A stretch of 63,525 bases of DNA. Source: Pseudomonadota bacterium (GTDB lineage: Bacteria; Pseudomonadota; Gammaproteobacteria; Burkholderiales; Sulfuricellaceae). Positions 1 to 63,525 of this stretch are shown here, piece after piece. The notes under the pieces were generated by a model. That model saw nothing but the letters and a program-made list of their open reading frames with translations. It had not been told where the DNA came from and made no database searches. How positions within the stretch are numbered: the stretch's first letter is position 1; every line of letters starts with the position of its first letter. Where the stretch lies: positions 1 to 63,525 of the forward strand of contig JAJYXP010000033.1 of NCBI GenBank assembly GCA_021801705.1. Direction: 5' to 3'. The position numbers and the translations under genes are program-made.

Positions 1-1041
1 CCGCCGCCCACGCTGATCGATTACCTGCCGCCCAATGCGCTGATGTTCCTCGACGAAAGCCATGTCACCATCCCGCAAATCGGCGGCATGTACAAGGGCG
101 ACCGGGCACGGAAGGAGAATCTGGTGGGATATGGCTTCCGCCTTCCATCCGCGCTCGACAACCGCCCGCTGCGTTTCGACGAGTTCGAGAAAGTGATGCG
201 CCAATCCATCTTTGTTTCTGCCACACCGGCCGACTACGAGGCGCAGCACGCCGGTCAAGTGGTGGAGCAGGTGGTGCGACCGACCGGACTGGTTGATCCA
301 AGGATAGAGCTGCGTCCGGCGACCAACCAGGTCGACGATCTGCTATCCGAACTCAATGCACGGATAGCGCAGGGCGAGCGCGTTCTGGTCACCACGCTGA
401 CCAAGCGCATGGCCGAGGATTTGACCGATTACCTGGCCGACCACGGCATCAAGGTGCGCTACGTGCACTCGGATATCGACACCGTGGAGCGGGTCGAGAT
501 CATCCGCGACTTGCGGCTGGGCGTATTTGATGTACTAATCGGCATTAACTTGCTGAGAGAAGGCCTTGATATTCCAGAAGTATCATTGGTTGCAATACTG
601 GATGCCGACAAGGAGGGCTTCCTGCGCTCGGCGCGTGCCCTGATCCAGACCATCGGCAGGGCGGCGCGCCACATCAATGGCACCGCAATTCTCTATGCCG
701 ACAAAATCACAAAATCCATGCGCCTGGCAATGGACGAAACCGAACGGCGCCGGACCAAGCAGGAGGCCTACAATACCGAACACGGAATCACGCCGAGAGG
801 GGTTACCAAGCGCATCAAGGACATTATCGACGGCGTATTCGATATTGAAACCGCCCAGCAGGAGCTGAAAGTCGCCCAGGAACTTGCTGCCTACAAGCAC
901 CTGGACGAGAAGATGTTGACCAAGGAAATCAAGCAACTGGAAAAAGAGATGCTGGCATGCGCCAAGAATCTGGAGTTCGAGCATGCCGCGCAATTGCGCG
1001 ACAAGCTGAACAAGGTCAAGGCGTTGCTGTTCAAAACATGA
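1..1041 (+). CDS. uvrB: UvrABC excinuclease subunit B, C-terminal part (5' truncated by window)
   Basis: The frame is open from base 1, so this is the distal half of UvrB, the helicase-like damage-verification subunit of nucleotide excision repair. Visible are the helicase C-terminal lobe with the TIGRAARH motif and, over the last ~35 residues, the UVR domain ([13 protein letters not shown]) that contacts UvrC. The segment [18 protein letters not shown] just after the start is typical of UvrB. The remaining ~330 residues match the second half of a ~670-residue protein. It stops with TGA 30 bases before the convergent ankyrin gene. Identification is secure; only the true start is missing. Confidence 0.97.
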
Positions 1042-1071
1042 TCCTCACCCCGGCTTTTGCCAGGGCGAAGA

Positions 1072-1641
1072 TCAATGATCCGGATTTTTCAGGAAGGTGA
1101 CCACGTTAACGCCGGGCGGTGTGCGTGAACCGCATGCCAGGTCATCACCGAGATCCAGTTCGGCTTCATGCAACTGGTTGATGACTTCGACGTAATCCTT
1201 GTCCTTCACCATCATCAGCGCCGTGCGGCCGCCTTCATTAGTGGCGCGTACATCAGCGCCCGCCGCCAACAGAAGATCAACCACCGCAGCCTGACCATAG
1301 GCGGCGGCAAGCATCAGCGGGCGGACGCCGTAAGCGATTTGCGTTTCCACATCCGCGCCGGCTTTGATCAGAGCGCCTACCACGTCGGGGTAGCCCCGGT
1401 CTTCCTCATTGTTGTACATGGCCTTCATCAGAGCGGTCCACCCTTGGGTATCTTTCGCATCGACCTCCGCGCCCGATTCGATCAACATTTTCACCATTTC
1501 AAGATTGCCGCTCCCGGCTGCCAGCATCAGCAATGTGGCGCCCTCGTCGTTGCGGGTGTTGCAGTCCACCCCGTTTTGAAGCAGCGCGCGAACTTTGGTC
1601 GTATCACCGGCGGAAAGGGCGTTGAATATTTCGATAGACAT
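1072..1641 (-). CDS. Ankyrin-repeat protein (cytoplasmic)
   Basis: A 189-residue protein made almost wholly of ankyrin repeats (about residues 5-150): successive units of the type G-x-T-x-L-M-x-A-A followed by V-x-x-L-L-x-x-G-A-D-V. Such repeats bind other proteins; the partner is unknown. There is no signal peptide, unlike the second ankyrin protein at 13.8-14.4 kb. One repeat carries a short insertion (NNEEDRGYPDV). The C-terminal ~30 residues leave the repeat pattern (DLACGSRTPPGVNVV). It is convergent with uvrB and preceded by an AT-rich stretch likely to hold its promoter. Confidence 0.85.
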   Translation of the reverse strand: MSIEIFNALSAGDTTKVRALLQNGVDCNTRNDEGATLLMLAAGSGNLEMVKMLIESGAEVDAKDTQGWTALMKAMYNNEEDRGYPDVVGALIKAGADVETQIAYGVRPLMLAAAYGQAAVVDLLLAAGADVRATNEGGRTALMMVKDKDYVEVINQLHEAELDLGDDLACGSRTPPGVNVVTFLKNPDH

Positions 1642-1852
1642 GTGAAACTCCGATACTGGTTCAATAAATAAAACTCATTTTAATAATACTATAGTTAATT
1701 AGTCAACTATTATTTACATTCTGGCCGGCGCATCGGGTCTGGCGTCTGGGTGACGCTTCCCGTCTCACGCTGCTGGCCAATCTGGGCGACAATCCGGTGC
1801 GGCAGGGCGCATGCCGCCTTGGTGCGCAGCCTGGTCTGGCCTTCATTTCAGC

Positions 1853-1888
1853 TTGGCAAATGCACATTCATGCGCATATAATGCGCAT
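1853..1888 (+). promoter_or_regulatory. ccdAB promoter with two palindromic operator boxes
   Basis: TTGGCA (1853-1858) and a perfect TATAAT (1877-1882) are 18 bases apart. The -10 lies between two copies of the 8-base palindrome ATGCGCAT (1870-1877 and 1881-1888) whose centres are 11 bases, one helical turn, apart. A GGAGG ribosome site follows at 1890-1894. CcdA is a ribbon-helix-helix DNA-binding protein that represses its own operon, so these boxes are the obvious candidate operator; this is inferred. Confidence 0.7.
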
Positions 1889-1900
1889 TGGAGGCGCCCA

Positions 1901-2152
1901 ATGAAAACCAGCTACAACCTGCAGGCGCGTAAGCGCCCCGTCAACCTGACTCTAAATGAAGACTTGGTGCTTCAAGCACGAGGAATAACCGACAACCTCT
2001 CCGGCGTCGTTGAGTCGCTCCTGGCGGATTTTGTGGAGCACGAGCGTCAACAACGCTTCGCCAAAGCCAAGACCCTCGAAGCGACAATTGCAACCTGGAA
2101 CGACTTCAATACCAAACTCGGTTCATTTGCCGACGAGTACTCTACCCTCTGA
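1901..2152 (+). CDS. ccdA: CcdA-type antitoxin
   Basis: An 83-residue antitoxin. The N-terminal half (KRPVNLTLNEDLVLQAR, then LSGVVESLLADFV) is the ribbon-helix-helix DNA-binding domain; the C-terminal half (ATIATWNDFNTKLGSFADEY) is the toxin-binding tail. The start at 1901 is chosen because GGAGG lies 6 bases upstream; an upstream in-frame ATG at 1811 would add 30 residues that do not fit the family. It overlaps ccdB by one base (TGATG), the usual coupling. It neutralises CcdB and probably represses the operon through the ATGCGCAT boxes. Confidence 0.9.
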   Translation: MKTSYNLQARKRPVNLTLNEDLVLQARGITDNLSGVVESLLADFVEHERQQRFAKAKTLEATIATWNDFNTKLGSFADEYSTL

Positions 2153-2472
2153 TGGCCCAATTCGACGTCCACCGGAATACCGGGAAAAACCGGGAAGCCA
2201 TTCCTTTTGTCGTGCTGGTGCAGTCATCACGCTTCGGCAGCTACCGCCGGAGAATGGTCGTTCCCCTTGTGCGTAAATCGTCTCTCGGAACGATCAGTGA
2301 CGCGCGTTTTAATCCAACTTTCAAAATCGAGAGCATAGCAGTGGTCTTGCATCCACTGGAAATCGTGTCAGTCCACAATGAACAATTGGGCGAATTCGTG
2401 GAATCACTTGCCCATGAAGGAAATTTCATCATGGATGCTCTTGACGAGTTACTGACCCGCGCCTGGGGGTAG
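2152..2472 (+). CDS. ccdB: CcdB-type toxin (gyrase poison family)
   Basis: A 106-residue CcdB homologue, the family's usual size. Matching elements are the start AQFDVHRNTGKN, the strand RRRMVVPLVRKS, the motif FKIESIAVVLHPLEIVSV and the end FIMDALDELLTRAWG. Family members poison DNA gyrase. In F-plasmid CcdB the last three residues are W-G-I and essential; this protein ends in A-W-G, so the Trp-Gly pair is kept but the terminal Ile is absent. Activity is therefore likely but not certain. It is a chromosomal TA pair directly upstream of the tRNA-Leu and restriction island. Confidence 0.88.
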   Translation: MAQFDVHRNTGKNREAIPFVVLVQSSRFGSYRRRMVVPLVRKSSLGTISDARFNPTFKIESIAVVLHPLEIVSVHNEQLGEFVESLAHEGNFIMDALDELLTRAWG

Positions 2473-2490
2473 CCTCTGAACCCACGTGAG

Positions 2491-2515
2491 CGACCGCCAT
2501 TCGAGCGGTCGTTTA
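2491..2515 (+). terminator. Possible terminator of ccdAB
   Basis: A 7-base GC-rich stem, CGACCGC (2491-2497) with GCGGTCG (2505-2511), closes a 7-base loop and is followed by only a short T-rich tail (TTTAG). It begins 18 bases after the ccdB stop, so a terminator role is plausible; the poor T run keeps confidence low. Confidence 0.45.
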
Positions 2516-2730
2516 GTAGGCGGATCGAACCTATCAACTTGGCCCGATGGCACGCAATATAGGTTTTACAGCCCATAAACTACTTTCGCCATGAACAGTG
2601 GAAGCGAGATATAATAAGCTTTTGAAGGGGGGGGCGGCATTGTTGTTGGCTTTCAAAGCCTTCCAAATGCTTAGCTTCCAATCCCGCCTTCATGCCAAGG
2701 ATATAGTTCATAGCGTCTTTCGGTTCTTCA

Positions 2731-2819
2731 GCCCGGATGGTGAAATAGGTAGACACAAGGGACTTAAAATCCCTCGCTGCTAACGCGGCGTGCCGGTTCG
2801 ATTCCGGCTCCGGGCACCA
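2731..2819 (+). tRNA. tRNA-Leu (anticodon UAA)
   Basis: An 89-base type II tRNA including an encoded CCA. The acceptor stem pairs GCCCGGA (2731-2737) with TCCGGGC (2809-2815), then A and CCA (2817-2819). The anticodon stem AGGGA (2758-2762) pairs with TCCCT (2770-2774) around a loop holding TAA at 2765-2767. The T arm is CCGG-TTCGATT-CCGG. The long variable arm (CGCTGC...GCGGCG) is as expected for leucine tRNAs. It reads UUA and UUG codons. Its 3' end faces the accessory block, a common arrangement for integrated islands. Confidence 0.97.
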
Positions 2820-2904
2820 TTTAAATCCATGAAGTTATGCTGATGGGTCAGATTGCTCATTCCATTCTATGTGACAAGGCAATCCTTAATCTTACTGCGT
2901 CAAG

Positions 2905-4449
2905 TTACAACTGCTCCACTATTTCAGTCCCGCCGAGGTCATTGGCAATCTCCCGGAACTGTTCCAGCGCCGCCTCCAGGTCTTCGACAATCTCCGCGGC
3001 GATCACCTCCGGCGCAGGCAGGTTATCGGAATCCGACAGCGATTCGTCCCTGAGCCAGAAAATATCCAGGCTGGCCTTGTCGCGGTTGGCGATCTCCTCG
3101 TAGTCGTAGGCGCGCCAGCGGCCGTCGGGGTTTTGTTCCGACCAGGTAGGCTGACGGTTGAATCGGCCCGAGGGCGAGCCTCCTACTGTAGGAGCGGCGC
3201 CCTCGCCGCGATTGCTTTCCGAATAACACGCCACGAACTCGTCCAGATCCTCCCGCTTCAGTGGATTGGTCTTGAGCGTAAAGTGGATGTTGGTGCGCAG
3301 GTCGTAGATCCACAGCTTCCGGGTCCACGGGGTTTCGGAAGCGGGCTTCTTGTCGAAGAACAGCACGTTCGCCTTCACGCCCTGGGCGTAGAACAGGCCG
3401 GTGGGCAGGCGCAGCAGGGTATGGACGTCGCACTCGTGCAGCAGCTTGCGGCGGATGGTTTCGCCCGCACCGCCTTCGAACAGCACGTTGTCCGGCACCA
3501 CCAGGGCGGCGCGGCCGTTCTGCCTGAGCAGGGTTTTCACATGCTGGACGAAATTGAGCTGCTTGTTCGAGGTGGTGGCCCAGAAGTCGTCGCGCTCGAC
3601 GATGTCGCGCTCCTTGCTGACCTTGCCTTCCTCGCCGACGATGGTGGTGCTGCTCTTCTTGCCGAAGGGCGGGTTGGTCAGCACCAGGTCGAAGCGATCG
3701 CCGGGGTCGGCGGCGAGGGAATCAGACACCGCAATCGGCTCGAATTCCTGGCTGCCGATGCCGTGCAACAGCATGTTCATGGCGCACAGCCGGGCGGTAG
3801 CCTGCACCAGCTCCCAGCCCTTGAAGCTTTCCCCCCGGAGTTTCTTCTTCTCCGCTGTAGTCATGTTGGGGTTGTGCTTCACCACATAGTCGTGGGCCGC
3901 CAGCAGAAAGCCTCCGGTGCCGCAGGCCGGGTCGGAAATGGTCTCGCCGGGCTTGGGGGCCATGGCATCCACAATCGCCTGGATCAGCGGGCGCGGCGTG
4001 AAATACTGGCCCGCGCCGGACTTGGTGTCCTGGGCGTTCTTCTCCAGCAGGCCCTCGTAGGCGTCGCCCTTCACGTCAGCGCTCATCGACACCCAGGTTT
4101 CCTTGTCGATCAGGTCCACGATCAGCCGCCGCAGCTTGGCCGGGTCCTGGAACTTGTTCTGCGACTTGTTGAAGATCAGGCCGAGCAAGCCTTTCTGCTT
4201 GCCCAGTTCCTCCAGCGTGTGGCGGTAGTGGTCGAACAGTTCGTCACCATCCTTCTTCACCAGACTAGGCCAGTCATAGCCGGCAAGTACCGGGCTGGCC
4301 TGGTTGTAGGGCGGTTTGCTGCGCTCATCGGCCATCTTGAGAAACAGCAGATAGGTGAGCTGCTCGACGTAGTCGCCATAGCTCATGCCGTCGTCGCGCA
4401 GCACGTTGCAGTAGTTCCAGAGTTTTTGAACGATGGTTGCGGTGTTCAT
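2905..4449 (-). CDS. hsdM: Type I restriction-modification system, methylase subunit HsdM
   Basis: A 514-residue N6-adenine DNA methyltransferase subunit that acts with HsdS and HsdR. The N-terminal helical domain (about 5-130) is followed by TPRPLI (151-156), the SAM-binding motif DPACGTGG (173-180) and the catalytic NPPF (259-262). Near the C-terminus, after DEFVACYSESN, about 20 residues (GEGAAPTVGGSPSGR) are encoded by a REP-like palindrome (3187-3214) and are absent from the HsdM sequences I recall. The start overlaps the end of the nucleotidyltransferase frame by 4 bases (ATGA), so it is translated as the last gene of a three-gene unit. It lies over 6 kb from hsdR. Confidence 0.95.
   Translation of the reverse strand: MNTATIVQKLWNYCNVLRDDGMSYGDYVEQLTYLLFLKMADERSKPPYNQASPVLAGYDWPSLVKKDGDELFDHYRHTLEELGKQKGLLGLIFNKSQNKFQDPAKLRRLIVDLIDKETWVSMSADVKGDAYEGLLEKNAQDTKSGAGQYFTPRPLIQAIVDAMAPKPGETISDPACGTGGFLLAAHDYVVKHNPNMTTAEKKKLRGESFKGWELVQATARLCAMNMLLHGIGSQEFEPIAVSDSLAADPGDRFDLVLTNPPFGKKSSTTIVGEEGKVSKERDIVERDDFWATTSNKQLNFVQHVKTLLRQNGRAALVVPDNVLFEGGAGETIRRKLLHECDVHTLLRLPTGLFYAQGVKANVLFFDKKPASETPWTRKLWIYDLRTNIHFTLKTNPLKREDLDEFVACYSESNRGEGAAPTVGGSPSGRFNRQPTWSEQNPDGRWRAYDYEEIANRDKASLDIFWLRDESLSDSDNLPAPEVIAAEIVEDLEAALEQFREIANDLGGTEIVEQL
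3187..3214 (+). repeat. REP-like palindrome inside hsdM (TGTAGGAGCGGC type)
   Basis: The sequence begins TGTAGGAGCGGC and ends CGCGATTG, with a GCGGCG...CGCCGC self-complementary core. It is the form of a widely dispersed proteobacterial extragenic palindrome. Here it is in frame within hsdM, and a second copy in opposite orientation lies in hsdR (12438-12463). Confidence 0.65.
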
Positions 4450-5154
4450 TTCGTATCCAGGGCTGTGATTAAATTTATCTGTTCGCGAACGCGGCGAATC
4501 CTGTCCTCGTATAACTCGTCATACACCACCAGACCCGGCAGCGTGTTCTCAAAATTGGGATCGCGGACAATCTCCGCGAAGCGGGAAGCCAAATAATCCG
4601 CAAGCTCGCCGCCGGCATCAGCCACTTCCGCCTCAATGCCGGGTCGCCCGTCGATCACATTGATGATGTCCTCGAAATCATGACTGGACATCAGGTCGCT
4701 CTGCCCACGGGTGCCAAAAGCCTCCAGCTTCGTCGCCAGAAAGGCCGGAGCCGAAATCAAACGAATCTGCCTGCCGCTCGGCAACAAGACACGCGATGCA
4801 CTCGCGATTGCCAACGGATACCAGCGATTGGCAAAACCCAGTACGCGTTCATCAGTCGGCATTAAATCAACTTCCACCTCACCGAGCCGCCAGCGACAAA
4901 TCGGCGCATCTGGCGAAACATCCCGGGCAAAGCCGCGAGACGCAAACCGCTTCTCCAGTGCATGATAGGCCGCAAGCGCCGCCACTTCGGCCACCACATC
5001 CACGTCATAAGTCAACGCGGGGCGGCGGAGCATTGGGCGACGTACACAACAGCCCCGCAGCGCAACCGCCCACGAATACCAGCTCATCGCACAACTCGCC
5101 CAGCGCCTGCGCCACTACCTCCACCAACTGGACATTGGGATCACGTGGATTCAA
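4446..5154 (-). pseudogene. Frameshifted nucleotidyltransferase (AbiEii-like), partner of the winged-helix gene
   Basis: The frame 4446-5087 resembles the larger part of a nucleotidyltransferase: TYDVDVV with the Asp pair of the active site, then APICRWRLGEVEVDLMPTDE, LGFANRWYPLA and LATKLEAFGTRG. Its first ~20 residues fit nothing. In another frame, upstream to a TTG at 5154 that overlaps the previous gene's stop, the missing start is present: NPRDPNVQLVEVVAQALGE and the GG motif VFVGGCAAGLL. One extra base near 5010-5028 (next to a CCGCCGCCCCGC run) separates GG from DVD. Either the gene is inactivated or the assembly has a one-base error. AbiEii relatives are toxins of abortive-infection TA pairs; that role here is inference. 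Confidence 0.7.
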
Positions 5155-5684
5155 AACCGCTCCTCGAACAGTTTCTCGGCAAGGTTGCGCTCGCGCGCAT
5201 TGCCCATGCGCAAGGCATCGAACAAGGCCAGGTTCTCATACAGCGCCGGGCTGCGCAGCGCCGCCGCCGGAGCACTCGGGTAAAGCGGTATCAGCGCAAT
5301 GCCCCGCGCCTTGCCCTCAGCATGCGGCCACACCGGCGATGGATCAGCCGAAGGTGCGATCAAGGCGTTGAGGGGAGCAGCAGCATAGGCTGTGGGAACA
5401 CCGCCCACCATCCCGCCCCTTGCCGCCGGAAAAGCGTAGCGGGCACCGTGAAACAAAAACTCCTTGAATGCCGGAACAATGATGCGCGGCTGCTTATCCA
5501 CAAACGCCAGCAGGCGAGCCTGCTCTGCCCGCTTCAATGCACCATGCACCTCCGACATAGACAAACCGGCAAAAGCCGCCAGCTCGGGATACGTCAATAC
5601 CTCGCCGCGCCTGGCGAGAAGCGCCAGCAGCAGGTACAAGTCCTGAGCCTTGAGAGCGGGTTGGCGGTTAACAGGGCGGCGCAT
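5151..5684 (-). CDS. Winged helix-turn-helix protein, putative antitoxin or regulator of the NTase-hsdM unit
   Basis: A 177-residue protein. Residues ~12-60 (KAQDLYLLLALLARRGE, TYPELAAFAGLSMSEVHGALKRAEQARLL) form a winged-helix DNA-binding domain; the rest (LFHGARYAFPAARGGMVGG...) has no motif I recognise but is of a conserved type found next to this kind of nucleotidyltransferase. It starts the operon wHTH-NTase-hsdM with TTGA and ATGA overlaps. A promoter (5726-5754) and two TTCGCGAA palindromes lie directly upstream, so autoregulation is likely. Reading it as the antitoxin of an AbiE-like pair is inference. Confidence 0.6.
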   Translation of the reverse strand: MRRPVNRQPALKAQDLYLLLALLARRGEVLTYPELAAFAGLSMSEVHGALKRAEQARLLAFVDKQPRIIVPAFKEFLFHGARYAFPAARGGMVGGVPTAYAAAPLNALIAPSADPSPVWPHAEGKARGIALIPLYPSAPAAALRSPALYENLALFDALRMGNARERNLAEKLFEERF

Positions 5685-5704
5685 GGGTTGGCTCCATTAA
5701 GAAG

Positions 5705-5728
5705 TTTCGTGTTTCGCGAAATACGAAA
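5705..5728. promoter_or_regulatory. 24-base palindromic operator, proximal copy
   Basis: TTTCGT (5705-5710), the perfect palindrome TTTCGCGAAA (5712-5721) and ACGAAA (5723-5728) form a 24-base near-perfect dyad with one mismatched pair. It begins 21 bases upstream of the wHTH start codon and overlaps the -10 region, the expected place for a repressor site. Confidence 0.65.
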
Positions 5729-5754
5729 ATACTATGTATTCAATCGGATTGCAA
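5726..5754 (-). promoter_or_regulatory. Promoter of the wHTH-NTase-hsdM operon
   Basis: On the minus strand TTGCAA (5754-5749) and TATTTT (5731-5726) are 17 bases apart. The -10 touches the proximal TTCGCGAA dyad. Both boxes are only moderate matches to sigma-70, so this is a prediction from spacing and position. Confidence 0.45.
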
Positions 5755-5813
5755 CATGCATCGAGCCTCATGATTGTCGGCATATGCAATATGCAAACAG
5801 CGTATTGTGCTGC

Positions 5814-5837
5814 ATTCGCTATTCGCGAATAGCGAAT
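5814..5837. promoter_or_regulatory. 24-base perfect palindrome, distal copy
   Basis: ATTCGCT, ATTCGCGAAT and AGCGAAT join to a perfect 24-base dyad. It shares the TTCGCGAA core and the size of the proximal copy; the two centres are 109 bases apart. This could be a second operator allowing DNA looping, or a site serving both flanking units. Confidence 0.6.
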
Positions 5838-5933
5838 GTGCAACACGTCCTGCCAAACTCACAATGCTGGTGTTCCCGCGTTGAGAACGATTACACCCGT
5901 TATGGAAACGAACAATATCTACAAACAACCCAG

Positions 5934-6440
5934 CTACAAGCGCGCCACCACCTCAAGCATCGCCTTGTCCGGCCAGACCAGTTTCTCGTAAATCGTCGCG
6001 GGCCGGTGGCTAAGTTCGCAGGACACAACAACCGGGTCCAAATCCATCACATTGGGGACGCGCATGATCCACGCTTCCAAGTCCTGCCGTGCAATGCGCA
6101 AAGAACCCTGCACCGAACGGTCGGTGGCCGTGTCGTAACGAATCGGCCCGATGGCCAGTTCCGCTTTCTTGATCTGCGCAGTCGGGCTGCCGAAAGCTGC
6201 GAGCGTGGCAATGTACAACTGACGAAACCGCGTGCTCCCCAGCTCCGCGAAGTGCTCCTTGCGCAGACCGGGGAGAAACAGCGTGTAGCGCGTCGCATCA
6301 TGGCAAAACATCACGCACTGGCGCCGATCGACGGTAAACAAATGCGCATGCCAACTGCCAAGCGGGCTGGTTTCTTCAAGCGGCCCGGGCGAAACATCGG
6401 CCAGTTTGGCAGCGAGTTTTTTGGAGCAGTGGATGATCAT
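5934..6440 (-). CDS. Conserved hypothetical protein, DUF6933-like
   Basis: A 168-residue protein of the type starting MIIHCSKKLAAKL, with the conserved stretches LGSWHAHLFTVDRRQCVMF, HDATRYTLFLPGLRK, TDRSVQGSLRIARQDLE and VPNVMDLDP. I recognise this as the DUF6933 family, whose function is unknown to me. There is no signal peptide or membrane segment. It sits 56 bases downstream of the PD-(D/E)XK gene and upstream of the palindrome-rich 5685-5933 interval, so it could end the phd-relE-hsdS operon. Its ribosome site is weak. Confidence 0.65.
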   Translation of the reverse strand: MIIHCSKKLAAKLADVSPGPLEETSPLGSWHAHLFTVDRRQCVMFCHDATRYTLFLPGLRKEHFAELGSTRFRQLYIATLAAFGSPTAQIKKAELAIGPIRYDTATDRSVQGSLRIARQDLEAWIMRVPNVMDLDPVVVSCELSHRPATIYEKLVWPDKAMLEVVARL

Positions 6441-6496
6441 GCGGCGTTATGTGGCGGGCTTATGCACGATTCATGATATGGACAGAGCACGGCTGC

Positions 6497-7921
6497 TTAT
6501 TGATCACGGCCGCGTTCTGGAAAGCGAAGCTGACCCATTTGGTTCGGGATGAGTCTCTTCGCATCTTGAAACAACTTGTCGGCATTCAGTGGCAGGCTGA
6601 CCTGATTAAGCATCCCCTCTATATCTTCCTTACAAACCACTGCAATATCATGTTTGCCTGCGGTTTCCAGATTTGCAGTGACTTCCTCGCGCGAGAGCGG
6701 CGACACAATCATGGACTGAAGCTGAAGGAATCCGTAACCGGCGTGGTCTAGTTTGTCCCTAATCAACTTCGAGCGCTGCACCAACTTAGCAAGCTTGTCG
6801 TTTCTGTCAAGAAGCCCGATCGTGCACTCGACAACTACAACGTGGCCAGATGGTGCTACCACAATAATGTCTGGCCCCTCCTGAAGCTTTGGGGCGCGCC
6901 CATAGTTGGTAACCGAGAAACCTAATAGGCTAAGCAAGGTAGAAACAGCACTCTCGAACATTTGTGATTTATCAGTTTCCGGTTTAAACAACATCTTCCT
7001 CAACGACTCCATGTCATCATCAAAAACCTGATGGATGGCGTGACGTGGGTTTAAACGCTTCTGTGGGTCAGCAACCCACCATTGATGGTGCGCAACACCT
7101 GCATAACTTAAGAATGCCTGGAGCAAAGAGGCATCCCCAACTGGCATGCGCCACGTGCCGACATTAATGTCACCTTTTTGCCGCCACTTCAGCTTAGAGC
7201 CACTGACACTTCCCCGATCTACAGAGTCTTTGTGGAGAATTTTGTACCCAAGTCGCAGTTTCTCAACATCCAAGCCTGCGGCGAGATGGCACTCAATCAC
7301 CACTCTCCTTCCCTTGATCGTGGACGCCCCAGAGATCATTGTTGGCGCCCTAGCCACGATCTCCAACGTGGTTGAATCACCCATCTGATTTAGTGCCGGC
7401 AGCCCACATTGACCAAGCAATTCATCAAGGTTGTCAAACGGCGTTTCGGCGGATTTCAGCTCCCAATCCAGATGTCGGGAATCTGCAACGTTCACAAGCA
7501 GATTGTGCCTAGAAGTGCCACGTACCAACAGACTTGGTAACCGTGGCCCTTCTGTAACGAAAGGATGGTAAATCGGCGCTAAATATGTCGACGGGTCCCC
7601 ATCACTCTGCAGAGCAATGGTCGTTGAGCCATCAATGCATTGCATTTCCCCGTTTCTTGCGAAAGTGAGAAACGAGTCAACGTCGGCAAGTGTAGCATTG
7701 GTAGCAAAGCGCGCCGCCACTAAATGGTCAGTTTCGAACTTGAAAGCTGTGTCGCTAACCCCAGCGCGGGTTGGCTCCAAAAAAACGCGGCCAAACAACA
7801 GGCGGGGGCCTTGGGGCGTTTTCAGCCCCACATAGGAAACGACGGCGCGTTGATATGCGCCAGCCCACAGCCGAAGCAGGTTTTCGAAGTTGAAGAAGTC
7901 CTTTTCCTGGGGGCTGTTCAT
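6497..7921 (-). CDS. PD-(D/E)XK nuclease-like protein coupled to hsdS
   Basis: A 474-residue protein whose first ~310 residues I do not recognise. From ~320 a nuclease-like fold is visible: E323 (MFESAVSTLLSLLGF), D351 (QEGPDIIVVA) and E365 (VVVVECTIG), the spacing of Mrr-type PD-(D/E)XK nucleases. The usual final Lys is Thr here (E-C-T), a variant seen in some family members. The start overlaps hsdS by 4 bases (ATGA), so it is translated with the specificity subunit. It may be an extra effector or an accessory protein of the type I complex; nothing in the sequence proves either. An alternative is an unrelated cargo gene. Confidence 0.6.
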   Translation of the reverse strand: MNSPQEKDFFNFENLLRLWAGAYQRAVVSYVGLKTPQGPRLLFGRVFLEPTRAGVSDTAFKFETDHLVAARFATNATLADVDSFLTFARNGEMQCIDGSTTIALQSDGDPSTYLAPIYHPFVTEGPRLPSLLVRGTSRHNLLVNVADSRHLDWELKSAETPFDNLDELLGQCGLPALNQMGDSTTLEIVARAPTMISGASTIKGRRVVIECHLAAGLDVEKLRLGYKILHKDSVDRGSVSGSKLKWRQKGDINVGTWRMPVGDASLLQAFLSYAGVAHHQWWVADPQKRLNPRHAIHQVFDDDMESLRKMLFKPETDKSQMFESAVSTLLSLLGFSVTNYGRAPKLQEGPDIIVVAPSGHVVVVECTIGLLDRNDKLAKLVQRSKLIRDKLDHAGYGFLQLQSMIVSPLSREEVTANLETAGKHDIAVVCKEDIEGMLNQVSLPLNADKLFQDAKRLIPNQMGQLRFPERGRDQ

Positions 7922-9432
7922 ATGCGCTCAACCATTTTGTTCGAAAATGCAGTCTTCAAGATCGATTGGCGCAGGCGATCGGCACGCTGGAGATTGGCAT
8001 CAACCTGGTCTTCGGCTTCATCGGCGAGGGAGAGGCGGCGTTCAACTTCGGCGATGACGGCCTCCTGTTCCCTGATAGGCGGTAGCGCTACAGGCAAAGC
8101 CAGCAACTGCTCCGTGTTAATGCCGTCGCGGGTCGCGCCATGATTGACCTCGCGAACATAGTCACGAACATATTTAGCGCCCCTTACGTAGTAAACGAAA
8201 TACCTTGGTTCTGTCACGTTGTTTGCGAGTCGAAGCCGCATGAGGTGGTAGTTGAATAAAGCCCCCTCAAAAATTGCCGTTACAAATCCAGCCCGGCCAA
8301 CTGAGGCCATTCTCGAAAACAGCATGTCACCCTGCTTGAGCTTGTAACGATCTAGCTCTTCAGCCTTTCCCTCGGACACATAGACTGCCTTATCAAGGGA
8401 TAAGCCTTCTTCCCGCAAGCAACCAATAGTGAGCACGGGGACACCTGTATCTTGGAAGTCGGCCCGACCGATATTGGAGCCAAAAGGCCCCGTCATAACT
8501 GCTTGCTCACCGATTGCACCCAACTGTTCAACGCTCGCCCATACCCACCCCTCCGGCAATTCAGGCAGGCTGGTGGTGTCCGGGGCGGCGGGTTCGGGGT
8601 ATTTCTTTTTCCAAGTGTCGTCCTTGGGGGGTTTGTCCTTGGCCTGCATCTTGGCGAGTTCAGCTTGCTCCCACCGGCTGCGACGTTCGGCGAGGATGCG
8701 ATGGAGGAGTTCGCTGCCGGCTTCGGTGTCGGGGTGTTGTTTGCGCCAGGCCTCGGTGAGCTTGCCTTCGACGGCGGCTTTGAGGACGGCGGCTTTGTAG
8801 CGCTTGAGGTTGGCCTTGACGCGCTTGAGGTTGGCGACGGCTTCTTCGAGGCGGGAGAATTGTTTTTCGATTTCCGCGACGATGAGTTTTTGTTGGTCGA
8901 GGGGGGCGGCCGGAAAAGGGTAAGGCGCCAACTGCTCGAAATCTACGCGTGGTCGATCACCTGCATTGAGGTGGGATGCATATGAAACAAACGCCGACGA
9001 ATTGAGGAAGTACTGGAGGTACCGGGTATCAAGGTCATCTGCCTTTGGGAATACGATGAATTCAGCCGAGCAAAGTCCCTCGAATTCCGGGCGATAGACT
9101 TTGTTCAGATAGGGCCTAAGACGGCCATACAGGACATCACCTGGCTGGAAGTGCACCGCCGAACTTTTCATGGTTGATGCAGGCACTGTTCCCAAGAGCC
9201 GCATCGTATGTGCCTCGATGTGCTCCATCCCGATGAAAGGAAGATGGGGTTTGTCTGATGGTTTAACCCGAGGCCGAGTCGGCTTCACAACTTCGCCAAG
9301 TGGCCGAAGAGATGTAGTTCGCGCTTGGTGGGTTACGGCCTGCGGCCTAACCCACCCTACATTTTCTGCGTCGGGGATCGCAAGGTAATCCGCGCGCTTT
9401 TCTTTGGCCTTCATGCCGCTCTTCATGTTCAC
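7918..9432 (-). CDS. hsdS: Type I restriction-modification system, specificity subunit HsdS
   Basis: A 504-residue DNA-recognition subunit with two target-recognition halves. The first (~45-180) ends with PYPFPAAPLDQQKLIVAEIE, the second (~290-450) with PVALPPIREQEAVIAEVERR; each is followed by the conserved coiled-coil spacer (EAVANLKRVKANLKRYKAAVLKA and a similar C-terminal helix). Translation starts at GTG 9432, overlapping the toxin stop (GTGA). Near the N-terminus, WVRPQAVTHQA comes from a palindromic repeat (9325-9361) inserted in frame. It is the third gene of phd-relE-hsdS-nuclease, an unusual place for hsdS. Confidence 0.93.
   Translation of the reverse strand: MNMKSGMKAKEKRADYLAIPDAENVGWVRPQAVTHQARTTSLRPLGEVVKPTRPRVKPSDKPHLPFIGMEHIEAHTMRLLGTVPASTMKSSAVHFQPGDVLYGRLRPYLNKVYRPEFEGLCSAEFIVFPKADDLDTRYLQYFLNSSAFVSYASHLNAGDRPRVDFEQLAPYPFPAAPLDQQKLIVAEIEKQFSRLEEAVANLKRVKANLKRYKAAVLKAAVEGKLTEAWRKQHPDTEAGSELLHRILAERRSRWEQAELAKMQAKDKPPKDDTWKKKYPEPAAPDTTSLPELPEGWVWASVEQLGAIGEQAVMTGPFGSNIGRADFQDTGVPVLTIGCLREEGLSLDKAVYVSEGKAEELDRYKLKQGDMLFSRMASVGRAGFVTAIFEGALFNYHLMRLRLANNVTEPRYFVYYVRGAKYVRDYVREVNHGATRDGINTEQLLALPVALPPIREQEAVIAEVERRLSLADEAEDQVDANLQRADRLRQSILKTAFSNKMVERI
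9325..9361 (+). repeat. REP-like palindrome inside hsdS (GGTGGGTTA type)
   Basis: GGTGGGTTA and TAACCCACC enclose a GGCC-TGC-GGCC core, giving a nearly perfect hairpin. The same pattern is a common dispersed repeat between genes in gamma- and betaproteobacteria. Here it is in frame and contributes about 12 residues before the first recognition domain of HsdS. Confidence 0.65.
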
Positions 9433-9707
9433 CCGTACACCTCGTCATGGCTGCCGATGTCGATCAGAAGGATTTCGTGCTCCGTGATTTGCAGCGTCAG
9501 GGTGATGCGGTAGCTGTAGGTGAGGCTGACGGCCTGCATGCCCTGAAGTTTGCCGGTCAGGGGGTGCAAGCGCAGGCTAGGTTCGAAGGGGTCGGCGCGC
9601 AATTGCTCCATGGTTTCCATGAAGCGGGGCCGGAGGTCGGGGTGCTTGGTCAGGAATTTGCGGACACGGCGGTCGAAGAAGGCCGTGGTGGTCAGGGTCC
9701 AGCTCAT
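9429..9707 (-). CDS. RelE/YafQ-type mRNA interferase toxin
   Basis: A 92-residue toxin of the RelE/ParE superfamily. Typical features are the N-terminal FFDRRVRKFLTKHPDL helix, DPFEPSLRLHPLTGKLQGMQAVSLTYSYRITL and the ending ILLIDIGSHDEVYG. The H-P-L-x-G-K-L segment and the terminal H-D-E-V-Y place it nearest the YafQ/RelE ribosome-dependent mRNA endonucleases rather than ParE gyrase toxins. It overlaps its antitoxin by 4 bases (ATGA) and hsdS by 4 bases (GTGA). Confidence 0.85.
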   Translation of the reverse strand: MSWTLTTTAFFDRRVRKFLTKHPDLRPRFMETMEQLRADPFEPSLRLHPLTGKLQGMQAVSLTYSYRITLTLQITEHEILLIDIGSHDEVYG

Positions 9708-9976
9708 GCCGCCGGTTCACTGTCCAGGTGCTGCATCAGGGCTTCGACGCTATTGTGGCGGGTAACGCGCCCGGCCTTGGCATCTTCCAGCGAGGACTTG
9801 ATGCGGGCGAGGGCGGCTTCTTCCTGGGCTTCGAGCAGTTCGCTGTAGCGCTCTTCGGTCAGCACCACGTATTGCGGGCGGTTGTTCTTGATGATGTGCA
9901 CCGGGCCTTGAGCCAGGGCTTCATCCACGGCGGCGATGCCGCGGCGCTTGATTTCCTGGGCGGGGATGATGTTCAT
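9704..9976 (-). CDS. Phd/YefM-family antitoxin
   Basis: A 90-residue prevent-host-death antitoxin. The N-terminal DNA-binding half reads MNIIPAQEIKRRGIAAVDE, followed by HIIKNNRPQYVVLTEERYSELLEA, the classic Phd core. The acidic C-terminal part (SLEDAKAGRVTRHN...) should wrap the toxin. AGGAGATA precedes the start. A perfect 18-base palindrome (9993-10010) sits just upstream and is the likely operator, so Phd control would extend to hsdS and the nuclease-like gene downstream. Confidence 0.88.
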   Translation of the reverse strand: MNIIPAQEIKRRGIAAVDEALAQGPVHIIKNNRPQYVVLTEERYSELLEAQEEAALARIKSSLEDAKAGRVTRHNSVEALMQHLDSEPAA

Positions 9977-9992
9977 GTTTATCTCCTGTACC

Positions 9993-10010
9993 TTAATAAG
10001 TACTTATTAA
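9993..10010. promoter_or_regulatory. 18-base palindromic operator of the phd-relE-hsdS unit
   Basis: TTAATAAGTACTTATTAA is a perfect palindrome 17 bases upstream of the Phd start codon. Phd-type antitoxins bind such dyads and repress their own promoter. The minus-strand segment TTTAAT overlapping it could be the -10 box. Confidence 0.7.
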
Positions 10011-10071
10011 AGCACTGTATCCTGCATCAATCAAGCCACCAAGCCCTGCTTGGGTTGCCCAGTGTCGGAGC

Positions 10072-10157
10072 TGTCATTTCGACCGGAGGGAGAAATCCTG
10101 TTTGTATATTCCGCTTCCTGGAAAGCATCAAGATTTCTCCCTCCGGTCGAAATGACA
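10072..10157. repeat. Pair of 26-base inverted repeats (TGTCATTTCGACC type)
   Basis: The 26 bases at 10072-10097 (starting TGTCATTTCGACCGGAGGG) are exactly the reverse complement of 10132-10157, with 34 bases between. The right arm encodes the last residues of the GIY-YIG protein. A third copy with two differences lies at 10463-10488 and a truncated one at about 10494-10509, so the nuclease gene is bracketed by the repeat. Confidence 0.85.
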
Positions 10158-10460
10158 GGGGAGGATGCCCAAGTCTTCGCTGAGGTCGCGCCATTCCGGG
10201 TTGGCATGGATGACCAATGCATCTTTCTTTTCCCGCCGCCATTTCTTGATTTCCTTCTCGCGGGCAATTGCGGCATGCACGTCGGGGGTTTCCTCGAAAT
10301 ATACCAATCTGTTCACGTTGTATTTTTCCGTGAAGCCTTTCACAGCTTTGGTCTTGTGTTCGTACACGCGGCGCGCAAGGTTGTTGGTCACGCCGACATA
10401 CATAACTTTGTCGTTCCAGTTGGTGAGGAGGTAGATGAAATAATGGTGCTCTCTCGTCAT
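10128..10460 (-). CDS. GIY-YIG nuclease domain protein
   Basis: A 110-residue single-domain GIY-YIG protein of the UvrC/homing-endonuclease superfamily. The first motif is FIYLLTN (8-14), the second MYVGVTNNLARR (20-31) with the catalytic Arg region, then E34-H35 and the later KYNVNRLVYFEET and AREKEIKKW segments. The last ~10 residues (CHFDRREKS) are encoded by the TGTCATTTCGACC repeat itself. It lies between hsdR and the Phd/RelE genes, on the same strand. Family members of this size occur widely as solitary genes of unknown role; here an association with the flanking repeat is visible. Confidence 0.85.
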   Translation of the reverse strand: MTREHHYFIYLLTNWNDKVMYVGVTNNLARRVYEHKTKAVKGFTEKYNVNRLVYFEETPDVHAAIAREKEIKKWRREKKDALVIHANPEWRDLSEDLGILPCHFDRREKS

Positions 10461-10462
10461 TG

Positions 10463-10509
10463 GATTTCTCCCTTTGGTCGAAATGACAGGGGAGACGGTC
10501 GAAATGACA
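10463..10509 (-). repeat. Third and partial fourth copies of the TGTCATTTCGACC repeat
   Basis: GATTTCTCCC...GGTCGAAATGACA at 10463-10488 matches the 26-base arms with two differences (TTT for TCC in the middle). A shortened copy, GACGGTCGAAATGACA, follows at about 10494-10509. Both lie just before the GIY-YIG start and just after the hsdR stop. Confidence 0.75.
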
Positions 10510-10515
10510 GGGTGT

Positions 10516-13374
10516 TCATGCCGCCAAACTCTCGTTCAATTGTTCGATGAGGGTGCTCAGCTCATCGCCGAAGAGCTGATACACCTTGCCCAATCCGCCT
10601 TCCTGGGCGAAAGGCGCGTATTCGAAGTCGTCCGGTGCTATGCCGAGGTTGGCGGCGATGTGGTCGCGGATCATTTCGAGCCATTTGAGTTGTTCGGGGG
10701 TGAAGCGCTCCCCCTCTCCCCGGCCCTCTCCCACGAGGGGAGAGGGAGTTTTCTGTTGGGTAGCCAGCCAGGCCTTGAAGTTGGCGTTGACCCGCTCGGG
10801 GAACGGCACGAGTTCGTTGTCCTGGTGGATGGCGAAGCGCACCAGGGAAACCAGGTCGGTGAGGATGCGGCGGCCGCTGGCGCCTTTGACTTTGCTGGAT
10901 TCCAAGGCGGCGTAAGCCTGCCAGAGCTGGGATTCGTTCCACAGGTAGGGCGGCTTTTCGATGGCGTCGGCGAGTTCCTTCACCGCCTCGAAGGTGAGGC
11001 GCTGTTTGTAGGGTTTGCTGTAGAGAATTTGCAGGGCGGTGATTTCGTCTTTGTGATCGGCGATGAATTTTTCAAACGACTGCACCAGGCCTTTGGCGCG
11101 GTCGAGGGCGGCTTGGCTGAAGCCGGCTTCGATGACCTGGTCCTGGCTGACGTGGTCGATGGTGAGTTCGTTTTTGGCTTTGATGTCGAGGATGAGCTGG
11201 CGCAGGGCAGGGTCGCAGAGGGGTTTGGATGCGTTAATCCGCGCTTGTTGCGCAGTTGCATTAAACCCACCCCCACCCTCGCCCTCCCCCTGAAGGGGAG
11301 GGGATAGATTTTGGGCAGAGGGAGCAAAGCGGTCAGGGTCCAGTGATTCGACGAGTTGGTGGGCGAGGTCTTTCAGGCCGAGGCCGCCGCTTGCGGCGCG
11401 AATCCTGGCGTCGTCCTCGGCGCTGATGCGGTGTTCCATTCTTGCCAGGCGGCCGGCGATGCTGGTGATGACGTCGTCTTCGGTGTTGCCGAAGGCGACG
11501 GCTTGCAGGAGGCGCTCGAAGCTGACGCTGGGCTTTTTCTCCATGGGGCGGGCATCGGTTTTGTCCTGCTCGCACACGCCGACGGCGTCGATGATGACGA
11601 AGTGGTCCTTGGCCTTGGCGTCGGGGGTGACGGCCCTGAGGTCGTCTGGCTTGATGACGCGCACGCCGCGGCCTTTCATCTGCTCGAAGAAGCCGCGGGA
11701 TTTGACAGCGCGCATGAAAAAGACGATTTCCACCGGCTTGATGTCGGTGCCGGTGGCGATCATATCCACAGTGACGACGACCCTTGGGTGGTAGCTGTTG
11801 CGGAAGGCCTTGATGAGGTTCTGCGGGGTATCGCCGGTGGTGCGGTAGGTGATCTTCTGGGCGAATTCGTTGCCCTTGCCGAATTCCTCGCGCAGGATTT
11901 CGACGATGTTTTCGGCGTGGTTGTCGTCCTTGGCGAAGATCAGGGTCTTGGGCACTTCGCTGCGGCCGGGGAAGATTTCGCTGAAGAGCTTGTCGCGGAA
12001 GGTGCGCACGATGGTGCGGATCTGGTCCGGGGTGACGACGTCGCGGTCGAGCTGGTTGGGGTCGTAGGCGAAGTCGTCGTCAAGTTCCTCCCAGCGGGTC
12101 TTGCGGGTGTCGCGTTCCTGCTTTTCCACGTAATAGCCGGCTTCGACCTTGGAGCCGCCCTCGGTGATGGCAGTCTTGATGCGGTAGACGTCGTAGTTGA
12201 CGTTGACGCCGTCGGCCACGGCCATTTCGTGGTTGTATTCCATCACCAGGTTCTGGTGGAAGAAGCCGAAGGTCTGCTTGCCGGGCGTGGCGGTGAGGCC
12301 GATGAGGTAGGCGTCGAAGTACTCCAGCACCTGGGCCCAGAGGTTGTAGATGGAGCGGTGGGCCTCGTCGGTGACGATGATGTCGAAGGTTTCGATGGGA
12401 ATGGCCGGGTTGTATTCGATGGGCTCGGGCGCAGCGGCAATCGCGGCCAAGGCTGCTCCTACGGAAACCTCTTCCAGGTCTGCCGGCAGGTCGCGGCCCT
12501 TGAGCATGGAGTACAGGCGCTGGATGGTGCAGATGCAGACGCGGGCGGTGGTGTCGATCTGGTTGCCCTGCAGGCGCTGGACGATGTATTCCTCGCTGAA
12601 CTTGAAGTTGTTGTAGGGCGAGACGTATTGCTGGAATTCCTTGAGAGTCTGGTCGGCCAGGTTGCCGCGGTCGACCAGGAACAGGATGCGCCGCGCCCCG
12701 GCGAACTTGATCAGCCGGTAGATGGCGCTGATGGAGGTGAAAGTCTTGCCAGAACCGGTGGCCATCTGGATCAGGGCGCGCGGGCGGTTCTCTTTCAGCG
12801 ATTGTTCGAGATTGCGGATCGCCTTGATCTGCGCGGGCCACAGGCCTTCTTCCTTCAGCGGCGGCATGGATTGCAAGCGGGCGAGGAAGGTGGAGGCGGG
12901 CTGGTGTGCGGAACGATCTCCCTCTCCCCCGGCCCCTGTCCCGCTTGCGGGAGAGGGGAGATAGGCGAGCCATTCGGCCAGCAGTTCGGGAGTGTGGAAG
13001 GCGAACACAGGCCGGGAACGCGGTGCAGGGTCAAGCCCGTTGGTGAAGCGGGTCTCGACGCCGGTAGACTGGTATGAAAAGGGAAGGGGACTGCTCCACC
13101 TTGGCAAGGCTTGTGGCAGGCCTTTTATGTATTTATCAGACTGGGTTTCAACGCCGGTAAGTGTGACACCTTCCTTTTTGGCTTCAATTACACCGGCAGC
13201 CTTACCATCTACATATAGAAGGTAATCCGCAAAACCATAGCCCGGAAGGGGAAACTCGCGAATCGCCACGCCATGGCTGGCGTGGATATTCGCCTGGGAA
13301 GCATCGCAGACATGCCAACCCGCAGCTTTTAGAAGGCGGTCGATGTGCTCCCTGGCAGCAGATTCAGGCGTCAT
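10516..13374 (-). CDS. hsdR: Type I restriction-modification system, restriction subunit HsdR
   Basis: A 952-residue translocase-nuclease that cuts unmethylated DNA with HsdM and HsdS. The N-terminal nuclease site is D50 with E64-x-K66 (FADYLLYVDGK, VIEAKK). The SF2 motor has Walker A MATGSGKT (204-211) and DEAH (336-339), followed by LIGLTATPGK. Four segments look foreign to the family and coincide with dispersed palindromes: residues ~138-155 (SPASGTGAGGEG), ~305-318 (GAALAAIAAAP), one reading LSPPLQGEGEGGGG, and one reading PSPLVGEGRGEGE. All keep the frame, so the protein may still work. It is the first hsd gene in transcription order and stands apart from hsdS and hsdM. Confidence 0.94.
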   Translation of the reverse strand: MTPESAAREHIDRLLKAAGWHVCDASQANIHASHGVAIREFPLPGYGFADYLLYVDGKAAGVIEAKKEGVTLTGVETQSDKYIKGLPQALPRWSSPLPFSYQSTGVETRFTNGLDPAPRSRPVFAFHTPELLAEWLAYLPSPASGTGAGGEGDRSAHQPASTFLARLQSMPPLKEEGLWPAQIKAIRNLEQSLKENRPRALIQMATGSGKTFTSISAIYRLIKFAGARRILFLVDRGNLADQTLKEFQQYVSPYNNFKFSEEYIVQRLQGNQIDTTARVCICTIQRLYSMLKGRDLPADLEEVSVGAALAAIAAAPEPIEYNPAIPIETFDIIVTDEAHRSIYNLWAQVLEYFDAYLIGLTATPGKQTFGFFHQNLVMEYNHEMAVADGVNVNYDVYRIKTAITEGGSKVEAGYYVEKQERDTRKTRWEELDDDFAYDPNQLDRDVVTPDQIRTIVRTFRDKLFSEIFPGRSEVPKTLIFAKDDNHAENIVEILREEFGKGNEFAQKITYRTTGDTPQNLIKAFRNSYHPRVVVTVDMIATGTDIKPVEIVFFMRAVKSRGFFEQMKGRGVRVIKPDDLRAVTPDAKAKDHFVIIDAVGVCEQDKTDARPMEKKPSVSFERLLQAVAFGNTEDDVITSIAGRLARMEHRISAEDDARIRAASGGLGLKDLAHQLVESLDPDRFAPSAQNLSPPLQGEGEGGGGFNATAQQARINASKPLCDPALRQLILDIKAKNELTIDHVSQDQVIEAGFSQAALDRAKGLVQSFEKFIADHKDEITALQILYSKPYKQRLTFEAVKELADAIEKPPYLWNESQLWQAYAALESSKVKGASGRRILTDLVSLVRFAIHQDNELVPFPERVNANFKAWLATQQKTPSPLVGEGRGEGERFTPEQLKWLEMIRDHIAANLGIAPDDFEYAPFAQEGGLGKVYQLFGDELSTLIEQLNESLAA
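10708..10748 (+). repeat. In-frame GC-rich palindrome in hsdR, copy 1
   Basis: CCCTCTCCC and GGGGAGAGGG flank a short CACGA loop, preceded by CCCCTCTCCCCGG. This is the well-known dispersed palindrome that reads as GEGRGEG or SPLPLGE-type peptides. It sits in frame in the 3' third of hsdR. Confidence 0.7.
11266..11304 (+). repeat. In-frame GC-rich palindrome in hsdR, copy 2
   Basis: CCCACCCCCACCCTCGCCC is followed by CTCCCC-CTGAA-GGGGAG, the same repeat type as the copy at 10708-10748. It encodes LSPPLQGEGEGGGG within HsdR. Confidence 0.7.
12438..12463 (-). repeat. TGTAGGAGCGGC-type palindrome in hsdR
   Basis: On the plus strand CAATCGCGGCC-AA-GGCTGCTCCTACG, the reverse orientation of the element found in hsdM (3187-3214). 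It encodes the Ala-rich GAALAAIAAA segment just before the DEAH region of HsdR. Confidence 0.65.
12915..12962 (+). repeat. In-frame GC-rich palindrome in hsdR, copy 3
   Basis: CCCTCTCCCCCGGCCCC is followed by a CCCGC-TTGC-GGGAGAGGGGAG hairpin. It encodes LPSPASGTGAGGEGD between the nuclease and motor domains of HsdR. Confidence 0.7.
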
Positions 13375-13778
13375 GCTTATTATTCGTGGAACCTAAGTTC
13401 ACAAAACTTTAGCATCCTAGCATGAATACGAGAGCCAAAGCTGCGCTGATAGCCGAAAGCATCGAGAGGTCGCGGAGCATTATTTCTGCGAACACGAAGA
13501 GAATCTCAAATTAAGAACCGGGTTCCTATAAGAACCAGGTTCATATTTAATCGAGAATCCAGTCTACAGGGACTGCGTGCTCAGGCTGAGAGTGGGTGAC
13601 TAAAATTTCAGGGGTGATTACCTAAATTTCGTTGTAGCTACTGAGAAGGGACAGCCAATCGTTCTTTTTCTTCTTTCGTTTACAATTTAACATAATATAC
13701 ATTATACGAAGTATAGAAAAAGGGTCACATGCCTATTTCAGCCACAACCACCTTATTCAAGTACCTATCTGACAGGCT
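13375..13778. other. Gene-free stretch between hsdR and the ankyrin gene
   Basis: About 400 bases without a convincing gene, AT-rich toward the right. It includes a direct repeat around 13516-13542 (AAGAACCGGGTTC and AAGAACCAGGTTC) and TATACGAAGTATA near 13703-13715. It marks the right edge of the accessory block: left of it are restriction genes, right of it the conserved tatD-fab cluster. It should hold the hsdR promoter, but I see no clear -35/-10 pair, and no copy of the tRNA-Leu 3' end was found here. Confidence 0.5.
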
Positions 13779-14432
13779 TTATTTTTTCCCGTCATCAGCC
13801 ATCAGCAAATCAGCGATATCGGTATTTCCACTGTCCATGGCCCAGTTTATCGCCGTAGCGCCACCTTCATTCTTGACCTTTACATCAGCGTGAAACTCAA
13901 GAAGCACTTTTACAACCTCGATGTGCCCGCCTTTCGACGCCAACATTAATGCAGTTGTGCTATTGCTTGTCACTGCGTTTACATCTGCACCGTGATGCAA
14001 TAGTTGTTTGACAATGTCGCTATGGCCAGAAAATGCCGCATACATGACGGGCGTCCACCCCTGATTATTTCCGGCCACATCGGCTTTCAGCCTGAGCAAG
14101 GTGTTCACGACTTGATCGTGCCCCTTCAGCGCCGCAAGCATGATGGCCGTTTCGCCGAATTGGTTTCTGGCATTTAGTTTTGCGCCGGATTTGTAAAGCA
14201 GCCGCAATATATCGTCCTGCCCTTCACGGGCGGCGATCATTAAAGCGGTGTTGCCGTTGCCATCCATAATATTGGCATCCACCCCCTTGGCGAGCAGATT
14301 TTGAATCTCGCCAGTATTGCCAATGTTTATCGCCGTGAAAAAATCGTCAATGTATTCAGTCGCGAATGCAGCTTTGTTGATGTTAATTAAAATCAACAAT
14401 AAAAATATGCTATATCTTGTTTTAAATGACAT
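13779..14432 (-). CDS. Exported ankyrin-repeat protein
   Basis: A 217-residue protein with a signal peptide (MSFKTRYSIFLLLILININKAAFA) and then about six ankyrin repeats (residues ~30-210), each with the G-x-T-x-L/I-M-x-A-A and V-V-x-x-L-L pattern. It is predicted to be periplasmic, with a protein-binding role whose partner is unknown. Its start overlaps the tatD stop by 11 bases, so it ends the long minus-strand housekeeping operon. Related ankyrin genes often follow catalase or transport genes elsewhere; that does not apply here. Confidence 0.85.
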   Translation of the reverse strand: MSFKTRYSIFLLLILININKAAFATEYIDDFFTAINIGNTGEIQNLLAKGVDANIMDGNGNTALMIAAREGQDDILRLLYKSGAKLNARNQFGETAIMLAALKGHDQVVNTLLRLKADVAGNNQGWTPVMYAAFSGHSDIVKQLLHHGADVNAVTSNSTTALMLASKGGHIEVVKVLLEFHADVKVKNEGGATAINWAMDSGNTDIADLLMADDGKK

Positions 14433-15195
14433 TATCAGGCTTGAACAGGCTGATGAAGTTGGCTGTTGTGGCTGCGGCCACTTCCTGCTCGTCGATGTTT
14501 CTCAGACGCGCAATTTCTTCCGCTATATGCTTTACAAACGCGGGCTGGTTGGTTTTTCCGCGAAACGGGACGGGGGCGAGATAAGGGGAGTCGGTCTCGA
14601 CCAGCATGCGATCCAACGGTATTTTCATTGCAACTTCCTTGAGTTGCGTCGCTTTCTTAAAGGTAACAATGCCGGAAAATGAGATATAGAAGTTCAAGGC
14701 GATTGCCCGCTCCGCAACCTCCATATTTTCAGTAAAGCAATGCATCACGCCTCCCACGGCCGCTGCGCCCTCCTCTTCCATAATGCGCAGGGTATCGGCG
14801 GCGGCCTCCCGGGTATGGATTATGAGCGGCTTGCCGCACAGCTTCGCGGCACGAATATGGTTGCGAAAGCGCTCCCTTTGCCATTCCAGGTCACCTTTCA
14901 ACCTGAAGTAATCGAGCCCCGTTTCGCCGATGGCGATTACCTTGGGGTGCTGCGCCAAGGCAGCCAGTTCCTCTGCCGTAGGCTCTTTTTCATCTTCGTA
15001 ATCCGGATGCACGCCAACCGACGCGTAGATGTGGGGATAACGTTCCGCCAGCGCCAGAACCTGGTGAAAATCAGGCAAATTGACGCTCACGCAAAGCGCA
15101 TAGCCAACATCGTTTTTTTTCATGTTGGCCAGTATTTCTGGCAGGTTTGAGGCTAGCTCGGGGAAGTTGAGGTGGCAGTGGGAATCGACCAGCAT
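14422..15195 (-). CDS. tatD: TatD-family metal-dependent hydrolase/DNase
   Basis: A 257-residue TatD/YcfH protein, a TIM-barrel hydrolase with a two-metal site. Seen are the opening MLVDSHCHLNF, the E in IGETGLDYFR, PLIIHTREA, VMHCFTEN and the final ETDSPYLAPVPFRGK. Family members act as 3'-5' exonucleases or D-aminoacyl-tRNA deacylase-like hydrolases; the physiological substrate is uncertain. The genomic place downstream of holB and pilZ matches the usual beta- and gammaproteobacterial order, which is that of YcfH. Confidence 0.93.
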   Translation of the reverse strand: MLVDSHCHLNFPELASNLPEILANMKKNDVGYALCVSVNLPDFHQVLALAERYPHIYASVGVHPDYEDEKEPTAEELAALAQHPKVIAIGETGLDYFRLKGDLEWQRERFRNHIRAAKLCGKPLIIHTREAAADTLRIMEEEGAAAVGGVMHCFTENMEVAERAIALNFYISFSGIVTFKKATQLKEVAMKIPLDRMLVETDSPYLAPVPFRGKTNQPAFVKHIAEEIARLRNIDEQEVAAATTANFISLFKPDNVI

Positions 15196-15233
15196 TATTT
15201 CACAAGATGGGTTGGCAATGGTTTAACCATGAA

Positions 15234-15596
15234 CTACATGGTATGGGTTGGACGGGTTGTCTTGCTGCCGCCGAGCAAGCCCTCAATTTTATTGCGGGCG
15301 GCCACCCCGCTCTCATTGTCGCTGAAACGCACGCCCACTCCTTGCACTTTGTTGCCCTGCGCACCCTCAGGGGTGATCCAGACAACATGTCCAGCCACCG
15401 GCAGCTTGCTCGGGTCATCCATCAGGGTGAGCAGCATGAAAACCTCATCGCCCAGTCGATAAGCCCTATTGGTGGGGATAAAAATTCCGCCGCCCTTCAA
15501 ATAGGGCATGTAGGCTGCGTAAAGCGCGGATTTTTCCTTGATGCCCAAGGAAAGCACACCAGGGCGGGGCGAGGTTGAAGTCTTTGGATCAGACAT
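15234..15596 (-). CDS. PilZ domain protein
   Basis: A 120-residue protein of the short PilZ type normally encoded beside holB. It reads SLGIKEKSALYAAYMPYLKGGGIFIPTNRAYRLGDEVF, then LPVAGHVVWITP and GVGVRFSD, the last being the PilZ beta-barrel. The N-terminal RxxxR c-di-GMP motif is not evident, as in type IV pilus PilZ, which works in pilus assembly without binding c-di-GMP. It overlaps holB by 8 bases. Confidence 0.85.
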   Translation of the reverse strand: MSDPKTSTSPRPGVLSLGIKEKSALYAAYMPYLKGGGIFIPTNRAYRLGDEVFMLLTLMDDPSKLPVAGHVVWITPEGAQGNKVQGVGVRFSDNESGVAARNKIEGLLGGSKTTRPTHTM

Positions 15597-16623
15597 GTGC
15601 GGTGTCCTGACTGTTCGCGAGTTGCCAATAAGAAAGAAACAATTGCTCCAATACTAACCGATTATTCAGCGGGTGTTGCAAGGTTCGCTGTGCTGCCGCC
15701 AATTCCTGCTGAAAGCGGAATAATTCTATCAAGTTGATCGTTTTTGCCAAGCGTATCGTTTCCGCCGACGATTCGGGCTGGTATCGCGCTCTTGCGGTCA
15801 AGCTGAGGCTCGCCAAGTCATATACCCACTGTTGCATCCAATTCAGTGTCCAGGCCAACTCCGTTTTTTCCCCTTGTTCAGCCAGGGACAGGGGGTCAAG
15901 TCGCTCTGGAGCGCCGAGTTGATCGAGTACCTGTTTCCGTTTCAGTTGGTAATCTTCCGTGCTTAGCTGATGCGCTGCAAGCGGTGCGCCACCCGATTGC
16001 GCCAGACATGAATCCGCTTCTCTTGTTCCCTGCCCTTGCAGCCATTTCAATGCGTCCGCACGATCTGGAAGAGGAATGTTGACCTTCTGGCAGCGGCTGC
16101 GAATTGTTGGCAACAGGCGTTGAGGATGGTGCGATACCAGGATGAACAGCGTGCCGGTCGGTGGTTCCTCAAGGGTTTTCAGCAGCGCATTGGCGGCGTG
16201 AACATTCATCGCCTCTGCCGGATGAATCAGGATGACGCGCAAACCATTGCAGTGGGTCGTCAGATTGACGAAATCCGCTAACTCACGAATCTGGGCCACG
16301 GTTATGAATTGGCTTGTTTTTTTATCGGTCGGCTTGCGCGTGTCCGCCGCTTCGGCCGCAGGCTCAGTCAGTGCGGCCAGCGCTTCCGGCTCGAGCAGGC
16401 GAAAATCGGGATGGCTGCCTGCCTTGAACCAGGTACATGCACCGCATTGTTCGCAGGGTTCGCCTGAAGCCAGGGGGGATTCACATAGCAACGCTTGCGC
16501 CAGCGTGCGCCCTAGATGGAGCTTTCCAATTCCGCCGCGGCCATGCAGCAATATCGCATTGGGGAAATGCGCCTTGTTTGAAATCAACTGCTGCCAGATT
16601 TTTCCATGCCACTTATATATCAT
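15589..16623 (-). CDS. holB: DNA polymerase III, delta' subunit
   Basis: A 344-residue clamp-loader subunit. The AAA+ region contains HGRGGIGKLHLGRTLA, the zinc-binding cysteines of CESPLASGEPCEQCGACTWF, and EAMNVHAANALLKTLEEPP with the SRC motif in IRSRCQ. Delta' helps load the beta clamp but does not hydrolyse ATP. It follows tmk with only 5 bases between, the conserved tmk-holB pairing. Start ATG 16623 gives the usual length. Confidence 0.95.
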   Translation of the reverse strand: MIYKWHGKIWQQLISNKAHFPNAILLHGRGGIGKLHLGRTLAQALLCESPLASGEPCEQCGACTWFKAGSHPDFRLLEPEALAALTEPAAEAADTRKPTDKKTSQFITVAQIRELADFVNLTTHCNGLRVILIHPAEAMNVHAANALLKTLEEPPTGTLFILVSHHPQRLLPTIRSRCQKVNIPLPDRADALKWLQGQGTREADSCLAQSGGAPLAAHQLSTEDYQLKRKQVLDQLGAPERLDPLSLAEQGEKTELAWTLNWMQQWVYDLASLSLTARARYQPESSAETIRLAKTINLIELFRFQQELAAAQRTLQHPLNNRLVLEQLFLSYWQLANSQDTAHV

Positions 16624-16628
16624 ATAAA

Positions 16629-17252
16629 TCAGATAGTTGAAATAATAACTTCAAGTTCTGTCTGGATAGCGTCCACGCTTTGCCTGCCATCTATCACCCG
16701 GACCCTGTCGGGAAATTGGGCGGCACGCCTCAGGTATGCCTCCCGCACTCGCTGGAAGAAATCCTGTTTTTCCTGTTCGAAGCGGTCCAAAGAACTGTTG
16801 CTGGATAAGCGCTGCCGGCTGATTTCGACCGGAACATCGAACAACAAGGTCAAATCCGGCTGTAAGTCCTGCTGCACCCATTTTTCAAGAATTCTCAGCT
16901 TGCCCTCGTCCAATCCCCTGCCCCCGCCCTGATAGGCAAAACTGGCATCGGTAAAGCGGTCCGAGATTACCCAGTTTCCCGCCTGCAATGCAGGGAGAAT
17001 CACTTTGTCCAAGTGCTCCCGCCTGGCAGCGAACATCAATAGCGCCTCGGTTTCGAGATGCATGGATTGATGCAGAAGCAACTCGCGCAACATTTCCCCG
17101 AGCGGGGTTCCGCCCGGCTCTCTGGTCACGAGGACATTCCTGCCCTGGCTGCGAAGGTGTTCCGCAAGCCAATTCAGTTGAGTGCTTTTTCCCGCCCCGT
17201 CTATCCCTTCAAGGGTGATAAATTTTGAATTCTTGTTCTTTAGATACGGCAT
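16629..17252 (-). CDS. tmk: Thymidylate kinase
   Basis: A 207-residue dTMP kinase (dTMP to dTDP). The P-loop is [12 protein letters not shown] near residue 15-25, the DRY-equivalent motif is [17 protein letters not shown], and the LID region carries [17 protein letters not shown]. An Arg-rich P-loop as in class I enzymes is not seen, and the glycine-alanine loop fits the bacterial type II form. It lies between mltG and holB, 10 and 5 bases apart. Confidence 0.96.
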
Positions 17253-17262
17253 ATTGTATGAA

Positions 17263-18276
17263 TTAGTTAATCCTGTTTCTACGACCAGACTTTTGGTAGC
17301 GCTCCACCGCCTGATTATGCTCTGTCAAGTTACTGGAGAAATAGTGCGACCCATCCCCCTTGCTTACAAAATAAAGCGCAGAGGTTGAGCTTGGATGCAA
17401 TGCCGCTTGTATCGCAGCCCATCCCGGCATGGCGATTGGAGTAGGCGGCAACCCGGTCCGCATATAGGTATTATAAACATTATCAGCGATTAAATCGTTC
17501 TTGCGCAGATTGCCATCAAACCCCTCTCCCAATCCGTAAATGACCGTCGGATCCGTCTGTAGCCTCATGCCTAAATGCAGGCGGTTAATGAACACTGCGG
17601 CGATTTTCGGGCGTTCAACCGATTTCCCGGTTTCCTTTTCGACGATGGAGGCCAGGATCAGCGCCTCATAAGGTGTGGATAAAGGCAGATTCGGGTCGCG
17701 TTCCCGCCAGGCATCGTTCAGCCTCTGCTCCATGATCTGGTAGGCGCGCTTGAGCAGGGAAAGATCGCTCATGCCGCTGCTGAAATAATACGTATTTGGA
17801 AAAAACAGACCTTCCGCACTTTCTTCCGGCGCGCCCAGGCGCTGCAGTAATTCCTTCTCACTCAATCCTGTGGTGTCGTGCTTGATGGCCGGGTGCGCGT
17901 CGAGTGCCTGGCGCATCTGCCTGAAATTCCAGCCCTCGATGAACACGATCTCGCTCTGGCTGACATCGCCCTCGGTGATCTTTTTAACCAGTTGATACGG
18001 TGTGATTTCACGATCCAGTTGGTAATCGCCGGCCTTTATTGAGCCTTCCTTGCCGAAGATTTTTACCAGCACTACAAAGCCCCATGGCCCAGGCAGTAAA
18101 CCGTCTGCGCTTAACTGCCTGGCAATGCCACGCAAGCTGCTGCCATGCTTGAGTGTAAACCCGTAGGGCGCCTGTGGCAGCGGCAAGGCGGTGTTGGCGA
18201 AATAAAACATCCAGCCTGCGGCCAGCAGGCCCGATATCATGAGTGCTGAAATAGCGCGTTTAATTGAGCGCATCAT
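17263..18276 (-). CDS. mltG: Endolytic murein transglycosylase MltG
   Basis: A 337-residue inner-membrane protein with one N-terminal membrane segment (about residues 8-28, [16 protein letters not shown]). A LysM-like/YceG domain follows and the catalytic Glu lies in [16 protein letters not shown]. The sequence [21 protein letters not shown] near the end is highly typical. It cuts nascent glycan strands and so sets their length. The start overlaps the pabC stop by 17 bases. Confidence 0.95.
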
Positions 18277-19078
18277 CGTTCAAAAAAGCTCTCAAACGAG
18301 TTGCCAAATTTCCGGCTCGCCATTTTTTTCCCTCCAATTCCCTGACTTGCCAAACACCGAATACACTGTTGCAAAGCAGAATTTCGTCCGCATCATAGAC
18401 CCGATCCAGCGGCAGATTCTCAACCTTTACCTCTAACCCAAGTCTACCGGCCAGTTCCATGATGCGCGCCCGTTGCACGCCGGCAACGCCGCAACGGCCA
18501 AGATACGGAGTGTACAACAGGCTTCCTTGGAGCAGAAAAAGGTTGCTCATCGTCCCTTCGATTACATTCTCCTCCATGTCCAGCATCAGCCCCTCTGCAA
18601 TCTCCGGGTCGCTCCACTCCCGCCGCGCCAGTACGTTTTCAAGGCGGTTGAGGTGTTTGATTCCGGCCAGTCTGGGCTGTATGGCAAGCCGGGTGGCGCA
18701 AAGGTGCAGCCGCACGCCATCCGAGAAGTGTTGCGCCGGGTACTGTGGAATCAGGCCCGTCATCAGGATAACTGTCGCCTCGGTCTGCTCCGGAACTGCA
18801 TAGCCGCGCGCGCCCTCTCCCCTGGTGATGATTATCTTCAGTACACAGTCGGGTGTTGTACCGAGCAAGCGGCCCATTTCCGCTAGCAAGCGGTCTTGCG
18901 CCGGGCAGGCGATACCGAGCGCCGCACAATCTGTGCACAGCTTGTCATAATGGCGCTGCCAGCACAATGGGCGCCCTTCTCGAACCAGCAAGGTGCGAAA
19001 TACCCCATCGCCATACATCAGCCCCCGGTCAAACACCCGGACATGTTCGCTCAGCACCCCGTTCACCAAAATCATCAT
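18260..19078 (-). CDS. pabC: Aminodeoxychorismate lyase
   Basis: A 272-residue PLP enzyme of fold type IV that converts 4-amino-4-deoxychorismate to p-aminobenzoate and pyruvate. It begins MMILVNGVLSEHVRVFDRGLMYGDG; the PLP lysine is in AGIKHLNRLENVLARREW, followed by EENVIEGTMSNLFLL. The start at 19078 is chosen because its ATG overlaps the pabB stop (ATGA); the open frame runs further upstream but that part is antisense to pabB codons and unlike the family. Confidence 0.93.
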   Translation of the reverse strand: MMILVNGVLSEHVRVFDRGLMYGDGVFRTLLVREGRPLCWQRHYDKLCTDCAALGIACPAQDRLLAEMGRLLGTTPDCVLKIIITRGEGARGYAVPEQTEATVILMTGLIPQYPAQHFSDGVRLHLCATRLAIQPRLAGIKHLNRLENVLARREWSDPEIAEGLMLDMEENVIEGTMSNLFLLQGSLLYTPYLGRCGVAGVQRARIMELAGRLGLEVKVENLPLDRVYDADEILLCNSVFGVWQVRELEGKKWRAGNLATRLRAFLNDDALN

Positions 19079-20445
19079 TCCACTCCGAGCGACCTGAGCA
19101 GCCCCTTTGCCTTGGCGCGGGTTTCGGCAAGCTCGAGCAATGGATCGGAGTCGGCAACGATGCCCGCACCGGCTTTGAAGGTAAGTGCATTGCCCTCGAG
19201 CATGAAGCTGCGGATCAGGATATTGAGGTCCATGCTGCCGTCGAGATTGACGTACCCCATGCTGCCGGTATAGGCGCAGCGCGGGTTTGCCTCGAGTTCG
19301 CTGATGATCTGCATGGTACGCACTTTCGGGCAACCCGTAATCGTGCCCCCCGGGAACAGGGCGCGCAGGATTTCGGATGGGCTCGTGTTTTCGCGCAAAC
19401 GGCCGCGCACGCTGGACTCGATATGGTGAACATGGGCATAGCTGCACACCGCCATCAGTTCGTTGACCTCGACACTCCCCGGTTCGCATACCCGCCCCAG
19501 GTCATTTCGCTCCAAATCAACCAGCATGATGTGTTCGGCCCGCTCTTTCGGGCTGGCGAGCAGATGCTGGCGCAGCCGCTCGTCCTCTTCAGGCACAGCG
19601 GCACGTGGATGCGTGCCTGCAATCGGACGGGTTTCTATCATGCCGTCACGCACCCTGGCCAATCTCTCCGGCGAAGAGCTGATGATCTGCTGCCTGCCGA
19701 AATCGGCCAGGCCAGCGAATGGGGCCGGATTGTTTTCGCGCAGACGCGCATAGATGTCAGCAGCACCCCCCCGTGTGATCTGCGCCCGCCACTGGCGTGA
19801 AAGATTGACCTGGAATACGTCTCCCTCCCGGATATAGCGTTTGACCTTCTCCACGCTGTGCAGGAAGGTCTGTTCATTTTCTTCTTCCAGCGCTTCCGTC
19901 CTCACCTGTCCGCCGGCAAACTCGGTAACACCGCTCAACTCGGCACGCAGGGTTTCGAGAAGATGCGAGCACGTATCCTCAGCAAATAAAAAGGTCTTTC
20001 CTTCCACCCTGTCGACCATCACGGCAGCGGGTATGCGCACCAAGGCTGCCAACGGAAAATCGCTTTCTTGTCCTCGGGTGGTTTGGCCGAGGGTTTGCGG
20101 CTTTACTTCAACCGTGGGTTCCAACTGGTGCAGCAGTTCATAACCCAGATAGATGAACCAGCCGCCATGAAACGGAAGCTCCGATCCTTCTTGCTCTGAT
20201 TGGCGCCCGTTCTTTTCCCATTCTTCATCCAGCTCAGAGAGAAATGACTTTTCCTGGCCGGGCAGGCCGCCAAAAAGCCTTTGTTTGTGTGGAAAGGCGA
20301 ACAGAATGTCCCAGCCGCGACATCCCAGGGTTTGCAGCAAAAAGGGATAGCGCTGCGGGTTCGCCGCATGGAGGCCAAGCAAGTCGGGCGTGCCGGGGAG
20401 CTGAATGACGGGCACAAGATACCTCAATGATGAGGAGAAACGCAA
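19075..20445 (-). CDS. pabB: Aminodeoxychorismate synthase, component I
   Basis: A 456-residue chorismate-utilising enzyme. The C-terminal catalytic half has IREGDVFQVNLSRQW, SSPERLARV, ETRPIAGTHPR, ERAEHIMLVDLERNDLGR, FPGGTITGCPKVRTMQIISELE and SMGYVNLDGSMDLNILIRS, all typical of PabB/TrpE. The P-I-A-G-T motif, where the family's catalytic Lys form is P-I-K-G-T, has Ala; PabB enzymes vary at this place (PIAGT is common in anthranilate synthases), so anthranilate synthase is a possible alternative. Linkage to pabC supports PabB. Confidence 0.88.
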   Translation of the reverse strand: MRFSSSLRYLVPVIQLPGTPDLLGLHAANPQRYPFLLQTLGCRGWDILFAFPHKQRLFGGLPGQEKSFLSELDEEWEKNGRQSEQEGSELPFHGGWFIYLGYELLHQLEPTVEVKPQTLGQTTRGQESDFPLAALVRIPAAVMVDRVEGKTFLFAEDTCSHLLETLRAELSGVTEFAGGQVRTEALEEENEQTFLHSVEKVKRYIREGDVFQVNLSRQWRAQITRGGAADIYARLRENNPAPFAGLADFGRQQIISSSPERLARVRDGMIETRPIAGTHPRAAVPEEDERLRQHLLASPKERAEHIMLVDLERNDLGRVCEPGSVEVNELMAVCSYAHVHHIESSVRGRLRENTSPSEILRALFPGGTITGCPKVRTMQIISELEANPRCAYTGSMGYVNLDGSMDLNILIRSFMLEGNALTFKAGAGIVADSDPLLELAETRAKAKGLLRSLGVE

Positions 20446-20473
20446 GGGGACGGCGCCCCCTTACGGCAGGGAT

Positions 20474-21712
20474 TTAGACCTTACGGAATACCAAAGTGCC
20501 GTTTGTGCCACCGAATCCGAAGGAATTCGACAGGGCAACATCAATCTTCATGTTACGGGCCGTGTTTGGAACGTAATCCAGATCGCACTCCGGGTCCTGC
20601 TCGAAAATATTGATAGTCGGCGGCGCAATCTGATGGTGCACGGCCAGAGCCGAGAACACCGCCTCAACACCCCCTGCGGCGCCGAGCAGATGGCCGGTCA
20701 TGGATTTTGTCGAGTTGACCGCGATCTTCCGGGCATGGTCGCCAAAGCAGAGCTTGACCGCCTTGGTTTCCGCCAAGTCGCCCAAAGGCGTCGAGGTGCC
20801 GTGGGCATTTACGTAATCGACCTTGTCCGGCGCAATGCCGGCGTTGCGCAGCGCATTCGCCATGCAGCGTGCGGCGCCGCTGCCGTCCTCGCAGGGTGCG
20901 GTCATGTGGTTGGCGTCGGCACTCATGCCGAAGCCGGGCAGTTCGGCGTATATTTTTGCGCCGCGTGCCTTGGCGTGCTCGTATTCCTCAAGCACCAGAA
21001 TGCCTGCGCCTTCGCCCAGCACGAATCCATCACGACCGGTATCCCATGGGCGGCTAGCCGTTTCCGGGTCATCGTTGCGCGTGCTCAGGGCGCGTGCCGA
21101 AGCAAAGCCGCCGATTGCCAGCGGCGTTACGGTGGATTCCGCGCCGCCTGCGATCATGATGTCGGCATCGCCGTATTCGATCATGCGCGCGGAATCGCCG
21201 ATACAGTGGGTGGCTGTCGTACAGGCCGTAACCATCGCCAGATTCGGGCCCTTGAGGCCATACATGATGGACAGGTTGCCCGAGATCATGTTGATGATAG
21301 TGCCTGGAATGAAAAACGGGGAAATCTTGCGCGCCCCGCCTTCCAGATAGGTATTATGGGTATCCTCGATCATCGGCAGACCGCCGATGCCGGAACCGAT
21401 ATTGACGCCGATGCGCTCGGCGTTTTCCGGAGTCACCTCAAGTCCGGAGTCCTTGATCGCCTGTATCCCCGCAGCCAGGCCGTAATGGATGAAAATATCC
21501 ATGCGGCGTGCTTCCTTGGCGGAAATGTACTGAGTAACGTCGAACCCATGGACCTCGCCGACAATTTGGGAGGCGAAGGTCGAGGCATCAAAACGGGAAA
21601 TCCGGGTAATTCCGGATTTCCCCGCAAGAATGTTTGACCACGCTTGTTCAACGGTATTGCCGACAGGAGAAATGATGCCCAGGCCGGTGATGACAACTCT
21701 GCGTTTAGACAA
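20474..21712 (-). CDS. fabF: 3-oxoacyl-[acyl-carrier-protein] synthase II
   Basis: A 412-residue condensing enzyme for fatty acid elongation. The active-site Cys is in [12 protein letters not shown], and the two histidines in [11 protein letters not shown] and [22 protein letters not shown] ends the protein. It follows acpP by 43 bases in the conserved fab order. Start ATG 21712 gives [18 protein letters not shown]. Confidence 0.97.
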
Positions 21713-21755
21713 GACGGACTCCAGTTTTGAGTGATGACGGAGTAGGCAGGATAGG

Positions 21756-21992
21756 TTAGCTCAGATGGCTATTGATGTAATCAACAGCCTGTTTGACGGT
21801 GGTGATTTTCTCGGCGTCTTCATCGGGTATTTCGCAGTTGAATTCTTCTTCAAGCGCCATGACCAACTCGACGGTGTCCAGAGAATCGGCACCCAGATCG
21901 TCAACGAAGGAAGATTCGATTTTCACTTCTGCTTCGTTTACGCCCAGTTGTTCAGCAACGATTTTATTAACACGTTGTTCGATGTTTTCCAT
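21756..21992 (-). CDS. acpP: Acyl carrier protein
   Basis: A 78-residue acidic protein. The phosphopantetheine attachment serine is S37 in [19 protein letters not shown]. The start [18 protein letters not shown] is typical of proteobacterial AcpP. It carries growing fatty acids for FabD, FabH, FabF and FabG encoded around it, and for PlsX. Confidence 0.98.
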
Positions 21993-22079
21993 CTAAGTAC
22001 CCTCTCAATGATCGCCACAAAAAAAACTTACGCATTTTACCAAAAATTGCCTGCTTCACCAACTGTGAAGCTTGCCCAA

Positions 22080-22820
22080 TCAACTCATGTACATACCGCC
22101 ATTGACGTGCATCGTCGTACCCGTGATGTAACCCGCCCGGGACGATGCCAGGAATGCGACGGAGGCGGCGATGTCGTCAACCGCCCCCAGCCTGCCCATG
22201 GGGATATGCCCAAGCAGTGATTCGCGCTGCGCATCGCCCAAGGCGCGGGTCATCTCCGTGTCGATAAATCCGGGCGCTACGCAGTTCACCGTGATGTTGC
22301 GGCTGCCAACCTCGCGTGCCAGCGACTTGCTGAAACCGATGATGCCTGCCTTGGCGGCAGCGTAATTGGCTTGCCCGGCGTTGCCCATCACGCCAACCAC
22401 AGAGGCGATGCTGATGATGCGGCCGTAGCGCGCTTTCATCATGGAGCGCAGGACAGCCTGGCTCAGGCGGAACACGGACTTCAGGTTGGTGTCCATGATG
22501 TCGTCCCATTCCTCTTCCTTCATCCGCATCAGCAGATTATCGCGCGTGATGCCTGCATTGTTGACCAGAATGGAGATTTCACCGAATTGAGCGCGGATGG
22601 ATTGCAACACCTGCTCGATTTGCGCGGGATCATTCACGTTTAGCGCCAGGCCGGCACCCTTGATCCCGGCCTGCTTCAAGTAGCCGCTTATACTGTCGGC
22701 CCCGGATTGGCTGGTGGCGGTACCCACTACCGCGGCGCCCTGCTTGCCGAGTTCCAACGCAACCGCCTGGCCAATGCCGCGGCTGGCACCCGTTACCAAA
22801 GCAATCTGTCCGTCCAGCAT
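22080..22820 (-). CDS. fabG: 3-oxoacyl-[acyl-carrier-protein] reductase
   Basis: A 246-residue short-chain dehydrogenase that reduces 3-oxoacyl-ACP with NADPH. The cofactor motif is TGASRGIGQAVA, NNAG follows in LVNNAGITRDNLLMRM, and the catalytic set is S in ISIASVVG with YAAAKAG. It sits between fabD and acpP. Confidence 0.97.
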   Translation of the reverse strand: MLDGQIALVTGASRGIGQAVALELGKQGAAVVGTATSQSGADSISGYLKQAGIKGAGLALNVNDPAQIEQVLQSIRAQFGEISILVNNAGITRDNLLMRMKEEEWDDIMDTNLKSVFRLSQAVLRSMMKARYGRIISIASVVGVMGNAGQANYAAAKAGIIGFSKSLAREVGSRNITVNCVAPGFIDTEMTRALGDAQRESLLGHIPMGRLGAVDDIAASVAFLASSRAGYITGTTMHVNGGMYMS

Positions 22821-22835
22821 TTACCCTTCCCCCTG

Positions 22836-23765
22836 TTATTTCAATAAATCCATGGCCTGCCGCACCGCAGCCTCATCGGTGAGTGCGATTGCCTGGATGT
22901 TGCTGTCGATGCGTTTGCTCAATCCCGCCAGCACTTTCCCCGGTCCGCATTCGGCAAGAATGCTGATACCTTGGCGAGCAAAACTTTGCACTGTTTCCAC
23001 CCACCTGACCGGACTATACAACTGGCGGGCCAGCGCATCCTTGATCGCAGCCGCGTCACTGTGGCTCTTGACGTCGGCGTTTTGTATCACGGGAATTTGC
23101 GGCGCTGAGATTTCAACGGATTGCAATCGCAGCGCCAGGGCATCCGCCGCGGGGCGCATCAAGGCACAATGGGAAGGAACGCTGACTGGTAGCGGCAGCG
23201 CGCGCTTCGCGCCTTTTTCCTTGGCCAGCGCCATGCCCCGCTCCACCGCAATTTTATGGCCGGCGATGACAATCTGTCCGGGTGAGTTGAAGTTGACCGC
23301 TTCCAGTACTTCGCCTTGCGCCGCTTCAGCGCAAACGGCGCGCACCACGTCGTCGTCGAGTCCAAGAATGGCAGCCATGCCTCCCACTCCCTCGGCCACC
23401 GCCCCCTGCATGGCCAGTGCGCGGAAACGCACCAGCGGCAGCGCGTCGGCAAAGGCCAAGGCACCGGAAGCAACCAGGGCGGTATATTCGCCCAGGCTAT
23501 GGCCGGCCAGCACCACGGGTTTGGCACCCCGCAGCGCGTTCCAGGCGCGGAACACAGCCACGCCGGCGGCCAGCATCACTGGCTGGGTATTGACAGTGAG
23601 GTTAAGTTCCTCGGCATTGCCGCTGGTAACCATCCCCCACAGATCCTGTTCGAGAATGGCGCCGGCCTCTTCGAATGTTTCACGAACGATGGGCAGATTA
23701 TCAAAACCCTGCATCATCCCGACCGATTGCGACCCCTGCCCTGGAAATACGAATGCCAAGCTCAT
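22836..23765 (-). CDS. fabD: Malonyl-CoA:ACP transacylase
   Basis: A 309-residue enzyme that loads malonate on ACP. Seen are FVFPGQGSQSVGM at the start, the catalytic serine in LAGHSLGEYTALV and the histidine in VSVPSHCALM. It is 12 bases downstream of fabH. Confidence 0.97.
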   Translation of the reverse strand: MSLAFVFPGQGSQSVGMMQGFDNLPIVRETFEEAGAILEQDLWGMVTSGNAEELNLTVNTQPVMLAAGVAVFRAWNALRGAKPVVLAGHSLGEYTALVASGALAFADALPLVRFRALAMQGAVAEGVGGMAAILGLDDDVVRAVCAEAAQGEVLEAVNFNSPGQIVIAGHKIAVERGMALAKEKGAKRALPLPVSVPSHCALMRPAADALALRLQSVEISAPQIPVIQNADVKSHSDAAAIKDALARQLYSPVRWVETVQSFARQGISILAECGPGKVLAGLSKRIDSNIQAIALTDEAAVRQAMDLLK

Positions 23766-23777
23766 TTTTTTACCTTC

Positions 23778-24737
23778 TTACCAAGTCACCAACGCTGAAC
23801 CCCAGGTAAACCCACCGCCCACACCTTCCATCAGAATGGTGTCGCCGGGCTTGATGCGCCCATCCCGAACAGCCACGTCCAAGGCCAGCGGGATGGAGGC
23901 GGCGGAAGTGTTGCCGTGCTTGTCCACGGTAACCACCACGTTGTCCATGCTCATTCCCAGCTTCTTGGCGGTGGCCTGAATAATGCGGATATTGGCCTGA
24001 TGCGGCACCAGCCAGGTGATGTCGGATTTCCGCATGCCGTTGGCGGCAAGCGTTTCCTCGACGATCGAATCCAGCACGCCGACGGCGAACTTGAACACAC
24101 CGGTGCCGTCCATTTCCACAAATGGCTTGCCTTCGACCTTGCCGCCTGCAAGGCAGGCCGGCACGGCCAGCAGATGACCGTAGCTGCCGTCGGCGTGCAA
24201 ATGGGTGGAGATGATTCCTGGGGTATCACCGGCCTTCAGAACGACAGCCCCTGCTCCGTCGCCGAACAGGACGCAGGTGCCGCGGTCAGTCCAGTCCATG
24301 ATGCGGGAAAAGGTTTCAGCGCCCACGACCAGGGCGCATTTGCTCTGCCCGCCGCGGATAAACTGGTCAGCCGTTGCCAGCGCATAGACGAAACCGCTGC
24401 ACACCGCCTGTATGTCGAAAGCAGGTCCGCCGCTCTTGATGCCGAGTTTTTGCTGCAGAATGCAGGCGGTGCTGGGAAATATCAAATCGGGGGTGGTGGT
24501 GGCGACGATGATCAAATCGATGCTCTGGGGATCAACTCCGGCCATTTCGATGGCGCGTTGCGCGGCCTGGAATGCCAGGTCGCTGGTTGTTTCGTTTTCT
24601 GCGACGATGTGGCGTTCACGGATGCCGGTGCGGGTAAAAATCCACTCGTCGGAGGTGTCGACCATCCGCTCCAGATCCTGGTTGGTCAGGACTTTTTCCG
24701 GCAGATAACCACCGGTGCCGATAATACGGGAATACAT
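23778..24737 (-). CDS. fabH: 3-oxoacyl-[acyl-carrier-protein] synthase III
   Basis: A 319-residue initiating condensing enzyme. The Cys is in [14 protein letters not shown], the His in [14 protein letters not shown] and the Asn in [16 protein letters not shown]. It starts directly where plsX stops (24737/24738), a tight coupling. Confidence 0.97.
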
Positions 24738-25754
24738 TCAGACCGTTCCTTCGTTCAACATGGCCATTTGTTCGTTGATCCGGCGCAACACACCGTTGCG
24801 TGCTTCCTCGACAGCGCGCTCGATGGCAAACTGGAAGGCAAAACTGTCTGCCGAGCCGTGGCTCTTTACCACAACGCCGCGCAGCCCAAGGAGACTTGCA
24901 CCATTATAACGCCGATGGTCCAGTCGTTTCTTGAAAGCGCTGATGACGGGCCACGCGACCAAGCCCGCCAGGCGCGTCAGCAAGTTGCGCTTGAATTCCT
25001 GGCGCAGGAACGTTCCCAGCATCTGCACCAACCCCTCCGACGCCTTCAACGCGACGTTGCCGACAAAACCGTCGCAGACAACCACGTCTGTGGTGCCTTT
25101 GTAAATATCGTGGCCTTCCACATTGCCGTAAAAATTCAGGTGGCTTTGCTGCAAAAGTTCTGCGGCCTGTTTGACGATATCATTGCCCTTGATATCTTCT
25201 TCCCCGATATTGAGCAGGCCTATGGAAGGATTTTCCTTGTGTTCCACAGCGGAAACCAGCATCGCGCCCATGATTCCGAACTGGAGCAGATGGTTGGCGG
25301 TGCAGTCCACATTGGCGCCCAGATCAAGGACATGTGTATGGCCATTAAGGGTGGGAAGCATGGCGGCGATGGCAGGACGTTCGATGCCGGGCAGCATTTT
25401 CAGGACAAAACGGGAAATTGCCATCAGTGCTCCGGTGTTGCCGGCACTGACGCAAGCGTTAGCCTCGCCTGTCTTGACCAAGTTAATGGCGACACGCATG
25501 GAAGAGTCTTTTTTATTGCGCAGAACCAGAGCCGGCTGGTCGTCCATGGTAACCACCTCGCTGGCATGATGAATGCGCAAGCGCGGATTGACTGCGGTCT
25601 TGCAGGCCCGCAGTTCGGCCTCAATCGCTTCGGTCAGGCCGACCAACACAATATTGACTTCGGCATCCCGGCTCAGAAATTCGAGAGCGGCGGGCACGGT
25701 AACATGCGGTCCATGGTCACCGCCCATGGCATCAATCGCAACGGTGATGTCCAT
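24738..25754 (-). CDS. plsX: Phosphate acyltransferase PlsX
   Basis: A 338-residue enzyme that makes acyl-phosphate from acyl-ACP for glycerophospholipid synthesis. The start [20 protein letters not shown] and [33 protein letters not shown] and [16 protein letters not shown] are family signatures. It lies between rpmF and fabH as in most proteobacteria. Confidence 0.97.
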
Positions 25755-25810
25755 TTAATGGGCAATCAGTCGTTGTACACCGTCCTTACCGTGCACGCTG
25801 TAAGGCAGCG

Positions 25811-25990
25811 TCACTCGCTCTTGGCGCGCGCAACTTTTTTGCCGCGATAGAAACCGCTGGGGCTGACGTGGTGACGCAGGTGCACTTCACCGGTGGTCGG
25901 CTCGGTGGCCAGCGGCGGGTTGGTCAGAAAGTCGTGTGCGCGGTGCATGCCACGCTTTGAAGGGGATTTCTTATTCTGTTGTACAGCCAT
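25811..25990 (-). CDS. rpmF: 50S ribosomal protein L32
   Basis: A 59-residue protein, read directly from the sequence: it begins [20 protein letters not shown], continues [21 protein letters not shown] and ends KVARAKSE. This is the L32 family of proteobacteria without the zinc-binding cysteines. It sits between yceD and plsX, the universal position. The start ATG is 11 bases downstream of the yceD stop. Confidence 0.95.
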
Positions 25991-26001
25991 GATATAACTC
26001 C

Positions 26002-26514
26002 TTAATTTCTATGATCTTGTGTTTTCAGCGCGGCCAGTGCGCTAAAGACGTGTTGTTCATCCAATTTGGCCTGGCCAAAATTCCTGTCCGCCTTGCAATC
26101 TTCCGGCGCGTGCATGGGCGCCATCGGCAGTCCCAGCAATACCTCTTCCTCGACCAGGGCCAGCACATCCATGTTCGGATCCGCCTTGACAGCGTCCGTC
26201 AACTCCTCCTCATTCACTGCCCCGGTAGCTTCCTGCCCGCCTTCAATCAACTCCAGATCCGATTCAAAGCTGACCGGGTAGGGTAGAACATCAAGGCAGC
26301 GCTGACACTTAAGCTGTAGCATACCTTTTGCGGCGCATTTCAGGAAAAGCTTGCCGTTCCCGCCGCGTCTGCCGGTCAGGGTATAATCCAACTTTCCCTC
26401 GCCGGAAAACAGTAAATCCCGCAACCGGCCCAGGTCCTCAACCGCCACGCTGCCACTCAGGGTTTCGCCGTTACGGGCAAACTCTATACTGTTGATGACG
26501 ACCTGTTCATGCAT
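26002..26514 (-). CDS. yceD: YceD/DUF177 family protein
   Basis: A 170-residue protein upstream of rpmF. The conserved C-x(2)-C motif is [35 protein letters not shown] and [15 protein letters not shown] are also typical. In E. coli and plants this family affects 23S rRNA accumulation. It begins the long minus-strand rpmF-fab operon and is divergent from pycA across an 87-111 base AT-rich gap. Confidence 0.9.
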
Positions 26515-26625
26515 AAGGCGCGCATGATATAATTTTTAAACTTAACTGTCAAAAACAGGCTTTAAATAATAACTTTAAGCGCACACAACAACCTGAAAAT
26601 TTTGATAATCAAACCGGATTCTCGC
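26515..26625. promoter_or_regulatory. Divergent promoter region yceD/pycA
   Basis: An AT-rich spacer between divergent operons. TATAAT is present on the plus strand at 26528-26533 and TTTAAATAATAAC at about 26560. I could not assign complete -35/-10 pairs with confidence, but both the yceD-rpmF-fab operon and pycA must be transcribed from here. Confidence 0.4.
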
Positions 26626-28044
26626 GTGATCAAGAAAATTCTTATTGCCAATCGTGGTGAAATCGCAGTTCGCATCGTGCGCGCCTGCTCCGAAATGGGA
26701 ATCAAGTCCGTTGCCATTTATACTGATGCCGATCGATATGCCCTGCACGTCAAAAAGGCGGATGAAGCCTACAACATCGGCTCCGATCCGGTTATCGGTT
26801 ATCTTAACGCGCACAACATCGTCAATTTGGCGGTTGCGGCAAAGTGTGACGCGCTGCACCCCGGTTATGGTTTCCTTTCGGAAAATCCGGTTTTGGCCGA
26901 GATTTGCGCCAAACGTGGCATCAAGTTTATCGGCCCTTCTCCCCAGGTCATCCGTCAGATGGGTGACAAGATCCAAGCCCGCAAAGCGATGATCGATGCC
27001 GGTGTGCCGGTGGTGCCAGGTAGCGAGCACAATCTCGAAAGCATCGCGGAAGCAAAAGAACTGGCTGCCAAGATCCGCTATCCCGTAATGCTGAAAGCCA
27101 CTAATGGTGGCGGCGGGCGCGGCATCCGCCGCTGTAACAGCGAAGATGAACTGATCAAGAACTATGACCGGGTCGTGTCCGAAGCTACCAAGGCTTTCGG
27201 CAAGCCCGAAGTGTTCATGGAAAAATGCGTTGTCAATCCCCGCCACATCGAGGTGCAGGTGATGGGCGACAGCCTCGGAAATGTCATCCACCTGTTCGAG
27301 CGCGATTGCTCCATCCAGCGCCGCAACCAGAAACTGATCGAAATAGCGCCCTCGCCGCAGTTGTCACGAGCACAGCGCGACTATATAGGTAAAATTGCGG
27401 TGCAGGCAGCCAAGACGGTGGGTTACGAGAATGCCGGTACGGTGGAGTTCCTGCTTGATCAGGACAATCAGTTCTATTTCATGGAAATGAATACCCGGTT
27501 GCAGGTCGAGCACACTGTGACAGAGACTATTACCGGCATAGATATCGTTCAGGAGCAAATCCGCATTGCCAGCGGCCTTCCGCTGCAATACAAGCAGGAG
27601 GACGTCAACTATCGCGGCTTCGCCATGGAATTCCGCATCAACGCCGAAGACCCGAAGAATGATTTTCTACCCAGCTTTGGTCGCGTCACACGCTACTATG
27701 CGCCCGGCGGCCCTGGTGTTCGCACCGATGCCGCCATGTATACGGGTTACGTCATCCCCCCCTATTACGATTCCATGTGCGCGAAACTCACCGTTTGGAG
27801 CCTGACCTGGGAAGGGGTGGTTGAACGAGGTAAGCGGGCCCTTAACGACATGGTGGTCTATGGTGTAAAAACCACCAAGCCTTATTACATCGAAATCCTG
27901 AAGCATCCGGGTTTTGTCGGCAGGAAATTCGATACCAGTTTCGTGGAAACCCATCCCGAACTCACGAATTACTCTGTCAGCCGCCCCAAGGAGTCGCTGG
28001 CAGCGGCCATTTCAGCCGCAATCGCCGCCCACGTGGGACTTTAA
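26626..28044 (+). CDS. pycA: Biotin carboxylase subunit, pyruvate carboxylase subunit A type
   Basis: A ~472-residue ATP-grasp biotin carboxylase that carboxylates the biotin on its partner. Seen are KILIANRGEIAVRIVRAC, LHPGYGFLSENP, the glycine loop KATNGGGGRGIRR, FERDCSIQRRNQKLIE and MNTRLQVEHTVTE. GTG 26626 is preferred as start because homologues begin at IKKILIANRG; the frame is open back to TTG 26602, which would add 8 residues. Pairing with the OadA-like gene 31 bases downstream makes it a pyruvate carboxylase subunit rather than AccC, whose gene normally sits with accB. Confidence 0.88.
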   Translation: MIKKILIANRGEIAVRIVRACSEMGIKSVAIYTDADRYALHVKKADEAYNIGSDPVIGYLNAHNIVNLAVAAKCDALHPGYGFLSENPVLAEICAKRGIKFIGPSPQVIRQMGDKIQARKAMIDAGVPVVPGSEHNLESIAEAKELAAKIRYPVMLKATNGGGGRGIRRCNSEDELIKNYDRVVSEATKAFGKPEVFMEKCVVNPRHIEVQVMGDSLGNVIHLFERDCSIQRRNQKLIEIAPSPQLSRAQRDYIGKIAVQAAKTVGYENAGTVEFLLDQDNQFYFMEMNTRLQVEHTVTETITGIDIVQEQIRIASGLPLQYKQEDVNYRGFAMEFRINAEDPKNDFLPSFGRVTRYYAPGGPGVRTDAAMYTGYVIPPYYDSMCAKLTVWSLTWEGVVERGKRALNDMVVYGVKTTKPYYIEILKHPGFVGRKFDTSFVETHPELTNYSVSRPKESLAAAISAAIAAHVGL

Positions 28045-28075
28045 TTTCAATTTGATTTAAGAGCTTAGGAAAAGC

Positions 28076-29938
28076 ATGGCTAAAGTTTTCATCAGCGATC
28101 TGGTATTACGCGACGGACATCAATCCCTGATTGCCACCCGTATGCGCACGGAAGATATGCTGCCGATTTGTGCCAAACTGGACAGCATCGGCTTCTGGTC
28201 GCTCGAAGCCTGGGGCGGGGCGACATACGATGCCTGCGTACGCTTCCTGCGTGAAGATCCATGGGATCGCCTGAAGAAGCTGCGCAAGGCGCTGCCTAAC
28301 ACGCCCATTCAGATGCTGCTTCGGGGCCAGAACCTGCTGGGCTACCGCAATTATTCCGATGACGTGGTGCGGGCTTTCGTCAAGAAATCCGCCGACAATG
28401 GCGTAGACGTGTTCCGTATTTTCGACGCCATGAACGACTTGCGGAATCTGCGCGTCTCCATCGAGGCGGTAAAAAATTCCGGGAAAACCGCCGAAGGGGC
28501 TATTTGCTACACTACCAGCCCGGTCCATGACATCCCCTATTTTGTCGGCTTGGCCAAGGAACTCGAAGCAATGGGCTGCGACACCCTGGCCATCAAGGAC
28601 ATGGCCGGTCTGCTTACCCCCGGCACCACGGCCGACCTGGTCAAGGCGATCAAGGCTACTGTTGATTTGCCTATCCATTTGCACAGTCACGCAACAAGCG
28701 GCCTGTCGGCCATGTGCTTCCTCAAGGGTGTTGAAAACGGAGCAAGCATCCTCGACACCTGCAACTCCTCGTTCGGAGAAGGCGCCAGCCACCCTTCCAC
28801 GGAAAGCATCGTGGCTGCACTGGCGGGTACTGAATACGACACCGGTTTGAGCCTCCCGAAGTTGCAGGAAATTACTGCTTATTTCCGCGAGATTCGAAAA
28901 AAATACTGGCAGTTCGAAAGCGAATTCACCGGCGTGGACACCCGGGTACTGATCAATCAAGTACCCGGCGGCATGATTTCCAACCTGTCCAACCAGTTGA
29001 AGGAGCAGGGTGCGCTTGATCGCATGGATGAAGTGCTGGCGGAAATCCCGCGGGTGCGCGAAGACTTGGGCTATCCGCCGTTGGTCACCCCTACTTCCCA
29101 AATCGTCGGCACCCAGGCCGTCTTGAACGTGCTGACCGACCAGCGTTACAAGTCCGTCACCACCGAGGTCAAGAATTACCTGATGGGCCGCTACGGCAAG
29201 GCGCCTGGCGAAATCAATTCTCAGGTGCGCAGCATTGCCATCGGTAACGCGGAAGTCATTACCTGCCGTCCCGCCGACCAACTCGAGGACGAAATGGACC
29301 GGCTGCGGAGCGAGATCGAAAGCCTTGCCAAGAATGAGGAAGATGTGCTGACTTACGCCATGTTCCCCGAGCTGGCCCGCGCCTTTTTGCAAGAACGCGC
29401 CGCCGGCTCGCTCAAACCGGAGCAACTTCTGCCGATCGGCAGCAATCTTTCCTGCGGCCCATTCTACGCACCCAACGAATTCAACGTGACCTTGCACGGC
29501 GAGACCTATCATATTCACATCACCGGCTCCGGTCATCCGGGCGAGGAGCAGCGAGCCTTCTTTGTGTCCGTGGACGGCGTGCCGGAGGAAATGCTGGTCG
29601 AAACCCTGAGTGAAGTGGAAGTTTTCGGCGGCACGGGCGGCGTGGTCAGTGGCGGCAAGTCCGTCTCCAAGGAGGGTGAGGGGAAAGCCGCTGCCGGCAA
29701 GCGCCCGCGGCCATCGCGCCCAGGACATGTCACTACAGCCATGCCCGGCACCATCGTGGACGTGCTGGTCGAACGCGGCAAGAAGGTCAATGCCGGCGAC
29801 CCGGTGCTGGTCATCGAGGCGATGAAAATGGAAAACGAAGTACAGGCTCCTATCAGCGGTACGGTACTCGCCATCTACATCGCCAAGGGCGACAACGTCA
29901 CGCCCGACGAGGCGTTGATAGAAATCCAGCCGGAATAG
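28076..29938 (+). CDS. pycB: Pyruvate carboxylase subunit B (oxaloacetate decarboxylase alpha type)
   Basis: A 620-residue protein with an N-terminal carboxyltransferase barrel (LVLRDGHQSLIATRM, FWSLEAWGGATYDACVRFL, IKDMAGLLTP, LHSHATSGL), a linker with a Lys/Gly-rich stretch (~530-550) and a C-terminal biotin domain with EAMKMENEVQAP. Together with PycA it would convert pyruvate and bicarbonate to oxaloacetate, refilling the TCA cycle. No membrane subunits (OadB/OadG) are nearby, which argues against a sodium-pumping decarboxylase. Confidence 0.9.
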   Translation: MAKVFISDLVLRDGHQSLIATRMRTEDMLPICAKLDSIGFWSLEAWGGATYDACVRFLREDPWDRLKKLRKALPNTPIQMLLRGQNLLGYRNYSDDVVRAFVKKSADNGVDVFRIFDAMNDLRNLRVSIEAVKNSGKTAEGAICYTTSPVHDIPYFVGLAKELEAMGCDTLAIKDMAGLLTPGTTADLVKAIKATVDLPIHLHSHATSGLSAMCFLKGVENGASILDTCNSSFGEGASHPSTESIVAALAGTEYDTGLSLPKLQEITAYFREIRKKYWQFESEFTGVDTRVLINQVPGGMISNLSNQLKEQGALDRMDEVLAEIPRVREDLGYPPLVTPTSQIVGTQAVLNVLTDQRYKSVTTEVKNYLMGRYGKAPGEINSQVRSIAIGNAEVITCRPADQLEDEMDRLRSEIESLAKNEEDVLTYAMFPELARAFLQERAAGSLKPEQLLPIGSNLSCGPFYAPNEFNVTLHGETYHIHITGSGHPGEEQRAFFVSVDGVPEEMLVETLSEVEVFGGTGGVVSGGKSVSKEGEGKAAAGKRPRPSRPGHVTTAMPGTIVDVLVERGKKVNAGDPVLVIEAMKMENEVQAPISGTVLAIYIAKGDNVTPDEALIEIQPE

Positions 29939-29944
29939 AAAAGA

Positions 29945-29986
29945 AGTCCTGAGTGCCGAGTAATCCGCCTCAGGACTCAGGACTTA
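29945..29986. repeat. Dispersed AGTCCTGAGT/ACTCAGGACT inverted repeat, upstream of maf
   Basis: AGTCCTGAGTGCCGAGT faces GACTCAGGACT across a short spacer. The right arm ends 5 bases before the maf TTG start and supplies its only SD-like AGGA. The same motif occurs at 46004-46080, 50790-50907 and 55511-55612. Confidence 0.65.
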
Positions 29987-29990
29987 AGAT

Positions 29991-30566
29991 TTGAAACTCG
30001 TTCTTGCATCCACATCCCCATATCGTCGCGATCTCCTTTCCCGGCTGAAAATTCCTTTCGGGGTCTGCTCTCCGGAAGTGGATGAAACGCCGCATCAAGG
30101 CGAAACGCCGGAGCAGACTGCCTACCGGCTGGCAATCGCAAAAGCACAATCTTCGTCCGTTGATTACCCCGATGCGTTGATCATAGGCTCAGACCAGGTG
30201 GCGACACTCGACGGACTGCAACTGGGCAAGCCTCACACGCATGACAATGCAGTGAAACAACTCACCATGATGCGCGGCAGAAGCGTGGTCTTCCACACCG
30301 CGCTGTGCCTTTACAATAGCCGCACCGGCAGCACTCAGGCCAAGGTGGTGCCATTCACGGTACAGTTCCGCAACTTGAGCGACGCTCAGATTGAGCGCTA
30401 CCTTGTCAAGGAGCAGCCCTACAACTGCGCCGGCAGCGCCAAGTCTGAAGGCTTGGGCATCGCGCTGATCGAAAAAATGAGTGGTGACGATCCCAACGCC
30501 CTGATCGGGCTGCCACTGATCGCGTTGGTGGAGATGCTTGAAAATGAGGGCATGCCGGTAATATAA
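29991..30566 (+). CDS. maf: Maf-like nucleotide pyrophosphatase
   Basis: A 191-residue house-cleaning pyrophosphatase. The start [19 protein letters not shown] has the conserved S-T-S-x-x-R, followed by [30 protein letters not shown] and [16 protein letters not shown]. This pattern is that of the YceF branch (7-methyl-GTP pyrophosphatase). It starts at TTG; no ATG fits. It precedes the methyltransferase gene without spacing. Confidence 0.9.
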
Positions 30567-31286
30567 ATGGCTACAGGCGCGCTTTATCTGATTCCGACCA
30601 CCCTGGGAGAAAGTTCGCTTTCTTACGTCATACCCGATCAAGTCCGCCATATTGCCTCGTCGTTGAGTGTGTTTGTGGCGGAAAACCCCAAGACCTCCAG
30701 GCAATACCTAAAACAGCTTGGACTTGCCATTCCGCTGCAAGATGCCGAACTATTCACTCTGGACAAACACACCAAGCCGGAGCAACTGGAAGTGTTTCTC
30801 CAGCCCGCCCTCGCGGGAAGGGACATTGGCTTGATATCAGAAGCGGGTTGCCCGGCCGTCGCCGATCCCGGTGCCCAACTGGTCAGGCTGGCGCACCGCA
30901 AGGGGATCAAGGTGGTACCCTTGGTCGGCCCCTCCTCCATCCTGCTGGCGCTGATGGCATCGGGCATGAATGGCCAGGCATTTGCCTTTCACGGCTATCT
31001 GCCGATTCAAAAGCTCGAGCGTTGCAAGCGGATTACCGAGCTCGAGAACGAATCAGGCGCCAGAAATGTAACCCAGATTTTTATCGAAGCGCCCTATCGC
31101 AACCAGTCAATGTTAGAAGACCTTGTGCAAACTTGCGCATCCGGCACCGAGCTTTGCATCGCAACCGATATCACCCTTTCGGGCGAAAGCATCGAAACCA
31201 GGACGGTATCTGAATGGCGCAAAAAACTGCCGGACATCCACAAAAAGCCAACCATCTTCCTGCTCTACAGGCCGGGTTCAAGATAG
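30567..31286 (+). CDS. Tetrapyrrole-methylase family SAM-dependent methyltransferase (RsmI-like)
   Basis: A 239-residue protein with the fold of RsmI and precorrin methyltransferases. It opens GALYLIPTTLGESSLSYVIP, has GLISEAGCPAVADPGAQLV and VVPLVGPSSILLALMASG and the FIEAPYRNQSMLEDL motif. It is shorter than canonical RsmI (~285), and its N-terminal motif differs, so its target (16S rRNA or other) is unclear. The ATG follows the maf TAA directly. The 3' end overlaps the convergent Rof-like gene by 9 bases. Confidence 0.8.
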   Translation: MATGALYLIPTTLGESSLSYVIPDQVRHIASSLSVFVAENPKTSRQYLKQLGLAIPLQDAELFTLDKHTKPEQLEVFLQPALAGRDIGLISEAGCPAVADPGAQLVRLAHRKGIKVVPLVGPSSILLALMASGMNGQAFAFHGYLPIQKLERCKRITELENESGARNVTQIFIEAPYRNQSMLEDLVQTCASGTELCIATDITLSGESIETRTVSEWRKKLPDIHKKPTIFLLYRPGSR

Positions 31287-31517
31287 CACTTCCTCGAAAG
31301 ATATAATCCGGTCGAGGCGAATTTCTTCCCGGCTGCCGTCCGGCTTTTGAAACTTGAGCCACTCCGCCCCGTTGCGGGTGACGACATCAAGCGGCATCAC
31401 CCGCACCTTCAGGCATTCATCGAACCGGCGGTATTCCAGCATCAGGGGTATTCTGCGCAACACGCTGAATTCCAGCCGTTCATGCAGGATGCAGGCGATC
31501 GGCTGATAATCTTGCAT
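31278..31517 (-). CDS. rof: Rof-like Rho-binding antiterminator family protein
   Basis: A 79-residue protein with the layout of Rof/YaeO: DYQPIACILHERLEFSVL at the start, a middle strand with MPLDVVTRNGAEWLKF and the ending GSREEIRLDRIISFEEV. Rof binds Rho and reduces termination. It lies directly downstream of sppA (the ATG follows the sppA stop in the same operon order) and overlaps the convergent methyltransferase gene. Assignment rests on short-sequence resemblance. Confidence 0.6.
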   Translation of the reverse strand: MQDYQPIACILHERLEFSVLRRIPLMLEYRRFDECLKVRVMPLDVVTRNGAEWLKFQKPDGSREEIRLDRIISFEEVLS

Positions 31518-32459
31518 CTAACGAAGGTTTACGCCGGTCTTAGCCAAGGGATTGAAACTATCCGCCAATACCGCTCCGAAACGCTTGGCAAAACGCTCCG
31601 CGAATCCTTCCTGCTGTGTGAAATCGACAATGTTTTCGACCTTGATAATCTCGCGCGCCACAAAATCGGCACTGCCGATAGCATCGGCCAAACCTAGCCG
31701 TATACTCTTTTCTCCGCTCCAGACCAGGCCGCTAAACATATCCGGCGTTTCCTTCAAACGTTTGCCGCGCCCTTGGCGAACCACGGTGATGAACTGCTGG
31801 TGAATTTCGTTTAGCATCTTCTGGGCATATTCCTTCTGGCTGGCGTTGACGGGCGAAAACGGATCGAGAAACCCCTTGTTCTCGCCCGCCGTCATCAGGC
31901 GCCGCTCTACCCCCAGCTTTGCCATTGTGCCGGTAAAGCCGAAGCTGTCCATCAACACACCGATGGAACCGACGATGCTGGCCTTGTCCACAAAGATCTT
32001 GTCTGCCGCAACAGCAACATAATAGCCTCCAGAAGCGCAGATATCCTCCACCACGGCATAGAGCGGAGTTTGCGGGTATTTCATGCGCAACCGCCTGATT
32101 TCGTCGTTGATATAGCCAGCCTGAACCGGACTGCCACCGGGGCTGTTGATCAGCAGAATAACGCCTTTGGTGTTCTTGTCCTTGAAAGCTTCGCGCAGCC
32201 CGTTGATCACCCTGTCCGCAGAAGCATCGCCACCGTCGGCGAGCACGCCACGCAATTCAACCAGCGCAGTGTGTTTTCCGGCAATCGGAGCCTCGCTCTT
32301 GTTGAACCAGCCCATGAATGCAAATAGCACAAGAAACATGAAGACAAGCGTTAACAGCCGGAAAAATATCGACCACTGGCGGGCCCTGCGCTGTTCCAGT
32401 AAGGCGGACAAGGCCAGCTTTTCCAAGGTTTGCCGCTCCCAGCTTTCAGGGTTAGTCAT
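31518..32459 (-). CDS. sppA: Signal peptide peptidase SppA, short form (S49 family)
   Basis: A 313-residue serine protease with a single N-terminal membrane segment (about 31-50, IFFRLLTLVFMFLVLFAFMG). The catalytic Ser is S143 in EDICASGGYYVAVAADKIF; the Lys lies about 50 residues later near GVERRLMTAGENKGFL. INSPGGSPVQAG is also typical. The half-size form works as an oligomer. It degrades cleaved signal peptides in the membrane. Confidence 0.93.
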   Translation of the reverse strand: MTNPESWERQTLEKLALSALLEQRRARQWSIFFRLLTLVFMFLVLFAFMGWFNKSEAPIAGKHTALVELRGVLADGGDASADRVINGLREAFKDKNTKGVILLINSPGGSPVQAGYINDEIRRLRMKYPQTPLYAVVEDICASGGYYVAVAADKIFVDKASIVGSIGVLMDSFGFTGTMAKLGVERRLMTAGENKGFLDPFSPVNASQKEYAQKMLNEIHQQFITVVRQGRGKRLKETPDMFSGLVWSGEKSIRLGLADAIGSADFVAREIIKVENIVDFTQQEGFAERFAKRFGAVLADSFNPLAKTGVNLR

Positions 32460-32498
32460 GAATATCCTCTAGGTTTCAAACAGGTTCCGATTTTAACA

Positions 32499-33155
32499 TC
32501 AGGCATGAGCGCTCAGCCATCGGCTCAACGCCCCAAAATCATCAGCACAAGCAAGTGGTGACAGCGCCATCAGACTTTCCCTTGGATGTGCGCCATAGCC
32601 GACACCGACCGCCGGCACGCCGGCATTGACCGCCATCTGCAAGTCATGGCTGGTGTCGCCGATCATCAGTGTTCTTGCCTGTGGCACGCCGAGTTCATCC
32701 ATGATTTCCAGCAGCATGCAGGGGTGAGGTTTGGAAAAACACTCGTCGGCGCAGCGTGAACTATGAAAATATCGACCCAAGCCGGTTTGCTCAAAAACGC
32801 GATCGAGTCCACGCCGTCCCTTGCCGGTCGCCACTGCAAGCAGAAACCCCTCTCCATGCAATGTGGCGATGGTTTCAGCCGCCCCGGTAAATAATGAAAT
32901 TTCAGCATCCTGCGAAAGGTAGTAATGGCGGTAGCGGTTCACCAACGCTCCATAATCGGAACGCGGCAGTTCAGGAAACAGGGCGGCAATCGCCTCATTC
33001 AGACCCAGTCCTATGATGTGACGCGCCTCGCTTTCACCAGGCACTTGCAAGCCAACATCGCGGCTCGCGGCCTGAATGGAATAAACGATAGCGCCAGCCG
33101 AATCCATCAGCGTGCCATCCCAGTCGAAAACCAGCAAATCGAATTGTTTCGGCAT
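32499..33155 (-). CDS. gph: HAD-family hydrolase, phosphoglycolate phosphatase-like
   Basis: A 218-residue HAD phosphatase. Motif I is VFDWDGTLMDSAGAI, motif II ATGKGRRGLD and motif III KPHPCMLLEIMDELG with IGDTSHDLQMAVNAG. Being downstream of rluC is the usual place in betaproteobacteria for this Gph-like protein. The substrate is not proven by sequence. Confidence 0.85.
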   Translation of the reverse strand: MPKQFDLLVFDWDGTLMDSAGAIVYSIQAASRDVGLQVPGESEARHIIGLGLNEAIAALFPELPRSDYGALVNRYRHYYLSQDAEISLFTGAAETIATLHGEGFLLAVATGKGRRGLDRVFEQTGLGRYFHSSRCADECFSKPHPCMLLEIMDELGVPQARTLMIGDTSHDLQMAVNAGVPAVGVGYGAHPRESLMALSPLACADDFGALSRWLSAHA

Positions 33156-33163
33156 AACCCTAT

Positions 33164-34114
33164 CTACCCCGCATCCAAGCGGCGGAGAAATCTTTCCAGA
33201 TCTTCCGGCAACGGCGCTTCCAAGGATAGCTTCTCGCCCGTCAGCGGATGTTTGAACGTCATTTTATACGCGTGCAGGAACATGCGCTTCAAACCCTGCT
33301 TCTGCAATTGCTTGTTCAAGGGAAAGTCCCCATATTTGTCGTCGCCGGCAATCGGAAACCCCAGATGAGCCAGATGTACACGAATTTGATGGGTGCGCCC
33401 GGTTTTAAGTTCCGCCTCCAGCAGGCTGAATTCAGGCCATGTTTTTTTCAAGGTAAACACTGTGTGCGACGCCAGGCCTTCGTCATTGACACTGACGCGG
33501 CGTTCGCCGGAGCCTGTTACATATTTGAGCAGGGGTAATTGCACGCTTTGCTTTGCATTACGCCACACACCCTTTACCAGGGTGAGATAGCGTTTCTCCG
33601 TGTCGCCTTCACGCATTGCCCGGTGCAATTCGACCAAGGCGCTGCGTTTTTTTGCCAGCAGCAGCACCCCGGAGGTTTCCCGGTCCAGCCGGTGCACCAG
33701 TTCAAGAAACTTGAATTCAGGGTGTTCCAGGCGCATTTGCTCGATCACGCCGCGGCTGATCCCGCTGCCGCCGTGCACTGCCGTTCCGGCGGGTTTGTTG
33801 ATCGCCAGCAGCGCATCGTCCTGGTACAGAATATGGCGAGAAAGCAACGGGTGCGCCGCCACCTTGGGTTCTTCATTGTCGGCAGACAGAGAAAGGCGCA
33901 CCGGCGGAATGCGCAGTTTGTCTCCAATTTTGAGGCGATAGGTGGAATCGACTCGCTTGCTGTTGAGGCGCACCTCACCGCTACGCAGAATGCGGTAAAT
34001 ATGGCTTTTCGGCACCCCTTTTAGATGCTTGAACAGAAAATTATCGATACGCTGGGATTCGCTGCCTTCGTCGATAGTCACCCAGGTTACAGATTCTTTG
34101 CTTAAATCTTTCAA
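33164..34114 (-). CDS. rluC: 23S rRNA pseudouridine synthase RluC
   Basis: A 316-residue protein with an N-terminal S4 domain (SQRIDNFLFKHLKGVPKSHIYRILRSGEVRLN) and the RluA-type catalytic domain. The catalytic Asp is in LELVHRLDRETSGVLLLAKK, and AELKTGRTHQIRVHLAHLGFPIAGD is typical. RluC modifies 23S positions 955, 2504 and 2580 in E. coli. Divergent rluC-rne arrangement supports the name over RluD. Confidence 0.92.
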   Translation of the reverse strand: MKDLSKESVTWVTIDEGSESQRIDNFLFKHLKGVPKSHIYRILRSGEVRLNSKRVDSTYRLKIGDKLRIPPVRLSLSADNEEPKVAAHPLLSRHILYQDDALLAINKPAGTAVHGGSGISRGVIEQMRLEHPEFKFLELVHRLDRETSGVLLLAKKRSALVELHRAMREGDTEKRYLTLVKGVWRNAKQSVQLPLLKYVTGSGERRVSVNDEGLASHTVFTLKKTWPEFSLLEAELKTGRTHQIRVHLAHLGFPIAGDDKYGDFPLNKQLQKQGLKRMFLHAYKMTFKHPLTGEKLSLEAPLPEDLERFLRRLDAG

Positions 34115-34481
34115 TTTGCTTATACTTCATCTTTGCGCTGGGGGAAACGGCCCCCGAAACCTGCCGTTTTTTTGAGGCGATTCACGAGCACTGGATGCAG
34201 AATCGAATCGACCGCTGCCAGCCCGAAATTTTGTTGGTTAATTTCGCTCACCACAAACTAAAGTAGCGATGGTAAACGAATTGCGCGCTCAAAGCACTCA
34301 CAGATTTTCAGGTTTCGCCATAATGGCGAGACTTTAAAGAAATGACAAACCCGCACATCAGGCTAGAATTTTAATAGTAAGAACAGCGTGTTAATGACTA
34401 ATATATTATTCAGTATTACGCCAGCCGGTTAGTTCAGCGGTTTGTCTCCCCGTGGATAGAGAGCGCGGGAGAATATAAGAA
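34115..34481. promoter_or_regulatory. Long rne leader / rluC-rne divergent region
   Basis: 367 bases without a gene. Near the rluC side AAACGGC (34145-34151) pairs with GCCGTTT (34163-34169) followed by seven T, a terminator-like hairpin on the plus strand. An AT-rich part near 34364-34420 may carry the rne promoter. GGAG lies about 10 bases before the rne ATG. A long 5' leader is known to mediate autoregulation of rne in E. coli; that it does so here is inference. Confidence 0.45.
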
Positions 34482-37010
34482 ATGAAACGCATGTTGTTTA
34501 ATGCGACGCAAGCTGAAGAGTTGCGCGTTGCGATTGTAGACGGTCAAAAACTCGTTGATCTCGACATTGAATCAGCCGGTAAAGAGCAACGTAAAAGCAA
34601 TATCTACAAGGGTGTCATCACCCGCATCGAACCCAGTCTCGAAGCCGCCTTCGTGGATTATGGCACCGAGCGCCACGGGTTCCTCCCTTTCAAGGAAGTA
34701 TCCCGTGTCAATTTCCGGCTCCCGGAAGGTACGGACATTTCCCGCGTCCGCATCCAGGATGTCCTGAAGGAAGGCCAGGAGCTGATCGTTCAAGTAGAAA
34801 AGGACGAACGCGGCAATAAAGGCGCCGCGCTCACCACCTTTATCAGCCTTGCCGGCCGTTACCTGGTGCTGATGCCCAACAACCCTCGCGGTGGCGGCGT
34901 TTCCCGGCGCATCGAGGGCGAGGAACGCAACGAACTGCGCGATATCATGGCGCAACTGGACGTTCCAGCAGGAATGAGCATCATTGCTCGCACAGCGGGT
35001 ATCGGACGCACTCAGGAAGAACTGCAATGGGATCTGAACTACCTGATGCAGTTGTGGCTTGCCATTGAAAACGCCTCCAAACAGCAAAGTGGCGCTTTTC
35101 TGATCTATCAGGAAGGCAGCCTGGTCATCCGTGCCATCCGCGATCTTTTCCAGCCCGACATCGGCGAAATCCTGATCGACACCGAAGCAATTCACGAACA
35201 GGCCGTGCAGTTCATGAGCCACGTCATGCCCGGCAATGTGAACAAGGTCAAACTATACCGCGATAACGTGCCCTTGTTCTCCCGCTTCCAGATCGAACAC
35301 CAGATCGAAACCGCATTTGCACGGACGGTCCCCCTGCCTTCCGGCGGCGCAATCGTAATCGACCATACCGAAGCGCTGGTATCTGTGGACGTCAACTCGG
35401 CCCGCGCAACCCGCGGCGCCGATATCGAACAGACCGCCTTCAACACCAACCTTGAGGCCGCCGATGAAGTTGCGTGTCAGTTGCGCCTGCGCGACTTGGG
35501 CGGGTTGGTGGTAATCGATTTCATCGACATGGAAAGCAGCCGCAACCAGCGTGAGGTTGAAAATCGCTTGCGCGATGCCCTGCACTATGACCGTGCCCGA
35601 GTCCAGATGGGCAAAATCTCACGTTTCGGCCTGCTCGAGCTGTCGCGCCAGCGCCTCCAGCCTTCACTCGGCGAAACCAGCCATATTTCCTGCCCGCGCT
35701 GCAACGGCACCGGCCATATCCGCGGCACCGAGTCTTCTGCTCTGCATATTTTGAGGATTCTGCAGGAAGAAGCGATGAAGGACAACACCTCAGCGGTTCA
35801 CGCCCAGGTTCCGGTGGATGTGGCGACTTTCCTGCTCAACGAAAAGCGTGCTGAAATCCACGAAATCGAGTTACGTTTCAAGGCCAATATCACTCTGATC
35901 CCGAACATCCACCTGGAAACGCCTAATTATTCCGTTACCAGGCGTCGCTCCGACGAAGAAGGCGGTGGTGAATTACCCAGCTACCGCATGGTGGAAATGC
36001 CGGCCGAGAGCACAGAAAAAATCTTGTCCGCCGAAGTCATGCCGCAACGCCAGTTGGCCGCCGTGCGCGGCATCACATCCGGTCAGCCGGCACCGGTGGT
36101 AGCCCAGGAGGAACAGAAGGCATCCTGGTTCGGCAAGGTCAGAAAATGGCTGCAAGGTTTCAGCAGCGCCAAGGAAGAAGAGGTAATCAAACTCAAGGTT
36201 CGCCCGGCGAGAGGTGAAAAGCGACGTGAGCCGCGCGGCGAATCACAGCCACGTGAAGGCCGGCGTGAACGTGAGACCGAACGCCGCGGCGAAGGTCGCG
36301 GAACGCAAAAACCGCGTGGGCCCGCTCAGCCGCAGATGAAAAAAGAAGCCGCCGCCGCCAGGGAGGTTGCTCCTGTTGCAGCGGCAGAGAAGAGTGGCGA
36401 GACCGCAACCCAGGAACCTCGCAGCCGACGGAGTCGGCGCGGAGGCCGCCGCGAGCGTGGTGAACGCAGCGAGCGTCAGGAAGCTCGCAATGTTGCTTCA
36501 GAAAATGTCGCTATCCCAGGCGAAAGCATGCCTGAGCCTGTCGCTCCGGAAGTGACAAGCAGGAAAGCGGAAGAAACAAAAATAAAAACCATGCCGGAAG
36601 CAGCTCCGGTAGCCGAAATCGTTCCGGCGGCAGTAGCGCAGGAGACAGTTGGGATTGCCGCCGGAATGGCGGCGACTGAAGCAGGGGCTTCCGTAGCTGA
36701 AGCGGCGCCCCCCGCAGTGGTTCTGGTTGAACCTGCCATGGCACCCCATGCCGATATGGCACCATCTGCCGCACCTGAAGAAAGCCAGCCTCGCGCTCCA
36801 CGCCGCCGCACGCCACAAGCTATGTTAGAGGAACAAGGCACCGCCAGCGGGTTAATCCAGGTGGAAACCAGCCCTGATAAGGTCAAACCGGCCGCAACAG
36901 AAGAACCCGCTGCAGGTACGCCGGAACGGGTTCGCCCCCGTCGCACTCCACGTCCCAAGGTTGTGGAGGAAGGCGAACCGCTTGTTCAGATAGAAACAAT
37001 AACCAAGTAA
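34482..37010 (+). CDS. rne: Ribonuclease E
   Basis: An 842-residue endoribonuclease and degradosome scaffold. The N-terminal part has the S1 domain (~35-120), the catalytic Asp residues in [13 protein letters not shown] and [14 protein letters not shown], and the zinc-link cysteines [12 protein letters not shown]. Around residue 545-560 the amphipathic [15 protein letters not shown] resembles the membrane-targeting helix. The rest is disordered: an Arg-rich RNA-binding region (~570-665) and an Ala/Pro/Glu tail. The protein degrades and processes most mRNAs at the inner membrane. Confidence 0.95.
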
Positions 37011-37029
37011 CGATATTAACGATCCTACG

Positions 37030-37066
37030 CCCGCCAGAACCCAGTACGCGTTTTCCTGGCGGGTCG
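37030..37066 (+). terminator. Hairpin after rne
   Basis: CCCGCCAG (37030-37037) pairs with CTGGCGGG (37056-37063) around an 18-base loop, 20 bases downstream of the rne stop. There is no T run, so it may be a 3' mRNA-stabilising structure or repeat rather than a true intrinsic terminator. Confidence 0.4.
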
Positions 37067-37077
37067 TACTCCTACAG

Positions 37078-37332
37078 TTGCCCCAGAAACGCCTCTTCCA
37101 GGCGATTGAGTTCCGTATCGAGCAAAAGGTAACCATCTTTGAAGACGGCGCCCAAGGCGAGCACAAGCTCGCCAGAGGGTTTTTACCCACGCAGACCTGG
37201 TCGGCACACTGGCTGGCACATGACGAATTTGCACGTGCCGTTGAAGACTTCTTGCAGCGCGAGGCAAGTAGCGTTACCCAGTATGTGGATGAACTAAACG
37301 AAAGCAACCCAACTAGTAGTCAGTCATATTGA
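37078..37332 (+). pseudogene. C-terminal remnant of a GNAT-like (DUF482/COG3146) protein
   Basis: An 84-codon frame from TTG that reads FQAIEFRIEQKVTIFEDGAQGEHKLARGFLP, then SAHWLAHDEFARAVEDFL and YVDELNES. This is the characteristic end of the ~380-residue DUF482 acetyltransferase-like proteins (GAQGEHKLARGF...SAHWLA). The N-terminal ~300 residues are missing, and its own last residues come from the inverted repeat starting at 37313. I read it as a decayed gene, cut at both ends. Confidence 0.7.
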
Positions 37333-37457
37333 AACCGGTGGACAATCTCGTCATTCCGGCGAAAGCCGGAATCCAGAAAAATCAACAACCTGGACACCGG
37401 CTTTCGCCGGTGTGACGGTTCAACTCATCCATGCTTTTCACCGTGACTGACTACTAG
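37313..37457. repeat. 145-base inverted-repeat element with 14-base ends
   Basis: CTAGTAGTCAGTCA at 37313-37326 is the exact reverse complement of TGACTGACTACTAG at 37444-37457. Inside, CGTCATTCCGGCGAAAGCCGGAATCCAG (first arm, 28 bases, in two parts) faces CTGGACACCGGCTTTCGCCGGTGTGACG, so the whole element can fold into a long hairpin. It separates the DUF482 remnant from the convergent GGDEF gene and supplies the stop codons of both. Confidence 0.75.
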
Positions 37458-39388
37458 GGAGCAGGCGCCATGGAGGCAGCCACCACCCTGTTTCTCCCCT
37501 GCTGCTTCGAGAGGTAGAGTGCCTTATCCGCTGCCTTGACCAGATCATTGAAACCCGACATGGATGGCTTGCGCTCTGCAACGCCTACGCTGATGGTTAA
37601 CGGAAATGTGTTCTGGCCAACATTGAACATGGCCGTTTCAAACGATTTTCGGATGCGCTCAGCGTACGTTTTGCCCGCTTCAAGGTCAGTTCCCGGACAG
37701 ATCAACATGAACTCCTCACCACCAATACGTGAAATATCATCATATTCACGCGAAGAATTCTCCAGGATTGAGGCAGCCTGCTTTAATGTTTCATCACCTG
37801 CATCATGGCCGTAAGTGTCATTGATCTCTTTGAAATGATCGAGATCAATCAGCATACAGGTCAATGGCCTCCCGTTTCTCTCAGAGGCCGACCACTCCTG
37901 TTCCAGGCGCTCCATGCCGAAGCGCCGATTGCCAAGCAGGGTTAAAAAATCCGTTGTGGCTAAGCGTTGCAGGCGACGGTTGGTGACCGCCAGTTCCGAT
38001 GCGAACCGGCGGACCTCGTCCCGATCCCGCCCAAGTTCTTCTTGCAACTGAATCACCCTCTGACCGGCGCGCAGGCGCGCACAATGATTCTTCGTGCAGA
38101 ATGGCTTAACGATTACATCATCCACGCCAGCCTCAAACGATTCGACTAATTGATCTTCCTTGTCCGAGGGGATCATGAGAATGAAGTATATTCCGCGCGC
38201 TTCATGGGAAAGACGCAAGATTTTGCATAAAGCGCTGCCCTCCATGTCTGGCATTTTCCAATCACTGATAATCATCTGCGGGTTGTATTCGACGGCTTGC
38301 CGCAATGCCTCACTACCATTGGAAGCAGTAAACACCGTATGGCCGCAACCCACCAGAATATTTTTCAGAGACAGAGCCGCGGTATCATCGTGATCCACGA
38401 CCAGAATACGTAGCGAAGATTCGACCTCGGATTCGTTTTCCTGCTTTTCAGGATGGTAAATTTCGGAAACCTGCGGCAACGCGGCAGCCATTTCAACAAA
38501 GGATGACAGATTCTTGGTCGGCACTTCGAGTATCCTGCCCCATTCCTGCCATTCATGTGCCACATGGTCGCACAGGATCAACAACTCTTCCGAATCCATA
38601 CCAAGGCGAGCGCCCATTACATAAAGGCGAGACAATTCCCGCCTTTTCGAGCTCTCATCCATCAGGCAGAGCTTGGCCAGTCTGGCCGCCAGGTTCAACG
38701 AGTGTGCCAGGAAATAGCCGCGGGACCCTTCCGGAAAATACCCGTTATCAGCATCTTCATGGCAGAACGCTGTTTCAATGAAAATCCGGGGGAATCCCCA
38801 ATCCTTGAGCAAACCGGCTGTCAACACGTTGTGATCGGCTTCGAACCGCTCTTGCTCGAGATTGAGCAATTCATTGGCCGGCTTTCCTGCCGCGGCGGTT
38901 AAAACTTGCGCGTATTCTTCGGGAAACAGGCTGGCCAGAGCCAAGCTGCCGACCTTGCTCAGCAGGCCGCATACAAAGGTTTCATCGGACGGGCCCTTGG
39001 ATCTGGCACTCAACGCCTGATTGGCGATGGCCGTAGCCAAGGAGCACGACCAGAATTCTTCATAATTAAAAGCCGTACATCTGCCGCTGCGGAAATCGGA
39101 TAAAACCGAAAAACCCAGAACCAACTGCCGCACCATGGGCAGCCCGATCAACAGCACCGCCTCTGAAATCGAAACAATGGGCCGCCGAATACCAAAATGG
39201 ACCGAATTGGAAAATTTGATAAGGCGTGCAGAAAGCGCCGGGTCGGTCTGAATGACGTGAGAAATATCATGCACTGTCACATCATCCTGCTTGAGCAGAT
39301 TCAGGATAGCAAGCGCCACACCCTTTGGCGAAGGAAGCCGCTCTGTAACCTTCAATGCATTGTATCTATCCAGATTGAAGCTTTCCAT
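37454..39388 (-). CDS. HDOD-REC-GGDEF signalling protein (diguanylate cyclase)
   Basis: A 644-residue protein of three domains. Residues ~10-210 are a HDOD domain (LPSPKGVALAILNLLKQDD, LIKFSNSVHFGIRRPI). Residues ~330-450 are a receiver domain (RILVVDHDD, phospho-Asp in MIISDWKMPDMEG, Lys in DVIVKPFC). Residues ~480-640 are GGDEF with active-site RIGGEEFMLICPG, the GGEEF form that synthesises c-di-GMP. A possible RxxD inhibitory site is not obvious. The combination suggests a phosphorylation-controlled c-di-GMP source. It has no membrane segment. Confidence 0.9.
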   Translation of the reverse strand: MESFNLDRYNALKVTERLPSPKGVALAILNLLKQDDVTVHDISHVIQTDPALSARLIKFSNSVHFGIRRPIVSISEAVLLIGLPMVRQLVLGFSVLSDFRSGRCTAFNYEEFWSCSLATAIANQALSARSKGPSDETFVCGLLSKVGSLALASLFPEEYAQVLTAAAGKPANELLNLEQERFEADHNVLTAGLLKDWGFPRIFIETAFCHEDADNGYFPEGSRGYFLAHSLNLAARLAKLCLMDESSKRRELSRLYVMGARLGMDSEELLILCDHVAHEWQEWGRILEVPTKNLSSFVEMAAALPQVSEIYHPEKQENESEVESSLRILVVDHDDTAALSLKNILVGCGHTVFTASNGSEALRQAVEYNPQMIISDWKMPDMEGSALCKILRLSHEARGIYFILMIPSDKEDQLVESFEAGVDDVIVKPFCTKNHCARLRAGQRVIQLQEELGRDRDEVRRFASELAVTNRRLQRLATTDFLTLLGNRRFGMERLEQEWSASERNGRPLTCMLIDLDHFKEINDTYGHDAGDETLKQAASILENSSREYDDISRIGGEEFMLICPGTDLEAGKTYAERIRKSFETAMFNVGQNTFPLTISVGVAERKPSMSGFNDLVKAADKALYLSKQQGRNRVVAASMAPAP

Positions 39389-39435
39389 TTAAACGCCTAT
39401 ATCTTCTTCTAACGAATCTTTCAAGATTACGCAGC

Positions 39436-39470
39436 AATACGGAATTTCGCAAACGCATTAATTCCGTATT
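39436..39470 (-). terminator. Inverted repeat after prpE
   Basis: AATACGGAATT (39436-39446) pairs perfectly with AATTCCGTATT (39460-39470) around a 13-base loop. It lies between the prpE stop and the GGDEF start, both on the minus strand. No T run follows on either side, so termination is only probable. Confidence 0.45.
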
Positions 39471-39502
39471 TCGGCTCACTGCTTACGGGAACCACTGCCG
39501 GT

Positions 39503-41413
39503 TTATTTGGTTTCTTGCCACTGCGCGATGGCAGCCCGTATCTGGTCAAGTGATGCCGGATCATCCAATGTTGTGAGATCGCCCGGATCGCGCCCCTCGG
39601 CCAGCGCCTGCAGGCTGCGGCGCAGCAGCTTGCCGGAGCGGGTCTTGGGCAGCATGGTAACCAGGTGAACTTTGGCGGGGCGCGCAATAGCGCCCAACTC
39701 CTTGTCCACTGTCGCCATCACTTCCTTTTCCATCCGGGAAATGGCCTCCGGGGTTGCGATACGGCTGGCATCCTTCACCACGGCAAAGGCCATCACCGCC
39801 TGGCCCTTGAGTCCATCCTGCACGCCGACCACCGCCACCTCGGCGATGTTGGGATGGGCTGAAATCGCCTCCTCGATTTCTCTCGTACCGAGGCGGTGCC
39901 CGGCAACGTTGATCACATCATCGGTACGGCCGAGGATAAAATAATAGCCGTCTTCGTCCCTGGTCGCCCAGTCAAAAGTCGAATACACCAGTTCTGTCTC
40001 GAAATTCGAGAAATAGGTGTTGACGAAGCGCTTGTCGTCTCCCCATACCGTAGACAAACAGCCTGGTGGCAGCGGCGGCACCACCACCAGCACACCCTTC
40101 TCATTGACGCCCACTTCCCGCCCTGTTCCTTCGTGCAAGAGCTTCAAATTGAAGCCGTAGACCGGGAAACCGGGGGAGCCAAACTTGCGCGGCTGTTCCT
40201 CAATGCCCGGCATGCCGGAAAGAATTGGCCAGCCGGTCTCGGTTTGCCAGTAATTGTCGATGATGCTCACCTTGAGCGCATCCGAAATCCAGCGCGCGGT
40301 CGGCTCGTCCAGCGGCTCCCCGGCAAGATACAGGTTGCGCAGACAGGATACATCGTGTTTGTGCAGATATTCGGCCGGCTGTTTTTTCAATACGCGTATC
40401 GCGGTGGGTGAGGAGAACATCACGTTGACCTTGTGCTCCTCCACGATTTTCCACCAGATCGCGGGATCGGGCCGAATCGGCAGGCCCTCATACATGATGG
40501 TGGTCATGCCATTGATGAGCGGGCCGTAAACGATGTAGGAATGCCCCACCACCCAGCCGATATCGCTGGTGGTAAACATGGTTTCGCCCGGTCTGCCGGC
40601 GTAAATATGGCGCATGGAAGCCGCCAGAGCCACCGCGTAGCCGCCGGTATCACGCTGCACGCCCTTGGGTTTGCCGGTGGTGCCGGAGGTGTAAAGAATG
40701 TAGGAAGGCTCGGAAGATTCCAGCCACACCGGATCGACCCGGGCGTCCATGTGCTGATCGCGCAAAGAAGCGTAATCCAGGTCGCGGCCGGCAGTCAGAG
40801 ACATTCCCTTGTCCAGGCCGCGATTGACGATCACCACTTTCTGCGGCGGATGCGCGGATAACCGTAGCGCCTCGTCAACCAAATGCTTGTAGGGGATGCT
40901 CTTGCCGCCCCGCATACCCGCACCGGCGGTCACCATCAGCCCGGGCCTGGCGTCGTCGATACGGGTCGCCAGGCTGGCGGAAGCAAAGCCGCCGAACACC
41001 ACCGAATGGACAGCCCCCAGGCGCGCGCAGGCCAGCATTGCGAAAGCAGCTTCCGGAATCATCGGCATATAGATGATAACGCGATCACCCTTCCCGACAC
41101 CCTGATCGCGCAACACTGCGGCAAAACGGTTGACTTCGGCGTGAAGCTCGCGGAAGGTATAGCTGGACTCCGCGCCGGTTTCGACAGAGATGTAGACCAG
41201 CGCTTTCTGCTCCGGGCGGGTCGCAAGATGCCTGTCCACGGCGTTATGGCACAGGTTGGTGAGGCCGCCGACAAACCATTTCGTGAAAGGCGGCCGGCTA
41301 TAGTCCAGCACCTTGTCAAAAGGCTTGTGCCAATCCACAAGATTGGCCTGCTCGGCCCAGAAAGCTTCCGGATTATCGATCGAATTTCGATAAACATCCT
41401 GATAATTAGCCAT
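39503..41413 (-). CDS. prpE: Propionate--CoA ligase
   Basis: A 636-residue acyl-CoA synthetase of the PrpE branch. The AMP-binding motif is YILYTSGTTGKPKGVQRDTGG, with the PrpE-specific V-Q-R-D-T-G-G; ATRDEDGYYFILGRTDDVINVAGHRLGTREIE holds the core C-terminal motif and the catalytic Lys is in LPKTRSGKLLRRSL. It activates propionate to propionyl-CoA, the entry to the methylcitrate genes at 56.5-60.1 kb. It is the last gene of the minus-strand TCA series. Confidence 0.93.
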   Translation of the reverse strand: MANYQDVYRNSIDNPEAFWAEQANLVDWHKPFDKVLDYSRPPFTKWFVGGLTNLCHNAVDRHLATRPEQKALVYISVETGAESSYTFRELHAEVNRFAAVLRDQGVGKGDRVIIYMPMIPEAAFAMLACARLGAVHSVVFGGFASASLATRIDDARPGLMVTAGAGMRGGKSIPYKHLVDEALRLSAHPPQKVVIVNRGLDKGMSLTAGRDLDYASLRDQHMDARVDPVWLESSEPSYILYTSGTTGKPKGVQRDTGGYAVALAASMRHIYAGRPGETMFTTSDIGWVVGHSYIVYGPLINGMTTIMYEGLPIRPDPAIWWKIVEEHKVNVMFSSPTAIRVLKKQPAEYLHKHDVSCLRNLYLAGEPLDEPTARWISDALKVSIIDNYWQTETGWPILSGMPGIEEQPRKFGSPGFPVYGFNLKLLHEGTGREVGVNEKGVLVVVPPLPPGCLSTVWGDDKRFVNTYFSNFETELVYSTFDWATRDEDGYYFILGRTDDVINVAGHRLGTREIEEAISAHPNIAEVAVVGVQDGLKGQAVMAFAVVKDASRIATPEAISRMEKEVMATVDKELGAIARPAKVHLVTMLPKTRSGKLLRRSLQALAEGRDPGDLTTLDDPASLDQIRAAIAQWQETK

Positions 41414-41447
41414 TCCCGCCCCCGGTTGAACTATTTGCGTGATTTTC

Positions 41448-41500
41448 TTGTAGGGCCGAATTCATTCGGCCAAATGTGCGAATGAATTCGCACCTACAAA
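41448..41500. repeat. Dispersed palindrome between prpE and acuI
   Basis: TTGTAGGGCCGAATTCATTCGGCC faces GTGCGAATGAATTCGCACCTACAA, two related half-elements in opposite orientation. The TTGTAGG...GAATTCATTC pattern is a common dispersed repeat in proteobacteria. It lies in the 118-base gap of the operon. Confidence 0.65.
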
Positions 41501-41531
41501 GAACGTACAGTCGTTTGAAGTTGACTGACAA

Positions 41532-42515
41532 CTAGATTTTGACCACCACTCTACCCTTTACCGCGCCTTTCAACAAAGCATCGAAGGTGGCGGGGAGTTG
41601 TCCAAAAATGATGGTTTGCGTCATTTCCTCGAGATTGCGCGGGCGCATCTCTCCCGCCAGCCGCTCCCATGCGCTGCGCCGCAATTCCATAGGACACTGG
41701 ACCGAATCGATGCCCAACAGGCTGACTCCGCGCAGGATGAAGGGCATCACCGTGGTATGCAGCTCGATCCCTCCCGTCAGGCCGCAACTCGCGATCGTGC
41801 CGTGCGGCCTCATGGTACGGGTAAGCCAGGCCAGCATCTCACCGCCTACCGGGTCCACCGCCCCCGCCCAAAGCGCTTTTTCCAGCGGCTTTTTCCCCAA
41901 TTCCAGGGTGTGGCGCGATAAGACCTGGCTGGCGCCGAGATGGCGTAAATACTCGTGCTGATCGTCCTTGCCGCTGATGGCAGTCACTTCGTATCCCAGC
42001 CCGGCAAGCAGGTCCACCGCCATGCTGCCCACCCCGCCCGAGGCACCGCTTACCGCAACCGGACCGTTGCCCGGCTTGAGACCATTGTGCTCCATGCGCA
42101 TGATGGCCAGGGCAGCGGTAAAGCCGGCCGTACCGATTGCCATCGCGTCGAAAGCGCTCAAACCCTGGGGCAGCGGCACCACCCAGTCGCCGGGGACACG
42201 GGAGTATTCGGCGTATCCGCCGTCATGCTCCACGCCCATGCCATAGCCCGTGACCAGCACCGCGTCACCCTCCCTGAAACGGGCATCGCTGGATGCTGCC
42301 ACCACGCCCGCCACGTCGATCCCGCCCACCAGGGGGAAACGCCGCACTATCCTGCCCATGCCGGTGGCGGCAAGCGCATCCTTGTAATTGACGCTGGAAT
42401 GGCTGTTTCTGATCAGAACTTCGCCCGGATCGAGGTCGTCCAGCCCGAGCTCCACCAGTTTGGCGGAAACTTTGCCGCTATCTTCATGGATTTGGTATGC
42501 CTTGAATTTATTCAT
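41532..42515 (-). CDS. acuI: Acrylyl-CoA reductase-like MDR oxidoreductase (AcuI/YhdH)
   Basis: A 327-residue zinc-less medium-chain reductase. It begins FKAYQIHEDSGKVSAKLVEL and has the NADPH motif VSGASGGVGSMAVDLLAGLGY. CGLTGGIELHTTVMPFILRGVSLLGIDS is typical of YhdH/AcuI, which reduces acryloyl-CoA to propionyl-CoA. Being directly upstream of prpE, it fits feeding propionyl-CoA. The last codons and the stop come from a CTAGTTGTCAGTCA motif like that at 37313. Confidence 0.85.
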   Translation of the reverse strand: MNKFKAYQIHEDSGKVSAKLVELGLDDLDPGEVLIRNSHSSVNYKDALAATGMGRIVRRFPLVGGIDVAGVVAASSDARFREGDAVLVTGYGMGVEHDGGYAEYSRVPGDWVVPLPQGLSAFDAMAIGTAGFTAALAIMRMEHNGLKPGNGPVAVSGASGGVGSMAVDLLAGLGYEVTAISGKDDQHEYLRHLGASQVLSRHTLELGKKPLEKALWAGAVDPVGGEMLAWLTRTMRPHGTIASCGLTGGIELHTTVMPFILRGVSLLGIDSVQCPMELRRSAWERLAGEMRPRNLEEMTQTIIFGQLPATFDALLKGAVKGRVVVKI

Positions 42516-42524
42516 TGTTTCTCC

Positions 42525-43643
42525 TTATGGCAGATGGGCTTGGGCCAGATACTGTTTTGTTTGCATTTCCGTCAAACGGCTTGCCGTTCTGGCGAATTCA
42601 GCGGCATTCAAGCCCGCACTGCAGAGCTCAGCGGGCGAAGCCTGTGCCGACACGACCAACTTCACCCGCCGGTCGTAAAACTCATCCACCAGCCAAATAA
42701 AGCGACGGGATTCAGCAGGGTTTTCCGAACTCATCTGCGGGATGCCTGAAATCAGCACAGTGTGGAAGCGCCGCGCAATTTCGATATAGTCCGCCGGGCC
42801 TCTCGGCCCGCCGCAAATCGTTTGGAAGCTGAACCAGGCCACCCCGGGCGCGGCGTGTTCCGCTTCAATATGGCGGCCCTCAATCTCGAGGGAGACATTG
42901 CGTTCCCCTTCTCCGCCGGTAAGGCTGGAAAAGGCCGCAAGAAGCTTGCCTTCGGCAATTTCGCCCAGCGGAAAATGGTAGGTCCGCACCCTTTCGAGCG
43001 CGCGCAAGCGGTAGTCAGTGCCGCTGTCGATTTCAACTACATCCAGCTTTTCCTTGAGCAGGGCAATGGCCGGCAGAAAGCGGCTGCGCTGTAGGCCATG
43101 CATGTACAGATCGTCCGGCTTATGGTTCGAGGTGGCGACCAGCACCACACCCCGATCCAGCAGTCCACGCAGCAACCGGCCCAGCAGCATGGCGTCGGCG
43201 ATATCGCTGACATGGAATTCGTCGAAACAGATCAGGCGCGCCTGCTGCGCAATGCGTTCCGCCACGATCACCAGGGGATCGGCGTGGTGTTTGATGGTGT
43301 CGAGTTCGGCATGGACTTCCTGCATGAAGCGGTGGAAATGGATGCGCCTCTTTCTCTCAAACGGCACGCAGGCAAAAAGTGCATCCATGAGGAAGCTCTT
43401 GCCGCGCCCGACCCCACCCCACAGGTACAGCCCGCGCAGAAGTCTTTTTCCGCCGAGCAGCCGGTGCAGCGGGCGCTTTTCCTGCGCCGCATTTTCAGCA
43501 AGGGCATCGTACAGGCGCTGCAGATGACGCACCGCAGCCTGCTGCGAAATATCGAGCCGAAAGCCGCGTGCTGCCGCGTGACCGGCACAGAACTCGGCCA
43601 TCGCACCTTCCGTCGGCCCCGACAAGGCCATGTTTACACCCAT
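42525..43643 (-). CDS. zapE: Cell division ATPase ZapE (AFG1 family)
   Basis: A ~372-residue AAA+-type ATPase. Walker A is LWGGVGRGKSFLMDALF, Walker B ARLICFDEFHVSDIADAMLLG, with VATSNHKPDDLY and FIWLVDEFYDRRVKLV. ZapE modulates the Z ring and is linked to respiratory growth. ATG 43643 (MGVNMALSG) is preferred; the frame is open to 43814 but that would be inside lpdA. ATG 43631 is also possible. Its placement between lpdA and acuI is typical of betaproteobacterial TCA clusters. Confidence 0.88.
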   Translation of the reverse strand: MGVNMALSGPTEGAMAEFCAGHAAARGFRLDISQQAAVRHLQRLYDALAENAAQEKRPLHRLLGGKRLLRGLYLWGGVGRGKSFLMDALFACVPFERKRRIHFHRFMQEVHAELDTIKHHADPLVIVAERIAQQARLICFDEFHVSDIADAMLLGRLLRGLLDRGVVLVATSNHKPDDLYMHGLQRSRFLPAIALLKEKLDVVEIDSGTDYRLRALERVRTYHFPLGEIAEGKLLAAFSSLTGGEGERNVSLEIEGRHIEAEHAAPGVAWFSFQTICGGPRGPADYIEIARRFHTVLISGIPQMSSENPAESRRFIWLVDEFYDRRVKLVVSAQASPAELCSAGLNAAEFARTASRLTEMQTKQYLAQAHLP

Positions 43644-43660
43644 CCTTGAACACTGTCCAT

Positions 43661-45088
43661 TCAGATATGAATCGACCGTTTTGCCACGCCCAGTGCCGCT
43701 TCGTGAAAGGATTCGGACAATGAGGGATGGGCATGGACGATGCGCGCGATATCCTCGCTGCTGGCGGCGAACTCCATCGCCACCACGGCTTCCTGAATAA
43801 GCTCGGAGGCGCACGGCCCGATCACGTGCACACCGAGAATGCGGTCAGTCTTGGCGTCGGCCAGGAATTTCACCAGTCCGGCAGTTGCCTGCAGGGCATG
43901 TGCACGGCCGTTGGCACTGAACGGGAAAGTGCCCTTGCGGAAATCCACCCCGGCAAGCTTCAGCGCCTGTTCGGTCTGGCCCACCCAGGCGATTTCCGGC
44001 GAGGTGTAAATCACCCACGGAATGGTGTCGTAGTTGACGTGCCCGGCCTGCCCCGCGATCAGTTCGGCCACCGCAACGCCTTCCTCTGAACCCTTATGCG
44101 CCAGCATCGGCCCGCGCACCACGTCGCCGATGGCGTACATGTTGGGCAGATTGGTCCGGCATTGCTCGTCCACTTCAATATAACCGTTTCCGTCGAGATT
44201 GAGCCCAACCTGGCCGGCATTCAATCCTGCGGTGTTGGGAGCGCGGCCGATCGCCACGATCAGCTTGTCGAACTGCTGTTTCTGCACGCCGTCCTTGTCC
44301 TCGAATTCGATCGCAACGCTTTTCTTCGTCACCTTGATCGAAGTGAACTTGATGCCGCGCTTGAACGTCAATCCCTGTCGGGTGAAAATGCGTAGAGCTT
44401 CGGCGGCGATCTGCTCATCCACGCTGGGAAGGAAGGTCTCATGCGCCTGGAACAGGGTTACGTTCGACCCGAGCCGCCGCCAAACGCTGCCCAGTTCCAG
44501 GCCGATAACTCCGGCGCCAATGACGCCGATCCGCTTCGGCACTTCCTTGAAGTTGAGCGCGCCGACGTTGTCCACTACCCGGTCGTTGTCCACCGGCACT
44601 TGTGGTAACTGACGCGGGGTCGAGCCGGTGGCGACAATCACATACTTGGCCTCGACCTGTTGCATGTCCCCGTCCGGCTTCGCCACCTCCAGCCTCCACA
44701 GGACGCCGCCGCCGGCAAGACTGGCCCGGCCATGGATCGAAGCCACCTTGTTTTTTCTGAATAGCACGGAAATGCCACCGGTCAGGGAATGCACGATCTT
44801 TTCCTTGCGCGCCAGCATGGTGGGAATATCCAGATTGAGTCCCTGAACCGTGATGCCATGGGCGGGGAAATTGTGCTGAATACGTTCGTAGTTCTCCGAG
44901 GATTCGAGCAGCACCTTGGAGGGAATGCAACCCGCATTAAGGCAGGTACCGCCGAGGCTGGGTTTTCCTGCGCCGTTCTTCCAGTCATCGATGCATACCG
45001 TACTCAGCCCGAGCTGAGCGCAGCGGATCGCCGCAACATAGCCGGCCGGTCCGGCACCGATTACCGCCACATCGTAGGTTACAGACAT
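43661..45088 (-). CDS. lpdA: Dihydrolipoyl dehydrogenase (E3)
   Basis: A 475-residue flavoprotein that reoxidises dihydrolipoamide. FAD motif AVIGAGPAGYVAAIRCAQLG, redox disulfide GGTCLNAGCIPSK, NAD motif IGVIGAGVIGLELGSVWRRLG and the catalytic His region VHAHPSLSESFHEA are all visible. It follows sucB by 15 bases and so serves the 2-oxoglutarate dehydrogenase complex. Confidence 0.96.
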   Translation of the reverse strand: MSVTYDVAVIGAGPAGYVAAIRCAQLGLSTVCIDDWKNGAGKPSLGGTCLNAGCIPSKVLLESSENYERIQHNFPAHGITVQGLNLDIPTMLARKEKIVHSLTGGISVLFRKNKVASIHGRASLAGGGVLWRLEVAKPDGDMQQVEAKYVIVATGSTPRQLPQVPVDNDRVVDNVGALNFKEVPKRIGVIGAGVIGLELGSVWRRLGSNVTLFQAHETFLPSVDEQIAAEALRIFTRQGLTFKRGIKFTSIKVTKKSVAIEFEDKDGVQKQQFDKLIVAIGRAPNTAGLNAGQVGLNLDGNGYIEVDEQCRTNLPNMYAIGDVVRGPMLAHKGSEEGVAVAELIAGQAGHVNYDTIPWVIYTSPEIAWVGQTEQALKLAGVDFRKGTFPFSANGRAHALQATAGLVKFLADAKTDRILGVHVIGPCASELIQEAVVAMEFAASSEDIARIVHAHPSLSESFHEAALGVAKRSIHI

Positions 45089-45103
45089 TGCTTGCCCCCC
45101 GAT

Positions 45104-46324
45104 TCAAATTTCCAGCAGCATGCGCGCCGGGTCTTCCAGCGCTTCTTTCATGGTCACCAGTGACAGAACCGCCTCGCGGCCGTCAACAATGCGGTGGTCA
45201 TAGGACAGCGCCAGGTACATCATCGGACGGATGACGATCTGGCCATTTTCTGCCACCGGCCGCTCATAGGTCTTGTGCATGCCGAGGATGGCGGATTGCG
45301 GTGGATTCAGGATGGGGGTGGACATCATCGAGCCGAACACGCCACCGTTCGAGATAGTGAAGGTGCCGCCGGTCAATTCCTCTATGGTGAGCTTGCCATC
45401 CCTGGCACGGACGCCGAAGTCGGCGATTTTCTTCTCTATCCCGGCGATGGAAAGCTGGTCCGCATCGCGCAGGATAGGGACAATCAGGCCGCGCGGACTA
45501 CCCACCGCAATACCGATATCGTAGTAGCCATGGTAGATGATATCGCTGTTGTCCACCGAGGCGTTGACGATAGGAAATTTCTTCAGCGCGGCGATCGCCG
45601 CCTTGACGAAAAAGGACATGAAACCCAGCTTGACGCCGTGCTCCTTCTCGAATTTTTCCTTGTAGCGATTCCGGATATCCAGCACCGGCTGCATGTTGAC
45701 CTCGTTGAAGGTGGTGAGGATGGCGGCGGTTTGCTGCGCCTCCACCAGCCGTTCGGCCACACGGGCTCGCAGCCGGGTCATCGGCACGCGCTGTTCGGGA
45801 CGGTCGGCGCTCGAAATCAAGGGGGGAGTCGATTGTGATACGGGCATCGGGCTTCCCTTTGCAATTCCTGCTGGCGCGGGATGAACCGGTTTTTCAAGAT
45901 ACGCGAGGACGTCTTCCTTGGTAATGCGCCCGCCTGGTCCGCTACCTGAGATTTCAGCCGGATTGAGGTGATGCTCCGTCACCAGTTTGCGTACGGACGG
46001 GCTTAGTGAATGCTGAGTGCTGAGTGCTGGGTTCGGAGCGGTTTTCTCAGGACGCAGCACTGCGTTTAACTCAGGACTGATATTTGCCTCGGTATCGATC
46101 ACGGCAATCACTTCGTCGCTGGTCACGGACTCGCCGTCACCCTTGACGATTTTGGCCAACACACCCGCCTGCGGCGCTGGCAGTTCCAGCACTACCTTGT
46201 CGGTTTCGACATCGATCAGGTTTTCGTCACGCGCCACGGCATCGCCCACTTTCTTGTGCCAGGTCAACAGGCTTGCCTCTGCAATGGATTCGGACAGCAC
46301 CGGGACTTTAACTTCAACTAACAT
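45104..46324 (-). CDS. sucB: Dihydrolipoyllysine succinyltransferase (E2 of 2-oxoglutarate dehydrogenase)
   Basis: A 406-residue E2. Lipoyl domain (~1-78) with the lipoylated Lys in [14 protein letters not shown]; peripheral-subunit-binding domain with [29 protein letters not shown]; catalytic domain with [17 protein letters not shown] 46324 is chosen for AGGATAAAT upstream and the family start MLVEVKVP; the frame is open to 46486 within sucA. The linker between the first two domains contains [13 protein letters not shown], encoded by the ACTCAGGACT-type repeat at 46004-46080. Confidence 0.95.
46004..46080. repeat. ACTCAGGACT-type repeat inside sucB
   Basis: GTGAATGCTGAGTGCTGAGTGCTGGG, then TCTCAGGACGCAGCACTGCG and ACTCAGGACTG, an imperfect inverted repeat. 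It is in frame and encodes the Pro/Ser/Thr-rich linker between lipoyl and E3-binding domains, a flexible place that tolerates insertions. Confidence 0.6.
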
Positions 46325-46350
46325 ATTAGATTTATCCTGTAATATAATGT

Positions 46351-49185
46351 TTATTTTTGCTTTATACAAAGCGCCGCGTTCACCAGGGCGCTCTGCTGTT
46401 CCTGGTGTTTTATCGCATAACCCACCGCGGGCGAGGCCGAAGCAGGACGACCGGCATAACGCAACGTCTGTTTTTCCGACAGACATTCACGCAGATGGTG
46501 CTGGGTCTGGTACCACGCTCCCTGGTTCATCGGCTCTTCCTGCGCCCAGACCAGTTCCCTGGTTTTCTTGTAGCGATTGAGTTCGGCCGTGAACTCTTCC
46601 TTCGGGAACGGGTAAAGTTGCTCGATGCGTACGATGGCGACATGATTGAGCTTGTTTTCTCTGCGCGCATGCAGTAAATCGTAATAGACTTTACCGCTGC
46701 ATGCCACCAGGCTGGTCACCTGATCGGGGTCGGCAACATCTGCCTCGCCGATCACATTCCGGAATTTTCCGCGCGCCAGATCCTCCAGAGACGATACCGC
46801 GTCCTTATGGCGCAACAGGCTCTTCGGGCTCAGCACGATCAAGGGCTTGCGGTATGGGCGCAGCATCTGGCGGCGCAACAGGTGGAAAATCTGTGACGGC
46901 GTGGTGGGAATACAGACCTGGATGTTTTCCTCTGCGCACAGTTGCAGGTAGCGCTCCGGACGGGCGGAGGAATGTTCCGGCCCCTGCCCCTCGTAGCCAT
47001 GCGGCAGCAGCATCGTGAGGCCGCACATGCGTCCCCACTTGGCCTCACCGGCGCTGATGAACTGGTCGATCACCACTTGAGCGCCATTGGCGAAATCGCC
47101 GAACTGGGCCTCCCAGATTACCAGCTCGTTGGGCTCTGCGGTGGCATAGCCGTATTCGAAACCCAGTACGGCCTCTTCCGACAGCACCGAGTCTATCACC
47201 AGAAAGCGCGGCTGGTTTCCGGAAATATTCTGCAGGGGCAGATAAACACCCGCATCCCACTTTTCCCGGTTCTGGTCATGCAACACGGCATGCCGGTGAA
47301 AGAACGTGCCGCGCCCGCTATCCTGGCCGGACAGACGCACTGCAAAACCGTTTTCCAGCAGTGTCGCGTAAGCAAGATTTTCCGCCATGCCCCAATCGAG
47401 CGGCAGCTTGCCTTCCCCCATCAACCGGCGATCGGCGATGATCTTCTCCACTCGGGAATGAAGCTTGAAATCGGGAGGAATTGTGGTCAACACGCCGGAT
47501 AAGCGCTGCAGGTCTGCGAGCGGCACCTCGGTGCTGACGGGATCGTTCCATTTTCCTTTTCTGAACGGAGACCAGTCGGTCGCAAACGACTTTTTGAAAT
47601 TCGTCAGCACCGTTCTGGTTACGGAAACACCGGCGTCCAGATCCGCCCGGTAGGCGGCAACCATCTCGTCGGGATCGAGTGGCGAAAGCACGCGCTCAGC
47701 CACCAGCCTGTCGGCGTATTGCTTGCGGGCAGGGGGATGCTGAGCGATGGTTTTGTACATCAAAGGCTGGGTCACCATCGGTTCATCCTGCTCATTGTGG
47801 CCCAGACGCCGATAGCACACCAGGTCGATGACCACGTCCTTATGGAAAGCCATGCGGTAATCGAGGGCGATTTCCGTCACCAGCAGTACCGCTTCGGGGT
47901 CATCGCCATTGACATGGAAAACGGGGGCATTCACCATTTTCGCCACATCCGTGCAATACAGCGTGGAACGCGTATCGCGCGGATCGGAGGTGGTGAAGCC
48001 GATCTGGTTGTTGATTACGATATGCACCGTGCCGCCGGTTCCGTAGCCACGTGTTTTGGACAGGTTGAGGGTTTCCATCACCACGCCCTGGCCGGAAAAG
48101 GCGGCGTCGCCGTGTATCAGCACCGGGATCACCTGATCGCCTTCGCGGTCAAAACGGCGCTGTTGGCGCGCGCGTACCGAACCTTCCACCACCGGGTTGA
48201 CGATTTCCAGATGAGAGGGATTGAACGCCAGCGTGAGATGCATGGCCCCACCCGGTGTGGCGACATCGGTGGAAAATCCCTGGTGGTATTTGACGTCGCC
48301 GGAAGCAAGATTGCTGTGCGCGGCATGCTTGCCTTCGAATTCCAGGAACAGGTCGCTCGGCAGCTTGCCTATGGTGTTGACCAGTACATTGAGGCGGCCG
48401 CGGTGCGCCATGCCGATCACCATTTCCTGCACGCCCTGGCTACCGGCGCGCTGGATCAGGTGATCGAGCAGCGGAATCAGGCTGTCTCCGCCTTCCAGCG
48501 AAAAACGCTTCTGCCCGACGTAGCGTGTATGCAGGTATTTTTCCAGCGTTTCTGCCGCCGTGAGCAGTTCCAGGATGCGCCGCTTTTCTTCCGGGGAAAA
48601 CTGCGGCCGCGCACGGTTTGTTTCCAGCCTGTCCTGAATCCATCGCTTCTGAGCCGTATCGGCGATGTACATGTATTCGGCGCCGATATTGCCGCAGTAG
48701 GTTTCCTTGAGAATTTGCAGAATATCGTGCAGGGTGGATGAATCAGGCGCGAACAGGGAGCCCGTTTTGAATGTCCTCGACAAGTCGGCGTCGGTCAGCC
48801 CGTAAAACTCCGGCTGAAGTTCGGGCACTTCGGGCAGTTCCCGCCGCTTGAGCGGATCGACGGTCGCACGCATCATGCCGCGGAAGCGATGGGCGTTGAT
48901 CAATTGCAGCACGGCGATCTGCTTCTTGACCAGCGTTTCGACATCCGGCCCCTGCACCGGGACACAGGGATGCTTGGCACGCTCGGCAAATGATTGCTGC
49001 ACCTGCGAGTGGGGCACATCCCTGGATACAGCCCCTGGAGTCTGCTGCAAACGGTTGAAATATCCCCGCCATTCCTCGCTGACCTGGGCGGGATTGTTCA
49101 GGTATAGCTCGTACAGCTCCTCGATGAACGGTGCATTGCCATCGTAAAGATATGAGTTTTCCGACATCTCCTTCATTACGCCCAT
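46351..49185 (-). CDS. sucA: 2-oxoglutarate dehydrogenase E1 component
   Basis: A 944-residue thiamine-diphosphate enzyme. Seen are [18 protein letters not shown] near the start, [34 protein letters not shown], the active-site [34 protein letters not shown] (ThDP motif region) and [18 protein letters not shown]. It decarboxylates 2-oxoglutarate and passes succinyl to SucB. Start [20 protein letters not shown] 18 bases downstream is an alternative. Confidence 0.96.
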
Positions 49186-49229
49186 GTTCTCCTCCGTATG
49201 GCTCTAGAGCGTTTCGAGGCGCGAGGTGC

Positions 49230-50522
49230 TTATTCGCGCTGAGACAAAGGCACAAAATCCCTTTTCTTCGGCCCCAGGAACAACTGGCGCGGGCGGCCGA
49301 TCTTCTGCTCCGGGTCTGAAATCATCTCGTTCCATTGGGTGATCCAGCCGATGGTACGGGAAATGGCGAAGATCGCGGTGAACATGTTGGTCGGGATGCC
49401 GATGGCGCGCAGCACGATGCCGGAATAGAAGTCCACGTTGGGATAGAGCTTCTTGGCGATGAAATACTCGTCCTCCAGAGCGATGCGCTCCAGTTCGAGT
49501 GCGATCTGGAACAGCCGGTCGTCGTTGGCGCCGAGTTCGTTCAGCACTTCGTGGCAGGTTTTGCGCATCAGATTGGCACGCGGGTCGAAATTCTTGTACA
49601 CCCTGTGGCCGAAGCCCATCAGGCGGAAGGGATTTTTCTTGTCCTTGGCGCGCTCAATGAACTTCGGGATATTGGAAACGTCGCCGATCTCCTCCAACAT
49701 CTTCAGCACCGCCTCGTTGGCGCCGCCGTGGGCCGGCCCCCACAGCGAGGCGATGCCGGCTGCAATGCAGGCAAAGGGATTGGCGCCGCTGGAACCGGCG
49801 AGGCGCACGGTAGAGGTGGAGGCGTTTTGCTCGTGATCGGCGTGTAGCGTGAAAATCCGGTCCATGGCCCTGACCATCACCGGGTTGGGCACGTATTCCT
49901 CGCAGGGCGTGGAAAACATCATGTGCAAAAAGTTCGCCGCGTAGGAGAGCGAGTTGCGCGGGTAGGCAAAGGGCTGCCCCGTGTTGTACTTGTAGCTCAT
50001 GGCCGCGATGGCCGGCACCTTGGCGAGCAGGCGGTGGGCGGAAATCTCCCGGTGGTGAGAATCGGCCACGTTGCCGGAATCCTGGTAGAAGGCGGACAGC
50101 GCTCCCACTACCCCCACCATCACCGCCATCGGGTGGGCATCGCGGCGGAAGCCTTTGAAAAAGCTGGTGACCTGGTCGTGCACCATGGTGTGATGGCGGA
50201 TGATGGAATCGAACCCCTGCTTCTGCTCCATGGTAGGCAGTTCGCCGTAATAGAGCAAGTGGCAAACCTCGATGAAATCCGCGTGCTCTGCCAACTGCTC
50301 GATGGGGTAGCCGCGATAGAGCAGGATACCCTCGTCGCCATCGATGAAGGTGATTTTCGAGCTGCAACTGCCCGTGGACATGAATCCCGGGTCGTAGGTG
50401 AACACCCCGTGTTTCCCCAGGTTGCGGATGTCGATCACATCGGGGCCGAGAGTGCCGGAAAGGATCGGCAACTCGATCTCTTTTCCGCCTTCGATTCTGA
50501 GATAAGCTTTCCGTTCGCTCAT
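49230..50522 (-). CDS. gltA: Citrate synthase
   Basis: A 430-residue hexameric-type citrate synthase. The start [19 protein letters not shown] is preceded by GGAGGAAG; an upstream in-frame ATG at 50621 is ignored because it overlaps sdhE. Active-site histidines lie in [19 protein letters not shown] and [16 protein letters not shown], and the Asp in the [16 protein letters not shown] region. It condenses oxaloacetate and acetyl-CoA. The second citrate-synthase-like gene at 57.4 kb is the methylcitrate synthase. Confidence 0.95.
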
Positions 50523-50559
50523 AAATTGCGCTTCCTCCAATTCGTCATTGTGACAGGCA

Positions 50560-50865
50560 TCAACATAGTCGCAGCAATTGCAGCACCCGTTTGATGCTGT
50601 CATCTCCGTCCATCTTCTCACCCTGGATCATCCCCCATAAATCGTGATCGGGGAGGCTAAGCAGCTCTTTGAACGCCTCCACTTCCAGCGGCGCGAGCCT
50701 CTCGAAGTGCTGCGCCAGGAACCGGTCGAGAACGATGTCGAGTTCCAGCATCCCGCGGCGGCAATCCCAACGCAGCCGCCCCAAGGGCGGCTCAGTGCTG
50801 AGTGCCGAGTCCTGAGTGCTGAGTTGGGCGGCGGTTTTTCCTCTTTCGTCGTCTCTAGGCAACAT
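50560..50865 (-). CDS. sdhE: SdhE, flavinylation factor of succinate dehydrogenase
   Basis: A small protein whose core from residue ~30 is clear Sdh[22 protein letters not shown] with the R-G motif, then [17 protein letters not shown]. It helps attach FAD to SdhA. The first ~28 residues ([18 protein letters not shown]...) are encoded inside the inverted repeat 50790-50907, so the original N-terminus seems to have been replaced; a start at TTG near 50782 (GRLRWD) is an alternative. It lies between sdhB and gltA. Confidence 0.85.
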
Positions 50866-50907
50866 CTGTTTTCACCCCTCGAACTCAGCACTCAGGACTC
50901 AGGACTT
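50790..50907. repeat. Inverted repeat of the ACTCAGGACT type around the sdhE start
   Basis: CTCAGTGCTGAGTGCCGAGTCCTGAGTGCTGAGTT (50791-50825, in several GAGT units) faces AACTCAGCACTCAGGACTCAGGACTT (50882-50907). About 57 unique bases lie between, including the sdhE ATG at 50863-50865. The element thus contains both the start and the ribosome-binding region of sdhE. Confidence 0.65.
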
Positions 50908-50911
50908 CGAT

Positions 50912-51607
50912 TTACACTGTTCTCTTGAGCAGCATTTCCTTGATTTTTCCGATCGCCCGGGTCGGATTCAAGCCTTTCGGGCAAACATCCACACAGGTCA
51001 TGATACTGTGGCAGCGGAATAAGCGGTAGGGGTCTTCCAGGTTGTCCAGCCGTTCGGCGGTTGCCTGGTCACGGCTGTCGGCGATAAAACGGTAGGCTTG
51101 CAGCAGGCCTGCCGGGCCGACGAACTTGTCCGGATTCCACCAGAATGACGGACAGGAAGTGGAACAACAGGCGCAGAGAATGCACTCGTACAACCCATCC
51201 AGCTCCTCGCGGTCCTCGGGCGATTGCAGCCGCTCGATTTCCGGCTCGGGGTCGCCGTTGATCAGATAGGGTTTGATGGAGCGGTATTGCTTGTAAAACT
51301 GGCTCAGATCCACCACCAGATCGCGCACCACCGGTTGGCCGGGCAAGGGGCGCAGCTCGATCGGCTCCTTCAGTCCGGATAGCGGCGTGACGCAAGCCAG
51401 ACCGTTGCGCCCGTTGATGTTCATGGCATCCGAGCCGCACACGCCTTCGCGGCAGGAGCGGCGCACGCTCAGGGTTTCGTCCTGGGCCTTGATCAACAGG
51501 ATCGCATCCAGCAGCATCATGTTGCCCGCGTCTATATCCAGATCGTAAGCCTGCATGTAGGGCTTGGCGTCGGTTTCCGGGTTGTAGCGGTAGATTAAAA
51601 AGCGCAT
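50912..51607 (-). CDS. sdhB: Succinate dehydrogenase iron-sulfur subunit
   Basis: A 231-residue subunit with three Fe-S clusters: 2Fe-2S cysteines in SCREGVCGSDAMNINGRNGLAC, 4Fe-4S in CILCACCSTSCPS and 3Fe-4S with CHSIMTCVDVCPKG. The start MRFLIYRYNPETD at 51607 has AGGAGAAG upstream; the 18-codon extension to 51661 is repeat-derived and rejected. It passes electrons from SdhA to ubiquinone. Confidence 0.95.
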   Translation of the reverse strand: MRFLIYRYNPETDAKPYMQAYDLDIDAGNMMLLDAILLIKAQDETLSVRRSCREGVCGSDAMNINGRNGLACVTPLSGLKEPIELRPLPGQPVVRDLVVDLSQFYKQYRSIKPYLINGDPEPEIERLQSPEDREELDGLYECILCACCSTSCPSFWWNPDKFVGPAGLLQAYRFIADSRDQATAERLDNLEDPYRLFRCHSIMTCVDVCPKGLNPTRAIGKIKEMLLKRTV

Positions 51608-51639
51608 TCGCTTCTCCTGGTGATGGGTGATGAGGAATG

Positions 51640-51662
51640 GGTGATGGGGAAAACCCATCACC
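51640..51662. repeat. Strong hairpin between sdhA and sdhB
   Basis: GGTGATGGG (51640-51648) pairs perfectly with CCCATCACC (51654-51662) over a GAAAA loop, in a region of repeated GGTGATGGGTGATG units. It lies 14 bases after the sdhA stop and upstream of the sdhB ribosome site, so it could act on mRNA stability or on translation of sdhB. Confidence 0.6.
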
Positions 51663-51675
51663 GTTTACCCATTAC

Positions 51676-53436
51676 TCAATATGTCCTCGCCTTGGGTTGG
51701 AAAGAATCCACCGACAGCGGTTTCAGCCGTACCGGCTTGAAATCCAGGCGGTGTCCCTCGCTGAAATACAGGGAATGCTTCAGCCAGTTGCTGTCGTCCC
51801 GCTCCGGATAATCGTCGCGCGCGTGAGCGCCTCGGCTCTCTTTGCGGGCAGCGGCGGAAATCATGGTCGCCAGCGCCACCCCCATCAGGTTCTCAAGTTC
51901 CAGCGCCTCGATCCGGCCGGTGTTGTAGATCCTGCTGTGGTCGCGCAGCGCCACGTCCGGCAGGCGTGCGGCAATTTCCAGCATTTTTCTCACGCCCTCC
52001 TGCAGCACATCTTCGGTACGGAAGACGCCGCAGTGCTTCTGCATGGTTTTGCTCATCTGTTCGCGCAACTCGTCCACAGTGATGCCGTCGCGCTTCTCGT
52101 CCCAGCGCGCGAGACGCGCCATCGGCCGGTCCAGCGCGCCATCCGGCAGCGGCCGGGGGAACGGGTTGTCCTTGAGGTATTCGATCACATGGTTGCCGGC
52201 GGCGCGCCCGAACACGATCAGGTCGAGCAGAGAGTTGCTGCCCAGGCGGTTGGCGCCGTGCACCGAGACGCAGGCGCATTCGCCGATGGCGTACAGTCCG
52301 AGCACCGCTTCCTCGGGGCCGGTTTGGGTCGGCATGACCACCTGGCCCCGCAGGTTGGTGGGAATGCCGCCCATCATGTAGTGCACCGTCGGCACCACCG
52401 GGATCGGCGCCTCGATCGGGTCGATGTGGGCAAACTTGAGGGACAGTTCGCGGATGCCGGGTAGGCGCTGCTTGATGACGTCCGGGCCGAGATGGTCGAG
52501 CTTCAGTTCGACGTAATCGCCATTCTTGCCGCAGCCCCGCCCTTCGTGGATTTCCACTGCCATGGCGCGGGACACCACGTCGCGCGATGCGAGATCCCTG
52601 GCATTCGGCGCGTAGCGCTCCATGAAACGTTCGCCGTTCTTGTTGACGAGGTAGCCGCCCTCGCCGCGCACCCCTTCCGTGACCAGCACGCCGGCACCGG
52701 CGATGCCGGTGGGGTGGAATTGCCAGAACTCCATGTCTTCCAGCGGGATGCCGGCCCGCAGTGCCATTGCCAGTCCATCCCCGGTATTGATCAGGGCGTT
52801 GGTGGTCGCGTTGAAGATGCGCCCGGCGCCGCCTGTCGCGATCAGGGTGGCACGGGCTTCGATAAAAACAGGCTCGCCCGATTCTATTCCCAGCGCGATC
52901 ACGCCCAGCGCGTAACCATGGTCGTCCATCACCAGGTCAAGCGCAAAATATTCCTCGAAAAAATGCGTCTTGGCGGCGATATTGCGCTGGTAGAGTGTAT
53001 GCAGCATGGCGTGGCCGGTGCGGTCGGCAACGGCGCAGGTGCGCATCACCGGGGTACCGCCGTAATTCTGCGTCATGCCGCCGAACGGGCGCTGGTAGAT
53101 CTTGCCGTTGGGCAAACGGTCGAACGGCATGCCGAAATGCTCCAGTTCGATCACCGCCTCGTTGGCCTGGCGGCACATGAACTCGATGGCATCCTGGTCG
53201 CCAAGATAGTCGGAACCCTTCACGGTGTCGTACATGTGCCAGTGCCAGTTGTCCTCGTTGACGTTGCCTAAAGATGCAGCAATGCCGCCTTGGGCGGAAA
53301 CGGTATGGGAACGGGTCGGAAACACTTTGGATACCACCGCCACCTTGAGATCGGCATGAGCCAGTTGCAGCGCTGCGCGGAGCCCCGCCCCGCCGCCGCC
53401 GACAATCACTGCATCGAAAGTTCTCTTCTGAATCAC
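51676..53436 (-). CDS. sdhA: Succinate dehydrogenase flavoprotein subunit
   Basis: A ~586-residue FAD-bound subunit. FAD motif [14 protein letters not shown], flavinylation His in [11 protein letters not shown], substrate residues in [13 protein letters not shown] and the catalytic Arg region with [19 protein letters not shown] and [19 protein letters not shown] are visible. GTG 53436 is taken as start: it overlaps the stop of the mini-frame 53433-53585 (GTGA) and has GGAG 7 bases upstream. The ancestral start ([13 protein letters not shown]) is left behind 149 bases upstream as a partial duplicate. Confidence 0.93.
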
Positions 53437-53585
53437 GCATGCTCTCCGCTGGAAAATTTGGTGGATGTCGGCGGCCGGCGGCGATTCGCGGACGGTCGCA
53501 TCCCCGCCTTGCGGGGCCCCTGCTTCCTGCTCACACCGCCCCACCTCACAATCACCGCGTCGAAAGTACGTTTGGCGATACTCAT
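53433..53585 (-). pseudogene. Duplicated, truncated start of sdhA acting as a 50-codon upstream frame
   Basis: ATG 53585 overlaps the sdhD stop (ATGA), as an sdhA start normally does, and reads [13 protein letters not shown], which copies the start of sdhA, then continues as unrelated [17 protein letters not shown]... and ends in TGA 53435-53433. The 26 bases encoding KRTFDAVIV occur twice (around 53401-53427 and 53546-53572, about 80% identical). The inserted ~120 bases hold a CCCCGCAAGGCGGGG palindrome. The frame ends as GTGA with the sdhA GTG, so it may couple translation of sdhD to sdhA. Confidence 0.6.
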
Positions 53586-53932
53586 TGGATACCCCAGAGA
53601 ATTTGTACCGACCAGGCGGCATAGGCGACGAGAGAGAGGATGACTGCCACTTGGGCCATCAGCCTGATGCCGACGGGTTTGACGTAATCCATGAAAATGT
53701 CGCGCATGCCCACCCAGGCGTGAAGGTAAAGGCTGAGCAGGAACAACAGGCTCGTCAGGCGCACCAGTCGAGACTGAAACAGGTGACTCCAGTCCGCATA
53801 GTACAAAGGCTGGTGGGTAAGCAGGAAGCCCGCCATGAAGAGGGTGTACAAGGCCATGACCACCGCGGTAACGCGCTGCACCAGCCAATCGCGCATCCCA
53901 TAGTGGGCGCCGGTAACAATACGGTTCACCAT
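53582..53932 (-). CDS. sdhD: Succinate dehydrogenase membrane subunit SdhD
   Basis: A 116-residue membrane anchor starting [26 protein letters not shown]. It has three transmembrane helices (about [33 protein letters not shown] and [16 protein letters not shown]) and the haem/quinone-site motif [15 protein letters not shown]. The frame is open upstream to 54079 but that part lies in sdhC. It overlaps sdhC by 7 bases. Confidence 0.93.
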
Positions 53933-54300
53933 AGCCAAACTCCTGCCAGCAGGGTCAGACAGATAGTCGCCGCCATCACCAGCCAACTGTTGCGGCGTGT
54001 CTGCGGCAAATCCAGACCGAGATCCATGTCCATGGCGATGTAGCGCAGTCCGGCGAAAAAGTGGTGAAACAAGCTCCACAGCAGCCCGAGCAGGATCAGC
54101 TTGACCAAGGGGTGGGAAAAGGCGCGTCGCACAGCCTCGAAGGATTCAGGGGAAGCCAGGGTAGCCTGCAATCCGAGCAGCAACAAGGGGATCGCCAGAA
54201 AAAGCAGCGCCCCGCTGATGCGATGAAGGATGGACACCACGCCCGGCAGGGGTAATTTTATCCGGAACAGATTGAGGTACTTGGGGCGCTTGTTTGCCAT
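53926..54300 (-). CDS. sdhC: Succinate dehydrogenase cytochrome b556 subunit
   Basis: A 124-residue membrane subunit. RPKYLNLFRIKLPLPGVVSILHRISGALLFL holds the S-x-x-H-R quinone/haem motif, and LLGLLWSLFHHFFAGLRYIAMDM the haem-ligand His. Three helices fit the family. It is the first sdh gene, 12 bases after the malic enzyme. Confidence 0.94.
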   Translation of the reverse strand: MANKRPKYLNLFRIKLPLPGVVSILHRISGALLFLAIPLLLLGLQATLASPESFEAVRRAFSHPLVKLILLGLLWSLFHHFFAGLRYIAMDMDLGLDLPQTRRNSWLVMAATICLTLLAGVWLW

Positions 54301-54312
54301 GGCCGTTCCCCT

Positions 54313-55509
54313 TTATCCGGCGGCTTTTGCTACCGCCTGCGGAATGCGCTCGATCAGCCGGGGATCGAACGGCGTGGGCAGAATATAGTCCCGGCCGAAG
54401 GACATTTTCTTGCCGTTATAGGCCTTGACCACCTCTTCCGGCACCGGCTCGCGCGCCAGCTCGGCCAGCGCTTTCACCGCGGCGATCAGCATTTTTTCGG
54501 TGATCTGCCTGGCGCGTGCATCCAGCGCGCCGCGAAAAATGAAAGGAAAGCCAAGCACGTTGTTAACCTGGTTGGGGTAATCCGAACGGCCGGTGGCCAT
54601 GATCAGATCGTCGCGCGCCGCATGGGCATCCCTGGGCAAAATCTCAGGGTCGGGATTGGCCATGGCAAACACGATCGGTTTGGCAGCCATGCTTTTTATC
54701 ATCTCCTGCGTCACCAGGTTGGGGCCGGAAACGCCGATAAAGACGTCCGCGCCGGCCATCGCTTCGCTCAGCGTGCGCAACGGGGTGTTCTTGGCGAATT
54801 CCTGCTTGTAAACGTTGAGGTCGGTGCGCCCGGCATGGATCACGCCCTTGCTGTCCACCAGCGTCATGTTCTCCTTCTTCGCCCCCATCGCGATCAGGAG
54901 GCGCATTCCGGCAAGACCGGCGGCACCGGCACCCAGACATACCAGTTTCACGTCTTCCAGTTTCTTGCCCTGGATTTCCAGTGCGTTGAGCAGGCCGGCG
55001 CAAATAATCACCGCGGTGCCATGCTGGTCATCGTGAAAAACCGGAATATCCAGGCGCTCCTTGAGCGCCTTCTCGATCACGAAGCAATGGGGCGCGGCGA
55101 TATCTTCCAGGTTGATGCCGCCGAAGGTCGGAGATATGTTGACCACGGTTTCGATGAAGGATTCGACGCTGGGCGCATTGACCTCGATATCGAAAACGTC
55201 GATCCCGGCAAAGCGCTTGAAAAGGATCCCCTTTCCTTCCATCACCGGCTTGCTCGCCAGCGGCCCCAGGTTACCCAGACCGAGAATGGCGGTGCCGTCG
55301 CTGATCACCGCGACCAGATTGCCTTTGTTGGTGTAGCGATAGGCATTTTCCGGATTCTTGCCGATTTCGCGCACCGGCTCGGCAACACCAGGCGTATAAG
55401 CAAGGGCAAGGTCCTGTGCAGTGGCACAGGGCTTGGAAGATTCGACTGAAATCTTTCCCGGTTTGGGAAACTCGTGATAATCAAGCGCCTGCTGTTTGAG
55501 AGTAGTCAT
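54313..55509 (-). CDS. maeB: Malic enzyme, short form without phosphotransacetylase domain
   Basis: A 398-residue NAD(P)-malic enzyme that makes pyruvate from malate. Seen are LALAYTPGVAEPV, the catalytic Lys region in RYTNKGNLVAVISDGTAILGLGN, FHDDQHGTAVIICAGL and the cofactor motif LGAGAAGLAGMRLLI. Proteobacterial MaeB is usually ~760 residues with a C-terminal Pta-like domain; here the protein ends after the malic part (FDPRLIERIPQAVAKAAG). It begins the malic enzyme-sdhCDAB operon. The SD-like AGGA lies in the repeat upstream. Confidence 0.9.
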   Translation of the reverse strand: MTTLKQQALDYHEFPKPGKISVESSKPCATAQDLALAYTPGVAEPVREIGKNPENAYRYTNKGNLVAVISDGTAILGLGNLGPLASKPVMEGKGILFKRFAGIDVFDIEVNAPSVESFIETVVNISPTFGGINLEDIAAPHCFVIEKALKERLDIPVFHDDQHGTAVIICAGLLNALEIQGKKLEDVKLVCLGAGAAGLAGMRLLIAMGAKKENMTLVDSKGVIHAGRTDLNVYKQEFAKNTPLRTLSEAMAGADVFIGVSGPNLVTQEMIKSMAAKPIVFAMANPDPEILPRDAHAARDDLIMATGRSDYPNQVNNVLGFPFIFRGALDARARQITEKMLIAAVKALAELAREPVPEEVVKAYNGKKMSFGRDYILPTPFDPRLIERIPQAVAKAAG

Positions 55510-55510
55510 G

Positions 55511-55612
55511 TTTTTAGTCCTGAGTTCAAAGTCCTGGGTGCTGAGTCCTGGGTGCTGAGCCCTGAGTGTGTTTACTCAGGACTCAGCACTGTTTTTTTAA
55601 CTCAGCACTAAT
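55511..55612. repeat. ACTCAGGACT-type repeat cluster upstream of the malic enzyme
   Basis: About 100 bases of CTGAGT/CTGGGT units (GTCCTGAGTTCAAAGTCCTGGGTGCTGAGTCC...) followed by the reverse GACTCAGGACTCAGCACTG and another ACTCAGCACT. It fills the whole gap between the GntR stop and the malic enzyme start, so any promoter or terminator for the TCA operon must lie within it or inside the GntR gene. Confidence 0.65.
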
Positions 55613-56346
55613 TAGCCCAGTTCGTTCAGATAGCAATGATGCTTGGTATTGCAGCGGCTGACACGCCATTCCACCGGTTGATCGCCATAGGTATAAGCCA
55701 CCCGGTCGATATCCAGCAGCGGCGTTCCCGGAGGAATTCCAAGCGGCCCTGCCGTGGCCTCATCCGCAGCAATAGACTGTATCCGCTCCTCGGCACGGAT
55801 GATCCGTGTGCTATAGCGGGCTTCGTAAAGGCTGTAGAGTGTGCCCTGAAATTCATTGATCAGGGCCTCGCTCAAGCCCTTGAACAAACCTGCCGGCAAA
55901 CAGATGTCGTCGAGGATCACGGGCTCACCGGAGAATCTGAGCAGGCGTCTTACCATCATGACAGGCGCTCCGCGCTTGATGCCGAGACGGTCTGCGGCAG
56001 TGCTGTCGGCCTTGCCGCGTTCGCAGTGCAACACCTCGCTGACCGGAAACTCTTTCTTGCCGCTCAATTCGACAATGCGCAGAAAACGGTATTGGGTATG
56101 CTCTTCGGTATGGGTGGCAACGAATGTTCCCTTCCCCTGGCGCCGCACCAGAATATTTTCCGCCGCGAGTTCATCGATGGCTTTGCGCACCGTGCCCTGA
56201 CTGACCTTGAACCGGTTCGCCAATTCCAACTCGCTGGGAATCACCTCGCCCGGCCGCCATTCGCCCGCCACCAGGCTTTGTGTGATCAGTATCTTGATCT
56301 GCTCGTAGAGCGGTCTGAAAGTAGGTGTCGAATGCGATTTAGTCAT
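55612..56346 (-). CDS. GntR-family (HutC type) regulator of propionate genes
   Basis: A ~244-residue regulator. The N-terminal winged helix reads LYEQIKILITQSLVAGEWRPGEVIPSELELANRFKVSQGTVRKAIDELAAENILVRRQGKGTFVA; the C-terminal UTRA ligand domain includes LIPPGTPLL-like IPPGTPLLDIDRVAY. ATG 56346 is chosen for AAGGGGA upstream; 56370 is the earliest. Divergent from prpBCD and separated by an AT-rich region with dyads, it probably controls that operon in response to a methylcitrate or propionyl intermediate. Name by position only. Confidence 0.87.
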   Translation of the reverse strand: MTKSHSTPTFRPLYEQIKILITQSLVAGEWRPGEVIPSELELANRFKVSQGTVRKAIDELAAENILVRRQGKGTFVATHTEEHTQYRFLRIVELSGKKEFPVSEVLHCERGKADSTAADRLGIKRGAPVMMVRRLLRFSGEPVILDDICLPAGLFKGLSEALINEFQGTLYSLYEARYSTRIIRAEERIQSIAADEATAGPLGIPPGTPLLDIDRVAYTYGDQPVEWRVSRCNTKHHCYLNELG

Positions 56347-56398
56347 GGAATCCCCTTCACTGCCAACCATAGCATGATTGCCATAATTTAGTCCACTG

Positions 56399-56460
56399 TC
56401 TTATATAAGATATATAACATAAGCTAAATTATTGACATATAGCTTATTCGATTACATTAT
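56399..56460 (+). promoter_or_regulatory. Divergent prpB/GntR control region
   Basis: A prpB promoter: TTGACA (56432-56437), 17 bases, CATTAT (56455-56460). Two dyads overlap it: TCTTATATAAGA (56399-56410, perfect) and ATAAGCTA (56419-56426) facing TAGCTTAT (56440-56447). The latter flanks the -35 box, so a GntR dimer bound there would block RNA polymerase. No sigma-54 motif is apparent, unlike prp operons controlled by PrpR. Confidence 0.6.
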
Positions 56461-56521
56461 ACATATTCTTCGGGTTAATTTGCCTTGCAAAACAACAAAG
56501 GCTGTCACAAAAGGGGTTGCC

Positions 56522-57412
56522 ATGACCAATGTCTCATCTGCCGGGGTGCGCTTCCGCGCCGCTGTCGCTGCCGAGAAACCGCTGCAGGTGATGGGCGCGA
56601 TCAATGCCTACCATGCCAAGCTGGCTGAGCATACGGGCTACAAGGCCCTCTACATCTCGGGCGGCGGCGTTGCCGCCGGCTCGCTGGGCCTGCCCGACCT
56701 CGGCATTTCCACCCTGGACGACGTGCTCACCGATGTGCGCCGCATCACCGATGCCACCAGCCTGCCGGTACTGGTGGATATCGACACCGGTTTTGGCGGC
56801 GCATTCAATATTGCCCGCACGGTAAAATCCATGATCAAATTCGGCGCAGGCGCGGTGCATATCGAGGATCAGGTACAGGCCAAGCGCTGCGGACATCGCC
56901 CCGGCAAGGCGATCGTTTCCCTGTCCGAAATGGTGGACCGCGTAAAGGCTGCGGTGGATGCCAGGACCGATTCCGGGTTCGTCATCATGGCCCGCACCGA
57001 CGCCCTGGCGGTGGAAGGGCTGGAGTCCGCCATCGAGCGCGCCTGCGCCTGCGTCGAGGCGGGTGCGGACATGATTTTCCCCGAGGCGATGACCGAGCTG
57101 TCCATGTACAAAACATTCTCGGAAGCTGTAAAGGTGCCGGTACTGGCCAACATCACCGAGTTTGGCTCAACCCCCCTCTACACCGTGGACGAGCTGCGCG
57201 AGGCCGGTGCCAGCCTGGTGCTCTACCCGCTGTCCGCCTTCCGCGCCATGAATCAGGCGGCATTGACCGTTTATGAAACGATCCGCCGCGACGGCACGCA
57301 GAAGAATGTACTCGACCTGATGCAGACACGCATGGACCTCTACGATCACCTCGGCTACCATGCATTTGAGCAAAAACTGGATCAATTATTTGCCCAGGAG
57401 AAGAAAGCATGA
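56522..57412 (+). CDS. prpB: 2-methylisocitrate lyase
   Basis: A 296-residue isocitrate-lyase-type enzyme that cleaves 2-methylisocitrate to pyruvate and succinate. Catalytic motif [28 protein letters not shown] and [14 protein letters not shown] are visible. ATG 56522 has AAAGGGG upstream; the 30-codon extension to 56432 would start inside the promoter. It overlaps prpC by 4 bases (ATGA). Confidence 0.95.
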
Positions 57413-58560
57413 CTGAAGCGGATAATGCGCCAAAAAAGAAAAAATCGGTCGCGCTTTCCGGCGTCAACGCCGGCACTACGGCGGTGTGCACTGTCGGCCA
57501 TAGCGGCAACGACCTGCACTACCGCGGCTACGACATCCTGGAACTGGCGGAAAAATCCACTTTCGAGGAGGTGGCATACCTGCTGGTCCACGGCGCGCTG
57601 CCCACCCAGCCCGAACTGGACGAATACAGAAAAAAACTCAAAGGCCTGCGCGGCCTGCCGCCACAATTGCAAACGGTGCTCGAACAGATCCCCTCCTCGG
57701 CGCATCCGATGGACGTGATGCGTACCGGCTGCTCAATGCTGGGCGCCCTGCTGACAGAGAATCCCGACCGCAACGCGCAGGGCGCGCGGGACATCGCAGA
57801 CCGGCTGGTCGCCTCGTTCGGCTCGATGCTGCTGTACTGGTATCACTATAGCCACAACGGCAAGCGCATCGCGGTGGATACCAGCGACGACAGCGTGGCC
57901 GGGCATTTTCTCCACCTGCTGCATGGCAAGGCGCCCTCCGAACTCCACCGCAAGTCGCTGGACACCTCGCTGATCCTCTACGCCGAGCATGAATTCAACG
58001 CCTCGACCTTCGCCGCCCGCGTCATCGCGGGCACCCTGTCGGACATCCACTCCTGCATCACCGGGGCGATAGGCGCGCTCAGAGGCCCAAAACACGGCGG
58101 CGCCAACGAAGCGGCGATGGAGATCATCCAGCGCTACCGCTGCCCGGACGAGGCTGAATCCGACATCCGCCAACGCGTTGCGCGCAAGGAAATCATCATC
58201 GGCTTCGGCCACCCTGTCTATACCATCGGCGATCCGCGCAACGTTGCGATCAAGGCCGTATCGCGCCGCCTGTGCGAGGACGGCGGCAACATGACCTTGT
58301 TCGACATTTCCGACCGCATCGAATCGGTCATGTGGGAAACCAAGAGAATGTTTCCCAACCTCGACTGGTATTCCGCCTCCAGCTACCACATGATGGGTGT
58401 GCCGACCGGGATGTTCACCCCCCTGTTCGTGATTTCACGCACCACCGGCTGGGCGGCACATGTGATTGAGCAACGCATCGACAACAAGATCATCAGGCCG
58501 AATGCCGAATATGTCGGGCCGGAGGATCGGCCCTACGTGCCCATCGAGGAAAGAGCTTAA
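57409..58560 (+). CDS. prpC: 2-methylcitrate synthase
   Basis: A 383-residue citrate-synthase-fold enzyme that joins propionyl-CoA and oxaloacetate. [25 protein letters not shown] is PrpC-like; catalytic His in [17 protein letters not shown] and [14 protein letters not shown]. Shorter than GltA at 49-50 kb (430). Starts coupled to prpB. Confidence 0.95.
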
Positions 58561-58566
58561 ATTCGT

Positions 58567-58648
58567 AACCACGAATGAACACGAATAAGGCACGAATATT
58601 CACGAATCATTCGTGGCAATTCGTGATCATTCGTGTGAATTCGTGGTT
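58567..58648. repeat. Long hairpin of CACGAAT units between prpC and prpD
   Basis: AACCACGAATGAACACGAAT (58567-58586) faces ATTCGTGTGAATTCGTGGTT (58629-58648), pairing at 18 of 20 positions. The sequence between continues with CACGAAT and ATTCGTG units, four of each in all. It is an intra-operon structure that may tune prpD expression or mark a dispersed repeat. Confidence 0.7.
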
Positions 58649-58683
58649 AATCTGGTTTTCGTAAATTCATTAAGGAAATTTCC

Positions 58684-60144
58684 ATGTCATCCCACATCTC
58701 CAACGTCCGCCCCGATCCTGATCAGGTGCTGGTGGATATCGCCGACTACGTCTGCGATTATGAAATCAAATCCGCCGAGGCCTACGACACCGCCCGCTAC
58801 TGCCTGATGGACACCCTGGGCTGCGGCCTGGAGGCGCTGTCCTATCCCGCCTGCACCAAGCTGATGGGGCCGATCGTGCCCGGCACGGTGGTGCCAAACG
58901 GCGCCAGGGTTCCCGGCACGCAATTCCAGCTCGACCCGGTAAAGGCCGCTTTCGACATCGGCGCACTGGTGCGCTGGCTGGATTTCAACGACACCTGGCT
59001 TGCCGCCGAATGGGGCCATCCCTCCGACAACCTGGGTGGCATCCTCGCCACGGCCGACTGGCTGTCGCGCACCCGCGTGTCCCAGGGCAAGTCGCCGCTG
59101 ACGATGAAGGACGTGTTGACGGCGATGATCAAGGCGCACGAAATCCAGGGCGTGCTGGCGCTGGAAAACAGCTTCAACCGCGTCGGTCTGGATCACGTGA
59201 TTCTGGTAAAAGTGGCCTCAACCGCGGTGGTGACCAAACTGCTCGGCGGCACCCGCGAGGAAATCATCAATGCCGTTTCCCATGCCTGGATTGATGGCCA
59301 GAGCCTGCGCACTTACCGCCATGCGCCCAACACCGGCCCGCGCAAATCCTGGGCGGCGGGCGACGCCACGAGCCGCGCCGTACGCCTGGCGCTGATGGCC
59401 TTGAAGGGCGAAATGGGTTATCCCTCCGCACTCACCGCCAAGACCTGGGGCTTCTACGACGTTTCCTTCAAGGGCCAGCCATTCAAATTCCAGCGTCCTT
59501 ACGGTTCCTACGTCATGGAGCAGATCCTGTTCAAGATTTCCTTCCCTGCCGAGTTTCACTCCCAGACCGCGGTGGAGTGCGCCATTCAGCACCATGCGCA
59601 GGCGGCCGGCAGGCTGGACACGCTGGAAAAGATCGCGCAGATCGACAAGATCGTCATTAGCACGCACGAATCGGCGCTCCGCATCATCGACAAGAAAGGG
59701 CCGCTGCACAATCCCGCCGACCGCGACCACTGCATCCAGTACATGGCCGCCATCGGCCTGCTGAAAGGCAATCTCACCGCCGCCGATTATGAGGACGATG
59801 CCGCCGCGGACCCGCGCATCGACGCCCTGCGCGATAAAATGGAGTGCGTTGAAAATGCGCAATACACCAGGGACTACCTCGATCCGGAGAAGCGTTCGAT
59901 CGCCAACGCAGTGCAAATTTTCTTCAAAGACGGCACGAAATCCGAAAACATCGCGGTTGAATACCCCATTGGCCATCGGCGCCGCCGTGCCGAGGGAATC
60001 CCGGAATTAATCAAAAAATTCAAGGTTAATCTGGCACGGAGATTCCCGGCCAAGCAGTCCCAGACTGTTCTGGCCTTGTGCCTGAATCAGCAGGGATTGG
60101 AAGCCACGCCGGTGAACGAGTTCGTCGACATGTTGGTGATTTGA
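58684..60144 (+). CDS. prpD: 2-methylcitrate dehydratase
   Basis: A 486-residue PrpD-family enzyme that dehydrates 2-methylcitrate to cis-aconitate derivative for later hydration. It starts [23 protein letters not shown] and has [33 protein letters not shown], the conserved W-L-D-F-N-D-x-W motif, and [24 protein letters not shown]. No acnD or prpF is next to it, so the hydration step should use an aconitase encoded elsewhere. Confidence 0.95.
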
Positions 60145-60163
60145 TTTAACCGTCGCTGGAATA

Positions 60164-60700
60164 CTATTCTTTCCCGTATTCCAGCGGCCACCTGGCCGTC
60201 AGGTAATCGAGGATATCCCGGTCGAAATCCTTCGACCAGCAAGTCCAGACGACATCACTTTTGTCGAGCTTGTTCAGTTTCCTGCCCTTGATGTTGACGC
60301 CCAGCACCGGCAGATCCTGATGGCGATAGGCTTCAACCTCCCCCTCGCTCCCTTCGTCGCCGTCGAAAAACAGCCATTCGGCGCCGAATTCGCCCTGTAG
60401 CCGCTCCAGTTCGTGGCACATGTCTTCTTCGACTGGAAGAGCCGGATCTATCCGTTTCGGCTTTCCGGAGGAATAGTCGAATTTCCACCCACCGTACAGA
60501 TCGGACCCTTCGGTCGCAAAAAAGGATGTCGTCCGGGGCGAGAAGAAATTTTCCAGCTTGAAAAAGGCCGGGGGGTAATCCCCATCGCTATGTCCGATCC
60601 ACCACCCATACACATCCTTGCCCGCTTCGATGTAGACAACGGCGCACATCAACCCCGCGCCCCTGGGCGTGAAAGCGAAAAAAGTTTGGGGGATTTTCAT
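60164..60700 (-). CDS. Hypothetical protein
   Basis: A 178-residue soluble protein starting MKIPQTFFAFTPRGAGLMCAVVYIEAG, rich in aromatic residues (WWIGHSDGDYPPAFFKLENFF, YGGWKFDYSSGK). I do not recognise a family; there is no signal peptide or membrane segment. ATG 60700 lies 12 bases after the upstream THUMP gene stop, suggesting co-transcription. The frame is open to 60775 but overlaps that gene. Confidence 0.6.
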   Translation of the reverse strand: MKIPQTFFAFTPRGAGLMCAVVYIEAGKDVYGWWIGHSDGDYPPAFFKLENFFSPRTTSFFATEGSDLYGGWKFDYSSGKPKRIDPALPVEEDMCHELERLQGEFGAEWLFFDGDEGSEGEVEAYRHQDLPVLGVNIKGRKLNKLDKSDVVWTCWSKDFDRDILDYLTARWPLEYGKE

Positions 60701-60711
60701 TACGGCCAGTC

Positions 60712-61254
60712 CTATCTGGTTTGCACAAAAGGATAACGCTGCCGCAGATCGCGGGTCAGCAGGGCTACGCCACATTCGTGGCCGACGGTCTCGGCAGCGA
60801 CGATGTAATCGGCATCCTCGAAAGAAGTCCTCAATTGCCGGCCCTCCCTCTCAGCCAAGGCAAGGATGTGATCGGCGACGCTGCGCTCCACGTCGGGGCT
60901 CATCACCTGCCCGATGAGTCCTCGTCTTTCCAGGCGCACATAAAACGTCCCGCCTGAAATGCGGCTGACAAAAGGGGTGACAGCCTCCTTCATCTGCTCC
61001 GCAAGGGTTTCCGGCGTGAAGTGGAAAATTTGTTCTATGGGAATCACCCGCCCCAGATCCTCCACCCAGGGTGCGCCTTCCTCTTCGGCCTGCCGGATTG
61101 CCTCGAGGAAATTCGTGACATCCTCCACATAACCCACGCACACATCCTTGAACTGGGTCATATGAAATCCCCCCATCGACCCAAGCTCGTGCAGCAGGCG
61201 ATGTTCGCGGCCCGGGCCCGGCAAGCTAGTCACAACCATGTTCCAGTTCATCAA
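60712..61254 (-). CDS. THUMP-domain protein
   Basis: A 180-residue protein beginning MMNWNMVVTSLPGPGREHRLLHEL. Its middle and end match a THUMP RNA-binding fold: FTPETLAEQMKEAVTPFVSRISGGTFYVRLERRG, SPDVERSVADHILALA, LRTSFEDADYIVAAETVG and CGVALLTRDLRQRYPFV. THUMP domains bind tRNA in modification enzymes; no catalytic domain is attached. It may be an accessory of an rRNA or tRNA modification; the partner is not visible. Confidence 0.75.
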   Translation of the reverse strand: MMNWNMVVTSLPGPGREHRLLHELGSMGGFHMTQFKDVCVGYVEDVTNFLEAIRQAEEEGAPWVEDLGRVIPIEQIFHFTPETLAEQMKEAVTPFVSRISGGTFYVRLERRGLIGQVMSPDVERSVADHILALAEREGRQLRTSFEDADYIVAAETVGHECGVALLTRDLRQRYPFVQTR

Positions 61255-61397
61255 TCAGTATCTCCCGTCCCGAGCCCGCTACCTATCCCACTCCTTCGCC
61301 TATAATCCCAGTATAGGCAAGCCGAATTAAAATGTTCCCGAACTCGGCCCCTCGGCTAGACAGGCCGCCTTTCGAAGAGGGGTTCCCAGGAGTTGAC

Positions 61398-61910
61398 ATG
61401 AAGGCACTGATAATCAGCGCAGACAATTTCGAGGATTCCGAGCTATTGTTTCCTTACTACCGTCTGAAAGAGGAAGGTTTTGAGGTGGACATCGCATCCA
61501 TTGCCAGGGGCAAAATAAATGGCAAGCACGGGTACGAAGTTGTTGTGAACAGGGCGCTGCGGGATGTCGACCCAAATGAATATGACGCGCTCATCCTCCC
61601 CGGCGGCAAGGCGCCCGCGGCACTTCGCAAGGAGCGGGCCGCTGTCGAGATTGCGAAGGATTTCTTCCGCAGGAACAAGCCGGTCGCCGCCATTTGCCAT
61701 GGGCCGCAAATATTGATCACGGCGGGCGTCCTGACAGGGCGGCGTGCCACCTGCTACCGTTCCGTCGCCGAGGAACTGAAGGAATCAGGCGCCTTTTATG
61801 AAGATAGTGAGGTGGTGGTGGACGGCAACCTTGTCACGTCCCGGCAGCCCTCCGACCTGCCCGCCTTCATGCGCGAGATTGTCAGTCTGCTGCGAAAGGC
61901 GTCACAGTGA
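61398..61910 (+). CDS. DJ-1/PfpI family protein
   Basis: A 170-residue protein with the nucleophile elbow AAICHGPQILITAGVL (Cys followed by His) and LILPGGKAPAALRKE. The start MKALIISADNFEDSELL has AGGAG upstream. These proteins are peptidase-, glyoxalase- or chaperone-like (PfpI, YhbO). Residues E19-like in DSELLFPYYRLKEEG are as in PfpI/YhbO. A stress role is likely but not shown by the sequence. Confidence 0.9.
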   Translation: MKALIISADNFEDSELLFPYYRLKEEGFEVDIASIARGKINGKHGYEVVVNRALRDVDPNEYDALILPGGKAPAALRKERAAVEIAKDFFRRNKPVAAICHGPQILITAGVLTGRRATCYRSVAEELKESGAFYEDSEVVVDGNLVTSRQPSDLPAFMREIVSLLRKASQ

Positions 61911-61968
61911 AGAATTCATCGCATTTCCGGTATCTCGGCAGGCTCCTGGCAACAAAGGTGCAAACAGC

Positions 61969-62865
61969 ATGAAAAAAATACGGCTTGCCATCATCGGCCT
62001 GGGGAAACTGGGGCGCAAATGCGCCGAGGGCATATTTGCCGACCAGGCCACGGTACTGGCAGGTATTGTGCGGCGCACCGGCAGCCCCCCCGCTCCCTGG
62101 CTGAAAGTACCTGCCGTTACCCATATCAGCGAGCTGAAGGAAGTGGATGCCGCGCTCATCTGCATTCCCCCCGATGCGGTAATGGGAATTGCCAAAGACC
62201 TACTGCAAAGCCGCATCCCCGTGGTGGAATGCGCACGTCTCCACGGCGAAGCCTTTCTCCGACACAAGTCGGAAATACATCGGGTCGCGCTTCTTCACAG
62301 AGTGCCGGCTGTCGTTGGCGCGGGATGTGATCCGGGCGCCCTCTCCCTGTTCCGCAGCTATTTCGCGTTGCTGGCCCCCCACGGGCATACGGAAACCAGC
62401 CTGCATACCGGGACTAGCCTGCACCATACGCTGGCAGCGGCGGGCATCAAGGGGGTCAGAAAAGCGCTGGCGACAGAGCTCAAGTCCACGGGAGGAACAA
62501 TCCAACGCTACGTTTATGTTGAACTGGAGCCATCGGCAGATGCGGCCGAAGTGGAGTACGCCATCGTCAATGACCCCCTCTTCCTCGATGAACAAACTTT
62601 GGTTTTTCCAGTACCCAGCATCGCCGCGCTGGAAGAAACAAACCGTGGCGTGTTGCTGGAGCGCCGCACCTCACCGGGAGAACCCGGCCATTCCTCTTTT
62701 TTGCTGGAAGCGCGCTTCGACGAGGCGGGGCTTGCTGCGCGGATGATGCTTGCCGCGGCGCGGTCATTACCGGCTTTACAAGCAGGAGCCCATTCCCCGC
62801 TCGACCTGCCGCCGGGTGCGTTGTGGGGGGAGCAGCGTCCTGCCGCGGAAAAGGAGTGGCTGTAA
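61969..62865 (+). CDS. Gfo/Idh-type dehydrogenase, diaminopimelate dehydrogenase-like
   Basis: A 298-residue NAD(P)-binding protein: KIRLAIIGLGKLGRKCAEGIF at the start, then DAALICIPPDAVMGIAKDLL and VVGAGCDPGALSLFRSYFA. The G-x-D-P-G motif and general plan resemble meso-diaminopimelate dehydrogenase, but key DapDH residues cannot be checked by eye. It starts at 61969; the earlier ATG 61798 would overlap the DJ-1 gene. It is 58 bases after that gene and 35 before the zinc protein. DAP dehydrogenase or a paralogue acting on another amino acid are both possible. Confidence 0.6.
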   Translation: MKKIRLAIIGLGKLGRKCAEGIFADQATVLAGIVRRTGSPPAPWLKVPAVTHISELKEVDAALICIPPDAVMGIAKDLLQSRIPVVECARLHGEAFLRHKSEIHRVALLHRVPAVVGAGCDPGALSLFRSYFALLAPHGHTETSLHTGTSLHHTLAAAGIKGVRKALATELKSTGGTIQRYVYVELEPSADAAEVEYAIVNDPLFLDEQTLVFPVPSIAALEETNRGVLLERRTSPGEPGHSSFLLEARFDEAGLAARMMLAAARSLPALQAGAHSPLDLPPGALWGEQRPAAEKEWL

Positions 62866-62900
62866 ATCACCAATTTTTAGTGTCATCAAAGGAGCGCAAA

Positions 62901-63401
62901 ATGAAAACCCGATTCGCAGGTTTCCAACCCATCCGGCCCGACCGTCTGATTTGGGGGCAGGAATATCGGCACGACGCCTATAAATCCAAGCACAAACTGC
63001 CGGAACCCACGGTTTGCCCGCAATGCGGCGCCGTGTTCCACGAGGGGCGCTGGCAATGGCTGCCAAATCCAGCCCAGGCCCACGAAGAGATGTGTCCTGC
63101 CTGTCACCGCATCCATGACGAATTTCCGGCCGGATTTGTGACCGTGGGCGGTTCATTTTTCAAGGAACACCGCGAGGAATTGTTGCATCTGGTAAAGAAT
63201 GAAGAGGCAAGAGCCAAGGCGGAACACCCCCTGGAGCGGATTATCAAGATCGAGGATCAGGATGACGGCATCCTGATCACCACGACCGACATCCATCTTG
63301 CCCGCGGAATCGGCGAAGCACTGCATCACGCTTACAAGGGGGAACTGGAATTTCACTACAACGAGCAGGAGAACCTGCTGCGCGTGGTTTGGGAGCGTTA
63401 G
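62901..63401 (+). CDS. BCAM0308-family zinc-ribbon protein
   Basis: A 166-residue protein with two C-x2-C pairs (VCPQCGAVFHEGRW and MCPACHRIHDEFPAGFV), probably one zinc ribbon. The conserved end reads ITTTDIHLARGIGEALHHAYKG and VVWER. I recognise the pattern of BCAM0308-type proteins, whose function is unknown to me. AAAGGAG precedes the start. The stop is directly followed by the end of an IS element, so the insertion lies at the 3' boundary and may have removed a terminator. Confidence 0.7.
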   Translation: MKTRFAGFQPIRPDRLIWGQEYRHDAYKSKHKLPEPTVCPQCGAVFHEGRWQWLPNPAQAHEEMCPACHRIHDEFPAGFVTVGGSFFKEHREELLHLVKNEEARAKAEHPLERIIKIEDQDDGILITTTDIHLARGIGEALHHAYKGELEFHYNEQENLLRVVWER

Positions 63402-63525
63402 GTTCTGTTGACGTATTGCCGCCTGTTTAGCGCAACCACAGCAGAGAGGCCGCAAACGTCAGCATCCCCATGAAATTGAGCATTTTTTTCTCAAATCGAC
63501 TAAAAATTCGGCGATAGTGTTTGAG
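63402..63525 (-). mobile_element. End of an IS5-family insertion sequence (continues past the window)
   Basis: GGTTCTGTTGACGT at the left boundary looks like an IS5-family terminal inverted repeat, and the bases behind it encode the end of a transposase on the minus strand. The other end lies outside the window, so the family group is only suggested (IS427-like). Confidence 0.7.
63427..63525 (-). CDS. Transposase, C-terminal part (partial)
   Basis: Thirty-two codons read on the minus strand from the window edge: LKHYRRIFSRFEKKML, then FMGMLTFAASLLWLR and a TAA stop. This ending, with H-Y-R-R-x-F-S-R-F and A-A-x-L-x-W-L-R, is typical of IS5-family DDE transposases. Most of the gene lies outside the window. 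Confidence 0.75.
   Translation of the reverse strand, partial: LKHYRRIFSRFEKKMLNFMGMLTFAASLLWLR

Follow-up and report, generated by a model that had tools for sequence, protein, structure and literature searches.

The locus described here raises the question of whether a type I restriction operon interleaved with a toxin-antitoxin pair, nuclease-like genes and an AbiE-like pair is one composite defence system or one instance of a more general arrangement. It lies in a window of 63,525 nucleotides, by which we mean the whole stretch of DNA analysed. Its genes are on the minus strand, with hsdR first and hsdM last, and the order hsdR-hsdS-hsdM is opened by two gaps that carry cargo. Slot A, between hsdR and hsdS, contains a GIY-YIG gene and phd-relE, and slot B, between hsdS and hsdM, contains a gene for a 474-aa protein, a DUF6933 gene and a winged helix-turn-helix (wHTH)/broken nucleotidyltransferase (NTase) pair. 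The features are as follows:

10516..13374, minus strand: hsdR, type I restriction and translocation subunit, 952 aa (Pfam EcoEI_R_C 1e-43, ResIII 7e-38, HSDR_N 1e-7; PADLOC REase_I)
10128..10460, minus strand: GIY-YIG domain protein, 110 aa, slot A (Pfam GIY-YIG 2e-17)
9704..9976, minus strand: Phd/YefM-like antitoxin, 90 aa, slot A (Pfam PhdYeFM_antitox 1.7e-6)
9429..9707, minus strand: RelE/YafQ-like toxin, 92 aa, slot A (Pfam YafQ_toxin 1.5e-5, NCBIfam RelE_StbE 1e-5, both below cut-off)
7918..9432, minus strand: hsdS, specificity subunit, 504 aa, GTG start (Pfam Methylase_S in two stretches, 2.6e-13; PADLOC Specificity_I 7e-90)
6497..7921, minus strand: 474-aa orphan protein, slot B (no family match in Pfam or NCBIfam)
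5934..6440, minus strand: DUF6933 protein, 168 aa, slot B, PADLOC candidate PDC-S63 (Pfam 6e-40; PADLOC 9e-48)
5151..5684, minus strand: wHTH protein, slot B, PADLOC candidate PDC-M21A (PADLOC 4e-36; Pfam AbiEi_4 only 0.09)
4446..5154, minus strand: nucleotidyltransferase, PDC-M21B, slot B, frame broken near 5007 (PADLOC 1.5e-52 on ORF 5087-4446)
2905..4449, minus strand: hsdM, adenine methyltransferase subunit, 514 aa (Pfam N6_Mtase 1e-71, HsdM_N 4e-12; PADLOC MTase_I 6e-202)

Judged by its sequence, the locus is a type I restriction-modification operon, encoding in one place an HsdR translocase with an N-terminal nuclease, an HsdM N6-methyltransferase and a two-stretch HsdS. Every gene except that of the 474-aa protein had a Pfam or PADLOC match, with phd and relE slightly below the Pfam cut-offs (28.1 bits against 29.8 for the Phd antitoxin and 25.6 bits against 30 for RelE/YafQ). 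The gene order and 4-base overlap of phd and relE fit a type II toxin-antitoxin pair. The coordinates confirmed the gene order of the initial annotation (hsdR; GIY-YIG; phd-relE-hsdS-474; DUF6933; wHTH-NTase-hsdM) together with its overlaps, namely three of 4 bases (phd/relE, relE/hsdS and hsdS/474-aa gene), TTGA at the wHTH/NTase start and ATGA at the NTase end and hsdM.

We examined 84 loci, comprising the window, the best 80 hsdM-anchored matches and three further loci; as best matches to one HsdM, these are not representative of type I systems. All three hsd genes were placed in 51 loci besides the window, and in the other 32 the operon was partly out of view or not found. hsdS was not placed in 27 of the 84 loci, several of them short contigs. 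Among the loci listed, 57 had both hsdS and hsdM placed, and in 56 of these the two genes were separated by 0.6-6 kb (median 2486 bp); slot A reached 150 bp or more in 21 of 52. The split layout is the norm in this HsdM clade, to which the premise that hsdR, hsdM and hsdS usually lie adjacent does not apply. L086 has the only plain operon among the 57 loci, complete with both 4-base overlaps, so the relatives are not the plain hsdRSM operons from which a chance accumulation was to be concluded.

The order hsdR-cargo-hsdS-cargo-hsdM is shared by the window and its relatives, and the cargo varies. L117 and L128 are alike in hsdR (92%) and hsdM (97%), yet their slot-B ORFs differ. Among 140 slot-B ORFs, we found Fic (8), AAA_15 (6), AbiEii (6), GmrSD_N (5), WYL (4), DUF6933 (3), HipA_2 (2), SIR2_2 (2) and other families. 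Because the gaps are occupied in relatives by different genes, many of which are defence-like, the exact combination in the window looks like an interchangeable set and not like one new machine.

In slot A, three other loci, belonging to two phyla, also have phd-relE between hsdR and hsdS (L077, L133 and L145); in L139, which yielded no hsdS, the pair follows hsdR. The 4-base relE/hsdS overlap is also present in L133 and L145; in L077 a piece of hsdR intervenes. Phd relatives at 94-96% occur in L077 and L139. The proposed tie between hsdS and phd-relE is thus a recurrent one, but many other cargos occupy the same slot. Relatives of the GIY-YIG protein (76-80%) follow hsdR in L070, L080 and L139. 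Copies of a 19-base repeat lie at or beside both ends of the GIY-YIG gene in the window; the genome has three copies (at most one mismatch), all within 10072-10488.

In slot B, the wHTH gene directly precedes the NTase gene; both match PADLOC PDC-M21 models, and the DUF6933 protein matches the candidate PDC-S63. We infer an AbiEi-like role for the wHTH protein. The NTase frame that starts at 5154 runs into a stop near 5007 and the remaining similarity belongs to a different frame (ORF 5087-4446). As assembled, the gene is therefore broken, by either a lesion or a sequence error. The pair described in the initial annotation therefore stands in its order and overlaps, but not as an open NTase frame. 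The pair directly precedes hsdM in seven of the 80 best-matching loci (L072, L078, where the NTase is only partly in view, L079, L116, L117, L132 and L134) and in three further loci (L050, L051 and L189), and DUF6933 holds the same position before it in L072 and L051. The claimed bond between hsdM and an AbiE-like pair is to this extent recurrent, though many other cargos take its place. An intact relative of PDC-M21B, from L117, has a predicted fold like that of MenT1 (8an5, E 2e-5) and is preceded by a wHTH gene, as in MenAT/AbiE systems; it differs in that Pfam AbiEii reached only 0.02, under cut-off, on the L117 protein and gave no match on the window ORF, where the copy is broken. Our literature search found no paper with the term PDC-M21. 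A 2024 preprint by Payne et al. reportedly deals with embedded defences.

The overlap into hsdS proved to be a property of the operon at large. Of the 30 loci whose slot A has no cargo, 28 have the hsdR stop 4 bases inside hsdS; where slot A is loaded, another upstream frame stops at this position in 16 of 21 loci, relE being that frame in the window and a piece of hsdR in 10 loci. The same 4-base couplings were found without any toxin-antitoxin pair. Since the overlap is kept with or without cargo and whichever frame lies upstream, it looks like an inherited operon coupling rather than a toxin-antitoxin device.

The 474-aa protein had no family in Pfam or NCBIfam profile searches and a weak PADLOC match (0.003). 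Its relatives conserve F-E, D, E-C-T and K positions, and we take its C-terminal motif set (E323, D351, E365-C-T and K376/K379) to be Mrr/PD-(D/E)XK-like. The PD-(D/E)XK label given to it initially depends on motifs and not on a Pfam family, and we treat the protein as a candidate member on that basis. A structure model was discarded (single-sequence prediction, pLDDT 33.6). Relatives of the protein come straight after hsdS in two genomes whose type I genes are of a different family (L224 and L227), and another adjoins hsdR in L223. No relative was found among the viral contigs, plasmids and phages searched. In the relative from G1110 the middle part matches on the opposite strand; an invertible segment was considered there, but the surrounding inverted repeats are only weak or short. 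Because the adjacency recurs, one might guess that the 474-aa protein acts together with HsdS.

The loci also carry duplicated pieces of the outer subunits. Of the 21 loci whose slot A is loaded, 11 have C-terminal pieces of hsdR before hsdS; L072 is a doubtful further case, in which the main hsdR lacks its C-terminal end. N-terminal pieces of hsdM lie upstream of hsdM in 20 of 84 loci. One search for hsdR pieces covered the C-terminal end only, and a separate free search, in which 468 other ORFs gave 34 duplicate matches, was also run. We read most of those matches as paralogues or antisense shadows of hsdM pieces, with a few resembling end fragments, and the free search of the loci found no hsdS pieces. 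L084 and L090 have hsdM pieces downstream of hsdM that are not N-terminal, and the window has no subunit scar of its own. Of the DNA blocks common to pairs of loci, those running from slot B into hsdM linked 17 pairs and those running from hsdR into slot A linked five. None crossed from hsdS into slot B, although a lower threshold gave one (L104/L127); the lack of hsdS-to-slot-B blocks is partly expected because hsdS recognition domains vary. The identities of hsdR and hsdM were correlated (r = 0.74; 561 pairs, 34 loci), indicating that the outer genes are largely co-inherited, which counts against free swapping of whole subunit-plus-cargo units.

Other origins were also considered. Descent of the hsdM pieces from a window-like allele was dropped when identities did not discriminate; since HsdM 5' ends are conserved, a piece is not assignable to donor or resident. 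A single event producing both scars, such as hsdS cassette exchange, was abandoned as well: the two co-occur in 4 of 52 loci, about the chance expectation from 12/52 and 15/52, and so give no sign of a common origin. A tRNA-Leu lies at 2731-2819 in the window. Integration of an island at this gene would be a possible origin, but no repeat of its 3' end was found at the other edge among 20 of at least 60 repeat families; nine congeners keep TatD-ankyrin, with no tRNA-Leu in the stretch examined.

We consider it probable that this clade has an hsdR-hsdS-hsdM operon with two cargo slots, which is loaded by homology-anchored joining and keeps its coupling into hsdS. Incoming DNA would anchor by homology in hsdR or hsdM, and illegitimate joining would then occur near the hsdS-facing end of the anchoring gene. 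Joining of this kind would account for pieces that come from the 3' end of hsdR and the 5' end of hsdM. Selection would retain a frame that delivers ribosomes to hsdS, possibly a leftover hsdR piece, or relE in the window. The cargo may add a second layer, growth-arresting or DNA-cutting, co-expressed with the restriction enzyme, and toxin-antitoxin cargo may make the locus hard to lose.

This loading model has to be weighed against a designed composite, as first proposed, in which Phd-RelE would protect hsdS and the AbiE-like pair hsdM, so that loss of a subunit frees a toxin or an antitoxin sets the M:S balance. The overlaps joining phd, relE and hsdS and joining NTase and hsdM, the recurrence of the former in L133 and L145 and the seven loci with wHTH-NTase-hsdM speak for it, yet each pair recurs separately, and not one of the 51 further loci in which hsdR, hsdS and hsdM were all placed combines the two. 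A system dependent on all of its parts is not supported. Identical overlaps also join non-toxin neighbours, and the NTase is broken in the window beside an intact hsdM, lies in two frames in L072, has an internal gap in L123 and is reduced to about 60 residues in L080, although intact relatives exist. Because the pairs are not joined in any of these other loci, the cargos vary, couplings exist without toxin-antitoxin genes and the NTase is broken, toxin release on gene loss and operator-set M:S balance are not conserved design features; we regard such a design as very unlikely, though an embedded toxin-antitoxin pair may still have an addiction effect. Also very unlikely, in our view, is that the pieces of hsdR and hsdM function as small proteins rather than being scars. 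The hsdM-piece frames end within about 40 bp of the next start in 13 of 20 cases and the hsdR pieces stop inside hsdS as described above, but the hsdM pieces range from about 15 to 164 residues, L070 carries three hsdR pieces in tandem and both kinds are missing from most loci.

Two further readings concern the function of the cargo, and we hold each to be possible but on the unlikely side. The cargo might sense that a phage has inhibited the restriction enzyme and respond by arresting the cell, by analogy with PrrC, an anticodon nuclease that, according to PMC12707154, sits as an accessory toxic gene in a type I locus and is reported to respond to inhibition of EcoPrrI. The Fic, AAA_15, AbiEii and HipA-like families of slot B would suit such a role, as would the recurrent adjacency of hsdS and the 474-aa gene in a different type I family. 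However, no PrrC-type anticodon nuclease was named among the ten window proteins by Pfam, PADLOC or NCBIfam, and families seen as cargo are found elsewhere than beside hsdM too (23 of the 28 PDC-M21 regions read had no hsdM similarity). Alternatively, the operon could be a tolerated landing site, a passive defence island whose cargo is functionally unlinked to it, as the great variety of cargo, its decayed frames and the 474-aa relatives without type I genes in the stretch examined (L069, L222, L225 and L226) would allow. Against this, slot-B ORFs lie mostly on the sense strand (161 of 171 when ORF picking prefers that strand, and still 140 of 168 without preference), the last cargo ORF ends at most 30 bp from hsdM in 33 of 56 loci, and 16 of 21 loaded A slots retain an overlap into hsdS, so that co-expression seems to be selected.

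Related layouts have been described. The excerpt of PMC5183652 that describes Miller et al. 2005 reports the same layout for the hsd loci of Campylobacter jejuni, which contain rlo and mlo genes; the likeness is one of layout, and this description mentions neither subunit scars nor an hsdS overlap. The E. coli RptR/DarTG2 type I island likewise has a toxin-antitoxin pair inside a type I operon, at a site described as a potential recombination hotspot in the excerpt of PMC12255303. On that island DarTG2 separates hsdS from hsdR and has a repressor of its own, RptR, whereas in the window phd-relE lies between hsdR and hsdS. A literature search, with preprints outside its scope, found no description of subunit scars or of the hsdS overlap.

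A bolder version of the loading model, which we advance tentatively and with rather less confidence, would see a renewable defence cassette around hsdS. Cargo would enter at the flanks by homology-anchored joining, and hsdS would be expressed only through an overlapping upstream frame, with hsdR pieces or relE-like toxins serving as leaders that deliver ribosomes. The hsdM pieces would record the order of insertions, and the 474-aa protein would found an HsdS-linked nuclease family common to unrelated type I systems.

These findings replace the reading of a one-off composite with a testable rule for the loading of defence genes into a restriction operon: the order of the subunits is fixed, there are two slots, scars mark the ends of hsdR and hsdM that face hsdS, and a 4-base overlap into hsdS is kept. 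The hsdS-linked 474-aa family is a concrete unknown that emerges from it. If the rule is true, the sequence of cargo gains could be read from the subunit pieces, and the clade's slots would supply a ready list of candidate defence genes.

All ten genes of the initial annotation lie on the minus strand of the window in the order it claimed, and the 4-base overlaps it described are present. The type I set is complete according to Pfam, PADLOC and NCBIfam, and two slots within it hold inserted genes, which we call cargo:

HsdR, minus strand: EcoEI_R_C, ResIII and HSDR_N
HsdS, minus strand: Methylase_S in two stretches
HsdM, minus strand: N6_Mtase and HsdM_N
Slot A, between hsdR and hsdS: GIY-YIG protein; Phd/RelE-like pair, each partner scoring slightly below its Pfam cut-off
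Slot B, between hsdS and hsdM: 474-aa protein, DUF6933 protein and wHTH/nucleotidyltransferase pair
474-aa protein, 6497-7921, minus strand: directly after hsdS, no Pfam family
DUF6933 protein: PADLOC PDC-S63
wHTH and nucleotidyltransferase: PADLOC PDC-M21A and PDC-M21B

We scanned the genome collection with HsdM as the anchor, which gave at least 595 stretches, 565 of them encoding a relative. We retained the 80 best loci (75-91% identity), which with the window and three further loci made up a set of 84. Both hsdS and hsdM were located in 57 of these; no hsdS was located in the other 27. The hsdS-hsdM gap was at least 600 bp in 56 of the 57 (median 2486 bp in this set derived from the best 80), and the only plain operon, L086, has a short hsdS of 331 aa. 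A split between hsdS and hsdM is the norm within this HsdM clade. L191 and L192, which are more distant (HsdM 58-60%), have the gap as well. The full hsd set (hsdR, hsdS and hsdM) was located in 52 loci, and 21 of these had an hsdR-hsdS gap of at least 150 bp. Mechanically picked slot-B ORFs were in sense orientation in 161/171 cases when sense was preferred and in 140/168 without that preference. Fic, AAA_15, AAA_21, AbiEii, SMC_N and GmrSD_N were the Pfam families most often matched by 140 sense slot-B ORFs of at least 100 aa from the 80-locus set (two of these ORFs are hsdM pieces). PADLOC matched 660 families to slot-B ORFs; this is not a count of defense genes, since many of the 25 listed are ATPase models. 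In L193, from a genome of the same family, the end of hsdS is followed by the 5' part of hsdM, DUF6933 and hsdM lacking its 5' part, perhaps an insertion that left hsdM broken.

The architecture of an hsd operon with inserted genes is already known from published cases: a passage of PMC5183652, citing Miller 2005, describes the hsd loci of C. jejuni as distinct in having intervening rlo and mlo genes, a statement in PMC12255303, which cites Payne 2024, places DarTG2 within a type I system, and part of PMC12707154 describes PrrC. No description of duplicated subunit pieces (scars) in the slots or of the hsdS overlap was found among the journal papers listed by the literature searches.

The initial annotation had proposed a composite defense system in which Phd/RelE is tied to hsdS and an AbiE-like pair to hsdM. 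Single pairs do recur in relatives, but among the other 51 loci in which the full hsd set was located, the two pairs never occur together. A phd-relE pair occupies slot A in L077 (Sulfuriferula) and in L133 and L145 (Nitrospirae), follows hsdR in L139, where no hsdS is in view, and in L101 (3263-3799) stands directly after hsdM, not before hsdS. GIY-YIG relatives follow hsdR in L070, L080 and L139, and weakly in L115. The wHTH-nucleotidyltransferase pair immediately precedes hsdM in L072, L079, L116, L117, L132, L134, L050, L051 and L189, as well as in L078, where the nucleotidyltransferase is only partly in view; in L072 and L051, DUF6933 precedes the pair as in the window. Class-wide, PDC-M21B matched in 41 of 369 genomes, and 23 of the 28 regions read, several of them short, lacked HsdM similarity at E 1e-3. 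Full-length HsdM matches in 11 congeners reached at most 60% (G371); in G377, pieces of a locus similar to that of the window lie at two contig ends. In the stretch read, nine congeners keep TatD-ankyrin and lack the RM genes. Ankyrin-repeat-like proteins flank the window locus (1072-1641 and 13779-14432), the second being conserved beside TatD in congeners. Beside tRNA-Leu, at 1811-2472, two ORFs with a 1-base overlap are by eye candidate CcdA/CcdB-like genes; neither the nine congener stretches nor two others contained a match.

The nucleotidyltransferase frame of the window, read from 5154, meets a stop near 5007, with the remaining similarity in another frame; judged from sequence, this may be either a lesion or a sequence error. 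Relatives with an intact frame exist, and one, from L117, was modeled from three sequences (pLDDT 84.8). The model matched MenT1 (8an5) with an E of 2e-5, and ANT(2'') and TglT more weakly. This predicted fold likeness is evidence that the family has an AbiE/MenAT-type toxin role, not that the broken window copy is active. The GIY-YIG gene, for its part, looks as if it were a small mobile unit. The 19-base motif CCCTYYGGTCGAAATGACA has three genome-wide occurrences (at most 1 mismatch), all around this gene (10072-10488), and a 13-base core of it recurs close to the GIY-YIG gene in L070, L080 and L139.

Relatives of the 474-aa protein, besides that of the window, were found in 1/369 class, 2/398 phylum and 6/399 order genomes, with G397 counted in both the phylum and order sets and the G1014 match weak; the families of two hits yielded only those same hits. 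Four of the neighborhoods are as follows:

L227: hsdR-hsdM-hsdS-474 relative
L224: AbiEii-hsdR-hsdM-hsdS-474 relative (broken)
L223: hsdS piece-Fic-hsdR-474 relative (broken)
L225: 474 relative beside a NACHT protein and a Mrr_cat-like protein, the latter under the cut-off

HsdM of L224 and L227 is 28-31% like that of the window, and the relative starts one base after the hsdS stop in L227 and one base inside it in L224. The middle of the L224 relative matches on the opposite strand (7396-7662), as if inverted within the gene. Around the relatives in L069, L222 and L226, in stretches that are short or at a contig end, no type I genes were found. F-E, D, E-C-T and K positions are common to the alignment rows reaching that part, which we read as a putative PD-(D/E)XK variant.

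Without slot-A cargo (31 loci, one left out of the count), the hsdR stop lay 4 bases inside hsdS in 28/30 loci. With cargo, some frame ended 4 bases inside hsdS in 16/21 loci, hsdS starts being assigned mechanically:

hsdR piece: L070, L077, L080, L091, L093, L096, L097, L115, L118, L051 (in the last two, no start codon yielding 25 aa was found in that frame)
relE: window, L133, L145
Another frame: L072, L081, L131
Cargo without overlap: L085, L099, L110, L116, L137

Other junctions were looser: a 4-base overlap from hsdS into the next gene occurred in 15/54 loci (seven other offsets gave 0 to 3), and from the last cargo ORF into hsdM in 12/56, at least 6 of the 12 without the PDC-M21 pair. 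The overlap noted in the initial annotation is therefore chiefly a feature of the junction into hsdS.

Each locus was searched with its own proteins for scars. Slot A contained hsdR pieces, all C-terminal, in 11 of the 21 cargo-bearing loci (the ten with an overlapping hsdR piece, plus L116), and L139, outside the 57 loci, also has one. A separate search limited to C-terminal pieces added L072; there the main hsdR ends near residue 639, so the gene may be broken and the piece its displaced end. In L070 (4285-5061) the piece occurs three times in tandem, 252 bases apart, in a single open frame ending 4 bases inside hsdS. Upstream of intact hsdM, hsdM pieces were present in 20/84 loci (15 within the 57), all within residues 1-164, in a list compiled by hand that leaves out a short L114 match. 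Outside this count, four loci carry pieces downstream of hsdM; those of L084 and L090 are middle to C-terminal, those of L114 and L140 N-terminal. No hsdS pieces were found in the own-protein search. A control search with 468 other ORFs (250 aa or longer) found 34 duplicate matches; most of these look to be paralogues, or else antisense shadows of hsdM pieces, and a few resemble end fragments. Read by hand, 13 of 20 hsdM-piece frames examined stop within some 40 bp of the start that comes next. This count includes the second pieces of L115 and L126, whose stops lie 4 bases inside hsdM itself. In 5/20 the alignment begins at a non-start codon.

Blocks shared between two loci, with at least 200 bp on both sides of a junction, spanned slot B-hsdM in 17 locus pairs, hsdR-slot A in 5 and slot A-hsdS in 1; hsdS-slot B gave 0 pairs under this rule and one, L104/L127, under a looser one. 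Between L117 and L128 the slot-B ORFs differ and the outer genes are nearly constant. Free swapping is disfavored because hsdR and hsdM identities correlate (r = 0.74; 561 pairs, 34 loci). Midway along the window hsdS (about 8764-8915), some 150 bases show 88-98% DNA identity in about half of the matching loci and 74-87% in the others, a possible crossover point for the exchange of recognition domains. We infer that cargo would be joined by homology at one end and illegitimately at the other.
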